In this document: in pieces, positions 1 through 64,000 of the stretch | Numbering within the stretch: the first letter of the stretch is position 1 | Layout of the letters: the number at the start of each line of letters is the position of its first letter | Assembly (NCBI GenBank): GCA_949152475.1 | Contig: OX424566.1 | Span: 13,229,177-13,293,176 of the forward strand | Reading direction: 5' to 3' | Origin: Terebella lapidaria | Lineage: Eukaryota; Annelida; Polychaeta; Terebellida; Terebellidae | DNA: 64,000 bases | Translations under genes and position numbers: made by a program | Notes under the pieces: generated by a model | The model's database searches: none | What the model was told of the DNA's origin: nothing | Seen by the model: the letters and a program-made list of their open reading frames with translations, nothing else

Positions 1-471
1 CATGACAATGGGTGCATACCAATCTGTTTTAAATGTCCAGAGTGCCAATGAGCACCGGAAGACCGTCACAGAGCATTTCCTCAGCAAAAAGGCTTTCCAT
101 GCACTAATGAACAGCGCATATAATGCTGCCATATCAATCGTTTCTACCACATTGCCTGATATCTAATGTATTCCAAACATGACGTCGACCATTTTACATC
201 AGTGGTAATAGATCGACGAATACATGAAATGATTGCACTAGTGAACCCGGGAGTAGTTGGCCATTTACTCTCTGTGAAGAGCCGAGAGTCTAATTGGTAC
301 AACAAAATGTCCCGATATGAGTAACTCTGGGTTGTTCCGAAGCCAGAGTACTCCGGAATGTACATGTACAGTATCAAGCCAAGAAAATACATATCACAAG
401 ATGTGGAGAGTTCAACGTAGAAACATTTCAATTCCCTGATATCTACTTGACCTTAACTAATATTTAGAACA
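1..471. repeat. Dispersed-repeat fragment, non-coding
   Basis: No reading frame here looks like a protein. The first ~70 bases resemble stretches near 11855, 13345 and 17680 (shared pattern: GACAAT, then a few bases on ACCAATCTG, then a run about CAACA or CAGAG), so this is a worn member of the repeat cluster that fills 2.4-19 kb. Confidence 0.4.
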
Positions 472-731
472 TGACGTTAAACATGGTGACAAATGTGATG
501 TGAGTGATATATATTTTGGAATGAGTAGTTTATTAGTTATCAATCAATAATAACGCACATTAATACATCGTGATGTGATTGAGTTTACACTCCACAGAAT
601 ACATGTACTCTGCTGTTCAAGCAGAAGAATATCGTTTGACACCAGTTTGGTCTTGCAAGTACATTATGCCTCAGTCACATTTGCACCAGTTGCCGGCCAA
701 TGTGGGGACATCCGTGTTTTTTTTATGTTCC

Positions 732-1160
732 TACCGCCGTGTAGCGTAAAATGGTGTGCCCTATAAATAGTGTGTGGAAACACTTTTTGACGGCAACACA
801 TCAAAAATTGTGCCCCCGCAAACTATGTGTGGGCTGACAAAAAGTGTGTTCGATATCAGCGCATCAAAGTGCAATTAATACAAAATACCTGTCTATCTGC
901 TGATGACGCCCAGAATAAACTGGATATCAACTAATTTCCCTGATGTTCCGACTGCCGGTGTAGTGTGAAATGTTGTGACGTGTGTCCTATGAATAGTCAG
1001 TGGAAACATTTGTTGACGGCAACACATCAAAAAGTGTGCCCCCACACACCTTGTGTTTGCCGAAAAAACTGTTCTATGTCAATGTATCTAGGTGCAAGTG
1101 ATACAAAATACATGTCGGATGGCTGGTGATGCACAAAATACACTTGATATCAACTAATTG
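732..1160. repeat. Two diverged tandem copies of a ~215-bp repeat
   Basis: Copy one (about 732-945) and copy two (about 955-1160) share in order GTGGAAACA, TTGACGGCAACACATCAAAAA, TGTGCCCCC, TACAAAATAC, and end with GATATCAACTAATT. They differ at many positions, so the duplication is old. Nothing coding is visible. Confidence 0.7.
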
Positions 1161-1282
1161 GCATTCAGACATCCAAACTAACCGTATGAATGCATGTGAA
1201 TGTAGGACGTTTGTAATATATATGTATAGTGTAAAATAGAAAAAAAATATTGACCAAAACGTGATACCTTTGAAAATCTGCT

Positions 1283-1325
1283 GGCCAAAATATTCATGGC
1301 CAAAACATCCAGGCCAAAACGTCCA
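1283..1325. repeat. Short minisatellite, three copies of ~14 bp
   Basis: Three consecutive units of the form GGCCAAAACRTCCA (the first is GGCCAAAATATTCAT). A looser related piece, GACCAAAACGTGAT, lies about 30 bp upstream. Confidence 0.7.
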
Positions 1326-1530
1326 TTGTCCAAGAAATTCCACTTGCCTTGGCTTATAGTATTACAAATTATTACAGTGTACATGCCAGGATGGGACACA
1401 CTTTTTGTCTGCTAAACAGTGTTCTTGCCATATTGAACAGAGAAAGACACACTTTTTGATGGGACACACTAATTGATATTACACCAGTGATGTATTTTAG
1501 GCATCATTACCATGTCTTTCGTGTGGAAGG

Positions 1531-1935
1531 GAAGCCACCAGGCATTGGCAGGTCATCCTGATGGGCAGCTATCCAGATAACCTACGATGACAGGCTGGCA
1601 ACCATACGAGTTGGGGAGTTAAGATGTACCTCGATACTTTCAGGACACCAACCAGGCCAACTAGTGGGCACCGGCTGGTGATCGATCGGTGCCCAGATGG
1701 TTCTCGTCCGGAGCCTGGAACATAGGCTGATGCCCAGATGGATGCTGGGATGTCTGTCTCAGATATATGAAGGGAGCAGGTGGTTGCCCACTAGGTGGCT
1801 AGTTGGTTCCCTGAATGTATCAGGGTACCATTTTCCCCCCCATTACCTATGGGTGCCTGGCGATCACCATACGATGTCTGGATATGTGCCCACCAGTGAC
1901 CTGCCAATGCCCGGCGGTTGCCTGCCAGATTCACA
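1531..1935. repeat. Long imperfect palindrome, MITE-like
   Basis: The left arm (from about 1533, GCATTGGCAGGTCA then GGGCA then TATCCAGA) reappears reverse-complemented at about 1875-1925. The inner parts pair as well: the segment around 1640-1680 (CCAACTAGTGGGCACC-like) matches the complement of 1770-1825. The centre lies near 1730. The block is richer in GC than its surroundings. This is the structure of a foldback or MITE-type DNA element; I did not find a clear target duplication. Confidence 0.6.
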
Positions 1936-2399
1936 TATAATCATGCGTTTTGACAGTGTCCGTGCAATGTAAAAAAAAATCGGCCAACCAATGATGTGCT
2001 CTACTGATACCTGCTCGGTGACTATCTGATATGTATATATTGGCCGATTATCTAAGGTCACTTTCCGGAAATCTATCGGCACCCGGCAGGATACCCTGCG
2101 GTCACCAATTGGTGAGCTACCCAGATTGGTTGGCTGAAAAATTCGGTTGATCCCCTCGGTGTCCAGTTGAAATCTTGATGGGTTCTGACGGGTCACAGGC
2201 AGGTGCTAGCGATTCACTAATGACGTTACCTTTTCCACCTGTCGCGGCAAGAAAGCAACTCTTGTTATTTTTTCCGATGTTTCCACTGACGTCTCTCCAT
2301 TGTCCGGTCGCTGTCCGATGGCCACTCCGTCTGTGACGGGACGACAGAGCCAAATTTCAGCCATTTTGGTCGTCAATGGAGGCATCAGACCAACTGTGA
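1936..2399. other. Non-coding, nothing recognised
   Basis: Moderately GC-rich stretch with short pairing words such as TCGGCCAACCAAT and TTGGCCGA. Frames are short and show no family motif. Confidence 0.4.
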
Positions 2400-4380
2400 C
2401 TGATGTATTACTCTTGTGATGTAAACATCGACCTAGCCCTCTAGGTAACTGACAGGTTGTTGCAGATTTTCGTTCGAGAAATAACGGCAAGGGTGACATT
2501 TGTATATTCGTGTAAGAGAGGACAAGATATGGAATAAGAGGAAAACCAATAATGCGTGGCTCGAGGCAAAGATTTGTCTTCGTTGCTGTCACCAATTGTT
2601 GACTACACCTACTTGATATGTATCGATCTCGTGGACCTACTGAATAAGCAAAAAATTATATCCCACACCATGCTTATTCCAGAGTTCTTTTAAACGCAAA
2701 AAATGAATATAGATTCACTTAATTGGGAGTCGTTTGTTGTGACATGATCAGTCTGAAGCCTTAATGTAATATCCCATCCAAAGGCGGATACTACCGTTCG
2801 TTCCCTCAAGACTTAGACATGTTATCTAGCAGGTTGCTTTTATCATGAAAACCACTTTAGCTGCCCGTTCCGATAGGCGCAGTGATATTACACAATGAAG
2901 AGTGAGGTACCAGGTCTTGATTCCATAACCTTGTTTAAATATCATACACGTAAATGATGTGCAGTAACCTGTTTATTGATATAAATGGAATGATACATTG
3001 AAAATCTAGCCAATGACGGTGGTGCATGTATATCAACCTAAAACTACTAATATAACAAGACTTTGATGATGCCCGAGCAACATTGGAACACCTAATTTCG
3101 TGAAATGAAATAAGAAACAAAATCAGATTGCGTATATTCACAGCCAAAGCCACCATTGGCGTCATCCGAGACAGACAGTGTATTGTACATTTGATGGAAC
3201 TAGCAAACGACTGCCCACGTCCTAATGAAACAATTAATCAATCCCAAAAAATCATGGATATGATATTTTGTAAATGATATTACCTTGTGTTAAGGACAAT
3301 GTTATTAGCTTCGCACATGTGTGCATATTATTACTCACAATGCCATGTCTGAGCAATCAGACATCATTATGAGTCAGGGCGTTAAGCTTATTATCACTGA
3401 TAATAATATCTAATTCAGGGTGACACAAAGCAATCTTACATCAGCAGCAGCCACCTGTGTACAACACTCCTCATTGCGAGTCAAGGAATGATTCCCTAGT
3501 ATCGAAGGGTAATCTCTCATTATACGCATGGGTTTATGCGTTTACATTGACCTCTAGCGGATGTTGGCATAGCCGCTATCAAGCACAATCTTCAGACTAA
3601 GTCAGTCACCTTTCCGTGCTTACCAGAGCTACGGGTCTCAGAGCTGTAACTGCTAGTATGGGAATCGAGGAAGGGATGTTTGTCAGCCTAACTAAATAGT
3701 TATATACTGGGTGGATGTGCCAGGTAGCTTGGGGACTAGGTGGAATTGATGATTCTATGTATAAATCACTGGTGTCTGCATTACTCGTGCTGCTCAACAT
3801 ATTTAGCAGCGAGTATTTGACTTCATATACATATGCGGGATTTAGTGATTTATTAATGGACTCAGCTTGGTATTGGTTCCATGTTTGTGTGTAAGCCGAA
3901 CCGTCTCTGTGATGAAAGGTCATTAATTCAGATCAACTGTATTGATTTTATAGCTTCAAGGCATAACAAATATAAATATCAAAATATTTTATATGTCTAT
4001 ATTTTATATTTGATGTGAACGCCAACAGCTCACTTGCGATAGTAGCGCCATGGGATGTCACTGAGGCCATTTGTCAATAATTTATTTCCCAGTCTATTTG
4101 TCAAGCTGTTTGCTGTCGTTGGGTACGAGTTATTGAATTTATTGTGGGTTGGTTTTGAAAGTCATCACACAGTCATTCCTTTCGCCAATCAGGTCTCTGA
4201 CAATATGGAAAACTTGCTGACAGTATGACTTCATAACAGTATGGGAGATCACTATGCTGTCTTGTCATTGTGATGGTTGGAGATTTTGGTGATGACAATT
4301 AGTATATAATGGTGCATCTGAATGAGTATTACCATGACAATCAGTACGTACTAATATGTTTAAAACCAACAGTGATTCCA
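2400..4380. repeat. ~2-kb dispersed repeat, copy paired with 15775-17720
   Basis: Landmarks occur in the same order here and at 15775-17720: GTAAACATCGACCT, TAGATTCACTT, GTGACATGATCAG, GGTTGCTTTTATCATG, GAATGRTACATTGAAAATC, CCTTGTGTTA, a GAGCAATCAG block, TCAAGCACAATCTTCAGACT, then GCTCACTTGC. Other partial copies lie at 11423-11960, 12255-13460, 14421-15152 and 18000-18808. No protein frame is conserved between the copies, so I read it as a non-coding repeat. Confidence 0.75.
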
Positions 4381-4774
4381 AAAATCGATTGTATATCAAA
4401 CATAATGTGCTGTAACGTGTTTATTGATATGACTGGAATAATACATTGAAAATCTAGACAATGAGCGTGATGCGTGTGTGATGGGTGAGGGTGATGCGTG
4501 AGGGTGATCAACCTACAACTACTAATATAAAAAGACTTAGTTTCGTGAGTTCAAAAAACAGAACAAAGCCCGATCACATATATTTACATCCAAAGCCACA
4601 CTGGCGTCATTAGAAACAGACAGTGTGAACTATATTTGTTTTTATTGTACATTTGATGAAACTAGCGAACGACTGCAAACAACCTCCTTGAAAATATACA
4701 TCCCAAACAATGGTGGATGTAATATTACGTCAATGATATTCTCTTGCGTTATGGACATCTGTGACACATTCGTA

Positions 4775-4783
4775 CTAACAATG
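4775..4783 (+). other. LINE target site duplication, 5' copy
   Basis: CTAACAATG lies at the left edge of the LINE and recurs at 11414-11422 at its right edge. Related host repeats at 12330-12345 and 3330-3345 read continuously through this point (CTCACAATG followed by CCATGTCTGAGC-like sequence), which gives empty sites for comparison. A third copy, at 7309-7317, comes from the later segmental duplication. The last three bases are an in-frame ATG for ORF1. Confidence 0.85.
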
Positions 4784-5515
4784 AGACATATCGATGTCCC
4801 ACTCCAGAGCGGTGTGAGTTCAGCATTCACCCCTCAACACTACTCCAGCTCAAGTCACCCCCGCGGAAGAAACGCTCACAAAAGCACATACCTCACTGAT
4901 GAAGGAAACAGGTATTTCAAGGGTGAAAATGACCCTTTGTCCAATTTCTACCCATGTCAACTCCGCGCCCAGGGTAAAGAGTTCCACAGTGCAGAACAAG
5001 TCATCCAGTATAGACGAGCGCGAATGTGTCACCGGCAAGAAGTAGCTAATGAAATCCTGAACGCACCTGATGGTCCATCCGTATACGCAGTCGCGAAACA
5101 ACACCTCGAACGCGCGGACCCACGTTGGCAGAGGCACAGGGACGAAATTGTGTACGAAACAGCATCTCTAAAATATCGACACTGCGCTGATTTCCGTGAC
5201 GAGATCAATACCCTCCACAACTGTCATATCGTTGAAGACACTCCAGACCCCTATTGGGGACGAGGTCCTAGTGGTGGCGGTGAAAACGTCATGGGTCAAA
5301 TCCTGGAGTCGATCAGGGATGGCCTTCCTTACGAATCACACACCGTCCACGATTCGCGTACTGAACAAGACACGCACGTGAGGCAACTCCGGCCCTGCCC
5401 GAACTGTGGTGAACGGAACCATTCCCCTGAAAACTGCAAACACGGGATCCCAATCCAATGTGACAAATGTGCATGCTATGGTCACAAGAGTAAACATTGT
5501 TTAAATGGACTGTAA
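4781..5515 (+). CDS. LINE ORF1: NADAR domain plus two CCHC zinc knuckles (left copy)
   Basis: 244 codons, same protein as the copy at 7315-8049. The NADAR fold spans about residues 45-180: DPLSNFYPC near its start, FHSAEQVIQYRRA in the middle, then DPYWGRG and GGGENVMGQILESIR at its end. Two perfect C-x2-C-x4-H-x4-C knuckles follow at residues 206-219 and 227-240. The start chosen is the ATG in the last three bases of the target duplication. The frame is open further upstream, but that part is host repeat, so the family's true N-terminus is probably missing. In LINEs ORF1 normally binds the RNA template; the knuckles fit that. NADAR proteins elsewhere act on ADP-ribose-type substrates. What the fused protein does is unknown to me. 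Confidence 0.85.
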   Translation: MRHIDVPLQSGVSSAFTPQHYSSSSHPRGRNAHKSTYLTDEGNRYFKGENDPLSNFYPCQLRAQGKEFHSAEQVIQYRRARMCHRQEVANEILNAPDGPSVYAVAKQHLERADPRWQRHRDEIVYETASLKYRHCADFRDEINTLHNCHIVEDTPDPYWGRGPSGGGENVMGQILESIRDGLPYESHTVHDSRTEQDTHVRQLRPCPNCGERNHSPENCKHGIPIQCDKCACYGHKSKHCLNGL

Positions 5516-6602
5516 GCCAAAGAAGCATAGGCTCAAGCTCTAGTGTTTCTGATTCTGATAGCAGGCGTGACAATTATTCCTGCTTTGGTGATACCGATAG
5601 TTCTTATACATGTAACGATGTGATAAATGATGTTATTAACCTAGATGTGATCCCAGATGTGATTAGCCCAGATTCATGTTGTTATTATGAGTCTGAGGAT
5701 GACTCAAGTATGTGTTCAATATGTAGCATTCCGGATTATGAGTGTCCATGTAAAAATGTTAACACATTACAACTGTGTGCACGAAGTGCATTTGATGTTC
5801 CTATATACAGTGATCTGAAATCTCTCAGAAACCAATATCCAAAAAATATTGTAATTGGTCACTTGAACATAAATGGTCTGAGATCCAAGCATGACGAAAT
5901 TAAGTATATCTTGCAAAATAAGTATATTGACATACTAGCGCTTAGTGAATGCAAGCTTGATTCCTCCGACAATGATTCTATTTTTAGAGTGGAAGGCTAT
6001 AATTTGTTCTGAAAAGATAAACGGAAAAATAGTGGTGGTCTGCTCATTTACGTGTCCACCAAAATACCTCACAGAGAAATTGCTGTAGATAACTGTGGGG
6101 AGATTGAATTAATGTGTATGGAATTAATTTTGGATAAAGAGCATAAGTGGTTATTTGTCCATTCGTATAAAAACCCAAATGTTCACAACAAAGAGTTCGA
6201 GATATGTCTTGATGAAGTTTTGAATGATGTTTTGAAAATATCTGATAATGTTGTATTGGTAGGTGACTTAAATTTCAACATGTCTCGCCCATGCTTATTG
6301 TCAGAAATGTTACCTGTATATGATTTACACAATCTGATAACTGACCCAACATGTTTCAAATCGGCTAATGCTACTCTAATTGATGTATTTCTCACTAACC
6401 ATAAAAACCGGTTCTTAAAAAGCTTTTCATTTGATGTTGGTATTTCTGATTTTCACAACATGATTGGGTCCGTTATGCGAAAGCACATACCAAAACCAAG
6501 TTCGAAAATAATACATTATAGGAACACTGGTAAAATTGACTATTCTATTGTGAAACATTCGTTATCTACTATTGATGTTTCTGTGTTAGATGCTGATCAA
6601 TA
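4784..6602 (+). mobile_element. NADAR-LINE, duplicated 5' portion (partial copy)
   Basis: This is the front of the LINE described at 7318-11413, made by the tandem duplication and not by a separate retrotransposition. It holds complete ORF1 and about 360 codons of ORF2 (endonuclease), then ends abruptly at the duplication junction. It has no reverse transcriptase and no 3' end, so it could not mobilise itself. Confidence 0.9.
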
Positions 6603-6603
6603 A
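5494..6603 (+). pseudogene. LINE ORF2 fragment (endonuclease only, in-frame stop)
   Basis: It opens inside the end of ORF1 in another frame and encodes an AP-type endonuclease: HLNINGLRSK, ALSECKLD, GDLNFN, TLIDVFLTN and ISDFHN. An in-frame TGA sits at 6010-6012, in the place where related proteins usually have Arg (YNLF, stop, KDK). The frame then continues to the duplication junction, where TAA at 6601-6603 ends it. The reverse transcriptase is missing. It carries the same TGA as the right copy, so the stop is older than the duplication. Confidence 0.85.
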
Positions 6604-7308
6604 TTTGTCAATAATTTATTTCCCAGTCTATTTGTCAAGCTGTTTGCTGTCGTTGGGTACGAGTTATTGAATTTATTGTGGGTTGGTTTTGAAAGTCATC
6701 ACACAGTCATTCCTTTCGCCAATCAGGTCTCTGACAATATGGAAAACTTGCTGACAGTATGACTTCATAACAGTATGGGAGATCACTATGCTGTCTTGTC
6801 ATTGTGATGGTTGGAGATTTTGGTGATGACAATTAGTATATAATGGTGCATCTGAATGAGTATTACCATGACAATCAGTACGTACTAATATGTTTAAAAC
6901 CAACAGTGATTCCAAAAATCGATTGTATATCAAACATAATGTGCTGTAACATGTTTATTGATATGACTGGAATAATACATTGAAAATCTAGACAATGAGC
7001 GTGATGCGTGTGTGATGGGTGAGGGTGATGCGTGAGGGTGATCAACCTACAACTACTAATATAAAAAGACTTAGTTTCGTGAGTTCAAAAAACAGAACAA
7101 AGCCCGATCACATATATTTACATCCAAAGCCACACTGGCGTCATTAGAAACAGACAGTGTGAACTATATTTGTTTTTATTGTACATTTGATGAAACTAGC
7201 GAACGACTGCAAACAACCTCCTTGAAAATATACATCCCAAACAATGGTGGATGTAATATTACGTCAATGATATTCTCTTGCGTTATGGACATCTGTGACA
7301 CATTCGTA

Positions 7309-7317
7309 CTAACAATG
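7309..7317 (+). other. Extra copy of the LINE target site duplication
   Basis: CTAACAATG again, carried along with the duplicated host flank (4775 plus 2534). Its presence in both units shows that the segmental duplication copied an already occupied site. Confidence 0.85.
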
Positions 7318-8049
7318 AGACATATCGATGTCCCACTCCAGAGCGGTGTGAGTTCAGCATTCACCCCTCAACACTACTCCAGCTCAAGTCACCCCCGCGG
7401 AAGAAACGCTCACAAAAGCACATACCTCACTGATGAAGGAAACAGGTATTTCAAGGGTGAAAATGACCCTTTGTCCAATTTCTACCCATGTCAACTCCGC
7501 GCCCAGGGTAAAGAGTTCCACAGTGCAGAACAAGTCATCCAGTATAGACGAGCGCGAATGTGTCACCGGCAAGAAGTAGCTAATGAAATCCTGAACGCAC
7601 CTGATGGTCCATCCGTATACGCAGTCGCGAAACAACACCTCGAACGCGCGGACCCACGTTGGCAGAGGCACAGGGACGAAATTGTGTACGAAACAGCATC
7701 TCTAAAATATCGACACTGCGCTGATTTCCGTGACGAGATCAATACCCTCCACAACTGTCATATCGTTGAAGACACTCCAGACCCCTATTGGGGACGAGGT
7801 CCTAGTGGTGGCGGTGAAAACGTCATGGGTCAAATCCTGGAGTCGATCAGGGATGGCCTTCCTTACGAATCACACACCGTCCACGATTCGCGTACTGAAC
7901 AAGACACGCACGTGAGGCAACTCCGGCCCTGCCCGAACTGTGGTGAACGGAACCATTCCCCTGAAAACTGCAAACACGGGATCCCAATCCAATGTGACAA
8001 ATGTGCATGCTATGGTCACAAGAGTAAACATTGTTTAAATGGACTGTAA
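7315..8049 (+). CDS. LINE ORF1: NADAR domain plus two CCHC zinc knuckles
   Basis: 244 residues. Residues 1-44 are a low-complexity, Ser-rich leader. Residues 45-180 form a NADAR (YbiA-like, DUF1768) domain, recognised by FKGENDPLSNFYPC, SAEQ followed by IQY, the Trp/Gly pair in DPYWGRG, and a closing GGGENVMGQILESIR. Residues 206-219 and 227-240 are two canonical CCHC knuckles with C-x2-C-x4-H-x4-C spacing. In many NADAR proteins a Lys follows the Q-Y of the middle motif; here the sequence is QYRRA, so catalytic competence is uncertain. The start is the ATG supplied by the target duplication. ORF1 is clearly richer in GC than ORF2, which may point to capture of a host coding segment. It overlaps the start of ORF2 by about 20 bases. 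The frame is intact in both copies. Confidence 0.85.
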   Translation: MRHIDVPLQSGVSSAFTPQHYSSSSHPRGRNAHKSTYLTDEGNRYFKGENDPLSNFYPCQLRAQGKEFHSAEQVIQYRRARMCHRQEVANEILNAPDGPSVYAVAKQHLERADPRWQRHRDEIVYETASLKYRHCADFRDEINTLHNCHIVEDTPDPYWGRGPSGGGENVMGQILESIRDGLPYESHTVHDSRTEQDTHVRQLRPCPNCGERNHSPENCKHGIPIQCDKCACYGHKSKHCLNGL

Positions 8050-11000
8050 GCCAAAGAAGCACAGGCTCAAGCTCTAGTGTTTCTGATTCTGATAGCAGGC
8101 GTGACAATTATTCCTGCTTTGGTGATACCGATAGTTCTTATACATGTAACGATGTGATAAATGATGTTATTAACCTAGATGTGATCCCAGATGTGATTAG
8201 CCCAGATTCATGTTGTTATTATGAGTCTGAGGATGACTCAAGTATGTGTTCAATATGTAGCATTCCGGATTATGAGTGTCCATGTAAAAATGTTAACACA
8301 TTACAACTGTGTGCACGAAGTGCATTTGATGTTCCTATATACAGTGATCTGAAATCTCTCAGAAACCAATATCCAAAAAATATTGTAATTGGTCACTTGA
8401 ACATAAATGGTCTGAGATCCAAGCATGACGAAATTAAGTATATCTTGCAAAATAAGTATATTGACATACTAGCGCTTAGTGAATGCAAGCTTGATTCCTC
8501 CGACAATGATTCTATTTTTAGAGTGGAAGGCTATAATTTGTTCTGAAAAGATAAACGGAAAAATAGTGGTGGTCTGCTCATTTACGTGTCCACCAAAATA
8601 CCTCACAGAGAAATTGCTGTAGATAACTGTGGGGAGATTGAATTAATGTGTATGGAATTAATTTTGGATAAAGAGCATAAGTGGTTATTTGTCCATTCGT
8701 ATAAAAACCCAAATGTTCACAACAAAGAGTTCGAGATATGTCTTGATGAAGTTTTGAATGATGTTTTGAAAATATCTGATAATGTTGTATTGGTAGGTGA
8801 CTTAAATTTCAACATGTCTCGCCCATGCTTTTTGTCAGAAATGTTACCTGTATATGATTTACACAATCTGATAACTGACCCAACATGTTTCAAATCGGCT
8901 AATGCTACTCTAATTGATGTATTTCTCACTAACCATAAAAACCGGTTCTTAAAAAGCTTTTCATTTGATGTTGGTATTTCTGATTTTCACAACATGATTG
9001 GGTCCGTTATGCGAAAGCACATACCAAAACCAAGTTCGAAAATAATACATTATAGGAACACTGGTAAAATTGACTATTCTATTGTGAAACATTCGTTATC
9101 TACTATTGATGTTTCTGTGTTAGATGCTGATCCAAACAAAGCCTTCTGCGAATTTCATACGCGTCTGACGAATATTTTCGACGAAAATGCTCCAATGCGC
9201 ACACGAAAACAAAAAGTCAAGGACTTCCCCGTTATGACACGCGAGTTGAAGTCCGCGATTTATGCTCGAAATATGTCCCGAAATAAGTACTTCAAATATC
9301 GATCGAATCATTATCATGTACTTTACAAGTCATGGCGAAACAAAGTCACTGCAATAAAACGCTCTATAACAAGAAAATATTTTCTCGAACATTGCAGTAG
9401 AGGAACTTCTAATGCACAATTTTGGAAACCCATCAAACCCTTCCTTTCCAAGGGATCCAATATACGTGATGACATCATGATCAGAGAGAATGACGAAATA
9501 ATTTCTGATAACGGTGAAATATGCAATATATTCAATGACTTTTTTGTCTCTATAGGCAACGATATCGGTACATATGATGACACGACGAAATCACTCGCAT
9601 GTATCATTGATACATATAAATTTCATTCGTCCATTATGATAATTGAATCTATGTCCATTGGTCAAACGTTCACGTTTGAAGAAACTTCGCCCGAAGAAGT
9701 ATCTAATATAATCGATGCTCTGAAGAAAGGCAAATCTCCGGGATATGATGCAGTGCCACCTATATTTCTCAAATGTTTACGTGATGAGCTTGCGGCACCG
9801 CTATCCCACCTCATCAATAAATGTATCAATGCTAATGTTTTTCCTGATAGTCTCAAAAGGGCAAATATAAGTCCGATATATAAAAAGAAGGATCGATTAG
9901 AAAAGGATAATTTTCGCTCTATTAATCTTCTTCCAATCTTGTCCAAGATATATGAACGTATTATTTGTGACCAGCTTCTGCATTTCATGAATAACATTTT
10001 TCACCCTTTTCTCTCCGGGTTCCGGAAAAAGCATGGATGCAAAGATATATTGTCCATTCTTGTCGAAAACTGGCGTAAGGCTTTAGACGATAAACACTAT
10101 GTCGGAGCTATAGCCATCGATTTGTCTAAGGCATTCGATTGTATGCCTCATTCACTCCTGTTAGCGAAACTCAACAAATATGGTGTTGTTAATGAGTCCT
10201 GTGAGCTCATAAAGTCGTATCTCTGTAATCGATTGCAGCGGGTCAAAATCGATAACACGACGAGTAACTGGGTGACCGCCAAAAAGGGCGTGCCTCAGGG
10301 CTCGATTCTCGGCCCGCTTCTTTTTAATATTTTTATCAATGATCTTCTCCATATTGATTTGCAATGTTCAGTGTATAATTATGCTGATGATAATACGTTA
10401 TCTTATACTCACATGAATTTCGACACAGTGAAACGCGTCTTGAAGCATGATGCTCTAACTCTTATTGAGTGGTTCAAGTCCAATAGGATGAGAGCCAATC
10501 CTGACAAATTCCAGTTACTTTTCCTTGGTAAACAGATATCATCATCTGAACATTGTATATCCATAGGAAACTCAACTCTCAGGGGCTCGAACGTTATCAA
10601 TGTACTGGGTATAGATTTGGATCAGGACCTAAACTTTAAATCTCATGTTGAAAATGTATGTGTAAAAACTGCTAAACAGATTAACGCATTGCTCAGAATC
10701 AATTCTCACCTTAATGTTAAGAGTCGAAAAAGTATTTATAATAGTTATATTGTATCCAATTTTAATTATTGCTGTAATGTCTGGATGTTTACAAACTTAA
10801 GAAATTTGAATAGACTTGACAAGTTGAACGAACGTGCACTGAGATTAGTGTATCAAAATCGAACTGCTTCATATGACGAATTATTGCATCTTGACAACTT
10901 TTATGATGTTTATAAACGTTTCACGGTTTCATTAGCTATAGAAGTTTTTAAAATTCGCAATAACTTAGCGCCGGTATATCTTTGTAATTTGCTTGAGGTA

Positions 11001-11225
11001 AACAATCCACACTATCATCTTAGAGACCAAAGCACTTATGTACTCCCTAAGTTCAATTCTAAAACATATGGTTACCATTCCCTAAGATATATTGCTAGTA
11101 AATTATGGAATATGCTAGAATACAATGATAAGAATACATCGTCCCTATCTCAGTTCAAACGAAATATCAAAATATGGATTAAAAATAAGCAATCATCCCT
11201 ACTAAGATCTGAATTATTCCAATGA
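8028..11225 (+). pseudogene. LINE ORF2: endonuclease and reverse transcriptase, one in-frame TGA
   Basis: The frame is open from 8028 to the TAA/TGA region at 11225, about 1065 codons, broken only by TGA at 8544-8546. After a Ser/Asp/Cys-rich leader comes an AP-endonuclease (HLNINGLRSK, ALSECKLD, GDLNFN, TLIDVFLTN, ISDFHN). Next is the RT, with KGKSPGYDAVPP, SKAFDCMPH, GVPQGSILGPLLFN and the catalytic YADD at 10380-10391. The C-terminal region typical of the Jockey/CR1 group follows (LNRLDKLNERALRLVY, then YHSLRYIASKLWNML). A CGA to TGA change (a CpG transition) at an expected Arg would explain the stop. No ATG occurs at the opening; it starts with ACA-TTG inside ORF1, so translation by reinitiation or coupling with ORF1 is likely in the intact family. 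As it stands, this copy cannot make a full ORF2 protein without readthrough. Confidence 0.88.
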
Positions 11226-11395
11226 AATGTGATATCGAATCTACGTACCGTTATGTCATGTATATGCACAAAATGTACTTCCCGTTTTCGAATGTCTGAT
11301 TATGTCATGTATATATCCATCGCACAGAAGTTCTTTGAGCTTGTATTATATAGGTGTGATTTCATAACTGTATATACCGATTGCATGCGATGTTA

Positions 11396-11401
11396 AATAA
11401 A
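11396..11401 (+). other. Polyadenylation-type signal at LINE 3' end
   Basis: AATAAA lies 12 bases before the 3' edge of the LINE, within GTTAAATAAATTTTATTC. It may serve the element's RNA 3' end. Confidence 0.5.
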
Positions 11402-11413
11402 TTTTATTCTATT

Positions 11414-11422
11414 CTAACAATG
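11414..11422 (+). other. LINE target site duplication, 3' copy
   Basis: CTAACAATG directly after the LINE end. Host repeat sequence resumes with TCATGCCTGAGCAATCAG, matching 3345-3360 and 12350-12365. Confidence 0.85.
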
Positions 11423-11960
11423 TCATGCCTGAGCAATCAGACCTCATCCGATTCAGGGTGTTAAGCTTATTACCAGTGATACTAATGAAATAAGCCAGGG
11501 TAACACAAAGCAATCTACAATCAACATCAGCCACCACCTGTGTACAACACTCCTGATGCCTAGGAATGGAATGATTCCCTATTGGAGGGTTAACTTATAG
11601 ATTTATTACCGGACTCACATTGGTGTGCCATGGGTTGTCACTGAAGTCATTTTTCAACAATTTATTTTCCAGGTTTTTTGCTGTCATTGGTGTTATAGGA
11701 TTTGTGGTGGTTGGTTTCAATATTCATCACATGGCCACGCTACATAGGCAACCGTGTCACTGGCATAATGGAGGACTTGCTGATAATTGATTTATTCATA
11801 GTTGTGAGAAAGTGATGACATTAGGTAAATAACGGTGATCTGAATGAATAGTCCCATGACAATGTGTACATACCATTGTGTCTAAATGCCAACACAATGT
11901 GATGAGAACCGCGTGACCTCAACAGACTAGTGTCCAAATTGTTTATTTCCCTATGAGGTT
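11423..11960. repeat. Dispersed repeat, right half of the unit split by the LINE
   Basis: It continues the repeat interrupted at 4783: GAGCAATCAG, AAGCTTATTACCAGTGATA, ACACAAAGCAATCT, CACCTGTGTACAACACTCC, then GACAATGTGTACATACCA. Some inner segments are deleted compared with 12255-13460. Non-coding. Confidence 0.7.
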
Positions 11961-12254
11961 CACGCATGCACTAATGAGTATACCTTTTAAAGCCAGGTAA
12001 ATCATATGGGCATTTTGTTCCCACAATGTCTTGTTATATTTCAATCACAGATTGTGACACGGATTAAGTTTGCACCAGTGCTACCTGGACGAGATAAAAT
12101 GAGAAGTGTCTTTCATGCACATTTGTTTTCGAATTGAGTTTGACCAGACAGTTGTTGGATAAGCTTCATCAATAACAGAAGATACCGATATTCCTGATCT
12201 GCCTCAGATACTCAGACGAGAAAATTCACAACACAAGCACTTTTTTTCAAAGTA

Positions 12255-13460
12255 TTCGTGTATGTGATATTATGTCAATGATATTCCTCTGTATTGCAGG
12301 ACAATGTTATTGGCTTCGCACATCTGTGACACTTTAGTGCTCACAATGCCATGTCTGAGCAATCAGGCCTCATTGCAAGTCAGAGCATTAAGCTTATTAC
12401 CAGTGATATTAATATCTATTTAAGGGTGACACAAAGCAATCTTACATCAGCAGCAGCCACCTGTGTACAACACTCCCCATTGCGAGTCAAGAAATGATTC
12501 CCTAGTATCGAAGGGCAATCTCTCATACGCATGGGTTTATGAGTTTACATTGACCCATCGTCATTGCTTACACAACCGCTATCAAGCACAATCTCCAGAC
12601 TAAACCAGACACCTTTCTGTGCTTACCAGAGCTACTGCTATCAGAGCTGTAATTGTTTTCGTGGGAATCGATGGAGGGACGTTCGTCAACCTAACTAAAT
12701 AGTTATACACTGGGTGGATGTGCCAGTTAGTTTGTGGACTACCTGGCATTGATGATTTTATGTATGAATCACTCAGTCTCCAATCTAATTACTCGTGCTG
12801 TTTGACATATTTGGCAGCGAGTGTTTGATTTCATATACGTATACAGGGTTAGTGAATTTCCAATTTTGAGGATTTATTAGCAGACTCAGCTTGGTATTGG
12901 TTCCATTTTTGTGTGTAACCTGAACTGCATCCGTGATGAAAGGTCATTAGTTCAGATTATTGTACTGATTTCATAGCTTCAAGGCATAACAAGTATAAAT
13001 ATCAAAATATTTCATGTGTCTATGTATTATATTTGATGTGAGCACTAACAGCTCACTTGCCACAGTAGCGCCATGGGCTGTCACGGAAGCAATTTGTCAA
13101 CAATTTATTTTCCAGTCTCTTTGCTGTCGTTGGGTACAAGTTATTGAACTTATTGTGGGTTGGTTTCGATAGTCATCACAGGGTCACTCGTTTCGCCAAC
13201 TAGGTCACTGACATAAAGGAAAACTTGCTGATAACTGATTAATTCATAACAGTATGTGGGATCACTATTTTGTCTTGTCATTGGGATGGTTGGAGATTTT
13301 GGTGATGACGATTAGTAGATAATGGTGCATCTGATTGAATAGTCCCGTGACAATCAGTACGTACCAATCTGTTTAAATGCCAACATTGTCGATGAGAACC
13401 GAGTGACCTCAACAGATTAGTGTCCAAAGCGTTTATTTCCTTATGAGGTTTACTCATGCA
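12255..13460. repeat. Dispersed repeat unit of ~1.2 kb
   Basis: It aligns by landmarks with 3270-4400 and 16625-17720: GACAATGTTATTRGCTTCGCAC, GTGACACAAAGCAATCTTAC, CGAAGGGCAATCTCTCAT, CAGTGATGAAAGGTCATTAG-like, GCTCACTTGC, and GGGTTGGTTT near its end. Frames in it are short and not conserved between copies. Confidence 0.75.
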
Positions 13461-13599
13461 CTAATTGTCAACTCAAAATATCTCATAAATGTCTCATATG
13501 GGTATTTTGTTCCCACAATGGTTTGCATGTGTTTTAGGTTTTTTATTTCAATCATGACACGGATCATGAAAATACATCAGTGAATAAAACAAGAATACA

Positions 13600-14100
13600 C
13601 ATCAGACAAGAATATTTGTAATACAAGTACTTTTTTTCTTACAGAGCCAACTGTCCTCGGTCAACATTTGGTTCATAATTAAATACTTTACCATTCATGA
13701 TGTATATAATTCATCTTGATAGGATTCATACGATTAGGCTCGACAGGTGCTCAAGATATCCAGCAAGAAAGAAAAAAATTGAATAACAGCTTTTCCTTGC
13801 AAACAATGGTTATGATTAGCTGGTACTAATGCAAACCGAAGCCCAAGATGATACAGACACTATGAACCAGGAGTGTCAATTTGGCTTGAGGAACCACACA
13901 GAGATGTCTCCTGTTATGCAAGATCAATATCCACATCAAAGTTGGAGGTATTTTTCTGGCAAGTTCAGGCGTTTCATGATTGTACAGCTCAAATTCATTT
14001 GAAATGGAACTTTCATATCCGATTGACCCAAATATTTGAGTATCTGTGTACTTTACTGGACCTAGCGACGCAATGTATGTTGTTTCACAACTGATTTGAG
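13600..14100. repeat. Direct repeat of 18830-19215
   Basis: Shared landmarks in order: ACAGAGCC, CCTCGGTCAACATTT, TATATAATTCAT, AACAGCTTTTCCTT, CGAAGCCC, GATACTAT, and GAGGTATTTTTC. The match is diverged, with indels. A 73-codon frame at 13873-14094 is not conserved in the other copy, so I do not call it a gene. Confidence 0.6.
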
Positions 14101-14138
14101 TTTAAGGATCGTATATGAGAGTAATCTTGGGACATGTA

Positions 14139-14420
14139 AATTAGGTGCTACAAAACAGTCTTACATCAGTAACATCCACCTGTGAGCTAAGCTCCCCATG
14201 CCTGCGCATGAAATGATTTCCCATTGCTACGTTGATCTCTCAAATGTATTTGTGCAGTGTGGTTTCATGCCAAGGTATTGCACTAAGCCTATTGTCAGTG
14301 ATAGCTATATGTAAATCAGGGCACTACAAAACGGTCTAACATCAGTAGCATCCATCTGTGAGCTACGCTCCCCGTGCTTAGGCATGAAATGATTTCCCTC
14401 ATGGGTGGGTTAATCTCTCA
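14139..14420. repeat. Tandem pair of a ~100-bp motif with ~185-bp period
   Basis: Unit one starts near 14139 and unit two near 14325. Both run CTACAAAAC, GTCT, ACATCAGTA, CATCCA, CTGTGAGCTA, GCTCCCC, then GCATGAAATGATTTCCC. Just downstream, at 14430-14460, two short words (CAACCGCTAT and CAAGCACAAT) are each doubled. Confidence 0.65.
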
Positions 14421-15152
14421 CAACCGCTATCAACCGCTATCAAGCACAATCAAGCACAATCATCAAATTGAGTCAGTCACCTTTCCATGCTTACCAGAGC
14501 TGCAGGTTTCAAGCTGTAACTTCTATTGTCGGTCTTAATTGAAGGATATTTTTCTGCTATATGAATGGACTGCACGAATGTGCCTGGTAGGTTGGAAACT
14601 TCCTGGCATTGATCGTTTTATATGAATCACTGGTTTATGCGGCCTGCTTGCGTTATTCATGCTGCCTTATATATTTTCCGACAGTGTTTGAGTTTATGTA
14701 CACATACAGGGTTTGCTTGAGGTAACTTATTTCATATTTCGTATTGATTGACCATTTCTGATCCATGCCTATTGCGGTTTGGTCCTTACTCTGGTCCCAT
14801 TGTAATATATTCTGACGTTAAAAACACAACAAATGTAGGCATTTATATAGGCCTATGTGATAGGTCTACCCACATGTATATATTAAGTCCGGTATGCGTT
14901 ATGAATTGTGTTGTGACAATGTTTGTAATAATAATTGTAACCGGATCGTAGATGATGCAATTGCTCTTACTACTCTGATGACCATGTCCCCGGTATAACT
15001 GGACGACTAGCTAAGAACTGGTCAATGGTCACGATTCTCTCGACATTGAGCGACAAGTAGTAATTAATGGTGAATTTGAATGAATAATCCGATGACAATA
15101 AGTACTTTCCATTCTGTTTTGAATGATAAATGTCAATGAACCCTCATTGACC
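14421..15152. repeat. Diverged dispersed-repeat segment
   Basis: Contains AATCAAGCACAAT, GTCAGTCACCTTTCC, TGCTTACCAGAGCT and GAATCACTGG, in the order seen at 3575-3775 and 12590-12780. The remainder (about 14720-15150) is AT-rich and I recognise nothing in it. Confidence 0.55.
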
Positions 15153-15617
15153 TTAACTGCCTTCGACTGTATGCAATATTTTTTTCAAAACTAATTTCTT
15201 GTGCAACACATCTAACGCAAGATAACAAAAGGTGTGTTCAATGATTTTGAAGTGTATCCATCAAACCCGAATGTAAACAAATGCCAAAATCGCGCTTGAA
15301 AGTCCACATCGAGTATATTTTCCAGTTCGTATGTGCATATTTAGTGTAGTTATGAGGAAATAATCAGTGACATACCATGATGAACGTGGAATTGTCAGTA
15401 CATCTTGCACTTCTATGGTTTGTTTACATCTGCGTGTGATGGACGCAGTTCCTGTATTTACACGAGAACCGCCTGTTCAATTGAGCAAAATTTCCAAGAT
15501 GACTGCTTATAGTCATAACATTTGATGTGAGTATATCTCATTCAGTTAATTTATCATGTTTATTATGAAATGTAGTTTTCAAAAAATCGTGACTGGCGCC
15601 GAAGGCAGTTGCTTTAA
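15153..15617. mobile_element. TTAA-flanked MITE, copy of the family at 41508-42057
   Basis: Left end TTAACTGCCTTCG and right end CGAAGGCAGTTGCTTTAA form an inverted pair with TTAA at each side. The interior matches the 41508-42057 copy almost throughout (ATGCAATATTTTTTTCAAAA, TGTATCCATCAAACCCGAATG, GTTTACATCTGCGTGTGATG). TTAA targets point to piggyBac- or Kolobok-type mobilisation. No transposase frame is present. Confidence 0.75.
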
Positions 15618-15774
15618 AAATATGTATCTCATGAAACACTTAATGAAGATTAATAATGACCACGCGATAAATAGCTCGGGTCATTATTGAATATAGGGCC
15701 TTGAGACAAACAAAGGAAAATGTATTAATTGTCTATACCAACTTCGTTTTGCAAGCACATACTGTAATGAGAGT

Positions 15775-17999
15775 AAACATCGACCTTGCCCTATGGGTAA
15801 CTCACAGATTTTTACAGATGTCCGTTTGAAGAAATTGTGTGGGATGACACTTGCCGTTCGTGTGAGGGTACAAGGTGCAAAATAAGGGGAAACGGTTTAC
15901 TATGATACTAGGCAAAGAACTGCGAATGTCTGGAAAAAATCAACTTGTTTAATATCACCAATCATCTGATTTTAGCTATTTGATATATATATATTGGTTT
16001 GTGTTCGGAAATACATGTACTAAGTGAACAAAGTTGCGAATGATATCCCACATCATGCCGATTCTAGAGTTAGCACAAAGAGATAAATATAGATTCACTT
16101 GATTGGGATTCATTTGGTGTGACATGATCAGCCAGAAGCTTTAATGTAATACCTCTCCAAAGGAGGAGTATATAGTTCATTCCCTCGAGACTTACACGTT
16201 GCTGGTTGCTTTTATCATGGAAGGGACGAGTAGCTACAGACTCTGATATTCACAGTGATAATATCAAAATGACGGTTCCACATGTCGATAGCATATCATA
16301 CACGTACCTGATGTGCAGTAAACTACTTATGGATATGAATGGAATGGTACATTGAAAATCAAGGCAATGAGGGTGGTGCATGTATATCAATCTATAAATA
16401 CTGATATAACAAGACTTCGGTGAGGAAGCAACATTGAAACGCCTAATTTCCTGAAAAAAAAAGTCTGACAACTTATATTCACAGCCAAAGCCACCATCCG
16501 CGTCATCAGAGGCAGACAGTGTATAAAATATAGGTGCTTCAATTGTTGATGGAACTAGCAAACGACTGCCGACATTCTATTGAAACAATAGATCAATCCC
16601 AAACAATCATGTATATATTATGTAAACGATATCACCTTGTGTTAGGGACAACGTTATTAGCTTCGTCACACATTAGTGCTCACAGTGCCATGTCTGATCA
16701 ATCAGGCCTCATTACGAGCCAAGATATTAAGCTTATTACCAATGATACTGTCTAATTCAGGGTGACACAATTCAATCTTGCATCAACACCGGCCACCTGT
16801 GTACTACACTCCCGATACCTATACTAGGCATGAAATTGTTCCCTATTGGAGGGCTAATCTCTCATACGCATAGGACAAGGCGTTTACATTGACCTCTCTC
16901 CATTGTTGGAACAGCCGCTATCAAGCACAATCTTCAGACTGAATCAGACACCTTTCCGTGCTTACCAGAGCTACGGGTCTCAGAGCTGTAACTGCTATTG
17001 TGGGAATCGGTGGAGGGATATTTGTCAGTCTAACTAAATAGCTATATACTGGGTGGATGTGTCAGTTAGCTTTGGGACTATCTAGCTTTGATGGTTTATT
17101 TGTGAAGTACTCCTGTCTCCAATTTGATTGCATTACTCAGGCTGTTTGACATGTTTGGCAGCAGTGTTCGATTTCGTATACATATTCGAGATTAGTGAAT
17201 TTCCAATTGTGCCTAACATGGAACTTGTAGATTTGTTTTTACCAGATTCAGTTTGGGTATTAATTCCATGTCAATGTTTCTGCCTAACCTGACACCCTTC
17301 TGTGATAAAAGGTCATTAGTTCAGACTAACTTTTCGATTTTATAGCTTCAAGGCAGAACAAGCGTAAATGTCATTATATTTTATGTGCCTACCTATATTT
17401 ATTGTAAGCGCAAACAGCTCACTTGCAATGGTAGCGCCATGGGTTGCCACTGAGGCCATTTATCAGCAATTTATTGTCCAGGTTCTTTGCTGTTGTTGGG
17501 CATGATTCCTGGGTTATGTGGTGGCTTAGTTGTAAAATAGCACATACTACCTTTCAAAAAGTGCCACTGATATAGTGGACGACTGGCTGATAACTGATTT
17601 ATCCATATACTATCTATTCAGTGTATGACCGAAAGCCATCTAATGGCAAACAGTGAATAATGGTGGATTTTAATTAATAGTCCCAATACAATGGGTACAA
17701 ACCGATCTGTTTTATTAAACCTCAACAGAGTAGTTGTGCCCAAAGTATAGTTTTTTTATGATGAACTAACGGTCAGCTAATAGATGTCTCATATCAGCAA
17801 TTTGTTCTATTAGTTTGATCCATAGTACGTTTCAACCATAACATGGAATCGCACCAGTAATCCCAGGACGAGAAGAAATCAGAAGTGTGATTCATGCAAC
17901 TTTGTTTTCAAACTGGGTCTTAATGAGATATTGCAATGGATAAGTTTCATCAATAACATAATAATATTCGTGATCTACCTCAATCCATTCATTCATTAA
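15775..17999. repeat. Long dispersed repeat, partner of 2400-4380
   Basis: Landmark order is the same as in 2400-4380. Its second part (16625-17999) is repeated at once at 18000-18808. Short frames are not conserved with the partner copies. Confidence 0.75.
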
Positions 18000-18808
18000 T
18001 CCATTACCTTGTGTTAAGGACAACGTTATTAGCTTCGTCACACATTAGTGCTCACAGTGCCAGGTCTGAGCAATCAGGCCTCATTACGAGTCAAGATATT
18101 AGGCTTATTACCAATGATACTGTCGAATTCAGGTTGCCACAATGCAATCTTGCATCAACATCGGCCACCTGTGTACTACACTCCCGATACCTATACTAGG
18201 CATGAAATGGTTCCCTATTGGAGGGCTAATCTCTCATACGCATAGGACAATACGTTTACATTGACCTCTCTCCATTGTTGGCACAGCCGCTATCAAGCAC
18301 AATCTTCAAAATAAATCAGCCACTTTTCCGTGCTCACCAGAGCTACTTGGCTCAGAGCTGTAACTGCTATTGTGGGAATCGGTGGAGGGATATTTGTCAG
18401 CCTACCTGAAAGGTCTTTAGTTCAGGCTAATTTTTCGATTTTATAGCTTCAAGGCAGAACAAATGTAAATGTCATTATATTTTATGTGCCTACCTATATT
18501 TGTTGTAAGCGCAAACAGCTCACTTGCAATGGTAGCGCCATGGGCTGTCACTGAGGCCATTTGTCAGCAATTTATTGTCCAGGTTCTTCTGACGGTCAGC
18601 TAATAGATGTCTCATATCAGCAATTTGTTCTATTAGTTTGATCCATATCACGTTTCGAACCATAACATGGAATCGCACCAGTAATCCAGGACGAGAAGGA
18701 ATCAGAATGTGTTTCGTGCAACCTTGTTCTCAAACTGGGTCTTGATGAGATATTGCAATGGATGAGTTTCATCAATAACTTATTAATATTCGTGATCTAC
18801 CTCAATCC
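18000..18808. repeat. Tandem copy of 16625-17999 with internal deletion
   Basis: Begins ACCTTGTGTTAAGGACAACG and ends GTGATCTACCTCAATCC, as the preceding unit does, with close identity in both flanks. About 560 bases from the middle of the unit are missing, so this is a shortened tandem duplicate. Confidence 0.8.
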
Positions 18809-18829
18809 TCGGACAAGAATGTTAAAAAA

Positions 18830-19215
18830 CACAAGTACCTCATTGTACAGAGCCCATTTCCTCGGTCAACATTTTTGTGGTTGACAAACAAATATATAAT
18901 TCATGAAATATGCAATATATCAAAACAAGATTCACCTCGACAGAAAATAGTCGTAAAAACAGCTTTTCCTTTGTAATCAATGATTCTATAGCCAGTAATA
19001 ATGCCAAACGAAGCCCCACATTCTACAGATACTATACACCAGGGATGTTAATATCCAAATCAGAGTTGCGAGGTATTTTTCATGCAATTTCGAACGCTCC
19101 TACCATGGTTATACATTTCACAATCGTTTGAAAATAAAGCTTCATATTCGAGTCACCAATATTTTAGAATGTCTACACTTTACTGTAACTAGTGACGCAT
19201 TGTGTCTGATAATTG
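18830..19215. repeat. Direct repeat of 13600-14100
   Basis: Partner of the segment at 13600-14100, same landmarks. Non-coding. Confidence 0.6.
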
Positions 19216-19228
19216 ACATCCACTTACA

Positions 19229-19533
19229 GTAAGAATCAATCTATTACCACCAATACAGCCAAATTTTGATGATTCCAATAACAAACGTTAAACACAATAT
19301 TTTGCAATAGAAACGAAGCCCGACCAAATACCTTATCAAAAGACACACTGACGTCATCAGGGGCAGTCAGTGTGGTAAGCGTAGTTGTTTCTACTGTACA
19401 CCTGATGGAATTAGTATACAACTGCCCAACAACCTATGAAAATAGTTTAGAAATCCGAAACCAACCCCATGGAATAGATATATGAAAAGTACATAAGTAT
19501 CTTATCACAAGCCAAAAGGCTACTGAGTTGATG
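19229..19533. mobile_element. Short interspersed element, ~310 bp (family B)
   Basis: Starts GTAAGAATCAATCTATTACC and ends in a small hairpin AGCC-AAAA-GGCT followed by ACTGAGTTGATG. The same element occurs at 27526-27838 (opposite strand), 63044-63352 and 63411-63548, with diverged relatives near 23650-23830 and 35757-35990. The core GACACACTGRCGTCATCAGG is the best-kept part. No tRNA-type A and B boxes were seen and no protein frame, so the class is open. Confidence 0.8.
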
Positions 19534-21894
19534 TTGTTTCACAAGAGTCTCAGAGTATGCTGCTCTATGTGACACTGATCCTGTGGTTGTTATCCGATAA
19601 ACTGCTGAAGAAGAAGAATATCCCTTTACGATAGAAACCCTCTAAGGGCGTTGTATAGAATTACGTTGTATTTCGATGTATGAAAGAAGGAGCTGATAGA
19701 AAAAACACAAAGAAATGGTGCCTGGCTTACAGGAAACACGGCAAAACATTACTAATTGCTATGGTTTAGTTTGACGTCTCCCATCATTAATTTTATAAAT
19801 TTTGATAATGGCTATATAGTAGATATCGCCTCCTTATGATGGACTGTATCTGTTGGAAATGGGAGGCTTCAGCACGTTAATTTTTACCAGACACATACAC
19901 GAGTATAGGAGAGTGATATCTCACCCCCACATGTTCTTATTCGACCCAAGTAATCAGTGACCTACGCCTGATATTACCCTCACGTTTGTATACCAAATTC
20001 GTGTTATTTGGTCTCAATGTAACAATGCAAAGATACACGTCAACAAGCCAATTAGTCTCAAAATACCCCCACAGCCTCATGCATGTTCCCCAGAAAATGC
20101 TGCTTTGTTGCGTAGTGACGATTGAGGGTTGTTTCCAATTTACTAATTGGTGGTTGCTCATTAGATTCTCAAAAGATCAATCCCAACTTACCTTGTCCAA
20201 GGCCGCGGTATACGGTTCACTCCCTCAAAACTGGAACTTTTCATCTCATACCGCTTCTGTCTTGGAAGGTAACGAGCCATTTTGATCTAATATCCAAAAT
20301 AATATCCAGTGAAATTGAGAAAGAAAGCAAAATGCAACAGGTTTCTTCACGGGAAGCTTGTCAATCACAAATCACTCGTTGTGGCATCCGTTCGACATGT
20401 ACTTAAATCGGACAGTGCGATTCAATTGGTCCTGTGTTAGCACCATGCCCGTATCTAGTCTCATAATATACATGTGAACGAAAGCAATAGCAAGCCTGCT
20501 ATGCTCCTCTCTCCTAATTCTTACTGACAATGTATCCCTCAATATCCAGTGACAGCAGCTAAGAACGTTAGCAATATGCACAAAACGTTGTAATCCTACA
20601 TCAGCATGCACCCCACAGTATCCATTCGCCTCCTTTATCCCAATGCCCGACACGGTCCCTATCGAACGACCATTCCTAGAAGCCAGGTCATTCTGTCCAC
20701 ACACAAACTACACGTGGGTCTCATGAGTTTGTATTGGACATCCACTGTTGACACGAGACATCAGTCGCCAGAGACACAATCCCTCGTCTCGACCAGGCAC
20801 CTGCCTCGTAGCCTGTGCTTACTGGGCAGGGCTGCTGCTGCTGCTACGGTGGCATATGGCTCAGATGGGGATGGAATGGGTGTCGGTGTGAGTCTTGAGA
20901 CTGACTGGAATTGATGGGCGGTTAGCTCGGTCGTCTGGCAGTTACTGGCGTCTCTGTCTTGTTAGCGTCTCTTTCAGTTTTTCCTTTCTTTTGACAAAAA
21001 GTTTTCAACTAATGGTTGTTGTTTGGAATCTAAACTTCACCATAAAGGCGATGGAATAGAAAGCGAGGAGTGTTGTTCAAATATATATATATTCAAGTGT
21101 AGTCCATCTGTTCTCACATATTTGTTCTCGTATCTTCAATTTGTCAACGTCTGACCAACTGCTCCGGTGAGAATTGAATCCAACGTTATTTGTCACACAT
21201 AAATTCGACGAAATTGGCAACGAATGATAATAATAATGTCCACTAGATCCGAATATCCCCAAATTCAGTATGTTTTTACCTCATCTGGCGGAAGAAGATG
21301 GCGGTTACATGATAATTAAACCAATTGCACTCTGGAAACATTAATGTCGTAGTAGTGTGAAAAGTAGGCCTAAAGGAATCTGAAGTCATGATCTACTGCG
21401 AATATATAGCTATATATAGTCATAGGTCATTTCAAAATGTGGTCTTCATATTTTTAGGAACAGTTTCTCCCAGACTTGTCAATCTCATCCAGAACATTTC
21501 CAGTATCACAACTGACAAATGATATTTACACCCAGTCTGACATTCATGAACGGGAACATTGAAATATTCCGTGGATCATTCATCGATTGAAACTAGCAAA
21601 AGTACTCGCAATGTTTGGGGGGGGGGGGGGGGGTTCGTATGTTAGGCATGAATATATTTTGTTAACCAATACGAATTAACAGAAATACTTTCTTCGGAAT
21701 TATCTGATGAAGCAATGTTTTTTTTGAAAAACAAATGCTGCCGCGAGATAGCGAGACCGGATCCTTCCTTATCTCCATATATACTGTTTGGACTCGATTT
21801 TTGTGATGGCATTTGAATATTTATATACAATAAACATCCTGGACTATAGAGTGTGACCCCAGCATTATGTTTTATTATTATTATTATTGCATGT
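19534..21894. other. Mostly single-copy non-coding sequence
   Basis: I see no element ends or family motifs. A GCT trinucleotide run lies at 20831-20845. Frames of up to about 110 codons occur on both strands, around 19986-20914, but none has a recognisable domain or any signal of exons. An untranslated or intronic piece of a host gene cannot be excluded. Confidence 0.4.
21617..21633 (+). repeat. Run of 17 guanines
   Basis: Uninterrupted poly-G, able to form a G-quadruplex and prone to length error in sequencing. No function is implied. Confidence 0.9.
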
Positions 21895-24800
21895 TGCATC
21901 ACGTTTTAACACGATATGGTGTTAGAGTAAAACGTCCAATTGAACGGTGCATTATCAATTCTGAGGCCTAATCTTTTCACCAAGTGCATATCGGCATGTT
22001 CGACTTCACAATATTATGCAAATCCAGGAGTTTCGGATTAATACACTCGGTACTAAAAACACGTCAATTAATCTTCTAGTCTGGGAATAAATGAATTTCA
22101 ATGAATACTCGTCAGATAACGTTAAATGTTAAAAGTTAGTACAAGCACCAAGTGACCTCCGATCGATGGTTTTGCAGTTCTGTCCTTCACCGCACGGTGG
22201 TTTTGTGTGCTGATGGTCAGCATGCCATTGTCCCGTGCCAATTATGTCGGCTCTCAATTTCCGGGCATGATCATCCATTATATTGATCAGACTCATAATC
22301 ATCTGTAGGATAATGTGTATATTATGACGTGAAACTAATGTGATTAAACTCATCAGACAAAGGAATCATTGGAGTCTTGTGTCCACTACCGAACGACCTT
22401 GTTACCTAAGTGTACATAGTATGCCATTAGAGGGACGAACATGATCTTGATATCATTGATTAAGCCCATGACAGACAGTAGGGGTGTGCTTGACTTGGTC
22501 GATATTAATTAACCTGTGAATCCAAAACAACGCCACATTATTTTCACACCACACGTGCGTGGAAGAGAAACTCCAATGTTGATCCAAGAATCTTTCGCTG
22601 GACAACTTCAATCATTGATTGGGGGTAGATGGGGGTTCATCTTCATTTGTTGAACAACTTTACTTGTTGATCAAGGGCTACTGTTAGAACGTTTTATCTT
22701 CTGATATTATTGTTGGTTGATTGTTACTGAAGTTGAAGTGGTAACAGTCCACACACAAAGACAAAATGTACAAGTGACCTACATAGGTGAATAACTTTCA
22801 GTTGACGAACACAGTTTTTGCATCCAAGCTTTATATAGGCCTATATGAGAAAGTGTATGTTACATCTACAACGCAGCTTACACAAACTTTGTTTGCATAT
22901 GACTCGTTCGGTCGCATTTTCACACTACAAGCCTCGTCATTTAATTGATACGATCTCATTCGTACATCCTCGTTCCCCTCCTGGACATTGGCATCTATGT
23001 AGGATAATGTAGGATATAGGAACATGAGGAAAGCGTGCTGGACATATCCCCTGGTTCTATCATAAAAACATAATCTATATCCGGCGATCTGCACAGTTGT
23101 CCTGGACTGACATACGGTGTAACATGACCAGACACATACGAGCTATCATTAGCATCATTTAAAGTTCAATAATTTGATCGTGTTCCATTTCATTTGCAAT
23201 TGTGTTTGATAGTAGTACCACCTTTTGATATTATTGTTACATTAAGGTCAATCCATGGAATAATGACGACAAGACTTGATCTCTTCATACAACAGGTGAC
23301 ATTCAGTCCACATATACAACAAAACTGGAATGAAAACTAAACATGCATTGTTATCGGGTACATTATCGAGAGGTGCATATTGTTTGTATCTATCTATATA
23401 TAGACCCATCATGCCATATAAATGAAGATATTCCAATTTTCACAGTTTCATCATGCATGACTAAAATTAATCGATACTCATAGGACATGGCCGGTGCTGA
23501 CCATTCAGGTGACTATAATTGTCAACATTACTGACTTCGCTATGCATGAACGATTTTCCCAGAAGAGCGCATGCAATGCAAGGTGGGTCTTCAACGAATG
23601 ACACCATTGACATTGTGCTTAGTATTATACACAAAGTCTGTCAAAAAGGATTTCATAAACGAGTTTTGATTGAGTACATATACGCAATACACGTACTTAT
23701 CATACACTTGTTGCATGAAAATTGTTTCGGATTTCTAATTTGCTTCAGTAGATTATTGGGCAGTTGTAAGGTAATTCCGTGAAGTGTACAATAGAAACAT
23801 CTATATTTCACACATCGTCTTCCCCTGGTGACGCTAGGCGTTAACTTAATATATTTTCTCATAGTATACCATTAACAAGCAGTTTAGTTCTGTACTCTGG
23901 ACAACAGTTTTTAGAATTTATAATGATTCAACCAGAAGGGAAACCATTATAATTATATTATACATGTAGTTTGTATTAGCTTGCTATGTTGCGTCAGCTA
24001 GCTGCATGGTAAGACGGAAATATTGTTGCAGTTATCGTAACGGTCTCATATACGATTGTCGGATCTTATGTATCTAAATACAATGCTCATTCCAATAGTC
24101 ATGCAGATAAAAATATCCACAGTAACACAAAACCTTGCTGGGAAAAGACCAAGAAGTATCACCCTGAATGAAGCATTTAGAATACTGAAAATCAGTTTTA
24201 TAAATTAGTTAGGTTCTCATTAATTTTTCAGCATGCAAAACAAGACATAATGTATCCCTTCACTGATGGTCAATGATTATATAAGTAAGTTGTAATCCGA
24301 CAGGTATTATTGACGTTTACACTGTTGAATATTATAACTGTACTTTGTTCACGTTCCTTGTTGCTTATATTACCCTCTAAGGACACTCTTTTACTATTGA
24401 TGTTTGCTTGTCGTCCCATGCCTGATTGCCAGAGATGTAATTCCCTGAGTACCATCCGGTTATTAACTAGGGGATAATTATGTTTCTGTGGAACACATAA
24501 CATCAACACTGGTTTGACTAGTGATGGTCGATGTGATATTGCAAAAGGGAACATTTTTTTGCTCAAATTACCTGGCAGAATCATTGGATCCCTTTTGATT
24601 TTCTTTTGAATCTTTTGAAGTGTATCCGACTGTGGAAGGATTGTTTATCATATCATGTAGCCTTCTATTTATATGGTTAATTATCGTTGGATAATTATAT
24701 GTTAGTTAATATGTTTAATATCATGGCTACATGTCATACATGACAGTGTTGGCAATATCCAATAGTTATAAGCTAGTTTATGCATGCGATGTTTCAAATT

Positions 24801-25114
24801 GAATCATTCTGGTAATCCAGCTTTAACTTATATCCATTACATTCGGCATTCAGGTTTTGAAAACAAAGTCAGTGTCCTATATTAAATCTATAGACTGTAA
24901 TATACCATCTTATATAATGTAGCTGATAAAAACTGATATAAAAACTGATAATTATCGGCTGACTAAAATATGAAACTCACTTATGTTGCAATACCAAAAA
25001 AGTATTTATCGTGATGTCAAATTATGTCTTGTTGCATACTCACTTTCCTGAAATGACAAAGGTGTGTGTTTGTGATGGGACAACGAAGTTGGTCGTCCAC
25101 ACAATGCATAATAT
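21895..25114. repeat. Large tandem repeat unit 1 (~3.2 kb)
   Basis: First of three head-to-tail units. Shared landmarks: ATCACGTTTTAACACGATATGG, AAGCACCAAGTGACCTCCG, CTTCACCGC, ATGCCATTAGAGGGACGAAC, TTGCGTCAGCTAGCTGCA, AGCATGCAA, TTTTGAATCTTTTGAAGT, ATGTTTCAAATTGAATCAT, and CACACAATGCATAATATCG at the boundary. It includes at 24270-24590 a ~300-bp segment also found at 36540-36760, 40025-40320, 42827-43110, 51425-51740, 57130-57470 and 61800-62070. No coding frame is conserved. Confidence 0.8.
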
Positions 25115-27010
25115 CGTATCACGTTTTAACACTATATGCTGGTCAAGTGGAACACCCAATAAATGATGTATATTAATTATGAGGCCTACTTTTTCAGCCT
25201 GTGCATATCGATATATTCGACTACACAACATTATGCAAAACCACGGGAGGTTCGGATAAACAAAACCGGTACAAACACATCAAATAATCTTCTGGTCTAC
25301 GAATAAGTGAAAGTCAATGAATACTCGAGAGATCACGTTAAATGTTAAAAGTTAGTAAAAGCACCAAGTGATCTCCGGTCGATGTTTTTGTAGTCCTGTC
25401 CTTCACCGCACGGAGATTTTGTGTGCTGAAGGTCAACATGCCATTGTCCCGTGCCAATTGTTTCTCCTCGCAATTTTCGGACCTGATCATACACAGAATT
25501 ATATTGATCATACACATATTCATCTGGATGATAATGTGTATATGCGTGTAACTAATGTGCTTAAATTCACCAGACAATGGAAGCATTGGAATAATATGTC
25601 CTGTTTAAACTAGCAAACGACCTTGGTAATGCAGAGACGGATCATACAAACATGACCTAAGTATACATAGTATGCCATTAGAGGGACGAACATGATTTTG
25701 ATATCATTGATTAAGCCCATGGAGGACGGTAGGAGTGTGTTTGGCCTGGTCGATATTTATTTAACATTAATGTTGCGTCAGCTAGCTGCAAGGTAAGACG
25801 GCAATATTGTTGCAGTTACAATTGTCGGGTTTTACCTAACTACAATACTCATTCCAATATTTATGCAGATAAGAATATTCACAATAACACAGAACTTTAC
25901 TCTGAACAGACCAAGAAGTATCACCCCCAAATAAAACATTTGAAATACTGAATATCAAATTTATAAATGAGTTATGTTCTCATTATTTTTTCAGCATGCA
26001 ACAAGATAGTGTTGTTCCAACTGGCCATGATCTCAACTTCACGTATACAATGAATACACGTGGTAGGCCTATTTCTACGTAGGTCTTTAAATGACTGCAA
26101 CCCCGTAACCGCATCCCTAATCATCCACTGTTTTACAAGAATTCCCATAATTTTTTGCCCCGCTATGTTGTCATATTTGTACATGTATATCACTTGCTTG
26201 ACTTTCGTTATCAAATGATAAAACGCGAGAGAGCTAACCATTGGTAGATGAGATGGGTGGCACGTGACCACGATTTGACCAATGAGACGACCTGTACAGG
26301 ATGAAGAATGAATCATTGGCGGAACGAAGGTGGAGGGTGCGGGTGGTTGGTGTTGGAAAGCGGAGAAGGGATCTGTCGAAAAATGAGCGGGAACCAGCAG
26401 ATCATATATATGTCATTCACGTTTGTATTGGATTCATTGGGGCAGGCTATAATGCATAAGTTTTACCACTCATCTATATGGTGTGGAACTATTTATATGA
26501 TCGCTGATGTGAGTTTTACATGTTATTTTCTTTTCCAAACGTGCCTTGCTGGGAAAATCCCATGCATGTGTGTAAGATACAAAAACAGCGAAGTTTTGCT
26601 ACTGACAGCAAGTTCGCCAAAGTTGATTTCATCCCAAAAAATATATTTGTATCCTTTGTTTCTTTTCATATCAGTGATTAAAACATGAATTTTTATTTAA
26701 ATTATTACCAACAAACTCAACAACAAATTGTTTTCACATTTCATTTTTACATTCATCTGTTTCGTCTTACAACAGACATTTTCCATTTATTATATTATTG
26801 ACACTGATTTGCAAAGTACAATTTTAAAAAGATATCATCTTACACCATATGTCAGACATGTAATCGAAGGGAACTAATAACAACGAGACAATAAGAGATT
26901 GCGAACCCAACTCATTACGTACTCATTACCAGCACGTTGGCTGAAATCATGGTTAAGTCAACTCTGAATTCTGAATATGGATACATCTGATGTTGTCGCC
27001 CATCTTAGAT

Positions 27011-27262
27011 CATTCATAATGGACCTGCGCGATCGCAACAGGTTTCATGCGAGGTTGCGAGAGGTCGAGGCCAGGTCGTGAGGGGTCGATGCGAGAGGTC
27101 GATGCGAGGGGTCGGTGCGAGGTTGCGAGTTGTAAACCTTGTGTTCTCGCATCGCAGTCTCGTGGCCTCGCATTGATGTCTCGTGACCACGAATCGATCT
27201 CTCGCAACCTTGCATCGCAACCTCGCATCGACCCCTCGTCCCTCACATCAACCTCGAGTGAA
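27011..27262. repeat. CpG-rich palindrome built from a short minisatellite
   Basis: The left arm (about 27047-27129) is a run of variants of GCGAGAGGTCGAT. The right arm (about 27146-27256) is the complement, variants of ATCGACCTCTCGC. The block stands out as GC- and CpG-rich in an AT-rich setting. The overlapping frames on both strands (around 27010-27387) are translations of the repeat and not a gene. Confidence 0.8.
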
Positions 27263-27525
27263 AAAGTCAAGTCGAGACAGCGATAATGTAATATGGCCGC
27301 TATCGTACACCATAGGTTTGACTTGTGATGGTCGATGCGATATTGCAAAAGGGTACATTTTTTGCTCAAATTTCCTGGCAGGATCATAAGATCCCTTCTT
27401 TTGAATTTCTTTTGAATCTTTTGAAGTCTATCCGGCTGTAAAAGGATTGTTTATCATAACATGTAGACTTTTATTTATATAGTTAATTATCGTTGGATGA
27501 TTATATGTTAGTTAATATGTTTAAT

Positions 27526-27838
27526 TGTTTTGTGATTTTGTGACAAGCCTTTTGGCTTGTGATTAGGTACTTATGTACTCGTCAAATATCTATTCCATGG
27601 GGTTTATTTCGGATTTCCAAATTATAATCATAGGTTGATGGGCAGTTGCATACTAATTCCATCAGGTGTACAGTAGAAACAACTACACTTACCGCACTGT
27701 CTGCTCCTGATGACGCCAGTGTGTCTTTTGATAAAGTATTTGGTCGGGCTTTGTTTCTATTGCAAAATCTTGTGTTTTGCGTTTGTTATTGGAATCATCA
27801 AAATTTGGCTGTATTGGTGGTAATAGATTGATACTTAC
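27526..27838 (-). mobile_element. Short interspersed element, family B, with empty-site proof
   Basis: Family B in opposite orientation to 19229. It interrupts unit 2 exactly where unit 1 (about 24705-24725) reads through: ATGTTTAAT then ATCATG. TTAAT is present on both sides (27521-27525 and 27839-27843), so the target duplication is TTAAT or TTAA. Read on the minus strand, it ends with an A-rich tail ACAAAATCACAAAACA after the AAGCC-hairpin, which is SINE-like. Confidence 0.85.
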
Positions 27839-28262
27839 TTAATATCATGACTACGTGTAATACATGACAATGCTGGCAATATGCTAAAGTCATGAGCTAG
27901 TTTATGCATGAGATGTTTCAAATTGAATCATACTGGTAATCCAGCTTTAACTTATTTTCATTACAATCGTCATTCAGGTTTTGGAAACCCGTCATTCAGG
28001 TTTTTACATTCTGATACCGCAGTTTACAAAGTCAGTGTCCTATATATTCTATAGACTGTAATATACCATCTGATAAATCTAGCTTAAATGGAAAACGGAG
28101 AATTATCGGCTAACTAAATTGTGAAACTCACCCATGTTACAATGACAAAAAGTATTTATTATGATGTCAAATTATGTCTAGTTGCCCTATTCAATTTCCT
28201 GAAATGACAAGGGTATGTGCTTGGGATGGGACAACTAAGTTGGTGGTCCACACAATGCATAA

Positions 28263-29215
28263 TATCGTATCACGATTTATCACGATATGGTGGCCAAGTG
28301 AAGCTCCCCATTAGAAGATGTATAATTAATGCATAGTGCATATTAATGCATTAGTGCATATTATAATTAATGCATTAGTGCATATCGGCATATTCAACTA
28401 CACATCATTATGCAAAACCACAAGATTCGGATTAACGTTCTCCGTACAAAAACATCAAATAATCTACGAATAAGTGAAAGTCAATGAAATCTCGCTGGAT
28501 AACGTTAAATGTTAGAAGTTAATCCAAGCACCAAGTGACCTCCGGTCGATGGTTTTGCAGTTCTGTCCTTCACCGCGTGGTGTTTTTGTGTGCTGATCGT
28601 CAACATGCCATTGTCTCGTGTCAATTGTTTCTCCTCGCAATTTTCGGACATGATCATACACAGAATTATATTGATCATACGCATAATCATCTGAATGATA
28701 ATGTGTATATGATAACTACCAACAATGTAAGCATTGGAATCATGTGTCCTGTGTCCACTACCAAACGACCTTGGTAATACAGAGACGTGTCATATAAACA
28801 TGACCTAAGTGTACATAGTATGCCATTAGAGGGACGAACATGATCTTGATATCATTGATTAGCTCATGGCGGACGGTAGGAGTGGGCTTGACTTGGTCGA
28901 TATTAATTAACCTGTGAATCCAAAACAACACCGCATTTTTTCCACACCGCACATGCATTGGAGAAACTCCAATGTTGATCCAAGAATCTTTAGCTGGACA
29001 ACTTCAGTCGTTGTTTGGGGGGTGGAGGAGGTGCATCGCCACTTGTTGATCGAGGGCCTCTGTCAGAACGCTTTTCATCTGATATTGTTGTTGGTTGATT
29101 GTTGCTGACGTCGAAGTCACCAGAGCCCATATACAATAGACAGCATTTACAAGTGGGGCCACAGATGAATAGTTTTCTGTTGACGTACGTACTTTTTGCA
29201 TCCATTTATATATTT
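28263..29215. repeat. Large tandem repeat unit 3, left part
   Basis: Third unit, matching 21895-22830 and 25115-25760, cut at 29215 by the LTR retrotransposon. A local array of TGCATTAGTGCATAT words lies at 28320-28390. Confidence 0.75.
29212..29215. other. Target site duplication of the LTR element, left
   Basis: ATTT directly before the left LTR and again directly after the right LTR (35640-35643). Ty3-type elements make 4-6 bp duplications, so this fits. Confidence 0.75.
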
Positions 29216-29949
29216 TGTTACGGACAGGAAAATGAGAGAAGCCTGGTGTATTGATTGAGTGTTTATTTTACATGCACATCATATTGATTACATGCGTACA
29301 TGTAACGGCATGCACATATAACACATATTTAACATCATAGGTAATACATCAAATAATCATTCATACACGCATACTCATACACATACATACACATTTACAT
29401 ATCGAATGATAGAACAGTTCAAATGTCACATCAGGAACAAAACAGGATCAAGTCCAGAAACCCTGAAGCGATATCAATGTAGAACGGCGGCGGCGAAGAC
29501 GAAGTCTAAGACGAGGAAAACCATTGCCGTGGTGATGGACGATGAAGAAACGACGAGGATGGAGAAATGCAGACAAAATCCGAGGAGAAGTCCACAAACA
29601 ACGTCGAAGAGACACGTCCCGTGAACTAGAAGTGAGTCCGCTAAGTGCTACGATATATCCACACTAAACGGGTACGATGTCAACAAAACATCCAGTGTGT
29701 AGGATGTAGAATCCAACAGAAAAGACTGTCAAACGCGTGTCAATCCTTGCGTCGCAAATCCACCGAGAGCCAAATCTCCAAAACTGGAAAAACTTCCAGT
29801 GGGAAAAACCAATATGCGCACATATAGAAATGCTAAGACATAAAACCACGTAAAACCCCTTTGCGATCATTGTCAATCTAACCATGAGGGCGGTGGTCAA
29901 ACAAATGTGCACGTATGGATGTATAACTGTGAAAGAATGCCTTGTAACA
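29216..29949 (-). repeat. 3' LTR (734 bp)
   Basis: Begins TGTTAC and ends GTAACA on the plus strand, a perfect 6-bp terminal inverted repeat. It is identical by eye to 34906-35639. On the element's strand an AATAAA signal (plus-strand TTTATT at 29262-29267) lies about 45 bases before the LTR end. Frames in the LTR, for example 29406-29624, are duplicated simply because the LTR is, and show no domain. Confidence 0.95.
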
Positions 29950-29960
29950 CCCCCCTCCTT
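29950..29960 (-). other. Polypurine tract
   Basis: Read on the element's strand the sequence is AAGGAGGGGGG, directly touching the 3' LTR. This is the expected primer for plus-strand DNA synthesis. Confidence 0.85.
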
Positions 29961-30056
29961 GGAGGAAAGTTTTTGGTTAAGACAAAAACTTATCAAAAAG
30001 TTCAAAAATCAAAAATGGCGACTGACCATCAATGACAAGAAAACATCAACCGATGC

Positions 30057-33000
30057 TTACAAACTCCGAGACAAAGCATCTGCAATGATATTGTTTTTAC
30101 CCCGTATATGCTTTATGTCCAAGTTATAGTTCTGTAACATCAAACTCCACCTCAAAAGTCTCTGGTTGTTATTTTTCATTTTGTGAATGAAAACCAAAGG
30201 GTTATGATCGGTGAAAACCTGTATTGGATACAAGGTAGAGGATAAGTACACTTCAAAGTGTCTGAGAGCTAACACGAGAGCTAAGGCTTCTTTCTCAACG
30301 GTAGCATAATTCTTCTGATGAGAATCAAACTTTTTGGAATAATAACAAACAGGATGATCAACTTGGTCAACCTCTTGTAGCAACACTGCTCCAGCGCCAA
30401 CATCGCTAGCATCAACACAAAGTTTGAAAGGCTTCTGGAAATTTGGAGTTACCAAGATGGGTTCGCTCATGAGAATACCTTTGATCGAGTCAAATGCATG
30501 TTGACAACTATCACTCCAAGTGAACTTGATGCCCTTTCTCAAAAGGTTAGTTAATGGTGCGGCAACACATGAAAAGTTTGGGCAGAATCTCCGGTAAAAC
30601 CCAGCCATACCTAGGAATCTCATCACTGACCGCTTGTTACCTGGAACAACATACTTCATAATGGATTCGACTTTGGACTTAACTGGCTGGACCTGTCCTT
30701 GACCAATGGTATGTCCCAAATATACAACATGAGCACAACCAAATTCAGTTTTGGTTAGATTAATAGTAAGTTTAGCAGCTGCACATCTTTCCAAGAAGCA
30801 ACGGATGTTATGGAGATGCTCCTCCCAAGTATCTCCGGTTACAACAACATCATCGATATACGCAACACATCCCGTCAAACCTGAAATGACCGAATTGATC
30901 AACCTCTGAAAAGTAGCTGGGGCATTTTTCATGCCGAACGGCATCACCCTGTAGTTATACAACCCATCAGGTGTAACAAAAGCAGATATGGCACGTGCTG
31001 ACTCTGACAGTGGCACTTGCCAGTATCCTTTGAGCAGATCAAATTTCGTCAAGAATCGACTTTTCCCGATGTGATCTATGCAATCGTCAATCCTTGGGAT
31101 CGGGAATGAATCAGTTCTTGTAACAGCATTGACTTTTCTGAAATCTGTACAAAATCGAAAACTTCCATCTGGTTTTGGTACTAAGATACAAGGCGAGCTC
31201 CATTCACTCTGACTAGGTTCAATAATGTCATTCTGTAACATGTACTTGATTTCTTCTCTCATGGCAGAGAGCTTGATAGGATTCAACCTGTAGGGATGTT
31301 GTTTGATAGGCCTGGCCTCACCAACATCAACTTCGTGCTGCACAACATTAGTCCTACTCGGAACATCAGGGAACACATGTTCAAACTCAAGGATGAGACC
31401 TTTCAACTCCTGCTGCTGTTCCGGACTGAGATGGGACAATTTATCATTTAAATGCTTCAAAACTTGAGAGTTATTCAATTTGACACCACAACCCACCATT
31501 GGGTCACAAACTTTGTCATCCGTGTCCGCTTCGGTAACTGCAACACCAACAGTCTTTTGTGTCAAATCATCACCTCGTGTGTGATACAACTTGATCATAT
31601 TTACATGACAAAGCTGTCTGCTTTTTCTGCGATCTGGAGTGATAACGATATAGTTAAGATCATCTATCTTTTTGTCAATGACATAGGGACCATGGTACCG
31701 TGCCTGGAAAGGAGAACCAACAACAGGTAACAAGACTAGAACCTGATCTCCAACTTGAAATGATCTGTCCCTAGATTTTGCATCATACCATAGTTTCATA
31801 TCTTTTTGTGCATCTTTCAGATTTTGTTTTGCAAACTCTTGCACTTCATGTAATCTGTTTTTAACATCACTCACATACTCTAACAACGGCATTGTACTCT
31901 CATCATCAGAAAGCCACTTTTCTTTCAGCAACTTCAGCGGACCTCGCACAGAATGCCCGAACACCAATTCAAAAGGACTGAAACCTAAAGATTCCTGGAC
32001 AACTTCACGAACAGCAAACAAAAGTAAAGGGACTCCTTCATCCCACTCTTTTTCGTGATCAATACAATACGACCTCATCATTGACTTGAGGGTTTGGTGA
32101 AACCTCTCAAGAGCCCCTTGAGACTGCGGGTGGTACGCACTTGAGGTAACTTGTTCTATCCCCAGTTGGTGGATCATTTGCTGAAATACATGTGATGTAA
32201 AATTGGAACCTCTATCTGACTGAATAGTTCTAGGGAGACCCACTAGAGTGAAAAATTTAACCAGAGCCTTCAAAACACTTTTGGCTTTGATATTTCTGAG
32301 TGGTATAGCTTCTGGGAAACGTGTTGATGAACACATGATAGTTAAAAGGTACTGATTCCCTGAACGAGTTTTTGGCAGTGGTCCAACGCAATCCACAATT
32401 ACCCGTGAGAAGGGTTCCTCAAATGCTGGGATCGGGAATAACGGTGCTTTAGGAATTCCCTGATTGGGCTTCCCCGCCTTCTGGCAAACCGAACATGTCC
32501 TACAATACTCTGCAACGTCCTGCCGGAGCTTAGGCCAGTGGAAATGACGCTGAATTCGATCAAATGTTTTGTTCACACCTAAATGTCCAGCGAGTGGTAT
32601 ATCATGTGCAAGACTGAGTATGTTTTTTCTGTACACTCGAGGGATTACGACTTGATAGATTACACTCCACTCATGTGAGGGAGGTACCACAGGAGGACGC
32701 CATTTGCGCATCAAAACCCCATGTTTCTTAAAGTAACAGATTGCCACATCACCAATGTCCTTCTCATCCAAAGCTACATGACACAGATCGGATAACTCAG
32801 GATCTGACTCCTGTGATTTGATAAGCTCTACACGTTTCACTGAAGAGAGTTCTTTTGGCAGATCGTCAAAAGTTACATGACTAGATTTTCCGGGTGCATT
32901 GAGATCGTTTGAAATCTCAACGGAAATATCTTCAGCTTTCAGCTCGCTTGCAAGAAATGTGTCACCCAAATCAACTTCACCTCCTTCCATGTCATTTTTC

Positions 33001-34631
33001 TTTGACATTGACCTGGTGACAGCACAAGCAGGGAAGAGATGTGGAAACTCCTTTTCGAGTTCGTCCGTATGGTTTTCGATGGAGGGATTGGAAATAACTA
33101 CTGGATCTGGAACAACTTTACTACCTGCAAGGTCGTTACCAAGCAGTAGGGATACTCCTTCAATAGGAAGACTAGGACACACCCCAACAGTCACTGGACC
33201 ATTGACTAGATCGGACTTCAAATTGACCTTATGGAGTGGTATACTGAGATGTCCACATTCTACTCCCCTAATCTCAACGTTACTGCCAAGGGAGGAATCG
33301 TCACTGAGAGGAAGGGTCCCACTAAGCAAAAGAGACTGGGATGCTCCTGTATCTCTCAAAATCTTAATTGAATGGACACCTGATTCATCATCCATTGAAA
33401 CAAATCCTTCAGTCATGAAAGGTGCATAGGATTCCAAAATATCTGTTAATTTCTCTGGAAGATTATGAACCTCAAGAACAGATTTTTCCCCAAGACTACC
33501 AGCACTAGCAGAGCTACCTTCTCGCTCATGCTTCTTCTGTAACTTGAAGCAATCAGAGATAACATGTCCTTGCTTTTTACAATAAGCGCAAGTTATTCGT
33601 CCATGAAAAGAATCAGTTGTACGACTTGGAGAAGTCTTAGACTGAGCTGCCGACTCTGTTTTACCAGAATTTGAAGCAGATGACCCAGTGTGGTTAGGAC
33701 CAGATTTAGGCGCACCTGTCTGGGGCGTTTTTACATGCGTAGGGTTAGTCTTATGTGGTTTATGTTTATGAGACAGCGCATATTCATCCGCAAACACTGC
33801 TGCCTTTTCAAGGTCTTTTACTTTGTGCTCATCAAGATGAATTTTAAGATCAATGGGCACACAACGTTTAAACTCCTCAACCAACATCAACTGTCTGAGT
33901 TTCTGGAAGTTTGTGCCCACCTCAGTAGAAACACACCACCTATCGAAGAGCGACTCTTTTTCTCTGGCAAACTCTACGAATGTTTGATTGTCAGGTTTCC
34001 TGAAGTTGCGAAATTTCTGGCGATAAGCTTCAGGAACTAACTGATACCCTCTCAAGACACTTGTTTTCACCTCATTATAATCTGCGCATTGCTGCACTGA
34101 CAGTGAACAATAAATTTCCTGGGCCTTTCCTTTCAGCACACTCTGCAACAGAACAGGCCAATACTTTATGGGCCAACCTAGATTTTTAGCAACTTTCTCG
34201 AACTGTAGAAAATAATTTTCTACATCTTTCTCCTGGAAGGGTGGCACAAGTCGTATCTCACGACTCACATCAAACTTTGGTGTTTGTGTCTGGGACATTT
34301 CGTGAGTAAGTCGTATTTCCATAGCCCTCATTTCTTTCTCATGAGCTAACTGCATTTTTGAAAGTTCTAACTCAAGCTCTAGTTTTCTAATTTCAGAATC
34401 ACCATCAACAGGGAGCGGAGGAAGATCTTCGAGGAACTCGTCAGACAACAAACTCTCCTCAACCAGGTGTTGTGCAACGATGTGCAACAGCACCACTTTT
34501 CTCATTGCAATTTTCACCTCTAAATGGAAATGTTTACCCAGTGCAAGAAGATCAGACTTTTTCAAACTACTCAAGAGATCCTGAGGCGGATCAGCAAGTT
34601 TTGTAATGAATTCCTCGACACGGAATGCCAT
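30057..34631 (-). CDS. gag-pol: Gag-pol polyprotein of Gmr1-like retrotransposon
   Basis: 1524 codons in one frame without frameshift or stop. The start is the ATG giving MAFRVEEF; an in-frame ATG 14 codons upstream is less likely. Residues ~130-290: Gag capsid region of the kind from which vertebrate SCAN domains derive. 348-361: CCHC knuckle (CAYCKKQGHVISDC). 427-431: protease DTGAS. ~666-1016: integrase, with zinc site H676-x6-H683-x29-C713-x2-C716, catalytic D747, D806 and E842 (DD35E), and GPY at 981-983. ~1080-1320: reverse transcriptase with LVPKPDGSFRFCTDFRKVN, MPFGMKNAPATF and catalytic YIDD (1258-1261). ~1395-1524: RNase H with D1407, E1446, D1475 and D1518. One ORF means Gag and Pol would be made in equal amounts unless processed or regulated otherwise. 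All key residues are present. Confidence 0.95.
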   Translation of the reverse strand: MAFRVEEFITKLADPPQDLLSSLKKSDLLALGKHFHLEVKIAMRKVVLLHIVAQHLVEESLLSDEFLEDLPPLPVDGDSEIRKLELELELSKMQLAHEKEMRAMEIRLTHEMSQTQTPKFDVSREIRLVPPFQEKDVENYFLQFEKVAKNLGWPIKYWPVLLQSVLKGKAQEIYCSLSVQQCADYNEVKTSVLRGYQLVPEAYRQKFRNFRKPDNQTFVEFAREKESLFDRWCVSTEVGTNFQKLRQLMLVEEFKRCVPIDLKIHLDEHKVKDLEKAAVFADEYALSHKHKPHKTNPTHVKTPQTGAPKSGPNHTGSSASNSGKTESAAQSKTSPSRTTDSFHGRITCAYCKKQGHVISDCFKLQKKHEREGSSASAGSLGEKSVLEVHNLPEKLTDILESYAPFMTEGFVSMDDESGVHSIKILRDTGASQSLLLSGTLPLSDDSSLGSNVEIRGVECGHLSIPLHKVNLKSDLVNGPVTVGVCPSLPIEGVSLLLGNDLAGSKVVPDPVVISNPSIENHTDELEKEFPHLFPACAVTRSMSKKNDMEGGEVDLGDTFLASELKAEDISVEISNDLNAPGKSSHVTFDDLPKELSSVKRVELIKSQESDPELSDLCHVALDEKDIGDVAICYFKKHGVLMRKWRPPVVPPSHEWSVIYQVVIPRVYRKNILSLAHDIPLAGHLGVNKTFDRIQRHFHWPKLRQDVAEYCRTCSVCQKAGKPNQGIPKAPLFPIPAFEEPFSRVIVDCVGPLPKTRSGNQYLLTIMCSSTRFPEAIPLRNIKAKSVLKALVKFFTLVGLPRTIQSDRGSNFTSHVFQQMIHQLGIEQVTSSAYHPQSQGALERFHQTLKSMMRSYCIDHEKEWDEGVPLLLFAVREVVQESLGFSPFELVFGHSVRGPLKLLKEKWLSDDESTMPLLEYVSDVKNRLHEVQEFAKQNLKDAQKDMKLWYDAKSRDRSFQVGDQVLVLLPVVGSPFQARYHGPYVIDKKIDDLNYIVITPDRRKSRQLCHVNMIKLYHTRGDDLTQKTVGVAVTEADTDDKVCDPMVGCGVKLNNSQVLKHLNDKLSHLSPEQQQELKGLILEFEHVFPDVPSRTNVVQHEVDVGEARPIKQHPYRLNPIKLSAMREEIKYMLQNDIIEPSQSEWSSPCILVPKPDGSFRFCTDFRKVNAVTRTDSFPIPRIDDCIDHIGKSRFLTKFDLLKGYWQVPLSESARAISAFVTPDGLYNYRVMPFGMKNAPATFQRLINSVISGLTGCVAYIDDVVVTGDTWEEHLHNIRCFLERCAAAKLTINLTKTEFGCAHVVYLGHTIGQGQVQPVKSKVESIMKYVVPGNKRSVMRFLGMAGFYRRFCPNFSCVAAPLTNLLRKGIKFTWSDSCQHAFDSIKGILMSEPILVTPNFQKPFKLCVDASDVGAGAVLLQEVDQVDHPVCYYSKKFDSHQKNYATVEKEALALVLALRHFEVYLSSTLYPIQVFTDHNPLVFIHKMKNNNQRLLRWSLMLQNYNLDIKHIRGKNNIIADALSRSL

Positions 34632-34882
34632 TTTAAAAATGCAATGACGAAAGATAAAATGTAAACGGCACAATAGGCCTAGGACCTCTGATGAGCAAAG
34701 TACTTAGTCCTCAAATAACAAAACAGACATAGGATCGTGAGTCCTTGACTAGCTCCATGACTAGATATGAGTACAAATAAACTTGAACATGCAAAGTTAG
34801 TATATGTATTTGTGCAAAGTCAGGTTAGGAATTGTATGTAGTGTAAACACCAGCCTTCTCTCACCGAAACAAACAGTGAGAT

Positions 34883-34899
34883 TCCCGGACGAGCCCCCA
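34883..34899 (-). promoter_or_regulatory. Primer binding site for tRNA-Pro
   Basis: The plus strand reads TCCCGGACGAGCCCCCA, the usual 3' end of tRNA-Pro including the terminal CCA. The element strand is therefore complementary to that tRNA over 17 bases. It lies 6 bases inside the 5' LTR, the expected place for minus-strand priming. Confidence 0.9.
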
Positions 34900-34905
34900 A
34901 TTTCC

Positions 34906-35639
34906 TGTTACGGACAGGAAAATGAGAGAAGCCTGGTGTATTGATTGAGTGTTTATTTTACATGCACATCATATTGATTACATGCGTACATGTAACGGCA
35001 TGCACATATAACACATATTTAACATCATAGGTAATACATCAAATAATCATTCATACACGCATACTCATACACATACATACACATTTACATATCGAATGAT
35101 AGAACAGTTCAAATGTCACATCAGGAACAAAACAGGATCAAGTCCAGAAACCCTGAAGCGATATCAATGTAGAACGGCGGCGGCGAAGACGAAGTCTAAG
35201 ACGAGGAAAACCATTGCCGTGGTGATGGACGATGAAGAAACGACGAGGATGGAGAAATGCAGACAAAATCCGAGGAGAAGTCCACAAACAACGTCGAAGA
35301 GACACGTCCCGTGAACTAGAAGTGAGTCCGCTAAGTGCTACGATATATCCACACTAAACGGGTACGATGTCAACAAAACATCCAGTGTGTAGGATGTAGA
35401 ATCCAACAGAAAAGACTGTCAAACGCGTGTCAATCCTTGCGTCGCAAATCCACCGAGAGCCAAATCTCCAAAACTGGAAAAACTTCCAGTGGGAAAAACC
35501 AATATGCGCACATATAGAAATGCTAAGACATAAAACCACGTAAAACCCCTTTGCGATCATTGTCAATCTAACCATGAGGGCGGTGGTCAAACAAATGTGC
35601 ACGTATGGATGTATAACTGTGAAAGAATGCCTTGTAACA
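34906..35639 (-). repeat. 5' LTR (734 bp)
   Basis: Upstream LTR in the element's orientation. Same ends (TGTTAC/GTAACA), length and sequence as 29216-29949. It should contain the element's promoter, but I cannot place a clear TATA box. Confidence 0.95.
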
Positions 35640-37165
35640 ATTTGCATGTGCAAATAACGAAAACTCGACTGAAAACTATTTGAGATTGTTCTTATTTTGT
35701 CCAAGTTACGCCGAAATTGTCCCTCAGGACAAGAAAAAAGATGTATAATTGAGTGCTTGGATACTCGCCATACATTGCATGGGGTTTGTTTCGGATTTCT
35801 TGGTTTCGGAGTTGTTGGGCAGTTGTACAGCAAGAACACACAGTCTTCTCTTGCTGACACTAGTGTGACATTGAATGTAATTGTTTGGCCATTCTTTGTT
35901 TTTATTCCCGTTCTTTGTTGTTATCTTTTGGGTTTGCATTTGACATCATCACAATCTGGTGGTAATGGGTTAATACTACATTTATACATTATTCTCTGAG
36001 TGCAGAGGGAAAAACTGTATTCATTAACACAAATTGATACATAGTGCAGACTCGAATGTTCTATGTTTATCAAGTAAATAGAATTTTCCACACACACAAA
36101 ATATATGTGATACATGTTTCAGTGACACAAGTATTCTTCCAAGTCGTTTGTAAGGCACGGGCGGCAGCATAATCTATTTGTCCATAGTAGACAAATACAT
36201 GTAGCAAGCATTTTAGTTTTGTACTCTGGACTAGTGCTTTCAGACTTTATACTGATTCAACCTGAATGATAGCATTATAATTAGATTATAGTTTGTACTA
36301 GCTCGCTATGTTGCATCAGCTATGTAACACTAGCTGCATGGCCAAATGACAATATTGTCTGATTTTCCGTACCTTACTACAGTATGTAGCTATCACAATA
36401 ACACACAACGTTATCGCGAACATACCAAGGAGTATCATTTATGAAGGGAACAGTGAATATACTGAAAATCAGTTACGAAAATTAGTTATGTTCTCATTAT
36501 GTTTTTAGCATGCAACAACGACACAATATATCCATTCGCTAAAAATTTTGGGTAGTGATTATAAGTTGTGATCCGGCACGTACTTTTGATGTTTACACTG
36601 TAGCATAATATAGCTGTACTTTGTTCACGTTTCTTGCTTCAATAATCCTCCATGGACCATACTTTGCTACTGATGTTTGTTCGTCGTCTTATGCCCGATT
36701 GCCTGGCATGTAATTTTCTGGGCACCATCCGGGCATTAAACCAGGGGATAGGTAGGCAGAATCATTACACCCATTCTTTTGAATTTCACGAGACCCTATG
36801 TTTTTAATTTCCTTGCATTATCATTAGGTTGTGTGGTGCATTTGCAGTAATTAATTGATTAACGTATTATTATCTATTTTTGTGGTTCAGTTACAATAAT
36901 TTCGTAGTCTAGTTGAGTTATAGTTGCGGTGAATAGCCTACTGAAGTCTATACCCGGCTGCAGAAGGGTTGTTTATAATCATATAGGTATAACTCTGTAT
37001 CGTTATACTGTTGTATATAGGTTGATATTCGTAGAATACTTATAAATTAGGTATTATGTTTAGTCTCAGGAATACTTCTCACACATGACAGTACTGGCGA
37101 TATCATATAGTCATAACTATGTTCATGCAAAGATGTTTCAAATTGAATCATTTCAGTCATAATGC
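35640..37165. repeat. Large tandem repeat unit 3, right part
   Basis: Starts with the ATTT target duplication (35640-35643). From about 36200 it matches unit 1: TTTTGTACTCTGGAC, GATTCAACC, CTAGCTGCATGG, GAACATACCAAGRAGTATCA, GTTTACACTGTA, CTGTACTTTGTTCACGTT, ATGTTTCAAATTGAATCAT. The match fades after about 37165. Confidence 0.7.
35757..35990 (-). repeat. Diverged family B relative
   Basis: Shares GGGGTTTGTTTCGGATTT, TTGGGCAGTTGTA, a GTGACA core and TCTGGTGGTAATGGGTTAATAC with family B, in reverse orientation relative to 19229. It is clearly older than the other copies. Confidence 0.55.
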
Positions 37166-37906
37166 CTTATTTGGTCAGATAACCTATTGCTATGGTGTTT
37201 CGTCTGTCGTCCGTCTACATTTTTATCTCTCCGTCCATCGAAACTTTCTGAAATTTCGCGCAAAAATTCCTAAACATACTTCAAGAGGCAGATATGGGTT
37301 AGTTTTTTCACGCTGTTTTCCAAAATGGCGGCAATGGTCCTATTCACAGACCCCGCCTAGAAGTCAGCAAACTCCGTAGTTCAAACTGACCAATCGCAGC
37401 TATGCGCAATCTTCGGAAATCTGGGGGAAATCCCAGTCTGACCACGTGTAGCAAAACCACTCATAATGTCGTGTGACACGCATGATATAGTGTTCGGGCC
37501 AAAAAGAAACCTTATATTATGTGACAATCGCATATATATCGAGAAAAATACCCGTAAACCCATCCCTTCCCCCGTTGAGACCAACCTTACCCGTAGAATC
37601 ATTTTACTGAGTAGCCAGAACTATTTGTTTACATACACAGCGCGAGGATCATCATGGTCACTCGCCCGTGTTGTCCTTACTGGGATTTCCCCAATACTGT
37701 GTTGACATTCTGGCCAAACTCGCATCGCCCGTTTTTGGTGATCAATTGGCTAAGAAACCCTTATTTCCATACAGCCTTGTTGCAGATAATAGGGCATCAG
37801 GGTTAAATATAATCTGTATTGCCGTCTATGATGAGAAAATGTGCGATAAACTGAACACTGCGGATTTGTTACTGCGCGCAGTTGTGATTGGTCGGCTCTC
37901 TCGTGA
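37166..37906. other. Non-coding, partly GC-richer, nothing recognised
   Basis: Not matched by the flanking repeat units, except AATGGTCCTATTCACAGA, which also occurs near 49405. Overlapping frames of 70-110 codons have no known motif. Confidence 0.4.
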
Positions 37907-40877
37907 GCTAATTGCGAGAAGCGATTTGAGACGATTATGTGTTCACGGCAAACACACGAAACATCGTGGGATCAAATGTGATCTAGTAACATGTGCATGA
38001 ATTGTGATATTGTATTGTGTAGTAGGCTTTATGCTGTTATAATATGATTATATATAATGCCTACTCTGTGACGAAATCCACATAATAGTCATATAAGGCT
38101 GCTTAATACTCAAGTTCATAATTCACAGCATACCAACAGTGAATCATTATATATTCATTTCATTATTATTAGACGAGGAAGCCATTATAAAGTTAAAGAG
38201 ACCAAAACCTGTTATATTATCCAATATCCAAGTTCAGTGTCAGGCAATGACATGACATTTTACAGAACTCCACAAATCAGGTATATTGGCATTTTTTATG
38301 AATCCCCATATTACGTGTATTATACTATACTTTAGATGACATTAATAGTTACCTCAAAGGTACAATGAACATACTGTGAGACATTTGCGTTACTTCAATC
38401 TTTTGAAAACCAATATTTCATGCATATTGAAATATGTTTTATTTATAATTTTTTTTCTGAGCAATTACACGTATGCAATAGTTTATGGTTCCTGTTCCTA
38501 TTTTAAATTTTTCTGTTCCCGTGATGGTTGAGTTGATAATAAATATAATGTTTTTCTGTGTCACATAACAGTGAGAAATGTGAGTCATGGATCAGAAACA
38601 ATTATAGTATGGCAGGCATGCGTGTTCCCCTCAATGTGGTCGCTTTCATGGAATGATTGATTACGTTTAACCGGCAACATAAAAGTGGACTAAATAGTTT
38701 CTTATTCATCACAATTCAAACCCGACGCGTGTTTCATCGTGTTGCCTGATATTGATAATATGATTTGTATATAGAAAAAAGCATCAAATTCCATAAAGGC
38801 GTTAAATTAAATTGAATTGCAAACGAATGAGTTTCGTGATACCCGACTTACGTATCTCGATGAATCGGCTTATATATGTATGCCTCAAAAATGTTCTGAG
38901 CCATTGTATGAGAGCAATAATTTAGTTGTTCATTGCGACATGTAAATATTGTTATCCATAGAAAGGTTGAATTTTGTACATAAGACTGATAAATTAGTGA
39001 CATCATTTTGAAAATCAATCGGCTAATAAAAATGCAGGTGAGGTATTCGGAACGTCATTTGGGACTAAGTTTTCAACAGGATAGTTTTGGTTGTATGAGG
39101 CTGTGTAATTGATGTGATGAGATCAATATTTGGCAATCAATTAATAATATTTATTTGTGTTGCTTTATCACGATTAACGATAGCCTAGTGTAGCCCACAT
39201 GATATTATGGCCTGGCACATATTCACATCTCGCTTGTACTCTAAATCCAGAGACTAAGTTATCCAGAGACGTCAGAATTTAAGTTGATTTATTAGGGTAT
39301 CTTGCAAATAAATTTCAAAAAATTGAGTTTCGTGCCATCACAAGTTTAACTAATAATATATTACTTGAATTCGATTTCATGTGAATGAACTGTGCTATTT
39401 TATCTTAATTTAAACAAAATTTTTTCCCTGGTACATATAAGTCCATAGGATGTGTAGGACACTGACTTGAAATTTGAGTTTGGTCTTGGTGTAAATTAGT
39501 ATGTTTTTGTGGTAAATAGCTGTGTCTTTTGGCTTGTATTGCACCAGCACTGTCATGTATAATTGCAATTCCTATATATATATATTACCAAATTGATTCA
39601 TCACACAACGATATGAAATTCTACTTATATACTCCCACGAACGAATGAAGAATTCACTAGGCTTTTTCCCCACAATATTAATCAAAAGAATTGACTGCGG
39701 AAGAACATGAAGGAGGGGATACTTTCAAAACTAAATTTCACATCTATTACAAAATAACAAAACATGTGAACAATGATTTTGGTGATTACAATCTGTCGGA
39801 ATTGTAATTCCGTCCGTTTGAAAACACATCAGATACCAGTTTCGTATATAAACAAAAAAGTGTACCCATTGAACCCGAACTAACGAATGTTCAAATTGCC
39901 CTCAACACTCCACATCATGTACTCACATTGACTATTATCGGTTTCACCTCTAGTCAATTCGCCCCATAAATTCAATAGGTTTTATGCTATTTTGATGGTA
40001 ATGTCAGTATAAAGAAGGGATGTATTGACTCTGATAGGAAATCCGAGGAACAAAGGATATGCTTTTGCAAGTTCCCATCAGCCACCTATCGTCCATGCAT
40101 TGTTGATGTCTTGTGTCCTTGGAAACCATAATTATCCCCTGGTTGATACCCGGATGGATATCACAGCTTCACATATCTGGCAATCAGGCGTAAGACGACA
40201 AACAAACATCAGTAGTACAGTACCGTCCCTGGAAGGTAATAGGAGCAGTGTCCATGAAAGAGGTTCTACCAGGATTTCCTGCTGTTCTAACAAGATGGTA
40301 CGTGCTTCATTACAATGAGGAACCATTCATGACAACATGGAATTCATTGACATGTAATAATGTTCACAGCCCATCATTAAAACTCCCAACATCTGTTTGC
40401 AACTCGATGTGACGTTTTATACAGCTCATGGGGGGGGGGGACTCGGGTTGACATGGAAAACTCACTCAGTCTGACACGTTTCCCCGTTCGTAGAATTGCT
40501 TCATGTTTACATGTATTTGACATGTATTCTCTGTGCAGTCGTGATATATGCCCAGTGGAATTGTTTTCAGTGTTATAGGAATAAAATGGGGATAAGGAAT
40601 GGGTAACGTGTACTTTGGAAGGAGTACTGTTGAGAGGTGGTTCAATTAATTTTAATATATTAGATTTGTTATAATTCTGCAATGAAGATTACATTTCGGA
40701 TTTTTCTACATTTCTATACTTTTCAAACAATACTAATATCGTGATAGTAGTATACAAACTTGATCATTAAAAATCATGCTGACCATACAGCTACCCCCTC
40801 ACTAACTCATGTACATGTTTCACTTCATCACTACATATCATAGGTAATAAAACAAGGAGTTTATTGTCTGTAAAATA
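37907..40877 (+). repeat. Large inverted duplication, left arm (~3 kb)
   Basis: Reverse-complement partner of 50895-53917. In the sample I compared closely (38227-38340 against 53470-53582) there were about two mismatches per 110 bases; elsewhere the arms are a little more diverged and have indels. It includes at 40025-40320 the ~300-bp segment shared with many other places. A run of ten G lies near 40430. No conserved protein frame. Confidence 0.85.
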
Positions 40878-41507
40878 GAGTGTTCCTTGAAACGAAGTAA
40901 ATCATATAGAATCTTGCTATAGTTTGTCTGATTGCTCGCATGAATTTTGCTGATTTTAGAGTCTTAAAAGAAAAAAATGCTGTGTCCCTGAAACATGAAT
41001 TTCGTGTTGAAACCTCATTTGCTCAGTAAATTTTGTGTGTGTTCCAGTCTGCACGAAGTCCACTCGTATTGATTTGTGCTAATGGATAACTATGTCCCTC
41101 TGCACACAGTGAAATGTATATGACCATGACACTATCAGCATTTTGACGATCAACCCTCGCATTCTGGTCTCCAGTGTTCAGGTGTTTCTCGAGTGGAAAC
41201 GAGAACAGACATTTGTTGTCCAATTGTCACGTGTTTTCTGAATATATACTTTAATGTAGTAACATCAATTTGTGGTACTATGATAATGTCACAAACCAAT
41301 GTACACGAAAAATGAAGAGTAGAGAATAATTTATAAACGGTGCATCTCACCGTTCACTACACCATGCGTTTATAGCTCTTTTGGACAACTAGCTTGCCTA
41401 CTGTGCAATATATTTGATGGCACCAATGGATATGCCTAACACATTTGAATTTTTTTCAGCGATCGATAGCAATGAGCAGGGATGATCCCTGATTGGCGGT
41501 AGTTTTA
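40878..41507. repeat. Diverged repeat related to 43500-44330
   Basis: Shared landmarks: CGAAGTAAATCATAT, TTTGTCTGATTGCTC, GATTGATGCTAA/GATTTGTGCTAA, ATAACTATGTCCCTCTG, and ACTATCAGCAT or close variants. Reverse relatives are at 50500-50890, 55060-55450 and 60940-61410. Confidence 0.6.
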
Positions 41508-42057
41508 TTTAAAGCTGCTGCCTTCGAATGTATGCAATATTTTTTTCAAAACCATTTTTTTTGGTAAACACATCTAATGCAATATAAGAAAAGGTGTGCT
41601 CAATGATTTTGACCATTATAGTTCGTCCGAGTTGTCTTGTCATCCGTTTTAGTGCCCATTGTGTACCGGTTTTGTAAATAAACAAACGAAGTGTATCCAT
41701 CAAACCCGAATGTGAACAAATGCTCAAATCGTGCTTAAAAGTCCGCATCGAGTACATTTTCCAGTTCGTATGTGCATATATAGTGTAGTTGTGAGAAAAT
41801 AATCAGTGATATACCATGATGTGTGTGAAATTGTCAGTCAATCTCGCACTTCTATGCTTTGTTTACATCTGCGTGTGATGGATACAGTTCCTGTGTTTAC
41901 GCGAGAACCGCCTATTCAAATGAGCAAAATTTTCCTGAGGACTATTTATTTTCATTACATTTGAAGTGAGTATGTTTCATTCAGTTAGTTTTGCATGTTG
42001 AATATGAAATACAGGTTTCAAACAATATTGACTGGTTTCGAAGGCAGCTGCTTTAAA
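41508..42057. mobile_element. TTAA-flanked MITE (550 bp)
   Basis: Terminal inverted repeats TTTAAAGCTGCTGCCTTCGAA (41508-41528) and its complement with one mismatch (42037-42057), with TTAA at each edge. The interior is shared with 15153-15617 and partly with 39790-39930 and 51850-51990. Without a transposase it depends on a piggyBac- or Kolobok-type enzyme elsewhere. Confidence 0.85.
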
Positions 42058-42310
42058 ATGCTGCTCAGAGACAAATATGGGTCATGAGGATGTAACGGCA
42101 AACGAGACTGTACTTATTAAAAACAAATTGAAAGGTGGGAAAATGGGACTGTGATTATTCATCAGGCTGGAATTGATGTTTGAAATTAATAACTGAATGT
42201 TCTGGTCTGCAATGTTTTCTATGTGGGTTCGTCTGAGGGTTATTATCTGAGGGGTATTATAAGACATGTCCTGACATTATTGCGTCATGTCAACTTGTTC
42301 GTACCTAGAT
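42058..42310. repeat. Direct repeat of ~48010-48230
   Basis: Shared: ATCAGGCTGGAATTGATG or a close variant, GAGGGGTATTA, CATGTCCTGACATTAT, GTCAACTTGTTCGTACCT. 42311-42826 that follows is AT-rich and holds nothing I recognise. Confidence 0.6.
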
Positions 42311-42826
42311 GACTAAATCCACTAATAATCAACCAGGGACAAAACGGAATGAAAACAGTGGACCTGTGTCACCCTGCAACATTCATAAACGAACTGTGAT
42401 ATCGTATTGTTTGATTTCAATTTTTCATACCTTTTGCATGATCAGTTTCTGGAATTTGTTGAAAGTCAACGTTCTAACATATATTCGATATAGCATCGTA
42501 GATCCGTCAAAATCTGTCATGATTGCCGTTGTGGGAAAGAACTGTTTACTTTTGCTGCAACATGAATATGATGAATAACGACTGCAACATATAAGCTTCA
42601 AATTGTCTATTCTCGGTTCCACTTTTTGTTGTTTTAGTATAACAGCAAATAAAGTGTTTTGTGCGAAACAATGCATTTCAATGTTATAATCTCTCAAACT
42701 TGTGGTTGAAGAAAAAAATTGTGGTAATAATATGTTTCGTAGGCAGCTGATCAGTTTCCCACCAGAAATCAACAACAGGTATGGCACTTTAATAGTGATG
42801 TTAAGAAGAAGGAGTAATGCTCGGTC

Positions 42827-43110
42827 AGGAAATCCGAGGAACAAAGGATATCGTTTCGCAAAATCCCATCAGCCAACTGTTATAGTCCATGCACTGTTCA
42901 TCGTGTGTCCTCGGAAACCTTAATTATCCCCTGGTTAATACCCGGCTGGTGCTCAGAGCCTCGAGCAATCAGGCCTAAGACACAAACAAACATCAGTAGC
43001 ATAGTTGTGTCCCTGGAGATAATAGGAGCAGTGTCCACGAATGAGGTCCTACCAAGATATGCTGCTGTTTGAATATGAATGTTACGTGCTTCATTAAAAC
43101 ATGGAGCCAT
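42827..43110 (+). repeat. ~300-bp dispersed segment, further copy
   Basis: Shares AAATCCGAGGAACAAAGGAT, CATCAGCCA, ATTATCCCCTGGTTRATACC, CAAACAAACATCAGTAG and TAATAGGAGCAGTGTCCA with 40031-40320. Reverse copies lie at 51425-51740, 57130-57470 and 61800-62070, and diverged ones at 24270-24590 and 36540-36760. Protein-like frames across it are not conserved in ratio or frame and are not genes. Confidence 0.75.
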
Positions 43111-43812
43111 TCACTACAACATCGAAATCATTGTCATGGAATAATGCTCACAGCAGCCCACTATAACTTCACATATATGTTTGCCACTCGATGTGACCTT
43201 TTTTCAGGAGCCTTTGGTTCATGGCCGGTTTAACATCGAAAACTGAGTCTCTGCTCGTGGAATCCATGTTTAATTTGCTTCATGTTTACATGTATTTATT
43301 TAGTTATTTCGTTGTTTCCTGAATGAACTGGAATGAGGGATGGATCACGGGGAACTTTTATTGTTGGAATATGGTACCACTAAAGACTACATAGGATTGT
43401 TCTGATTCTACAATGAAGATTACATTTCAGATTTTGAGCGTACAGCTTAGGTAGTGCATTTGTGATACAAAAATGAAATCCGGGTGATAATTATCGTGAT
43501 GACAATATAACAACCTGTTTCCTAATCAATGTATCTTGTACTTCATCCTGAAATAACTAGTCTAGAGCACAACACTATATCAAGGAAATGTTATTGTTTT
43601 ATTGCATATAATTGTATACTTTGCACGAAGTAAATCATATGAAATATTATCACTTACTGAAAGCAAATCCGGGACTGTGATTGGTCTATCACAACGATGA
43701 TATAAAATCCTGAATATCTAATTTATTCGAGAACCCTGCATGGCGCCTCCTTCGATACGAGGTCCCGTATCGCTTGCGAATCTCATTTTCCGTGACTGAT
43801 AAATTCGTTACC

Positions 43813-43920
43813 CCATGTCTGTTCATGGAGTACGGAATTATATCTACGTCTAGCTGTCCGTACCATGAGAAACTGACAGCTAGACGTAGATATAATTTCG
43901 TATACCATGAACAAACATGG
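43813..43920. repeat. 46-bp inverted repeat, strong hairpin
   Basis: Arms 43813-43858 and 43875-43920 pair at 42 of 46 positions (core AATTATATCTACGTCTAGCT) around a 16-base loop. Pairing can extend a little outwards. Just upstream (about 43755-43775) is a smaller palindrome GATACGAGGTCCCGTATC. It could be a MITE remnant, a cruciform site or a hairpin RNA; the sequence does not decide. Confidence 0.8.
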
Positions 43921-44404
43921 AATAACTAATAATGTTATACTTGTCTGATTGCTCAAACGTTTGGTGCTGCTTTTCCAGTCTTACAAAGAGAATATTTGTG
44001 TTCGTATATTCCACCATATTCCTGTAGAAAATCATATTTGCTCAGGAAAAGTTTTACGTTCGGGTCTTCATGAAGCCTACTCAGAATTGATTGATGCTAA
44101 CGGATAATGTATGTCCCTCTGTACACAGAAAAATGAGTATAACCTTGACACGATCAGCATCATGACAATTAGTCTGTGTATTCAGATGTCCAGTTTGCAA
44201 ATTGTGCAAGGACAGACACATATTGCCTAAATGTCACATGTCTTCTGCATATATTTCACATGATTTCGCAAATGCCAATGTTCCACAAATTCGTTTTGAA
44301 ATAAGTCAAGTAACAGTAACACCAATATGAGGTATTGTGTTCTTCAACTATTGCATACGAGACAAAAAGGAAAGCTAACTCATATTCTACGGTGGCTGAC
44401 TACC

Positions 44405-45152
44405 GCCAATTATATTCGTGCATTTCTCACCCCGCCTATAATTATGACCTCACAATATTCACCGAGTTTAAAATATCCACCCCATCTATAATTATCACCT
44501 CATAATTATCACCGCGTTCATAATTTTAACCCCATCTATATTTATCACCTCACAATATTCACCGAGTTTATAATATCGACCCCATCTATAATTATCACCT
44601 CATAATTTTCACCGCAGTTATAATTTCCACCCTATCTATAATAATCGCCTCACAATATGCACCGAGTTTATAATATCCACCCCATCTTTAATTCCCAAAT
44701 CAGAATCATCACCGCTTTCATAATTTCCACCCCCTCTATAATTATCACCTCACAATATTCACCGAGTTTAAAATATCTACCCCATCTATAATTATCACCT
44801 CACACTATTCACCGAGTTTATAATGTCCACCCCATCTATAATTACCACCTCAGAATTATCACTGCGTTCATAATTTCCACCCCGTCTATAATTATCACCT
44901 CACAATATTCACCGAGTTTAAAATATTCACCCCATCTATAATTATCACTTCACAATATTTCCAGAGTTTATAATATCCACCCCATCTCTAATTATCACCT
45001 CGTAATTCTCACCGTGTTTATCATTTCCACCCCGTCTATAATTATCACCTCACAATTTTCACCCCGTTTGTAATTTCCACCCTGTCTACAATTATCACCT
45101 CATAATTATCACCGCGTTTATAATTTCCACCCCGTTTATAATTATCACCTCA
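44405..45152. repeat. Foldback left arm: ~50-bp minisatellite, ~14 units
   Basis: Units run CACCTCACAATATTCACCG, AGTTTATAATATCCACCC, CATCTATAATTAT. Alternating variants (CACAATATT with CGAG, then CATAATTAT with CGCG) hint at a ~100-bp higher-order period. Confidence 0.9.
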
Positions 45153-45222
45153 CTTCATGAACATCTGCAGCCCTAGAGTAACAATACGCTTGTGGAAACG
45201 CCTCTATAGCTACCGCATTGAA

Positions 45223-45730
45223 GCGCATATAAGGACAGGTCCTCATATGTGGATTGGTGCATTTTCATGATATATCGAAAATTCAAAATATGTTCACTTA
45301 TAAGGAGACGGCCTTTCATCCAGAAATGAAAACACCCCGTTTATTCATATATAAAGACACTATACGCACTACTATAAACTGAAGAATGGGGGCCTATATA
45401 AATTATTGGCGCAATTAATTTTGTCCGTTTGAGTGACACACAATTCCCTGTAGGTCTATAACACATACATTCGACATGAATACAATTTAATTTCAAGATC
45501 ACAAGAATATTCGAGATTAATAATCTGAACATGGTATACGTAGTGGTACGTGCTACATGTGTTCCAGTTGCATTATTTTCCACAACTTATAATCATCGAC
45601 ATGCAAAATGTCCTTATATGTGAGTCAGATGTTTTACAGGCAGTTTCTAAAAAAGTTAACATATAAAGACATGTTCTCATGTCTGTATATAATGAAGTGC
45701 TCATATATGAGGACATGTCCTTATATGCGC
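45223..45730. repeat. Inner inverted pair of the foldback element
   Basis: GCGCATATAAGGACAGGTCC at 45223 onwards is matched by the complement ending GTCCTTATATGCGC at 45730. About 26 of 29 bases pair. Further outwards ACCGCATTG and CCAATACGGT also pair. The spacer between the pair is single-copy AT-rich sequence. Confidence 0.8.
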
Positions 45731-45833
45731 GCCAATACGGTCACAGAATGCCAAGAGTGTTCATTCTAAGACTCAATGCACCAATTGAAATTCTGTACCC
45801 AGTAGTGATTGTGATCAGTTCATAATTACAAAT

Positions 45834-46487
45834 TCGGTGATAATTCTGAGGTGTTAATTATAGACGGGGTGGGAATTATGAATGGGGTGAAAATTGTGAG
45901 GTGATAATTATAAACGGGTTGGAAATTAAAAACTGGTGAAAAATATGAGGTGATAATTATAGACAGGGTGGAAATTAAAAACGGGTTGAAAATTGCGAGG
46001 TGATAATTAAAAACGGGGTGAAAATTATAAACTGGGTGAAAATTATGATGTGATTATTATAGACGGGGTGATAATTATAGACGGGGTAGAATTTGTGAGG
46101 TGATAATAATAAATGGGGTGGAAATTATAAACACGGTGATAATTCTGAGGTGATAAATATGAACGAGGTGGAAATTATAAACAGGGTGAAAATTGTGAGG
46201 TGATAATTATAAACGGGGTGGACATTATAAACGCGGTGATAACTATGAATTATGAACAGGATGGAAATTATAAACGGGGTGAAAATTGAGAGGTGATAAT
46301 TATAAACGGGGTAGAATTTATAAACGCGGTGATAATTCTGAAGTGATAATTATGAACGGGGTGAAAATTATAAACGGGGTGAAAATTGTGAGGTGATAGT
46401 TATAAACGGGGTAGAAATTATAAACGCAGTGAATATTATGAGGTGGTAATTATAAATGGGGTGAGAAATACACGAACGTAATTGGCG
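45834..46487. repeat. Foldback right arm: complementary minisatellite, ~12 units
   Basis: Units run GGGGTGGAAATTATAAACG, CGGTGATAATTCTGAGGTG and GATAATTAT; this is the reverse complement of the left arm's repeat, with more unit-to-unit variation. Confidence 0.9.
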
Positions 46488-46509
46488 GTATTGAGCCACC
46501 GTAATATTC

Positions 46510-48340
46510 AAATGGTCTATTTCAAAACTCAATATAGCATGTATAGTATGCGTTCTTATCTCTTCTGTCCCACCAGCTTTCCAGTTGAACAAATTACTTG
46601 ATGGCACTAATAGATGTGCCGAACACATTTCAATTATTTTAACCGATCGATGCTGGGGATGTTTCCTACTTGGCTGTAGTTTTTTCCAAACTGACGCTCA
46701 GAAGCAAATCTGGGCTACTAGGCTGTGACGGCGAATGAGATTGTACTAATTAAATAAAACAAGTTGAAAGGTGGAGAGATGGGACTAAGTTCGATCAGAC
46801 CACACATTATGGGGGAGTCGTGTTGTTTTGTTATATCAGCATACGAAAGTTATTTGGAATGAATTTTCATCCCACTTTTATATGTTGCTTCTTCGGCCAG
46901 ATAATTGATGCTGAGCATTCAGCAAAGATTATTCACCCACTGTGATGACTTCATACTTCAGACGAAACACAAATCCATTCGTCGAATTATTATGAAAGTA
47001 TCGACATGATATTATAACCAGTATAATAAGTGTAGTGTCGAACATCAGATGTAAAACAGTTTGAAAACTTCGAAAATTCAAAGGCACAAAAATCAACAAA
47101 CAAACAGTACTATTAGACACAATATACATGTACCATATTATAGCCTTTACTCATCGAGTCAAAATGCATTTCCGAAAGTTCAAACGCTTGAGGTAGTTGA
47201 TTCAAAGATAATCAGTAAACATTGAACATTTTTCTCAGAAATTTACATGACTGAAAGTGACTTTCAGCGACTAATAGCTTTGAAAAAATATAGCTAATAG
47301 CCATTGTTTCAAATGGTCCGCGGATTCATTGCTATCGATCAGGTCAAGCACACTCCTACTGCCATCCATGTGCCTAATCAATGATACCAAGATCAGGTCG
47401 CCTCTAACGGCATATTATGTACACTTTGGCTGTCATGGTATATATCACCATTTGTTTTATTTGGGTCATTTCCCTCCGTTGGTAGTGGGAGTGACACTCG
47501 ATTTCAATGCTTCCATTTTTGGTCAGTTTGAACGTGCTAAGCACACATGTGAGTAACAAAGGATTGAAATCAACATATCACCATTGTCTTTCATACGATT
47601 TGTCATATGAATCATATGAATTCGTGGACCATCACGTCCGAAAAGTAAGCATTGTATATGAGAAATGACACGAGACAATGGAGTGTTGACCATTGTCACA
47701 GAACACATCGTACGGTGAAGGTCATAAGCGCAAAGCCATCAACAGAAGGTCACTTGGTGCTTGTAGTAAGGGGTACCTCCAATGACAGACGATGTGCGTC
47801 CAGTTTGCTGGAACATTCACTGACATCCATGATTAGTTATAGTAAATGATAGCAACGTAGTTTTGCAGATTGTTGTGAAGTCGATGTGCCCTTGGCTACA
47901 TCACTAAGTTATGAAATTAAAATAAATTAGTTGGTGTATTTCAACATATTGTACCATAATACAACATTATTCAAAGTGTGTATTTATAAATTCTGTTTTT
48001 GCAGTTTCAATATGTCTCAAACTGTTCATCAGACATTACATCAGGGTGGAATTAATGACAATAATTAATAGGTAAATGTTTATGTTTGCAATGCGAAAAT
48101 GTGTCCCCACTTATATCTGAGGGGTATTCATGAGGGACATTTATCTGTGGGGTATTACTGTATTAAGCATGTCCTGACATTATATTGTTCTGTCAACTCG
48201 TTTGTACCTGAATGCAACACGACCCCGCAACATGGACAAATGAACTGTTAATATGTATATAGACGATATACATGTGTGCTGAAAAACAAATTGTATGACG
48301 AAAGTCACGTGGTCAGAGGTTACATATTACTCATAATCCA
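46510..48340. repeat. Mosaic of diverged dispersed repeats
   Basis: 46510-46800 matches 41340-42150 without the MITE. 47330-47770 is a reverse, worn copy of the segment at 22130-22500 of the 3.2-kb unit (CACTTGGTGCTTG, CACCGTACGATG-like). 48010-48230 matches 42150-42310. The rest (46800-47330 and 47770-48000) shows nothing I recognise. Confidence 0.6.
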
Positions 48341-48829
48341 CATTTATAATCCACAGTATACCAAAAAGGCTCCCTTTTTATTCAATACTCTATCATACTT
48401 CACACCAATGTCAAAAATACCTCATTTGAGTCATCTATGACAATTGCATTCATATTGAGAGCTATTCATATTATTTTACATGTCACTATCATTATCCTTT
48501 CAAAAGTAAGTTTTGTTGACAAGACATATAAACTAGTATAATCATTTTCTTAAAATCATTTAGCTGAAAAAAAATATGCAGTCAAGGTATCTGGGATGAA
48601 TTTTTATTTTTAAAAAAAGCATCACGATCAACAGCCGAATGTAATCCAAATGACATTATTATCTGAGCATATTTGTGACTACGACCAATAATTATCGAGA
48701 TACATAAGTCGATTCCAATATACTTTTAAATAGCGAACACAAATATTTTTGTTGCCTGGAAATGGTTCGAAACAGATAGCGAATTGATTTAGGACAAAAT
48801 CTTTTGCCAATCCATCAAAAAGTCGAAAA
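48341..48829. repeat. Worn relative of the inverted-arm family
   Basis: Weak matches to 38840-39070: CATAAGTCGATTCC-like, then AAAATCATTTAGCTGA and a GGTATCTGGGATGAA-like word. Low confidence. Confidence 0.35.
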
Positions 48830-49400
48830 GGCCACCATACGCAGACTGGCGATACAATGGCAATAAAACTTGTACACGTCACAAAGGTAAATCACGGAAA
48901 TATTATGCATGATTTTGGAAAGAAAGTGTATGAACAGATTTTGAGAGAACGGCTTCCAAATTAAACAAATTTGGAATTTTTCAACAAAAAAGGCCGTTTT
49001 GATCTTTCAAGGGGATTGAAAGTTAAATTCAAGGTCAGCACTGGAACCACAATATATGATTTTCCATTTGAATGTGCCAATATTTAAGTTCTATTTTGAA
49101 GTGCTCTACAAAGCTCCCATTATGAACCAAAAAAGGGATGACATTTTTCAAATGTCCGAAATGTTTCAATGGCGATTTTTTTTCGTGGAAATGCCTCAAA
49201 AAGAATAGTAACTTGAGTTGGGACGAAAGTTTTTTGATGAAAAAAATGTCTGCCACACACAGGTTGGCCACTCGAGGGCAACGAAACTAATACAATTCAC
49301 AGAGGTACATGAGGGAAATGTTTTGAAACAAAAATCTCAAAACTGTCTTAAAAGTTTATGAGGAAATAACTGCCATAGTCAGAAATTAGATGTTTTCGAT
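48830..49400. repeat. Diverged copy of the nuclear-receptor-site repeat
   Basis: Same order as in 55900-56680: GAACAGATTTTGAGA, a stretch on AAATTTGGAATTTTTCAACAAA, TCAAGGTCAG, then CACTCGAGGGCAACGAAAC and CAGAGGTACATGAGG. It is much decayed and most AGGTCA sites are lost. Confidence 0.6.
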
Positions 49401-49444
49401 TGAAAATGGTCCTATTCACAGAATTTCCCGCCACTGGTCACGAG

Positions 49445-50894
49445 ACACTTTTCAGACATGATCATATATACGAAACCATATCATACATCAACAAAGTCCT
49501 ATGAAAGGTGAAGCCTATATATTGATTTCTAGCCTTTTGTACTCACATTGTGTTTTTAGCATGTCCAAACTTTATAGACAATCGGAGCAAGTGTTCCATA
49601 CCCATATACCAATGACCTAGATAAAACAAGAGAGATATAGCGACATGAACTACAGTGAGTGTACATAGTTTGTCGTTAAGGGAAGGACCAAATCCTGGTA
49701 TCATCGACTAGGCACATGGATGGTGGTAGGCGTGTGCTTGACCTGATCGATAGCAATTATTTGGACCATTGAAAAACAGAATATTCATTCTCAGGCACGT
49801 ATATTTCAGAATAACAACTGCAATGTTAAGCTATTGCCAAACACTATTTTATTTTGTTTTTGACAATGCTGTCTGTTTGTTTGTTCTTTCCAGTTGAGTT
49901 TTTCCAATTATTTAAATTTGTTTTTGTTTTTTTATACTACTTCGATATTTACTATTTAATGATAATATATTTTCATTAGATGATTATATTCATCAGATGA
50001 GTTTGAGTCGGTGGGTATAAAGTGACCACAGTGCACAACAATCTTGCATGAATGAGGAATGAATATTCGGCATCAATGGCCATGAGCCTTTGTCTAATAT
50101 GTGTGATGAAACTTGCTTCTGAATCACTTTCGTATGCAGAAGAAACACGGTACATAATTTGCTAGAGTCTGATCAAACTTTGTCCCATTTTGCACCGTTC
50201 AACTTACTCTTTAATTAGTGCAATTTATTTCACCCCACAGCCCCGTGGTCCAGATTTGCTTCTCAGTATTAGTTTCAATGAAACTACCACCAAGTACAAA
50301 ACACCCCTGCTAATTGGTATCGATATCTGACAATAATGGATTTGTGACGATGACACCAAGGGCATATCCATTTGTGTCATTAAATAATTTGTACAGCTAG
50401 CAAGCTGGTCAGCCCGAAAGCGAACCGTTTAAAGATTAGTTGTCTCTATTATCATTGGTCGATAATGGAACCGACTATCAACATTTCTGTTATTTCAAAC
50501 GAATCTGTAGAACATTGGCATTAGTGAAATTTATTCAGAAAATGTGTGACATTTAGACGATATATGCTTGTCCTTGTTCCATGCAGGGAACAACAGAACA
50601 GTGGTCATCTGAATACAAGGACTAATTGTCATAATGATGAATGTGTCAAGGAAACATGCATTTTTTGTGTATAGAGGGATATGAATCAATACCGTGCAGG
50701 CTTCCTGCAAACCATCAGTTGAAACATGTATTTGGCAATAGGGCTTTCCTCCTGAATATGGCGTTTCAGAACACAGTTATTCCTTCATGTATCTTTTGTG
50801 TTTTTGTAATACTGAGCGATAGCAACAATCATGTGCGCCAGCAGAGAAAACGTACATAACTTTATCTGATATATTTTTCTCTCTTTTGCAGACA
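49445..50894 (-). repeat. ~1.45-kb repeat, copy 1
   Basis: Directly repeated at 53930-55455 and again, partly, at 60220-61410. Landmarks: CATATATACGAAACCATAT, TTTCTAGCCTTTTGT, TGAGTTTGAGTCGGTGGG, GAAACTACCACCAAGT, GCAAGCTGGTC, GAATCTGTAGAACATTGGC. Adjoins the right inverted arm. Frames such as 50641-50859 are not conserved between copies. Confidence 0.75.
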
Positions 50895-53800
50895 ATAATC
50901 TCCTTGTTATATTACTTGTGATATGTAGTGAGGAAGTGGAACATACATTGGCTAGGGAGGAGGTAGCTCTATGGTCAGCATGATTTTAATGTTAAAGCTT
51001 GTATATTACTATCACGATTTTATTATTGTTTGAAAAATGTATAAATGTAGGAAAATCCGAAATGTAGTCTTCATTGCAGAATCATAACAAATCTTGTATA
51101 TTTTTTAGTGGGACCATCTCTCAACAGTACTCCTTGCAAGTAACACGTAATCCATTACTAGTTCCCATGTTATTCATGAAACCCTGAAAACAATTCCACT
51201 GAGCATATATCACCACTACGGAGAGAATACATCTCAAATACATGTAAACATGAAGTAAGTGAAAGGTGGATTCTACGAATGGAGAAAAGTGTCAGACTGA
51301 GTGAGTTTTCCATGTCAAACCCTCATGAACTAAAGGTTGTATAAAACATCACATCGAGTTGCAAACAGACGTAGGAAGTTCCAATGATGGGCTGTGAACA
51401 TTATTCTCTGTAAATGAATTTCATATTGTAATGAGTGGTTCCAAATTGCGATGAAGCACGTACCATTCTTGTTAAAACAGCAGGAAATCATGGTAGAACC
51501 TCATTCATGGACACAGCTCCTATTACCCTCCAGGGATGGTACTGTACTACTGATGTTTGTTTGTCGTCTTATGCCTGATTGCCAGATATGTGAAGCTGTG
51601 ATATCCATCCGGGTATCAACCAGGGGATAATTATGGTTTCCAAGGACACAAGACATCAACAATGCATGGACTAAGGGTGACTGATGGGATTTTGCAAAAG
51701 TATATCCTTTGTTCCTCGGATTTCCTATCAGAGTCAATACATCCCTTCTTTATACTGGCATTACCATTAAAGTAGCATAAAACCTATTGAATTTCTGGGG
51801 CTAATTGACTAGAGGTGAAACCGATAATAGTCAATGTGATGTGGAGTGTTGAGGGCATTTTGAACATTCGTTAGTTCGGGTTCAATGGGTACACTTTTTT
51901 GTTTATATACAAAACTGGTATATGTGTTTTCAAACGGACGGAATTACAATTCCGACAGATTGTAATCACCAAAATCATTGTGCACATGTTTTGTTATTTT
52001 GCAATAGATGTGAAATTTAGTTTTGAAAGTATCCCCTTTTTCCGCAGTCAATTCTTTTGATTAATATTGTGGGGAAAGAGCCTAGTGATTTCTTCATTCG
52101 GTCGTGGAAGTATATAAGTAGAATTTCATATCGTCGTGTGATGAATCAATTCGGTAATATAATTAGGAATTGTAATTATACATGACAGTGCTGGTGCAAC
52201 ACAAGCTAAAAGACACAGCTATTTACCACAAAAACATACTAATTTACACCAATACCAAACTCAAATTTCAAAGGCAGTGTCCTATACATCCTATAGACTA
52301 CTATGTACCAGGGAAAAAATGGCTAACTAGAATATAAACTCAAGTATCTTGCTAATGGAACAAATTTTAGTTATCTTAGCAATTTATTATTTATAATAAA
52401 ATAAAACAGCACAGTTCTTTCACATGAAATCGATTTCAAGTAATATATTATCAGTTGAACTTGTGATGGCACGAAGCTCAAATTTTTGAAATTTATTTGC
52501 AAGATACCCTGATAAATCAACTTGATTTCTGACGTCTCTGGATAATTTAGTCTCTGGACTTAAGAGTACCAGCGAGATGTGAATACGTGCCAGGCCATAA
52601 TATCATGTGGGCTACATTAGGCTATTGTTATTCGTGATAAAGCAACACAAATACATATTATTAATTGATTGCCAAATATTGATCTCATCACATCAATTAC
52701 ACAGCCTCATACAAGCAAAACTATCCTGTTGAAAACTCAGTCCCAAATGACGTTCCGAATATCTCACCTGCATTTTTATTAGCTGATTGATTTTCAAAGT
52801 GATTTCACTAACTTATCAGTCTTATGTACAAAATTCAACCTTTCTGTTGATAACAATATTTATATGTCGCAATGAACAACTAAATTAATGCTCTCATACA
52901 ATGGCTCAGAACCTTTTTTTAGGTATACATATATAAGCCGATTCATCGAGGTACGTAAGTCGGGTATCACGAAACTCATTCGTTTGCAATTCAATTTAAT
53001 TTAACGCCTTTTTGGAATTGTATGCTTTTTTCTATATACAAACCTATATCATCAATATCAGGCAACACGATGTCGGGTTTGAATTGTGGTGAATAAGAAA
53101 CTATATAGTTCATTTTTATGTTTTATGTTGCCGGTTAAACTGATCAATCATTCCGTAGAAGCGACCACATTCAGGGGAACACGCATGCCTGCCATACTAA
53201 AATTGTTTCTGATCCATGACTCACATTTTTCACTGTTGTGTGTCAGAGAACAACATTATATTTTTTATTTATTATCAACTCAGCCATCACGGGAACAGAA
53301 AGATATAATATAGGAACAGAAACCATATTCTATTGCATACGTGTAATTGCTTAGAAAAAAATCATGAAAAAAAACATATTTCAATATGCATGAACTGTTG
53401 GTTTTCAAAAGATAGAAGTCACGCAAATGTCTCACAGTATGTTTATTGTACCTTTGTGGTAACTATTAACGTCATCTAAAGTATAGTATAATACACGTAA
53501 TATGGGGATTCATAAAATATGCCAATATACCTGATTTGTGGAGTTCTGTAAAATTTCATGTCATTGCCTGACACTGAACTTGGATATTGGATAATATACA
53601 TGATATAACAGGTCTTTGGTCTCTTCAACATGGTAATGGTTTCCTCGTGTAATAATAATGAAATGAATATATAATGATTCACTGTTGGTATGCTGGGAAT
53701 TATAAACTTAAGTATTAAGTAGCCTTATCTGACTATTATGTGGATTTCGTCACAGAGTAGGCATTATATATATTCATATTATAACAGCATAAAGCCTACT

Positions 53801-53917
53801 ACACAATACAATATCACAATTCATGCACATGTTACTAGATCATATTTGATCGCACGATGTTTTGTGTGTTTGCCATGAACACATAATCGTCTCGAGTCGT
53901 TTCTCGCCATTAGCACT
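50895..53917 (-). repeat. Large inverted duplication, right arm (~3 kb)
   Basis: Reverse complement of 37907-40877. Includes the ~300-bp segment at 51425-51740 and a partial match to the MITE interior at 51850-51990. No conserved protein frame. Confidence 0.85.
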
Positions 53918-54541
53918 TTACACTGTTCGGACATTATCATATATACGAAACCATATGAAAAATCAACAAAGAAAGGTGAACCTATATGGTGATTTCTAGC
54001 CTTTTGTGACTTACATGTGTGTTTAGCATGTCCAAACTCTAGTATATATAAAGTAAGTATATTTTCATTAAATGATTATATTCATCAGATGAGTTTGAGT
54101 CGGTGGGCATAAAGTGACTACAGTGCACAAAAATCTTGAATGAATGTGGAACGGATATTCGGCATCAATAGCCGTGAGCCTTTGTCTAATATGTGTGATG
54201 AAACTTGATTCTGAATCACTTTCGTATGCAGAAGAAACACGGTACATAATTTGTTAGAATCAAATTTCGTCCCATTTTGCACCGTTCAACTTACTTTTTA
54301 ATTAGTGCAGTTTTATTCACCCCACATCCTCGTGGTCCAGATCTGCTTCTCAGTATTAGTTTCAGTGAAACTACCACCAAGTGCAAAACACTCCTGCTAA
54401 TCGGTATCGATCTCTGCCAATAATGGATTTGTGGTGATACCAAGGGCATATCCATTTGTGTCATTAAATAATTTGTACAGCTAGCAAGCTGGTCAACCCG
54501 AAGGCAAACCGTTTAAAGATTAGTTGTCTCTATTTCCATTG

Positions 54542-55022
54542 TAGATTGTAGATTGTTTATTTCCCTATACAAAATGACATGACATGAACAATAAAATGAG
54601 TAATGGTAACTGAATATTTATATACAAAGGAGGAAACCACATAGCCACGGATGGCTGTCTTCCTACGGCACCTGAAATAAAGGTGAAAGAGATAAACGGT
54701 AGAGAACAATCATACCACACAAAATATTAGCATTGACAGGCAATTGGTACAATGAATGGGATGAAATGAAATGAAACACGAAGCAGATGGATACAAATGA
54801 ATATTGTTATACAGTACATTTGATTTATGATTTATATCGAAATTGTACACTTGTCCATAATTAGAATCCTGGTCTACTGAGCTTGTAGGAGATGATTAAA
54901 TAGTAACTGTTTGAACATATATCTGTTTTTGGTTTCTTTAAGGTCGTGGCTTAAATTATTCCACAAGCGAGGTAGGTTGTGAAATGGTAGCTTGGCCGAG
55001 AATTTAGTTCTTGCACGTTGTA
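54542..55022 (-). mobile_element. 5'-truncated LINE fragment (481 bp)
   Basis: Minus-strand insertion with a 14-bp target duplication CTCTATTTCCATTG at 54528-54541 and 55023-55036. The empty homologous site near 50440 reads CTCTATTATCATTGG without interruption. It contains the very end of an RT ORF and about 330 bp of 3' UTR, ending GGAAATAAACAATCTACAATCTA, a short tandem ATCTACA tail typical of CR1/L2/Rex-type LINEs. It is a different family from the NADAR-LINE. Confidence 0.9.
54874..55020 (-). pseudogene. LINE ORF2 C-terminal fragment
   Basis: 48 codons and a stop. The peptide runs QRARTKFSAKLPFHNLPRLW, then NNLSHDL, and ends with a Leu-rich FKQLLFNHLLQ. This closing motif, with the conserved Leu-Trp-Asn, is what Jockey/CR1-group LINE proteins carry after the reverse transcriptase. 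The upstream part is absent because the insertion is 5'-truncated at 55022. Not functional. Confidence 0.85.
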
Positions 55023-55448
55023 CTCTATTTCCATTGGTCGATAATGGAACCTTCTGTTATTCTGACTTTCTGTTATTTCTGTTATTTCAAACGAATCTGT
55101 AGAACATTGGCGTTAGTGAAATTCATTCAGAAAATGTGTGACATTTAGACGATATATGACTGTCCTTGTTCCAAGCAGGGAACAACAGAACAGTGGTCAT
55201 CTGAATACAAGGACTGATTGTCATAATGCTGAATGTGTCAAGGTAACATGCATTTTTCTGTGTATAGAGGGACATGAATCAATACCGTGCAGGCTTCCTG
55301 CAGACCTTTTATTCCTTCAAGTTGTTTTGACACATTTATTCCTTCAAGTTGTTTTGTGCTTTTGTTACAAGGAGATATAGCAACACTCATGTGCGCCAGC
55401 GAGAAACGTACATAACTTTATGTGATATATTTCTCTCTTTTGCAGAGA

Positions 55449-56682
55449 ATAAAAAAAATTAGCCCAAGGGCTAAGAAAGGTTACCGGACAATGTATATTT
55501 TAGATATTAGCCTTTTGTCCCATGACCTTGAAATTAAGGTAGTTGGTCAATTCTAGGTCACGAGAATATTCTGCCCATATCATTTCTAGCATGTCCACAA
55601 TTGATTCTTAAGCTGTAAAGTCGATATTAAGTGAGATATTAGCCATTTTGTGATCTGACCTTGAAAATGAGGTCAAAGGTCAAATTCAAGGTCATGACAG
55701 TAATCTGCATATATCATTTCCTTATCATTTCCTTATCATATCAGTTCATAATTGACTCCTACACTGTAAAGTGAATAATAAGCGAGATATTACCCATTTT
55801 GTGCTCTGACCTTGAAACTGAGGCCAGAAGTCAAATTCAAGGTCACGAGAATATTCAGCATATATCATTTCCTATATGTCCACAATTGATCCCTAAGCTG
55901 TAAAATCGATAATAAGTGAGATATTAACCATTTTGTGGTGTGACCTTGAAAATGAGGTCAGAGGTCAAATTCAAGACCCTGAGAATATTCAGCATATATC
56001 ATTTCCTATATGTCCACAATTGATTCCTAGTCTCTAATCTCAATATTAAGTGAGATATTAGGCTTAATGTGTCCCATTATAAACCATAGGAGAATTTAAC
56101 ATGGGAAAGTCCCATTTGGGCTGAGTTTGGGCCTAAAATGGCCCACTTCGAGCGATTCAAGGGCAACCAAATTTATACGTGTCACATGGGTACATATGAG
56201 GAGTGTTATGCATTGATAAGAAAAAAAGTTACTGAACAGATTCTGAGAAAACGACCGTCAAAGTCCAAAATTGGCCATTTTTCGACGAAAATGGCCCTCT
56301 GACCTTGAAACCGAAGTCAGAGGTCAAATTCAAGGTCACCAGAATATTTAGGATATATCATTTCCTATATCTCCACAATTGATCCCTAGTCTCTAATCTC
56401 AATATTAAGTGAGATATTAGGCTTAATGTGTCCCATTATAAAGCATAGGAGAATTTAACATGGGAAAGTCCCATCTGGGCCGAGATTGGGCCCAAAATGG
56501 CCCACTTCGAGCGATTCAGGGGCAACGAAATTTATACATGTCACAGGGGTACCTATGAGGAGTGTTATACATCAATAAGAAAAAAAGTTACTGAACAGAT
56601 TTTGAGAAAACGACCGTCAAAATCCAAAATTGGCCATTTTTTGACGAAAGCGGCCGCCATTTTGACCAAAGGTCCGGTAACC
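55449..56682. repeat. Repeat array with nuclear-receptor-type half-sites
   Basis: Begins with the palindrome TTAGCCCAAGGGCTAA and then GGTTACCGGAC (55479-55489). It ends with the complement GTCCGGTAACC (56672-56682), an 11-bp terminal inverted repeat. Inside are repeated units of roughly 130 bp (TGACCTTGAAA, AGGTCA, TCAAGGTCA, CATATATCATTTCCTATATG, CCACAATTGAT, AAGTGAGATATTA). A longer block of about 340 bp, near 56040-56300 and 56390-56650, occurs twice. No protein frame. Confidence 0.8.
55656..55694. promoter_or_regulatory. Composite ER8 / DR1 / extended half-site (candidate)
   Basis: TGACCT, 8 bases, AGGTCA, 1 base, AGGTCA, then TTCAAGGTCA. These match the textbook everted-repeat-8, direct-repeat-1 (RXR/HNF4/COUP-type) and SF-1/ERR-type nuclear receptor motifs. 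The sequence match is direct; any binding is inference. Confidence 0.4.
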
Positions 56683-57129
56683 TAACAAGAGTGCTTCTCC
56701 TGCATATTTTTTTCGTTCTTCAAATTAGGGATAGCAAGTTGCAGTGAAACATATTCTAGTAACGGAGGATGTGTTTCGAACAATGAGTTTGCCAATCAGG
56801 GATGATAAGTGTCAATTTAATTTCGGTGTTGTATAAAGATTGCACTAACTTTCTTGTTCAATCAAAATACGAAATGGGACGATCTCGAAAACATATCTTG
56901 TATATTTTTAATTCGGAGCACATACATGTAGTTACTAGTAATCCATTTTTAGTTCATATGCATTCGTGATACATGGACAACACATCCCATAGATATAAAA
57001 ACAAGAAAGAGAAATTAATGCATGTAAACATTTCAGAAAATGTGTACCACGTGTCGCACCTGCCATAAAGGATACACAAAATGTCTCATCGAGTACCAAA
57101 CACATAAGTTATAATGATGGACTGCAAAT
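56683..57129. other. Non-coding, nothing recognised
   Basis: AT-rich; contains diverged words of the neighbouring repeats (AGTGAAACATATTCTA also near 61440; AATCCATT-TTAGTTC also near 61640). Confidence 0.4.
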
Positions 57130-58400
57130 ATCAATCATAGTGCCACGTCCAGTTCTTCTGGGTAATTAAACACGGATCATTATTGTTCACACGGCAGCAT
57201 ATTATAGCAATGCCTCGTTCACGGACATTGCTCCTATTACCCTCCAGGGACACTACTGTGCTACTGATGTTTGCTTGTCATCTTATGGCTTATAGCCAGA
57301 TATGCGAAGATCTGAACACCATCCTGATATTAAACAGGGAATAATGGCGTTCTTTCAAGGATACATGCATCAACTTTTGATGGATTACTGGTGACCGATG
57401 GCATATTGCATGAGGATATAATCTGTTGCTCGGAGTCGTCGGATTTGAGTCATTGCATCCCTCCTTTTTAAGTTTTACTAGTTCTGAACTATTTTATTTG
57501 CGAAATTATCGTTGACTTGTAAATATTGTTATGCATTTACAATAATTATTGGTCATATCACCAGAGTAACTGGTGCAGTTTGGTTTATTTATGTTGCTGG
57601 GAAATTGCCTAGTTAATTCTTCATTTGACTGTGGAATGATTGTTCTACATCATATAGTAACATTCTATATCATTATGTTTTGATACGTATTTAAATTTGT
57701 TGAAAAATAGGAATACATACCAGTATGACAGTCATGGCATCATCATATGATCACAAGCAAAGTTACATGATATACAAGGTAACGTAAAACAAGTAGGACT
57801 ATCGCAGGTCAGCTGTGCCTAATATCGAACGTACTAACTCCTCTTTCTAAAAAAAAATTATACGTGAAATGTTCACTCCAGCCATATGGCTTCAATCTGT
57901 ATTATTCACACTGATGTCAAGTTCCATTAAATGAATAAGAATAAGTAATCATTCAGCCATTGAAGTTTGTTCACCTCTTTTCGCTTTCACGTGTTTGATA
58001 GTTTTTGTTCAATAGTTCAAGCTAGGTTAAAGTCCTACTGTTACCAATATACTATTACTGTATAACCAGAACAAGACAATTATAGGATATAGATTTGTGT
58101 GATATATAACATGTTGATTTGGCCTGACGAAGAATTATATGATGGAACTGAAATTTCCATTCCTGTAAATTGCTACTTTCCCAAGCCCTAACGGAATTCG
58201 ACAGAAACAAATTGTTTGGTTGGAATCGATTTAAAACACAGTGACTTTGTTTTGAACAAAGAGATCCATTGACCAGATGGGAAAATCTAAAAGACCACCA
58301 TGGCAGCCCGGCAATAGAAACTTGTCTATGATGAAACTTATCTATGATGAACTCATACACACAAAGATGAACATGTGTCAGATGTATCAATTGAAAATTG
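57130..58400 (-). repeat. ~1.2-kb dispersed repeat, partner of 61800-62745
   Basis: Shared in order: CACACGGCAGCATATTATAG, ATTACCCTCCAGGGACACTA, GTTTGCTTGTCATCTTATGG, CAGCCATTGAAGTTTGTTCA, GATTTGGCCTGACGAAGAAT, and CCACCATGGCAGCCCGGCAA. Read on the minus strand, the first part is the ~300-bp segment of 40031-40320. Frames differ between the two copies. Confidence 0.75.
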
Positions 58401-60219
58401 TCTGCATAGGGTCTGAGATAATGGCTGCCAATGTATAATATTGGACGTTTTCATCAAACACTACTTCTATTTGTAAAACAACTACCTTTTGAATGTCTCT
58501 AATACATATTTTTTGTCAAAAAAAATAACATGTGGACAACGTGTATACGTACGTACGGATGCATTACCACGGAATCCGTTATAGGTATATACAAGGATAC
58601 GTAAAACACTCAAGTATCACTATCAAAGTATAGCTGCGCCTAATATCGGGCATACTGACTCCTCTTTCTACATATGTATCTTCTCGATTCCCTGTTATAG
58701 TGCATTTTACGTGGTCAATGTCGAATGGGCTACTTGGATGAGAAAACATGAGGATAAACAGTCAAATGTGATATTTGGATCAAACAAACACCAGGATAAA
58801 CAGAAGAATGGCAAACGTGATACAAAGAAGTGACAAACAACAACTCTAACCTAATTGAATGTGTTATAGCTCCTACAAAACTCAGCATTTTTTTTAGTAG
58901 TATTTAGTTTATTTTTCCACAAAACATATAGGATTTCAACCCAAAGACCAATATAGAATAAAGAAAAGATTGTGCTATGCGATGGGACAGTATAGTCAAA
59001 CATAACTGCCTTCCTACTGTCCTTCTTTTGCTTATCACCCGAGTAAATATGTTGTTGCTGTTGTTCTACACATGAGTTATTTGTTGTTGTTTGTGAAATG
59101 AACACTCTGATGTATTTTTCAATCTATTATCACTAATTCACAACAAAAAGTATTTTGACAATATGAAATCAACAAAAGACGCTTTCGGGTAAACAACAAA
59201 GCCGAACATAAATTCACAGCCAGGACCACGCTAGTGTTCTAAACATTCTTTGGTAATTTGAAAATTAAACACAATCAAGAAAACGAAACAACATCACGGA
59301 CCAGGTGTATGGCAAGTATGCGAGAACTCCTCAAAACCTTCCAGTGTCAGATCTATAATCAACACATCCATGAGGCAAACCGTGCTCTTTCTTCAGCTAA
59401 CAGAATAAACATCAGGATTGCCATATCAAACTTGATAATATTAACGTCCTGTTGTAGTCCCAAGAATCCTCCCTACCCCGACATGATGCCTTGTATTCCT
59501 ATTAAAGTGATATTGGCAGTAAGTTATGGAATTTTCCATATCTTTCTGATCGAACGAAGAAAACATAACAGTTATATATCTGCACTTGTATGCCCAAACA
59601 GACGCCCCTTTCTAATAGATTTCGTTGCGAGTTTCTGGTGGAGATATTTTGAGTTTGTTTACATTACCGCCATTCTCGGTGCTTTGTATACCGTGACGCA
59701 GTGCGATTCCAGCTTACTCGTGTATGTTCGAGCCAATCGAGCGTGAACTAGGTTAAGTCAGAGGTAACTCTGAGTGGCGCACAAAACAAAAAAAATGCGA
59801 CTGCTAGTACTGTCAAATGCTTGATTTATCCATTTGGTCAAGCAAAGTTTGTTTTGTAACCTATTATTCTGAGACCACAGGCATATATGTAATTGATTTG
59901 GAAAAAATAGTTTTCCTGCCAACATCACTTTAATGCCAACATGCAAATCCATGCTGTTCGTATATGGGTTTCTGCTTTATTACCTCTGAGATGAGGCTTT
60001 GAAACCCACCCAGAAGTTCAAACGAAGGTAGTAACGATGACATGAATGTTATGTACAATAAATGGTGTTTCAACACAGGATGTGTTTGTCCAAAGTGTTC
60101 TGAATAAAACATGATATTATCCAATGTTCGATATTATCCATGACCAACAATCAATCATTCTGTGGAAGATAGCACATTTACGGAGACACGCATTACCCGC
60201 CATCTTATAATTGGCTCTT
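58401..60219. other. Mostly single-copy non-coding sequence
   Basis: 58570-58680 is a diverged repeat of 57720-57870 (GCCTAATATCG, then CTCCTCTTTCT). A weak family B trace (AACATAAATTCACAGCC) lies near 59205. The longest frame (59258-59746) is discussed under rejected items. Otherwise I see nothing. Confidence 0.4.
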
Positions 60220-61440
60220 ATCCTAATCCTGGTTTCATCGATTAGGCACATGGATGATGGTAGGGGTGTGCTTGACCTGGTCGATAGCAGTTGTTATGTG
60301 GACCATTGAAAAACAGAGCAGTTTCTTCAGTGGGACCAGTATATTGTATATTTTTCAGAATAAGAACTTCTATGTAATGCTATCGCTAAACACTATTCAT
60401 TTCTGACATTGCTGTCTAACTGTTTGTTCTTTTTAGTTAAATTTGAGAAGCTTTTTCTAACTGTCTAAATATGTTTTTTGTCATAATACTTCAATTTTTG
60501 TATTCCTGATAATATATAACTAATATATAAAGTGATCACAGTGCACAAAATCTTTGCTGAATATTCGGCATCAATGGTCGTGAGCCTTTGTATAATATGT
60601 GATGAAACTTGATTCTGATTAATTTTCGTATGCAGAGAACACGGTACATAATTTGTTGGAGTCTGATCAAACTTCATCCCATTTTGCACCGTTCAACTTA
60701 CTCTTTAGTTAGTGCAATTTATTCAACCCACATCCCCGTGGTCCAGATTTTCTTCTCAGTAGTAGTTTGAATGAAACTACCACCAAGTACAAAACACCCC
60801 TGCTAATTAGTATCGATATCTGACAATAATGGATTTGTGATGATGACACCAAGGGCATATCCATTTGTGTCATTAAATGATTTGTACAGGTAGCAAGCTG
60901 GTCGGCCAGAAGAGTATGGACGTGCACCATTATTAGTTGTCTCCCCTATCGTTCCATTGGTCGATAATGGAACCGACTACCAATGTTTCTGTTATTTCAA
61001 AGCGAATCTGTAAAACATTGACATTAGTGAAATCTATTCAGAAAAAGTGTGACATTTAGACGATGTGTGCCTGTCCCCTTTCCACGTACAGAACAGAACG
61101 AGATCTATCTGAATGCAAAGACTGATTGTCACAATGCTGAATGTGTCAAGGTACCATGCATTTTCATGTATACAGAGGGACATCGATACCGAGCAGGCTT
61201 CCTGCAGACCTAGACGTGAAAGCTTTTTTTATCAATACGGCTGTCCTCCTGAATATGGTGTTTCAGGACATAGTTATTGTTTCAAATCTCGTTTGCGCTT
61301 TTGAAGTACCGAGAGATGGCAACATTCATGTGAGCTATCGTACATACAAACGTACATGGATTGATCTATTATATTTCCTATCTAGGTTCTCTCCCGTTTG
61401 CAGACAATAATTTTACATTTCAAATTAGGGCTGTCACGTT
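60220..61440 (-). repeat. ~1.45-kb repeat, copy 3 (partial)
   Basis: Matches 49660-50900 and 54060-55450, without the LINE insertion: CACATGGATGATGGTAGG, GTGCTTGACCTGGTCGATAG, GCACCGTTCAACTTACT, GAAACTACCACCAAGT, TTGGTCGATAATGGAACC, CAGGCTTCCTGCAGACC. Confidence 0.75.
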
Positions 61441-61799
61441 GTAGTGAAACATATTCTAATTAGGGAGGAAGTAATTTGAACAATGACTTCAATCAGGAAT
61501 GTTACAATATTATTTATTTTTAATTTTTATTGCATTATTTTTCTTGCTCAATCAAAATCCGAAACGGGCGATCATCACAATCTCGATAGCATCTTATATA
61601 TTTTACTTAGAAGCAATTATATACATGCTGGTAATCCATTCTTAGTTCCTAATCATTTATGACACATGGAAAACTAGGTCACTAGACATAAAACGATACA
61701 GATTAACTAATACAGGTAAAGCATTGATGGAAATGTATACCACGAGTCGCACCTGTCATGAAGGTTCTATAAGATGTCTCATCTAGTAGCAAACACATA

Positions 61800-62745
61800 T
61801 GTTCTTCTGGGCAATAAAGTACATGCCATTCTTGTCCACACGGCAGCATATTATAGCAATGCCTTTTTCACTGACATTTCTCCCATTACCCTCCAGGGAC
61901 ACTACTGTGCCACTGATGTTTGCTTGTCATCTTATGGCTTATAGCCAGATATGCGAAGCTCTGAACATCATCCTGATATTAAACATGGGAAAATGGCGGG
62001 TTTTTTCAAGGATATATGTATTAACTGTTGATGGATTTCTGAAGACCGAAAGCATATTGCAAGAGGATTCCTTCTATTGCTCAGCATGCTCAGAGTTCTT
62101 ATGTATTTTGTTGCAAATAGTATCGTGAACTTGTTGATATTGTTATGCAGTCACAATAATTGGTCAATTCATATGGCCAGAGTAAATAATGTAGTTTGGT
62201 TTGGTTATATTGCTGGAAAATTGCCTACTGAATTTTTCATTTGGCTGTGGAAGGATTGTTCTACATCATACAAATAAAGCTTCATATGTATTATTTACAC
62301 TGATGTCCCATTCCATTGAAGGAAAAAAAAAGTCATCATTCAGCCATTGAAGTTTGTTCACCTCTTTTCGCTTTCACATGTTTGATAGTTTGTGTTCAAT
62401 AGTTCAAGGTTAAAGTCCTACTGTTACCAATGTCCTGTTACGGTATAACCAGAGCAAGACAAATAAAGGATATAGAGCTGTGTGATATATCATGTTGATT
62501 TGGCCTGACGAAGAATTATGATGGAACTGAAATTTTCATTGTTGTAGATTACTACTTTCCCAAGCCAGAACGGAATTAGACAGAAACAAACTGTTTAGTA
62601 AGAATCGCTTCAAACACAATAACTTTATTTCGGACAAAAATATTCATTTTCCAGAAGGAAAATCTAAATGACCACCATGGCAGCCCGGCAATTCGAGAGC
62701 ATAGAACACATCACAAAGATAAACATGTGTCCGACGCATCAATTA
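61800..62745 (-). repeat. ~1-kb dispersed repeat, partner of 57130-58400
   Basis: Same landmarks as its partner, somewhat shortened in the middle. Ends just before the receptor-site repeat starting at 62746. Confidence 0.75.
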
Positions 62746-63043
62746 AAATTAGCCCAAGGGCTAAGAAAGGTTACCGGATAATATACATTTTAGATATTAG
62801 CCTTTTGTCCAGTGACCTTGAAATTAGGTCACTGATAAATTCAAGGCCATGAAATTTTCAACAAATATATCACTTCTAGTATGTCCACAATAAATTCCTG
62901 AGCTGTAAAGTCGATAATAAGTGAGACATTAGCCATTCTGTGATGTGACCTTGAAAATGAGGTCAAAGTTCAAGTTCAAGGTTATGAAAATATTCAGTAT
63001 ATATCATTCCTCTATATTCGCAATTGATTCCTATGCTGTAAAT
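62746..63043. repeat. Receptor-site repeat array, second copy (left part)
   Basis: Starts with the same TTAGCCCAAGGGCTAA palindrome and GGTTACCGGA as 55449, then TGACCTTGAAA and AGGTCA units. Interrupted by two family B copies at 63044-63548. Confidence 0.8.
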
Positions 63044-63548
63044 GTAAGTACCAATCTATTACCACCAATACAATCAGATTTTGATGATGCCAATAAGAAA
63101 CGTAAAATACTACACTTTGCAATAGAAACAAACAAAGCCCGACCAAATAGTTTATCCAAAGACACACTGGCGTCTTCATGGGCAGACAATGTGTTAAATG
63201 TAGTTGTTTCTACTGTACACCAGATGGAATTAGTATACAACTGCCCAACAACCTATGAAAATAATTTAGAAATCCGAATCTAACCCCATGGAATAGATAC
63301 ATGACAAGTACAAAAGTACCCAATCACAAGCCCGAAGGCTACTGAGTTGATGGTATCCTCGGGGACAGATTAACGTCCGCCAGCAGTGACACCGACTCAG
63401 TGGTATAAATGTAAGTATCAATCTATTACCACCAATACAATCAAATTTTGATGATGCCAATAAGAAAGGTAAAATACAACATTTTGCAATAGAAACAAAG
63501 CCCGACCAAATAGTTTATCCAAAGACACACTGGCGTCATCAGGGGCAG
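63044..63548. mobile_element. Family B, one full copy and one partial copy in tandem
   Basis: The full copy is 63044-63352 (hairpin AGCC-CGAA-GGCT, then ACTGAGTTGATGG). After a 58-bp linker the element restarts at 63411 and stops at 63548 within the core, GTCATCAGGGGCAGA. The tandem arrangement suggests a dimer inserted into the receptor-site array. Confidence 0.75.
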
Positions 63549-64000
63549 ATGTAAAGATGATAATAAGGGACATATTAGCCATTTTGTTCTCTGACCTTGA
63601 AAATGAGATCAAAGGTCAAATTCTAGATCACCAAAATATTCAGCATACATCATTTCCTATATGTTCACTATGGACCCCTAAGCTGTAAATTTGATAATGA
63701 GCGAGATATAAGCCATTTTGTATTCTGACCTTGAAAATAAAATGACCAACCTTGAAATTTAGGTCAAGGGTCAAATTCAAGGTCACTAGAATATTCAGCA
63801 TATATCTTTTCCTATATGTTCACAATTGATTCCTAAGCTGCAAAGTCGCTAATAAGCAAGATATTGGCCATTTTGTCCTGTGACCTTGAAAACGAGGTCA
63901 AAGGTCAAATTCAAGGTCACGAGAATATTCAGCATATATCATTTCCTATATGTTCACAATTGATCCTAAGCCGTAAAGTCGATAATAAGCTAGATATTAG
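63549..64000. repeat. Receptor-site repeat array, second copy (right part, runs off the window)
   Basis: Continues with three or more ~130-bp units (TGACCTTGAAAA, AGGTCAAAGGTCA, TTCAAGGTCA, ATATTCAGCATATATC, CACAATTGAT). The window ends inside the array. Confidence 0.8.
63881..63919. promoter_or_regulatory. Composite ER8 / DR1 / extended half-site (candidate)
   Basis: Same arrangement as 55656-55694: TGACCT, 8 bases, AGGTCA, 1 base, AGGTCA, then TTCAAGGTCA. It is one of the best-kept units in the array. Confidence 0.4.

Follow-up and report, generated by a model that had tools for sequence, protein, structure and literature searches.

The window, a 64-kb stretch of the Terebella lapidaria genome, contains a 5′-truncated LINE copy whose first open reading frame (ORF1) encodes a NADAR domain and two CCHC zinc knuckles and is overlapped by an endonuclease-reverse transcriptase (RT) frame, ORF2. 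The insertion has the following features.

4069..6602, + strand: tandem duplicate of 6603-9136, comprising flank and, from about 4791, part of the LINE
7325..11398, + strand: LINE copy lacking its 5′ part and retaining about 4.07 kb of the 5.6-kb element; 99.4% identity to the sister copy L009 (blastn and junction inspection)
7325..8049, + strand: C-terminal part of ORF1 (NADAR and two CCHC knuckles), with its stop codon at 8047-8049
7459..7860, + strand: NADAR domain, residues 49-182 of the ORF1 fragment
7930..7971, + strand: CCHC zinc knuckle 1, C-X2-C-X4-H-X4-C, from the translation and from similarity to HIV NC
7993..8034, + strand: CCHC zinc knuckle 2, from the translation and from similarity to HIV NC
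8031..11225, + strand: ORF2 (endonuclease and RT), in the -1 frame relative to ORF1, with no ATG near its start and a TGA at 8544-8546
8034..8040, + strand: TTTAAAT heptamer, T TTA AAT in the ORF1 frame, a candidate -1 ribosomal frameshift site into ORF2
9882..10610, + strand: reverse transcriptase domain (PF00078), residues 433-675 of the frame 8586-11225
11399..11419, + strand: A/T-rich 3′ tail, by sequence inspection

An earlier note on this DNA described the NADAR frame and its motifs, the two knuckles, and the overlap with an endonuclease-RT frame, and translation and ORF reading agree with it on all of these. It also took 7315..8049 to be the whole of ORF1, starting at 7315; however, homology to L009 begins at 7325, so the Met codon at 7315 is part of the flank, and the segment is the C-terminal third of a frame that is 683 codons long in L009 and L010. 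The downstream ORF2, which had been called standard, is of the endonuclease-RT kind (RVT_1 match in a Pfam profile search, E = 1.3e-32) but is not intact: the pieces 8031-8546 and 8586-11225 are one frame split by the in-frame TGA, and the window copy is therefore defective. The insert is flanked by a 9-bp direct repeat, CTAACAATG, at 7309-7317 and 11414-11422, which is a tentative candidate for a target-site duplication, tentative because 7 bp separate the repeat from the 5′ junction. The tandemly duplicated segments 4069-6602 and 6603-9136 show 5 differences in 2534 bp, and the duplication accounts for a second, cut-off copy of the NADAR ORF1 at about 4791-5515.

Other features of the window include 193-nt dispersed repeats on both sides of the LINE (3328-3520, 12334-12526 and 14229-14421); relative to the first, the other copies have 91% and 61% identity. 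On the minus strand, 30057-34673 is a 1538-aa open frame in which gag, CCHC, integrase, and then RT/RNase H can be recognized by eye; we take the placing of integrase before RT to be the order of Gmr1-like Ty3/gypsy elements. There is no Rfam match within the 64-kb window at gathering score.

Profile comparisons bear out the NADAR assignment. The ORF1 fragment matches PF08719 with 73 bits (E = 4.4e-20) against a curated cut-off of 35.1, and TIGR02464 with 78.3 bits, only just over its cut-off of 73.7. It also matches the Phytophthora nicotianae NADAR structure 8bau (E = 5.9e-09) and YbiA (2b3w, E = 5.8e-07); the domain has the YbiA fold, and the knuckles resemble HIV NC (E = 0.007). Chance or artefact as the source of the match is ruled out by the profile, the fold, and the 52 family match rows described below.

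The 761.6-Mb genome was searched with the ORF1 fragment, and 150 of the 887 first-look candidates were scored. At least 52 rows match at 41-100% identity and 98 at 31-35%, some rows being pieces of one copy; the fusion of NADAR to CCHC knuckles in a LINE ORF1 thus recurs, and such NADAR-bearing copies rule out confinement of the domain to the window locus. Twenty regions, accounting for 23 of the 52 rows, were fetched. All 20 contain NADAR pieces, for which they had been selected, 14 have an ORF of at least 150 aa with an RT-like [YF][AV]DD box somewhere in the stretch, and five (L009, L010, L014, L024 and L027) have both an ORF1 of more than 640 codons and an ORF2 of more than 1000 codons open.

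L009, on contig C1, and L010 are 99.3% identical over 5.6 kb, with ORF1 (683 codons) and ORF2 (1065 codons) both open in each; the first Met of the L009 ORF1 is codon 23. This ORF1 contains in order a PHD finger (144-182; 22.5 bits, slightly below the Pfam cut-off of 24), a coiled coil seen by eye, a GDSL/SGNH domain (305-435; 31.9 bits, slightly below the cut-off of 32.9), NADAR (488-621), and the knuckles. The PHD match is above cut-off in L027 (25.3 bits, with GDSL below at 21.5) and below it in L028 (20.8 bits, with no GDSL match), and the L024 ORF1 has neither match in Pfam. The SGNH part can be aligned in seven of seven ORF1s, all of which have the Asp and His of DGxH; the Ser position reads GSS, GSC or GTS, and some, including the window lineage, lack the block-III Asn. 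The window-family ORF1 is thus read as a PHD finger, a coiled coil, an SGNH esterase, NADAR, and two CCHC knuckles, and the earlier view that NADAR stands instead of other ORF1 domains is incorrect, since three of these precede it in longer copies. The L009 ORF2 matches the PF03372 endonuclease (36 bits) and PF00078 (108.5 bits), both above cut-off. The family is probably a LINE of the CR1/L2 (Jockey superfamily) kind, a clade name suggested by the type of ORF1. An L1/Tx1 assignment was rejected: the family's ORF2 scores only 66.8 bits against human L1 ORF2p, over the RT alone, whereas L034, an element of another kind described below, reaches 309 bits over 878 residues.

NADAR has been conserved in the ORF1 lineage to which the window copy belongs. 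Among comparisons between LINE families, six pairs have an estimable dS and give NADAR dN/dS values of 0.06-0.23, which are rough because dS exceeds 2; LINE-Penelope pairs give 0.27-0.43 where estimable, the sole close pair (L013/L016) gives 0.64, and for the majority of the 78 NADAR pairs dS has reached saturation. Over all 78 pairs, drawn from 13 rows that include the Penelope one, mean pn/ps is 0.44, with 63 of the 78 below 0.5; the SGNH mean is 0.59 over 28 pairs of eight LINE rows, a row set that differs from NADAR's. From these substitution patterns the domain appears to be under constraint in LINE ORF1s. Recurrence and apparent constraint together dispose, for the window family, of the idea that NADAR is peculiar to a single locus and that other copies carry an unrelated ORF1. 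A chance capture of NADAR, since carried along with no advantage to the element, would agree with the lack of the domain in some relatives, yet it is kept over diverged families and sources and varies less than the adjoining SGNH domain (with the different row sets just given), and we regard such a passenger as very improbable and already disfavoured.

NADAR is also present in other retroelements of the genome. A search with the Pfam profile, in which 150 places were scored of 973 candidates, gave at least 150 further NADAR places above cut-off (all 150 scored; E = 1e-47 to 1e-31), which, judging from scores, should be distinct from the ORF1-fragment rows. Four of these were inspected, and all are frames of 422-486 codons with a C-terminal NADAR; a coiled coil was recognized by eye in them, as was a middle part resembling L1 ORF1 (which has no Pfam match), and endonuclease-RT frames lie downstream. 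One of the four, L034, which has a separate SGNH ORF upstream of ORF2, fits the NADAR-bearing Tx1 elements of oyster mentioned in PMC12477816.

Three of the 98 weaker rows, L029-L031, were also inspected. L029 has a 574-codon ORF1 frame with NADAR, followed in the -1 frame by an RT (RVT_1, 44.3 bits, above cut-off) with a GIY-YIG-like end (18.8 bits, below the cut-off of 22.6; E = 0.002). The same ORF1 and RT parts are fused into a single 1300-codon frame in L030, and L031 has the same ORF1 followed by only the first 63 codons of the RT frame, with a Penelope-like RT/GIY-YIG frame directly upstream. On contig C6, NADAR rows are spaced about 4.9 kb apart at about 12.32-12.38 Mb and 35.41-35.49 Mb, and these are probably head-to-tail arrays of the same element. 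From its motifs and tandem arrays, L029 is presumably a Penelope-like element. Its ORF1 has no Pfam GDSL match, and in a single hhalign comparison the C-terminal part matches the LINE SGNH profile (96%, E = 4e-9), with the LINE NADAR profile, as negative control, at 0.1%.

Relatives were also sought among proteins from other sources. The truncated ORF1 fragment gave no match, full-length relatives probably being longer than the length range of that search. With the full LINE ORF1 profile, 8000 candidates were scored and a single relative emerged: P0002, a metagenome protein of 501 aa that combines an SGNH domain (below cut-off in Pfam, 181 bits against the LINE profile) with NADAR and ends in a zinc knuckle. 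The Penelope ORF1 yielded 20 proteins, of which 15 have a database assignment of NADAR: 14 of the Penelope type (P0003-P0015 and P0017) and P0022, which by eye belongs with the coiled-coil LINEs. P0003, at 98% identity, may derive from T. lapidaria itself or a near species. The other five (P0016 and P0018-P0021) have no NADAR assignment and keep, by eye, the N-terminal and SGNH-like parts, and NADAR thus seems to come and go in Penelope-type ORF1s too.

In a 43-row NADAR tree the LINE domains form group A (12 rows, support 100/99) and the Penelope domains group C (14 rows, 92/90), and the two unite with support of 97/89, and of 100/95 in a 30-row tree. The outsiders are bacterial, phage, YbiA, oomycete, and group-B domains, the trees being read without root or direction. 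Of 26 bacterial NADAR loci, ten were used in the first tree (30 rows) and nine in the second (43 rows), from which bac_L061, a long, frame-broken row, was removed. P0003 is in neither tree; for L010, L013, L015, L017, L021, L023, L030, L031, and the window copy, residues were counted but no row was entered in a tree. Both the trees and the residue count exclude the first window copy, the frame-broken NADAR pieces of L008, L011, L012 and L019, and one further piece each, the second, from L016 and L022. A single origin of groups A, B and C is compatible with the data (p-AU 0.092 in the 30-row and 0.106 in the 43-row tree). LINE and Penelope-like ORF1s therefore have the same NADAR branch in common, lying in both beside an SGNH-like domain.

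A genome search with the window-family RT gave at least 141 matches (140 of 8896 candidates scored). Four relatives with 41-46% RT identity and an open ORF2 of at least 1000 codons (L063-L066) were inspected upstream; they were selected for having no NADAR row among the ORF1-fragment matches listed, and are thus uninformative on frequency. None has NADAR in upstream frames of at least 90 codons. The L063 ORF1 (1325-3361) contains PHD, UPF0029 (88.8 bits, cut-off 27), SGNH, and knuckles; that of L064 (214-1863, minus strand) has PHD below cut-off, SGNH, and UPF0029 (93.7 bits), its knuckles being in a different frame; in L066 there are only SGNH and knuckles; and no ORF1 was seen upstream of the L065 RT. 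UPF0029 thus occupies the NADAR position in L064 and lies on the opposite side of SGNH in L063. Since these relatives carry UPF0029 or neither domain, NADAR appears to be one among several accessory modules set about a framework of SGNH and knuckles, and its absence from L063, L064, L066, P0016, and P0018-P0021 indicates that retrotransposition as such does not require it. That UPF0029, which is of the IMPACT/YigZ type, acts in a LINE ORF1 against host translation-stress signalling is only a guess. The L066 SGNH region (2594-3499) also has a sub-threshold match to the OSK (Oskar) domain, at 19.4 bits.

In the window copy, L009, L010, L013-L017, and L029, the end of ORF1 carries an in-frame slippery heptamer, T TTA AA[T/C], and ORF2 lies in the -1 frame. 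This arrangement spans the window family, other LINE lineages, and a Penelope element and suggests that -1 programmed frameshifting joins the two frames. The heptamer, counted without regard to frame, also follows the last knuckle in L011, L012, L018, L019, L021-L023, L025, and L028, and 13 of 19 Penelope-type ORF1 proteins end in LN. In L024 (2829-2831), L027 (minus strand), and L026, ORF1 ends in TAG GGA, and ORF2 follows in the same frame in L024 and L027; this sister sublineage is a candidate for stop codon readthrough.

The window NADAR shares its fold and most pocket residues with the E. coli C7 and P. nicotianae (8bau) NADARs and YbiA, and differs from these hydrolases in having Arg for the pocket Lys and in its fusion to nucleic-acid-binding domains (PMC11543638, PMC11125620). 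The residue count covers 19 domains of group A, namely those of the window copy and P0002 and 17 in the fetched regions, near-identical copies included. E72, equivalent to the catalytic Glu (E88 in E. coli C7, E43 in P. nicotianae), is kept in 18 of 19, and W159, N169, and the last-strand residue E152 (Glu in the YbiA family) in all 19; position D156 is Asp in 13 and His in six. The phosphate-contacting Lys (K95/K50), which is largely, not wholly, conserved over the superfamily (PMC11543638), is replaced by Arg (R79) in 19 of 19. The Lys-to-Arg change recorded in the earlier note is thus common to the group, but it does not force the binding-only role then left open, since E. coli C7 NADAR carrying the K95R mutation can still hydrolyse guanine-ADPr in vitro, though with loss of cell rescue (PMC11543638). 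In Penelope-type ORF1s (L029 and 13 proteins) Glu, Lys, Trp, and a last-strand His are invariant, this His replacing Glu in all three Penelope NADARs of the T. lapidaria genome.

The R79 replacement, the six His residues at the D156 position, and the Penelope His could all be taken to mean that NADAR is a reader, which binds ADP-ribose itself, or a host protein or nucleic acid modified with it, and tethers the ORF1 ribonucleoprotein (RNP) with no hydrolysis. We consider this rather unlikely: E72, W159, and N169 are retained, K95R is still hydrolytic as noted, and characterized phage NADARs, which have His at the last-strand position, remain active (PMC11125620). An activity of NADAR towards NAD-derived metabolites, towards NAD-capped RNA, or towards intermediates in the processing of the element's transcript is an unlikely reading, fusion to nucleic-acid-binding knuckles arguing for a macromolecular substrate. 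The TIGR02464 match would favour a small molecule, with a score barely over its cut-off, as would the N-glycosidase activity of YbiA on riboflavin intermediates (PMC9303266); RNA processing draws on SNA-3, whose trans-splicing function needs at least two of its three NADARs (PMC9303266), and has been proposed for the transposable-element NADARs of Ectocarpus and oyster (PMC12477816).

The reading we favour most, while giving it somewhat less than an even chance, is that NADAR is a guanine-ADPr eraser on the ORF1 RNP. ORF1p would coat element RNA via its knuckles and so place an ADP-ribosyl-glycohydrolase on that RNA and the nascent cDNA, where it would strip ADP-ribose put there by a host ADP-ribosyltransferase. 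Guanine bases would be the most likely target, because the guanine linkage is what NADARs cleave in nucleic acid: NADARs, the active oomycete enzyme among them, remove ADP-ribose from guanine in DNA (PMC11543638), and they are the only tested hydrolase family that removes it from guanosine in RNA (PMC11833690). They are inactive on phosphate-end and 2′-OH ADPr-RNA (PMC11833690), so RNA marks made by PARPs are not obvious substrates. Guanine-N2 ADP-ribosylation of DNA has been found in six edible clams (PMC11209040), and such chemistry therefore exists in invertebrates. ADP-ribosylation is tied to antiviral defence in animals, and a similar removal of host-made ADPr marks has been proposed for the NADAR and macro domains that animal positive-strand RNA viruses encode; the viral domains sit in polyproteins, and the available text of that source has no occurrence of 'transpos' (PMC9503650).

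Candidate host enzymes were sought in the T. lapidaria genome, which has PARP-type catalytic exons (32 matches of 53 candidates). The PARP matches on contigs C433, C318, and C423 contain several in-frame TAA/TAG codons, and these contigs are possibly foreign DNA with a different genetic code. No DarT was found, with the positive control matching, and no Scabin/pierisin-like guanine transferase was found with PF22596, in a search in which the positive control was also silent and introns were ignored. The PARP-type exons count in favour of the eraser reading, and these two negative results count against it.

The earlier note knew of no published description, yet PMC12477816 names NADAR in Ectocarpus Gypsy and Crassostrea gigas Tx1 elements, the latter in ORF1. 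These are YbiA-family domains within a retroelement protein, as in the window LINE, which differs from the oyster Tx1 in its non-L1/Tx1-like ORF2 and in the PHD, SGNH, and CCHC domains of its ORF1. Among the literature matches listed, this is the only source linking NADAR to retroelements, its available text naming none in Penelope-like elements; no PHD-SGNH-NADAR-CCHC LINE, Penelope NADAR, or UPF0029 swap appears among those matches, many subscription papers, preprints, and Repbase notes lying outside them. A PHD finger, a coiled coil and an SGNH esterase, as read here in ORF1, are also known from CR1/L2-lineage LINEs, together with ORF1 domain shuffling (PMC4120745, PMC3905857). Unlike the window family, the 448 elements treated in the main text of PMC4120745 come with no occurrence of NADAR, YbiA, or UPF0029, and esterase ORF1s were found there only in vertebrate groups; the main text of PMC3905857 likewise has no occurrence of NADAR. 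Bdelloid LTR and Athena/Terminon elements share GDSL and DEDDy ORFs, a case of the same accessory enzymes occurring in different retroelement classes, Penelope-like elements included; it differs in that the LTR elements keep the enzymes as separate ORF3s, and NADAR has no occurrence in the available text (PMC5408684).

Animal LINEs and Penelope-like elements could share a horizontally exchanged counter-defence cassette in ORF1, consisting of SGNH with either NADAR or a UPF0029/IMPACT-like partner, delivered by knuckles, and with recoding into ORF2. We hold this broader proposal to be doubtful; under it, NADAR would clear guanine ADP-ribose from element RNA and cDNA, and the UPF0029/IMPACT-like partner would possibly damp the host translation-stress response. 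To our knowledge, no ADP-ribosylation defence against retrotransposons has been described, and if the cassette reading is true, one would exist in invertebrates.

The sharing of one NADAR branch suggests that enzyme modules pass between LINEs and Penelope-like elements, widening the known reticulate evolution of ORF1. The distribution of the domain over unrelated retroelements also suggests that NADAR may help them to evade host control, and the turnover of modules would then mirror changing host defences. A domain of a nucleic-acid ADPr-hydrolase family in unrelated retroelements, replaced in some relatives, points to a host activity that can be searched for, and the activity to expect would be one yielding ADP-ribosylated guanine in germline RNA or cDNA.
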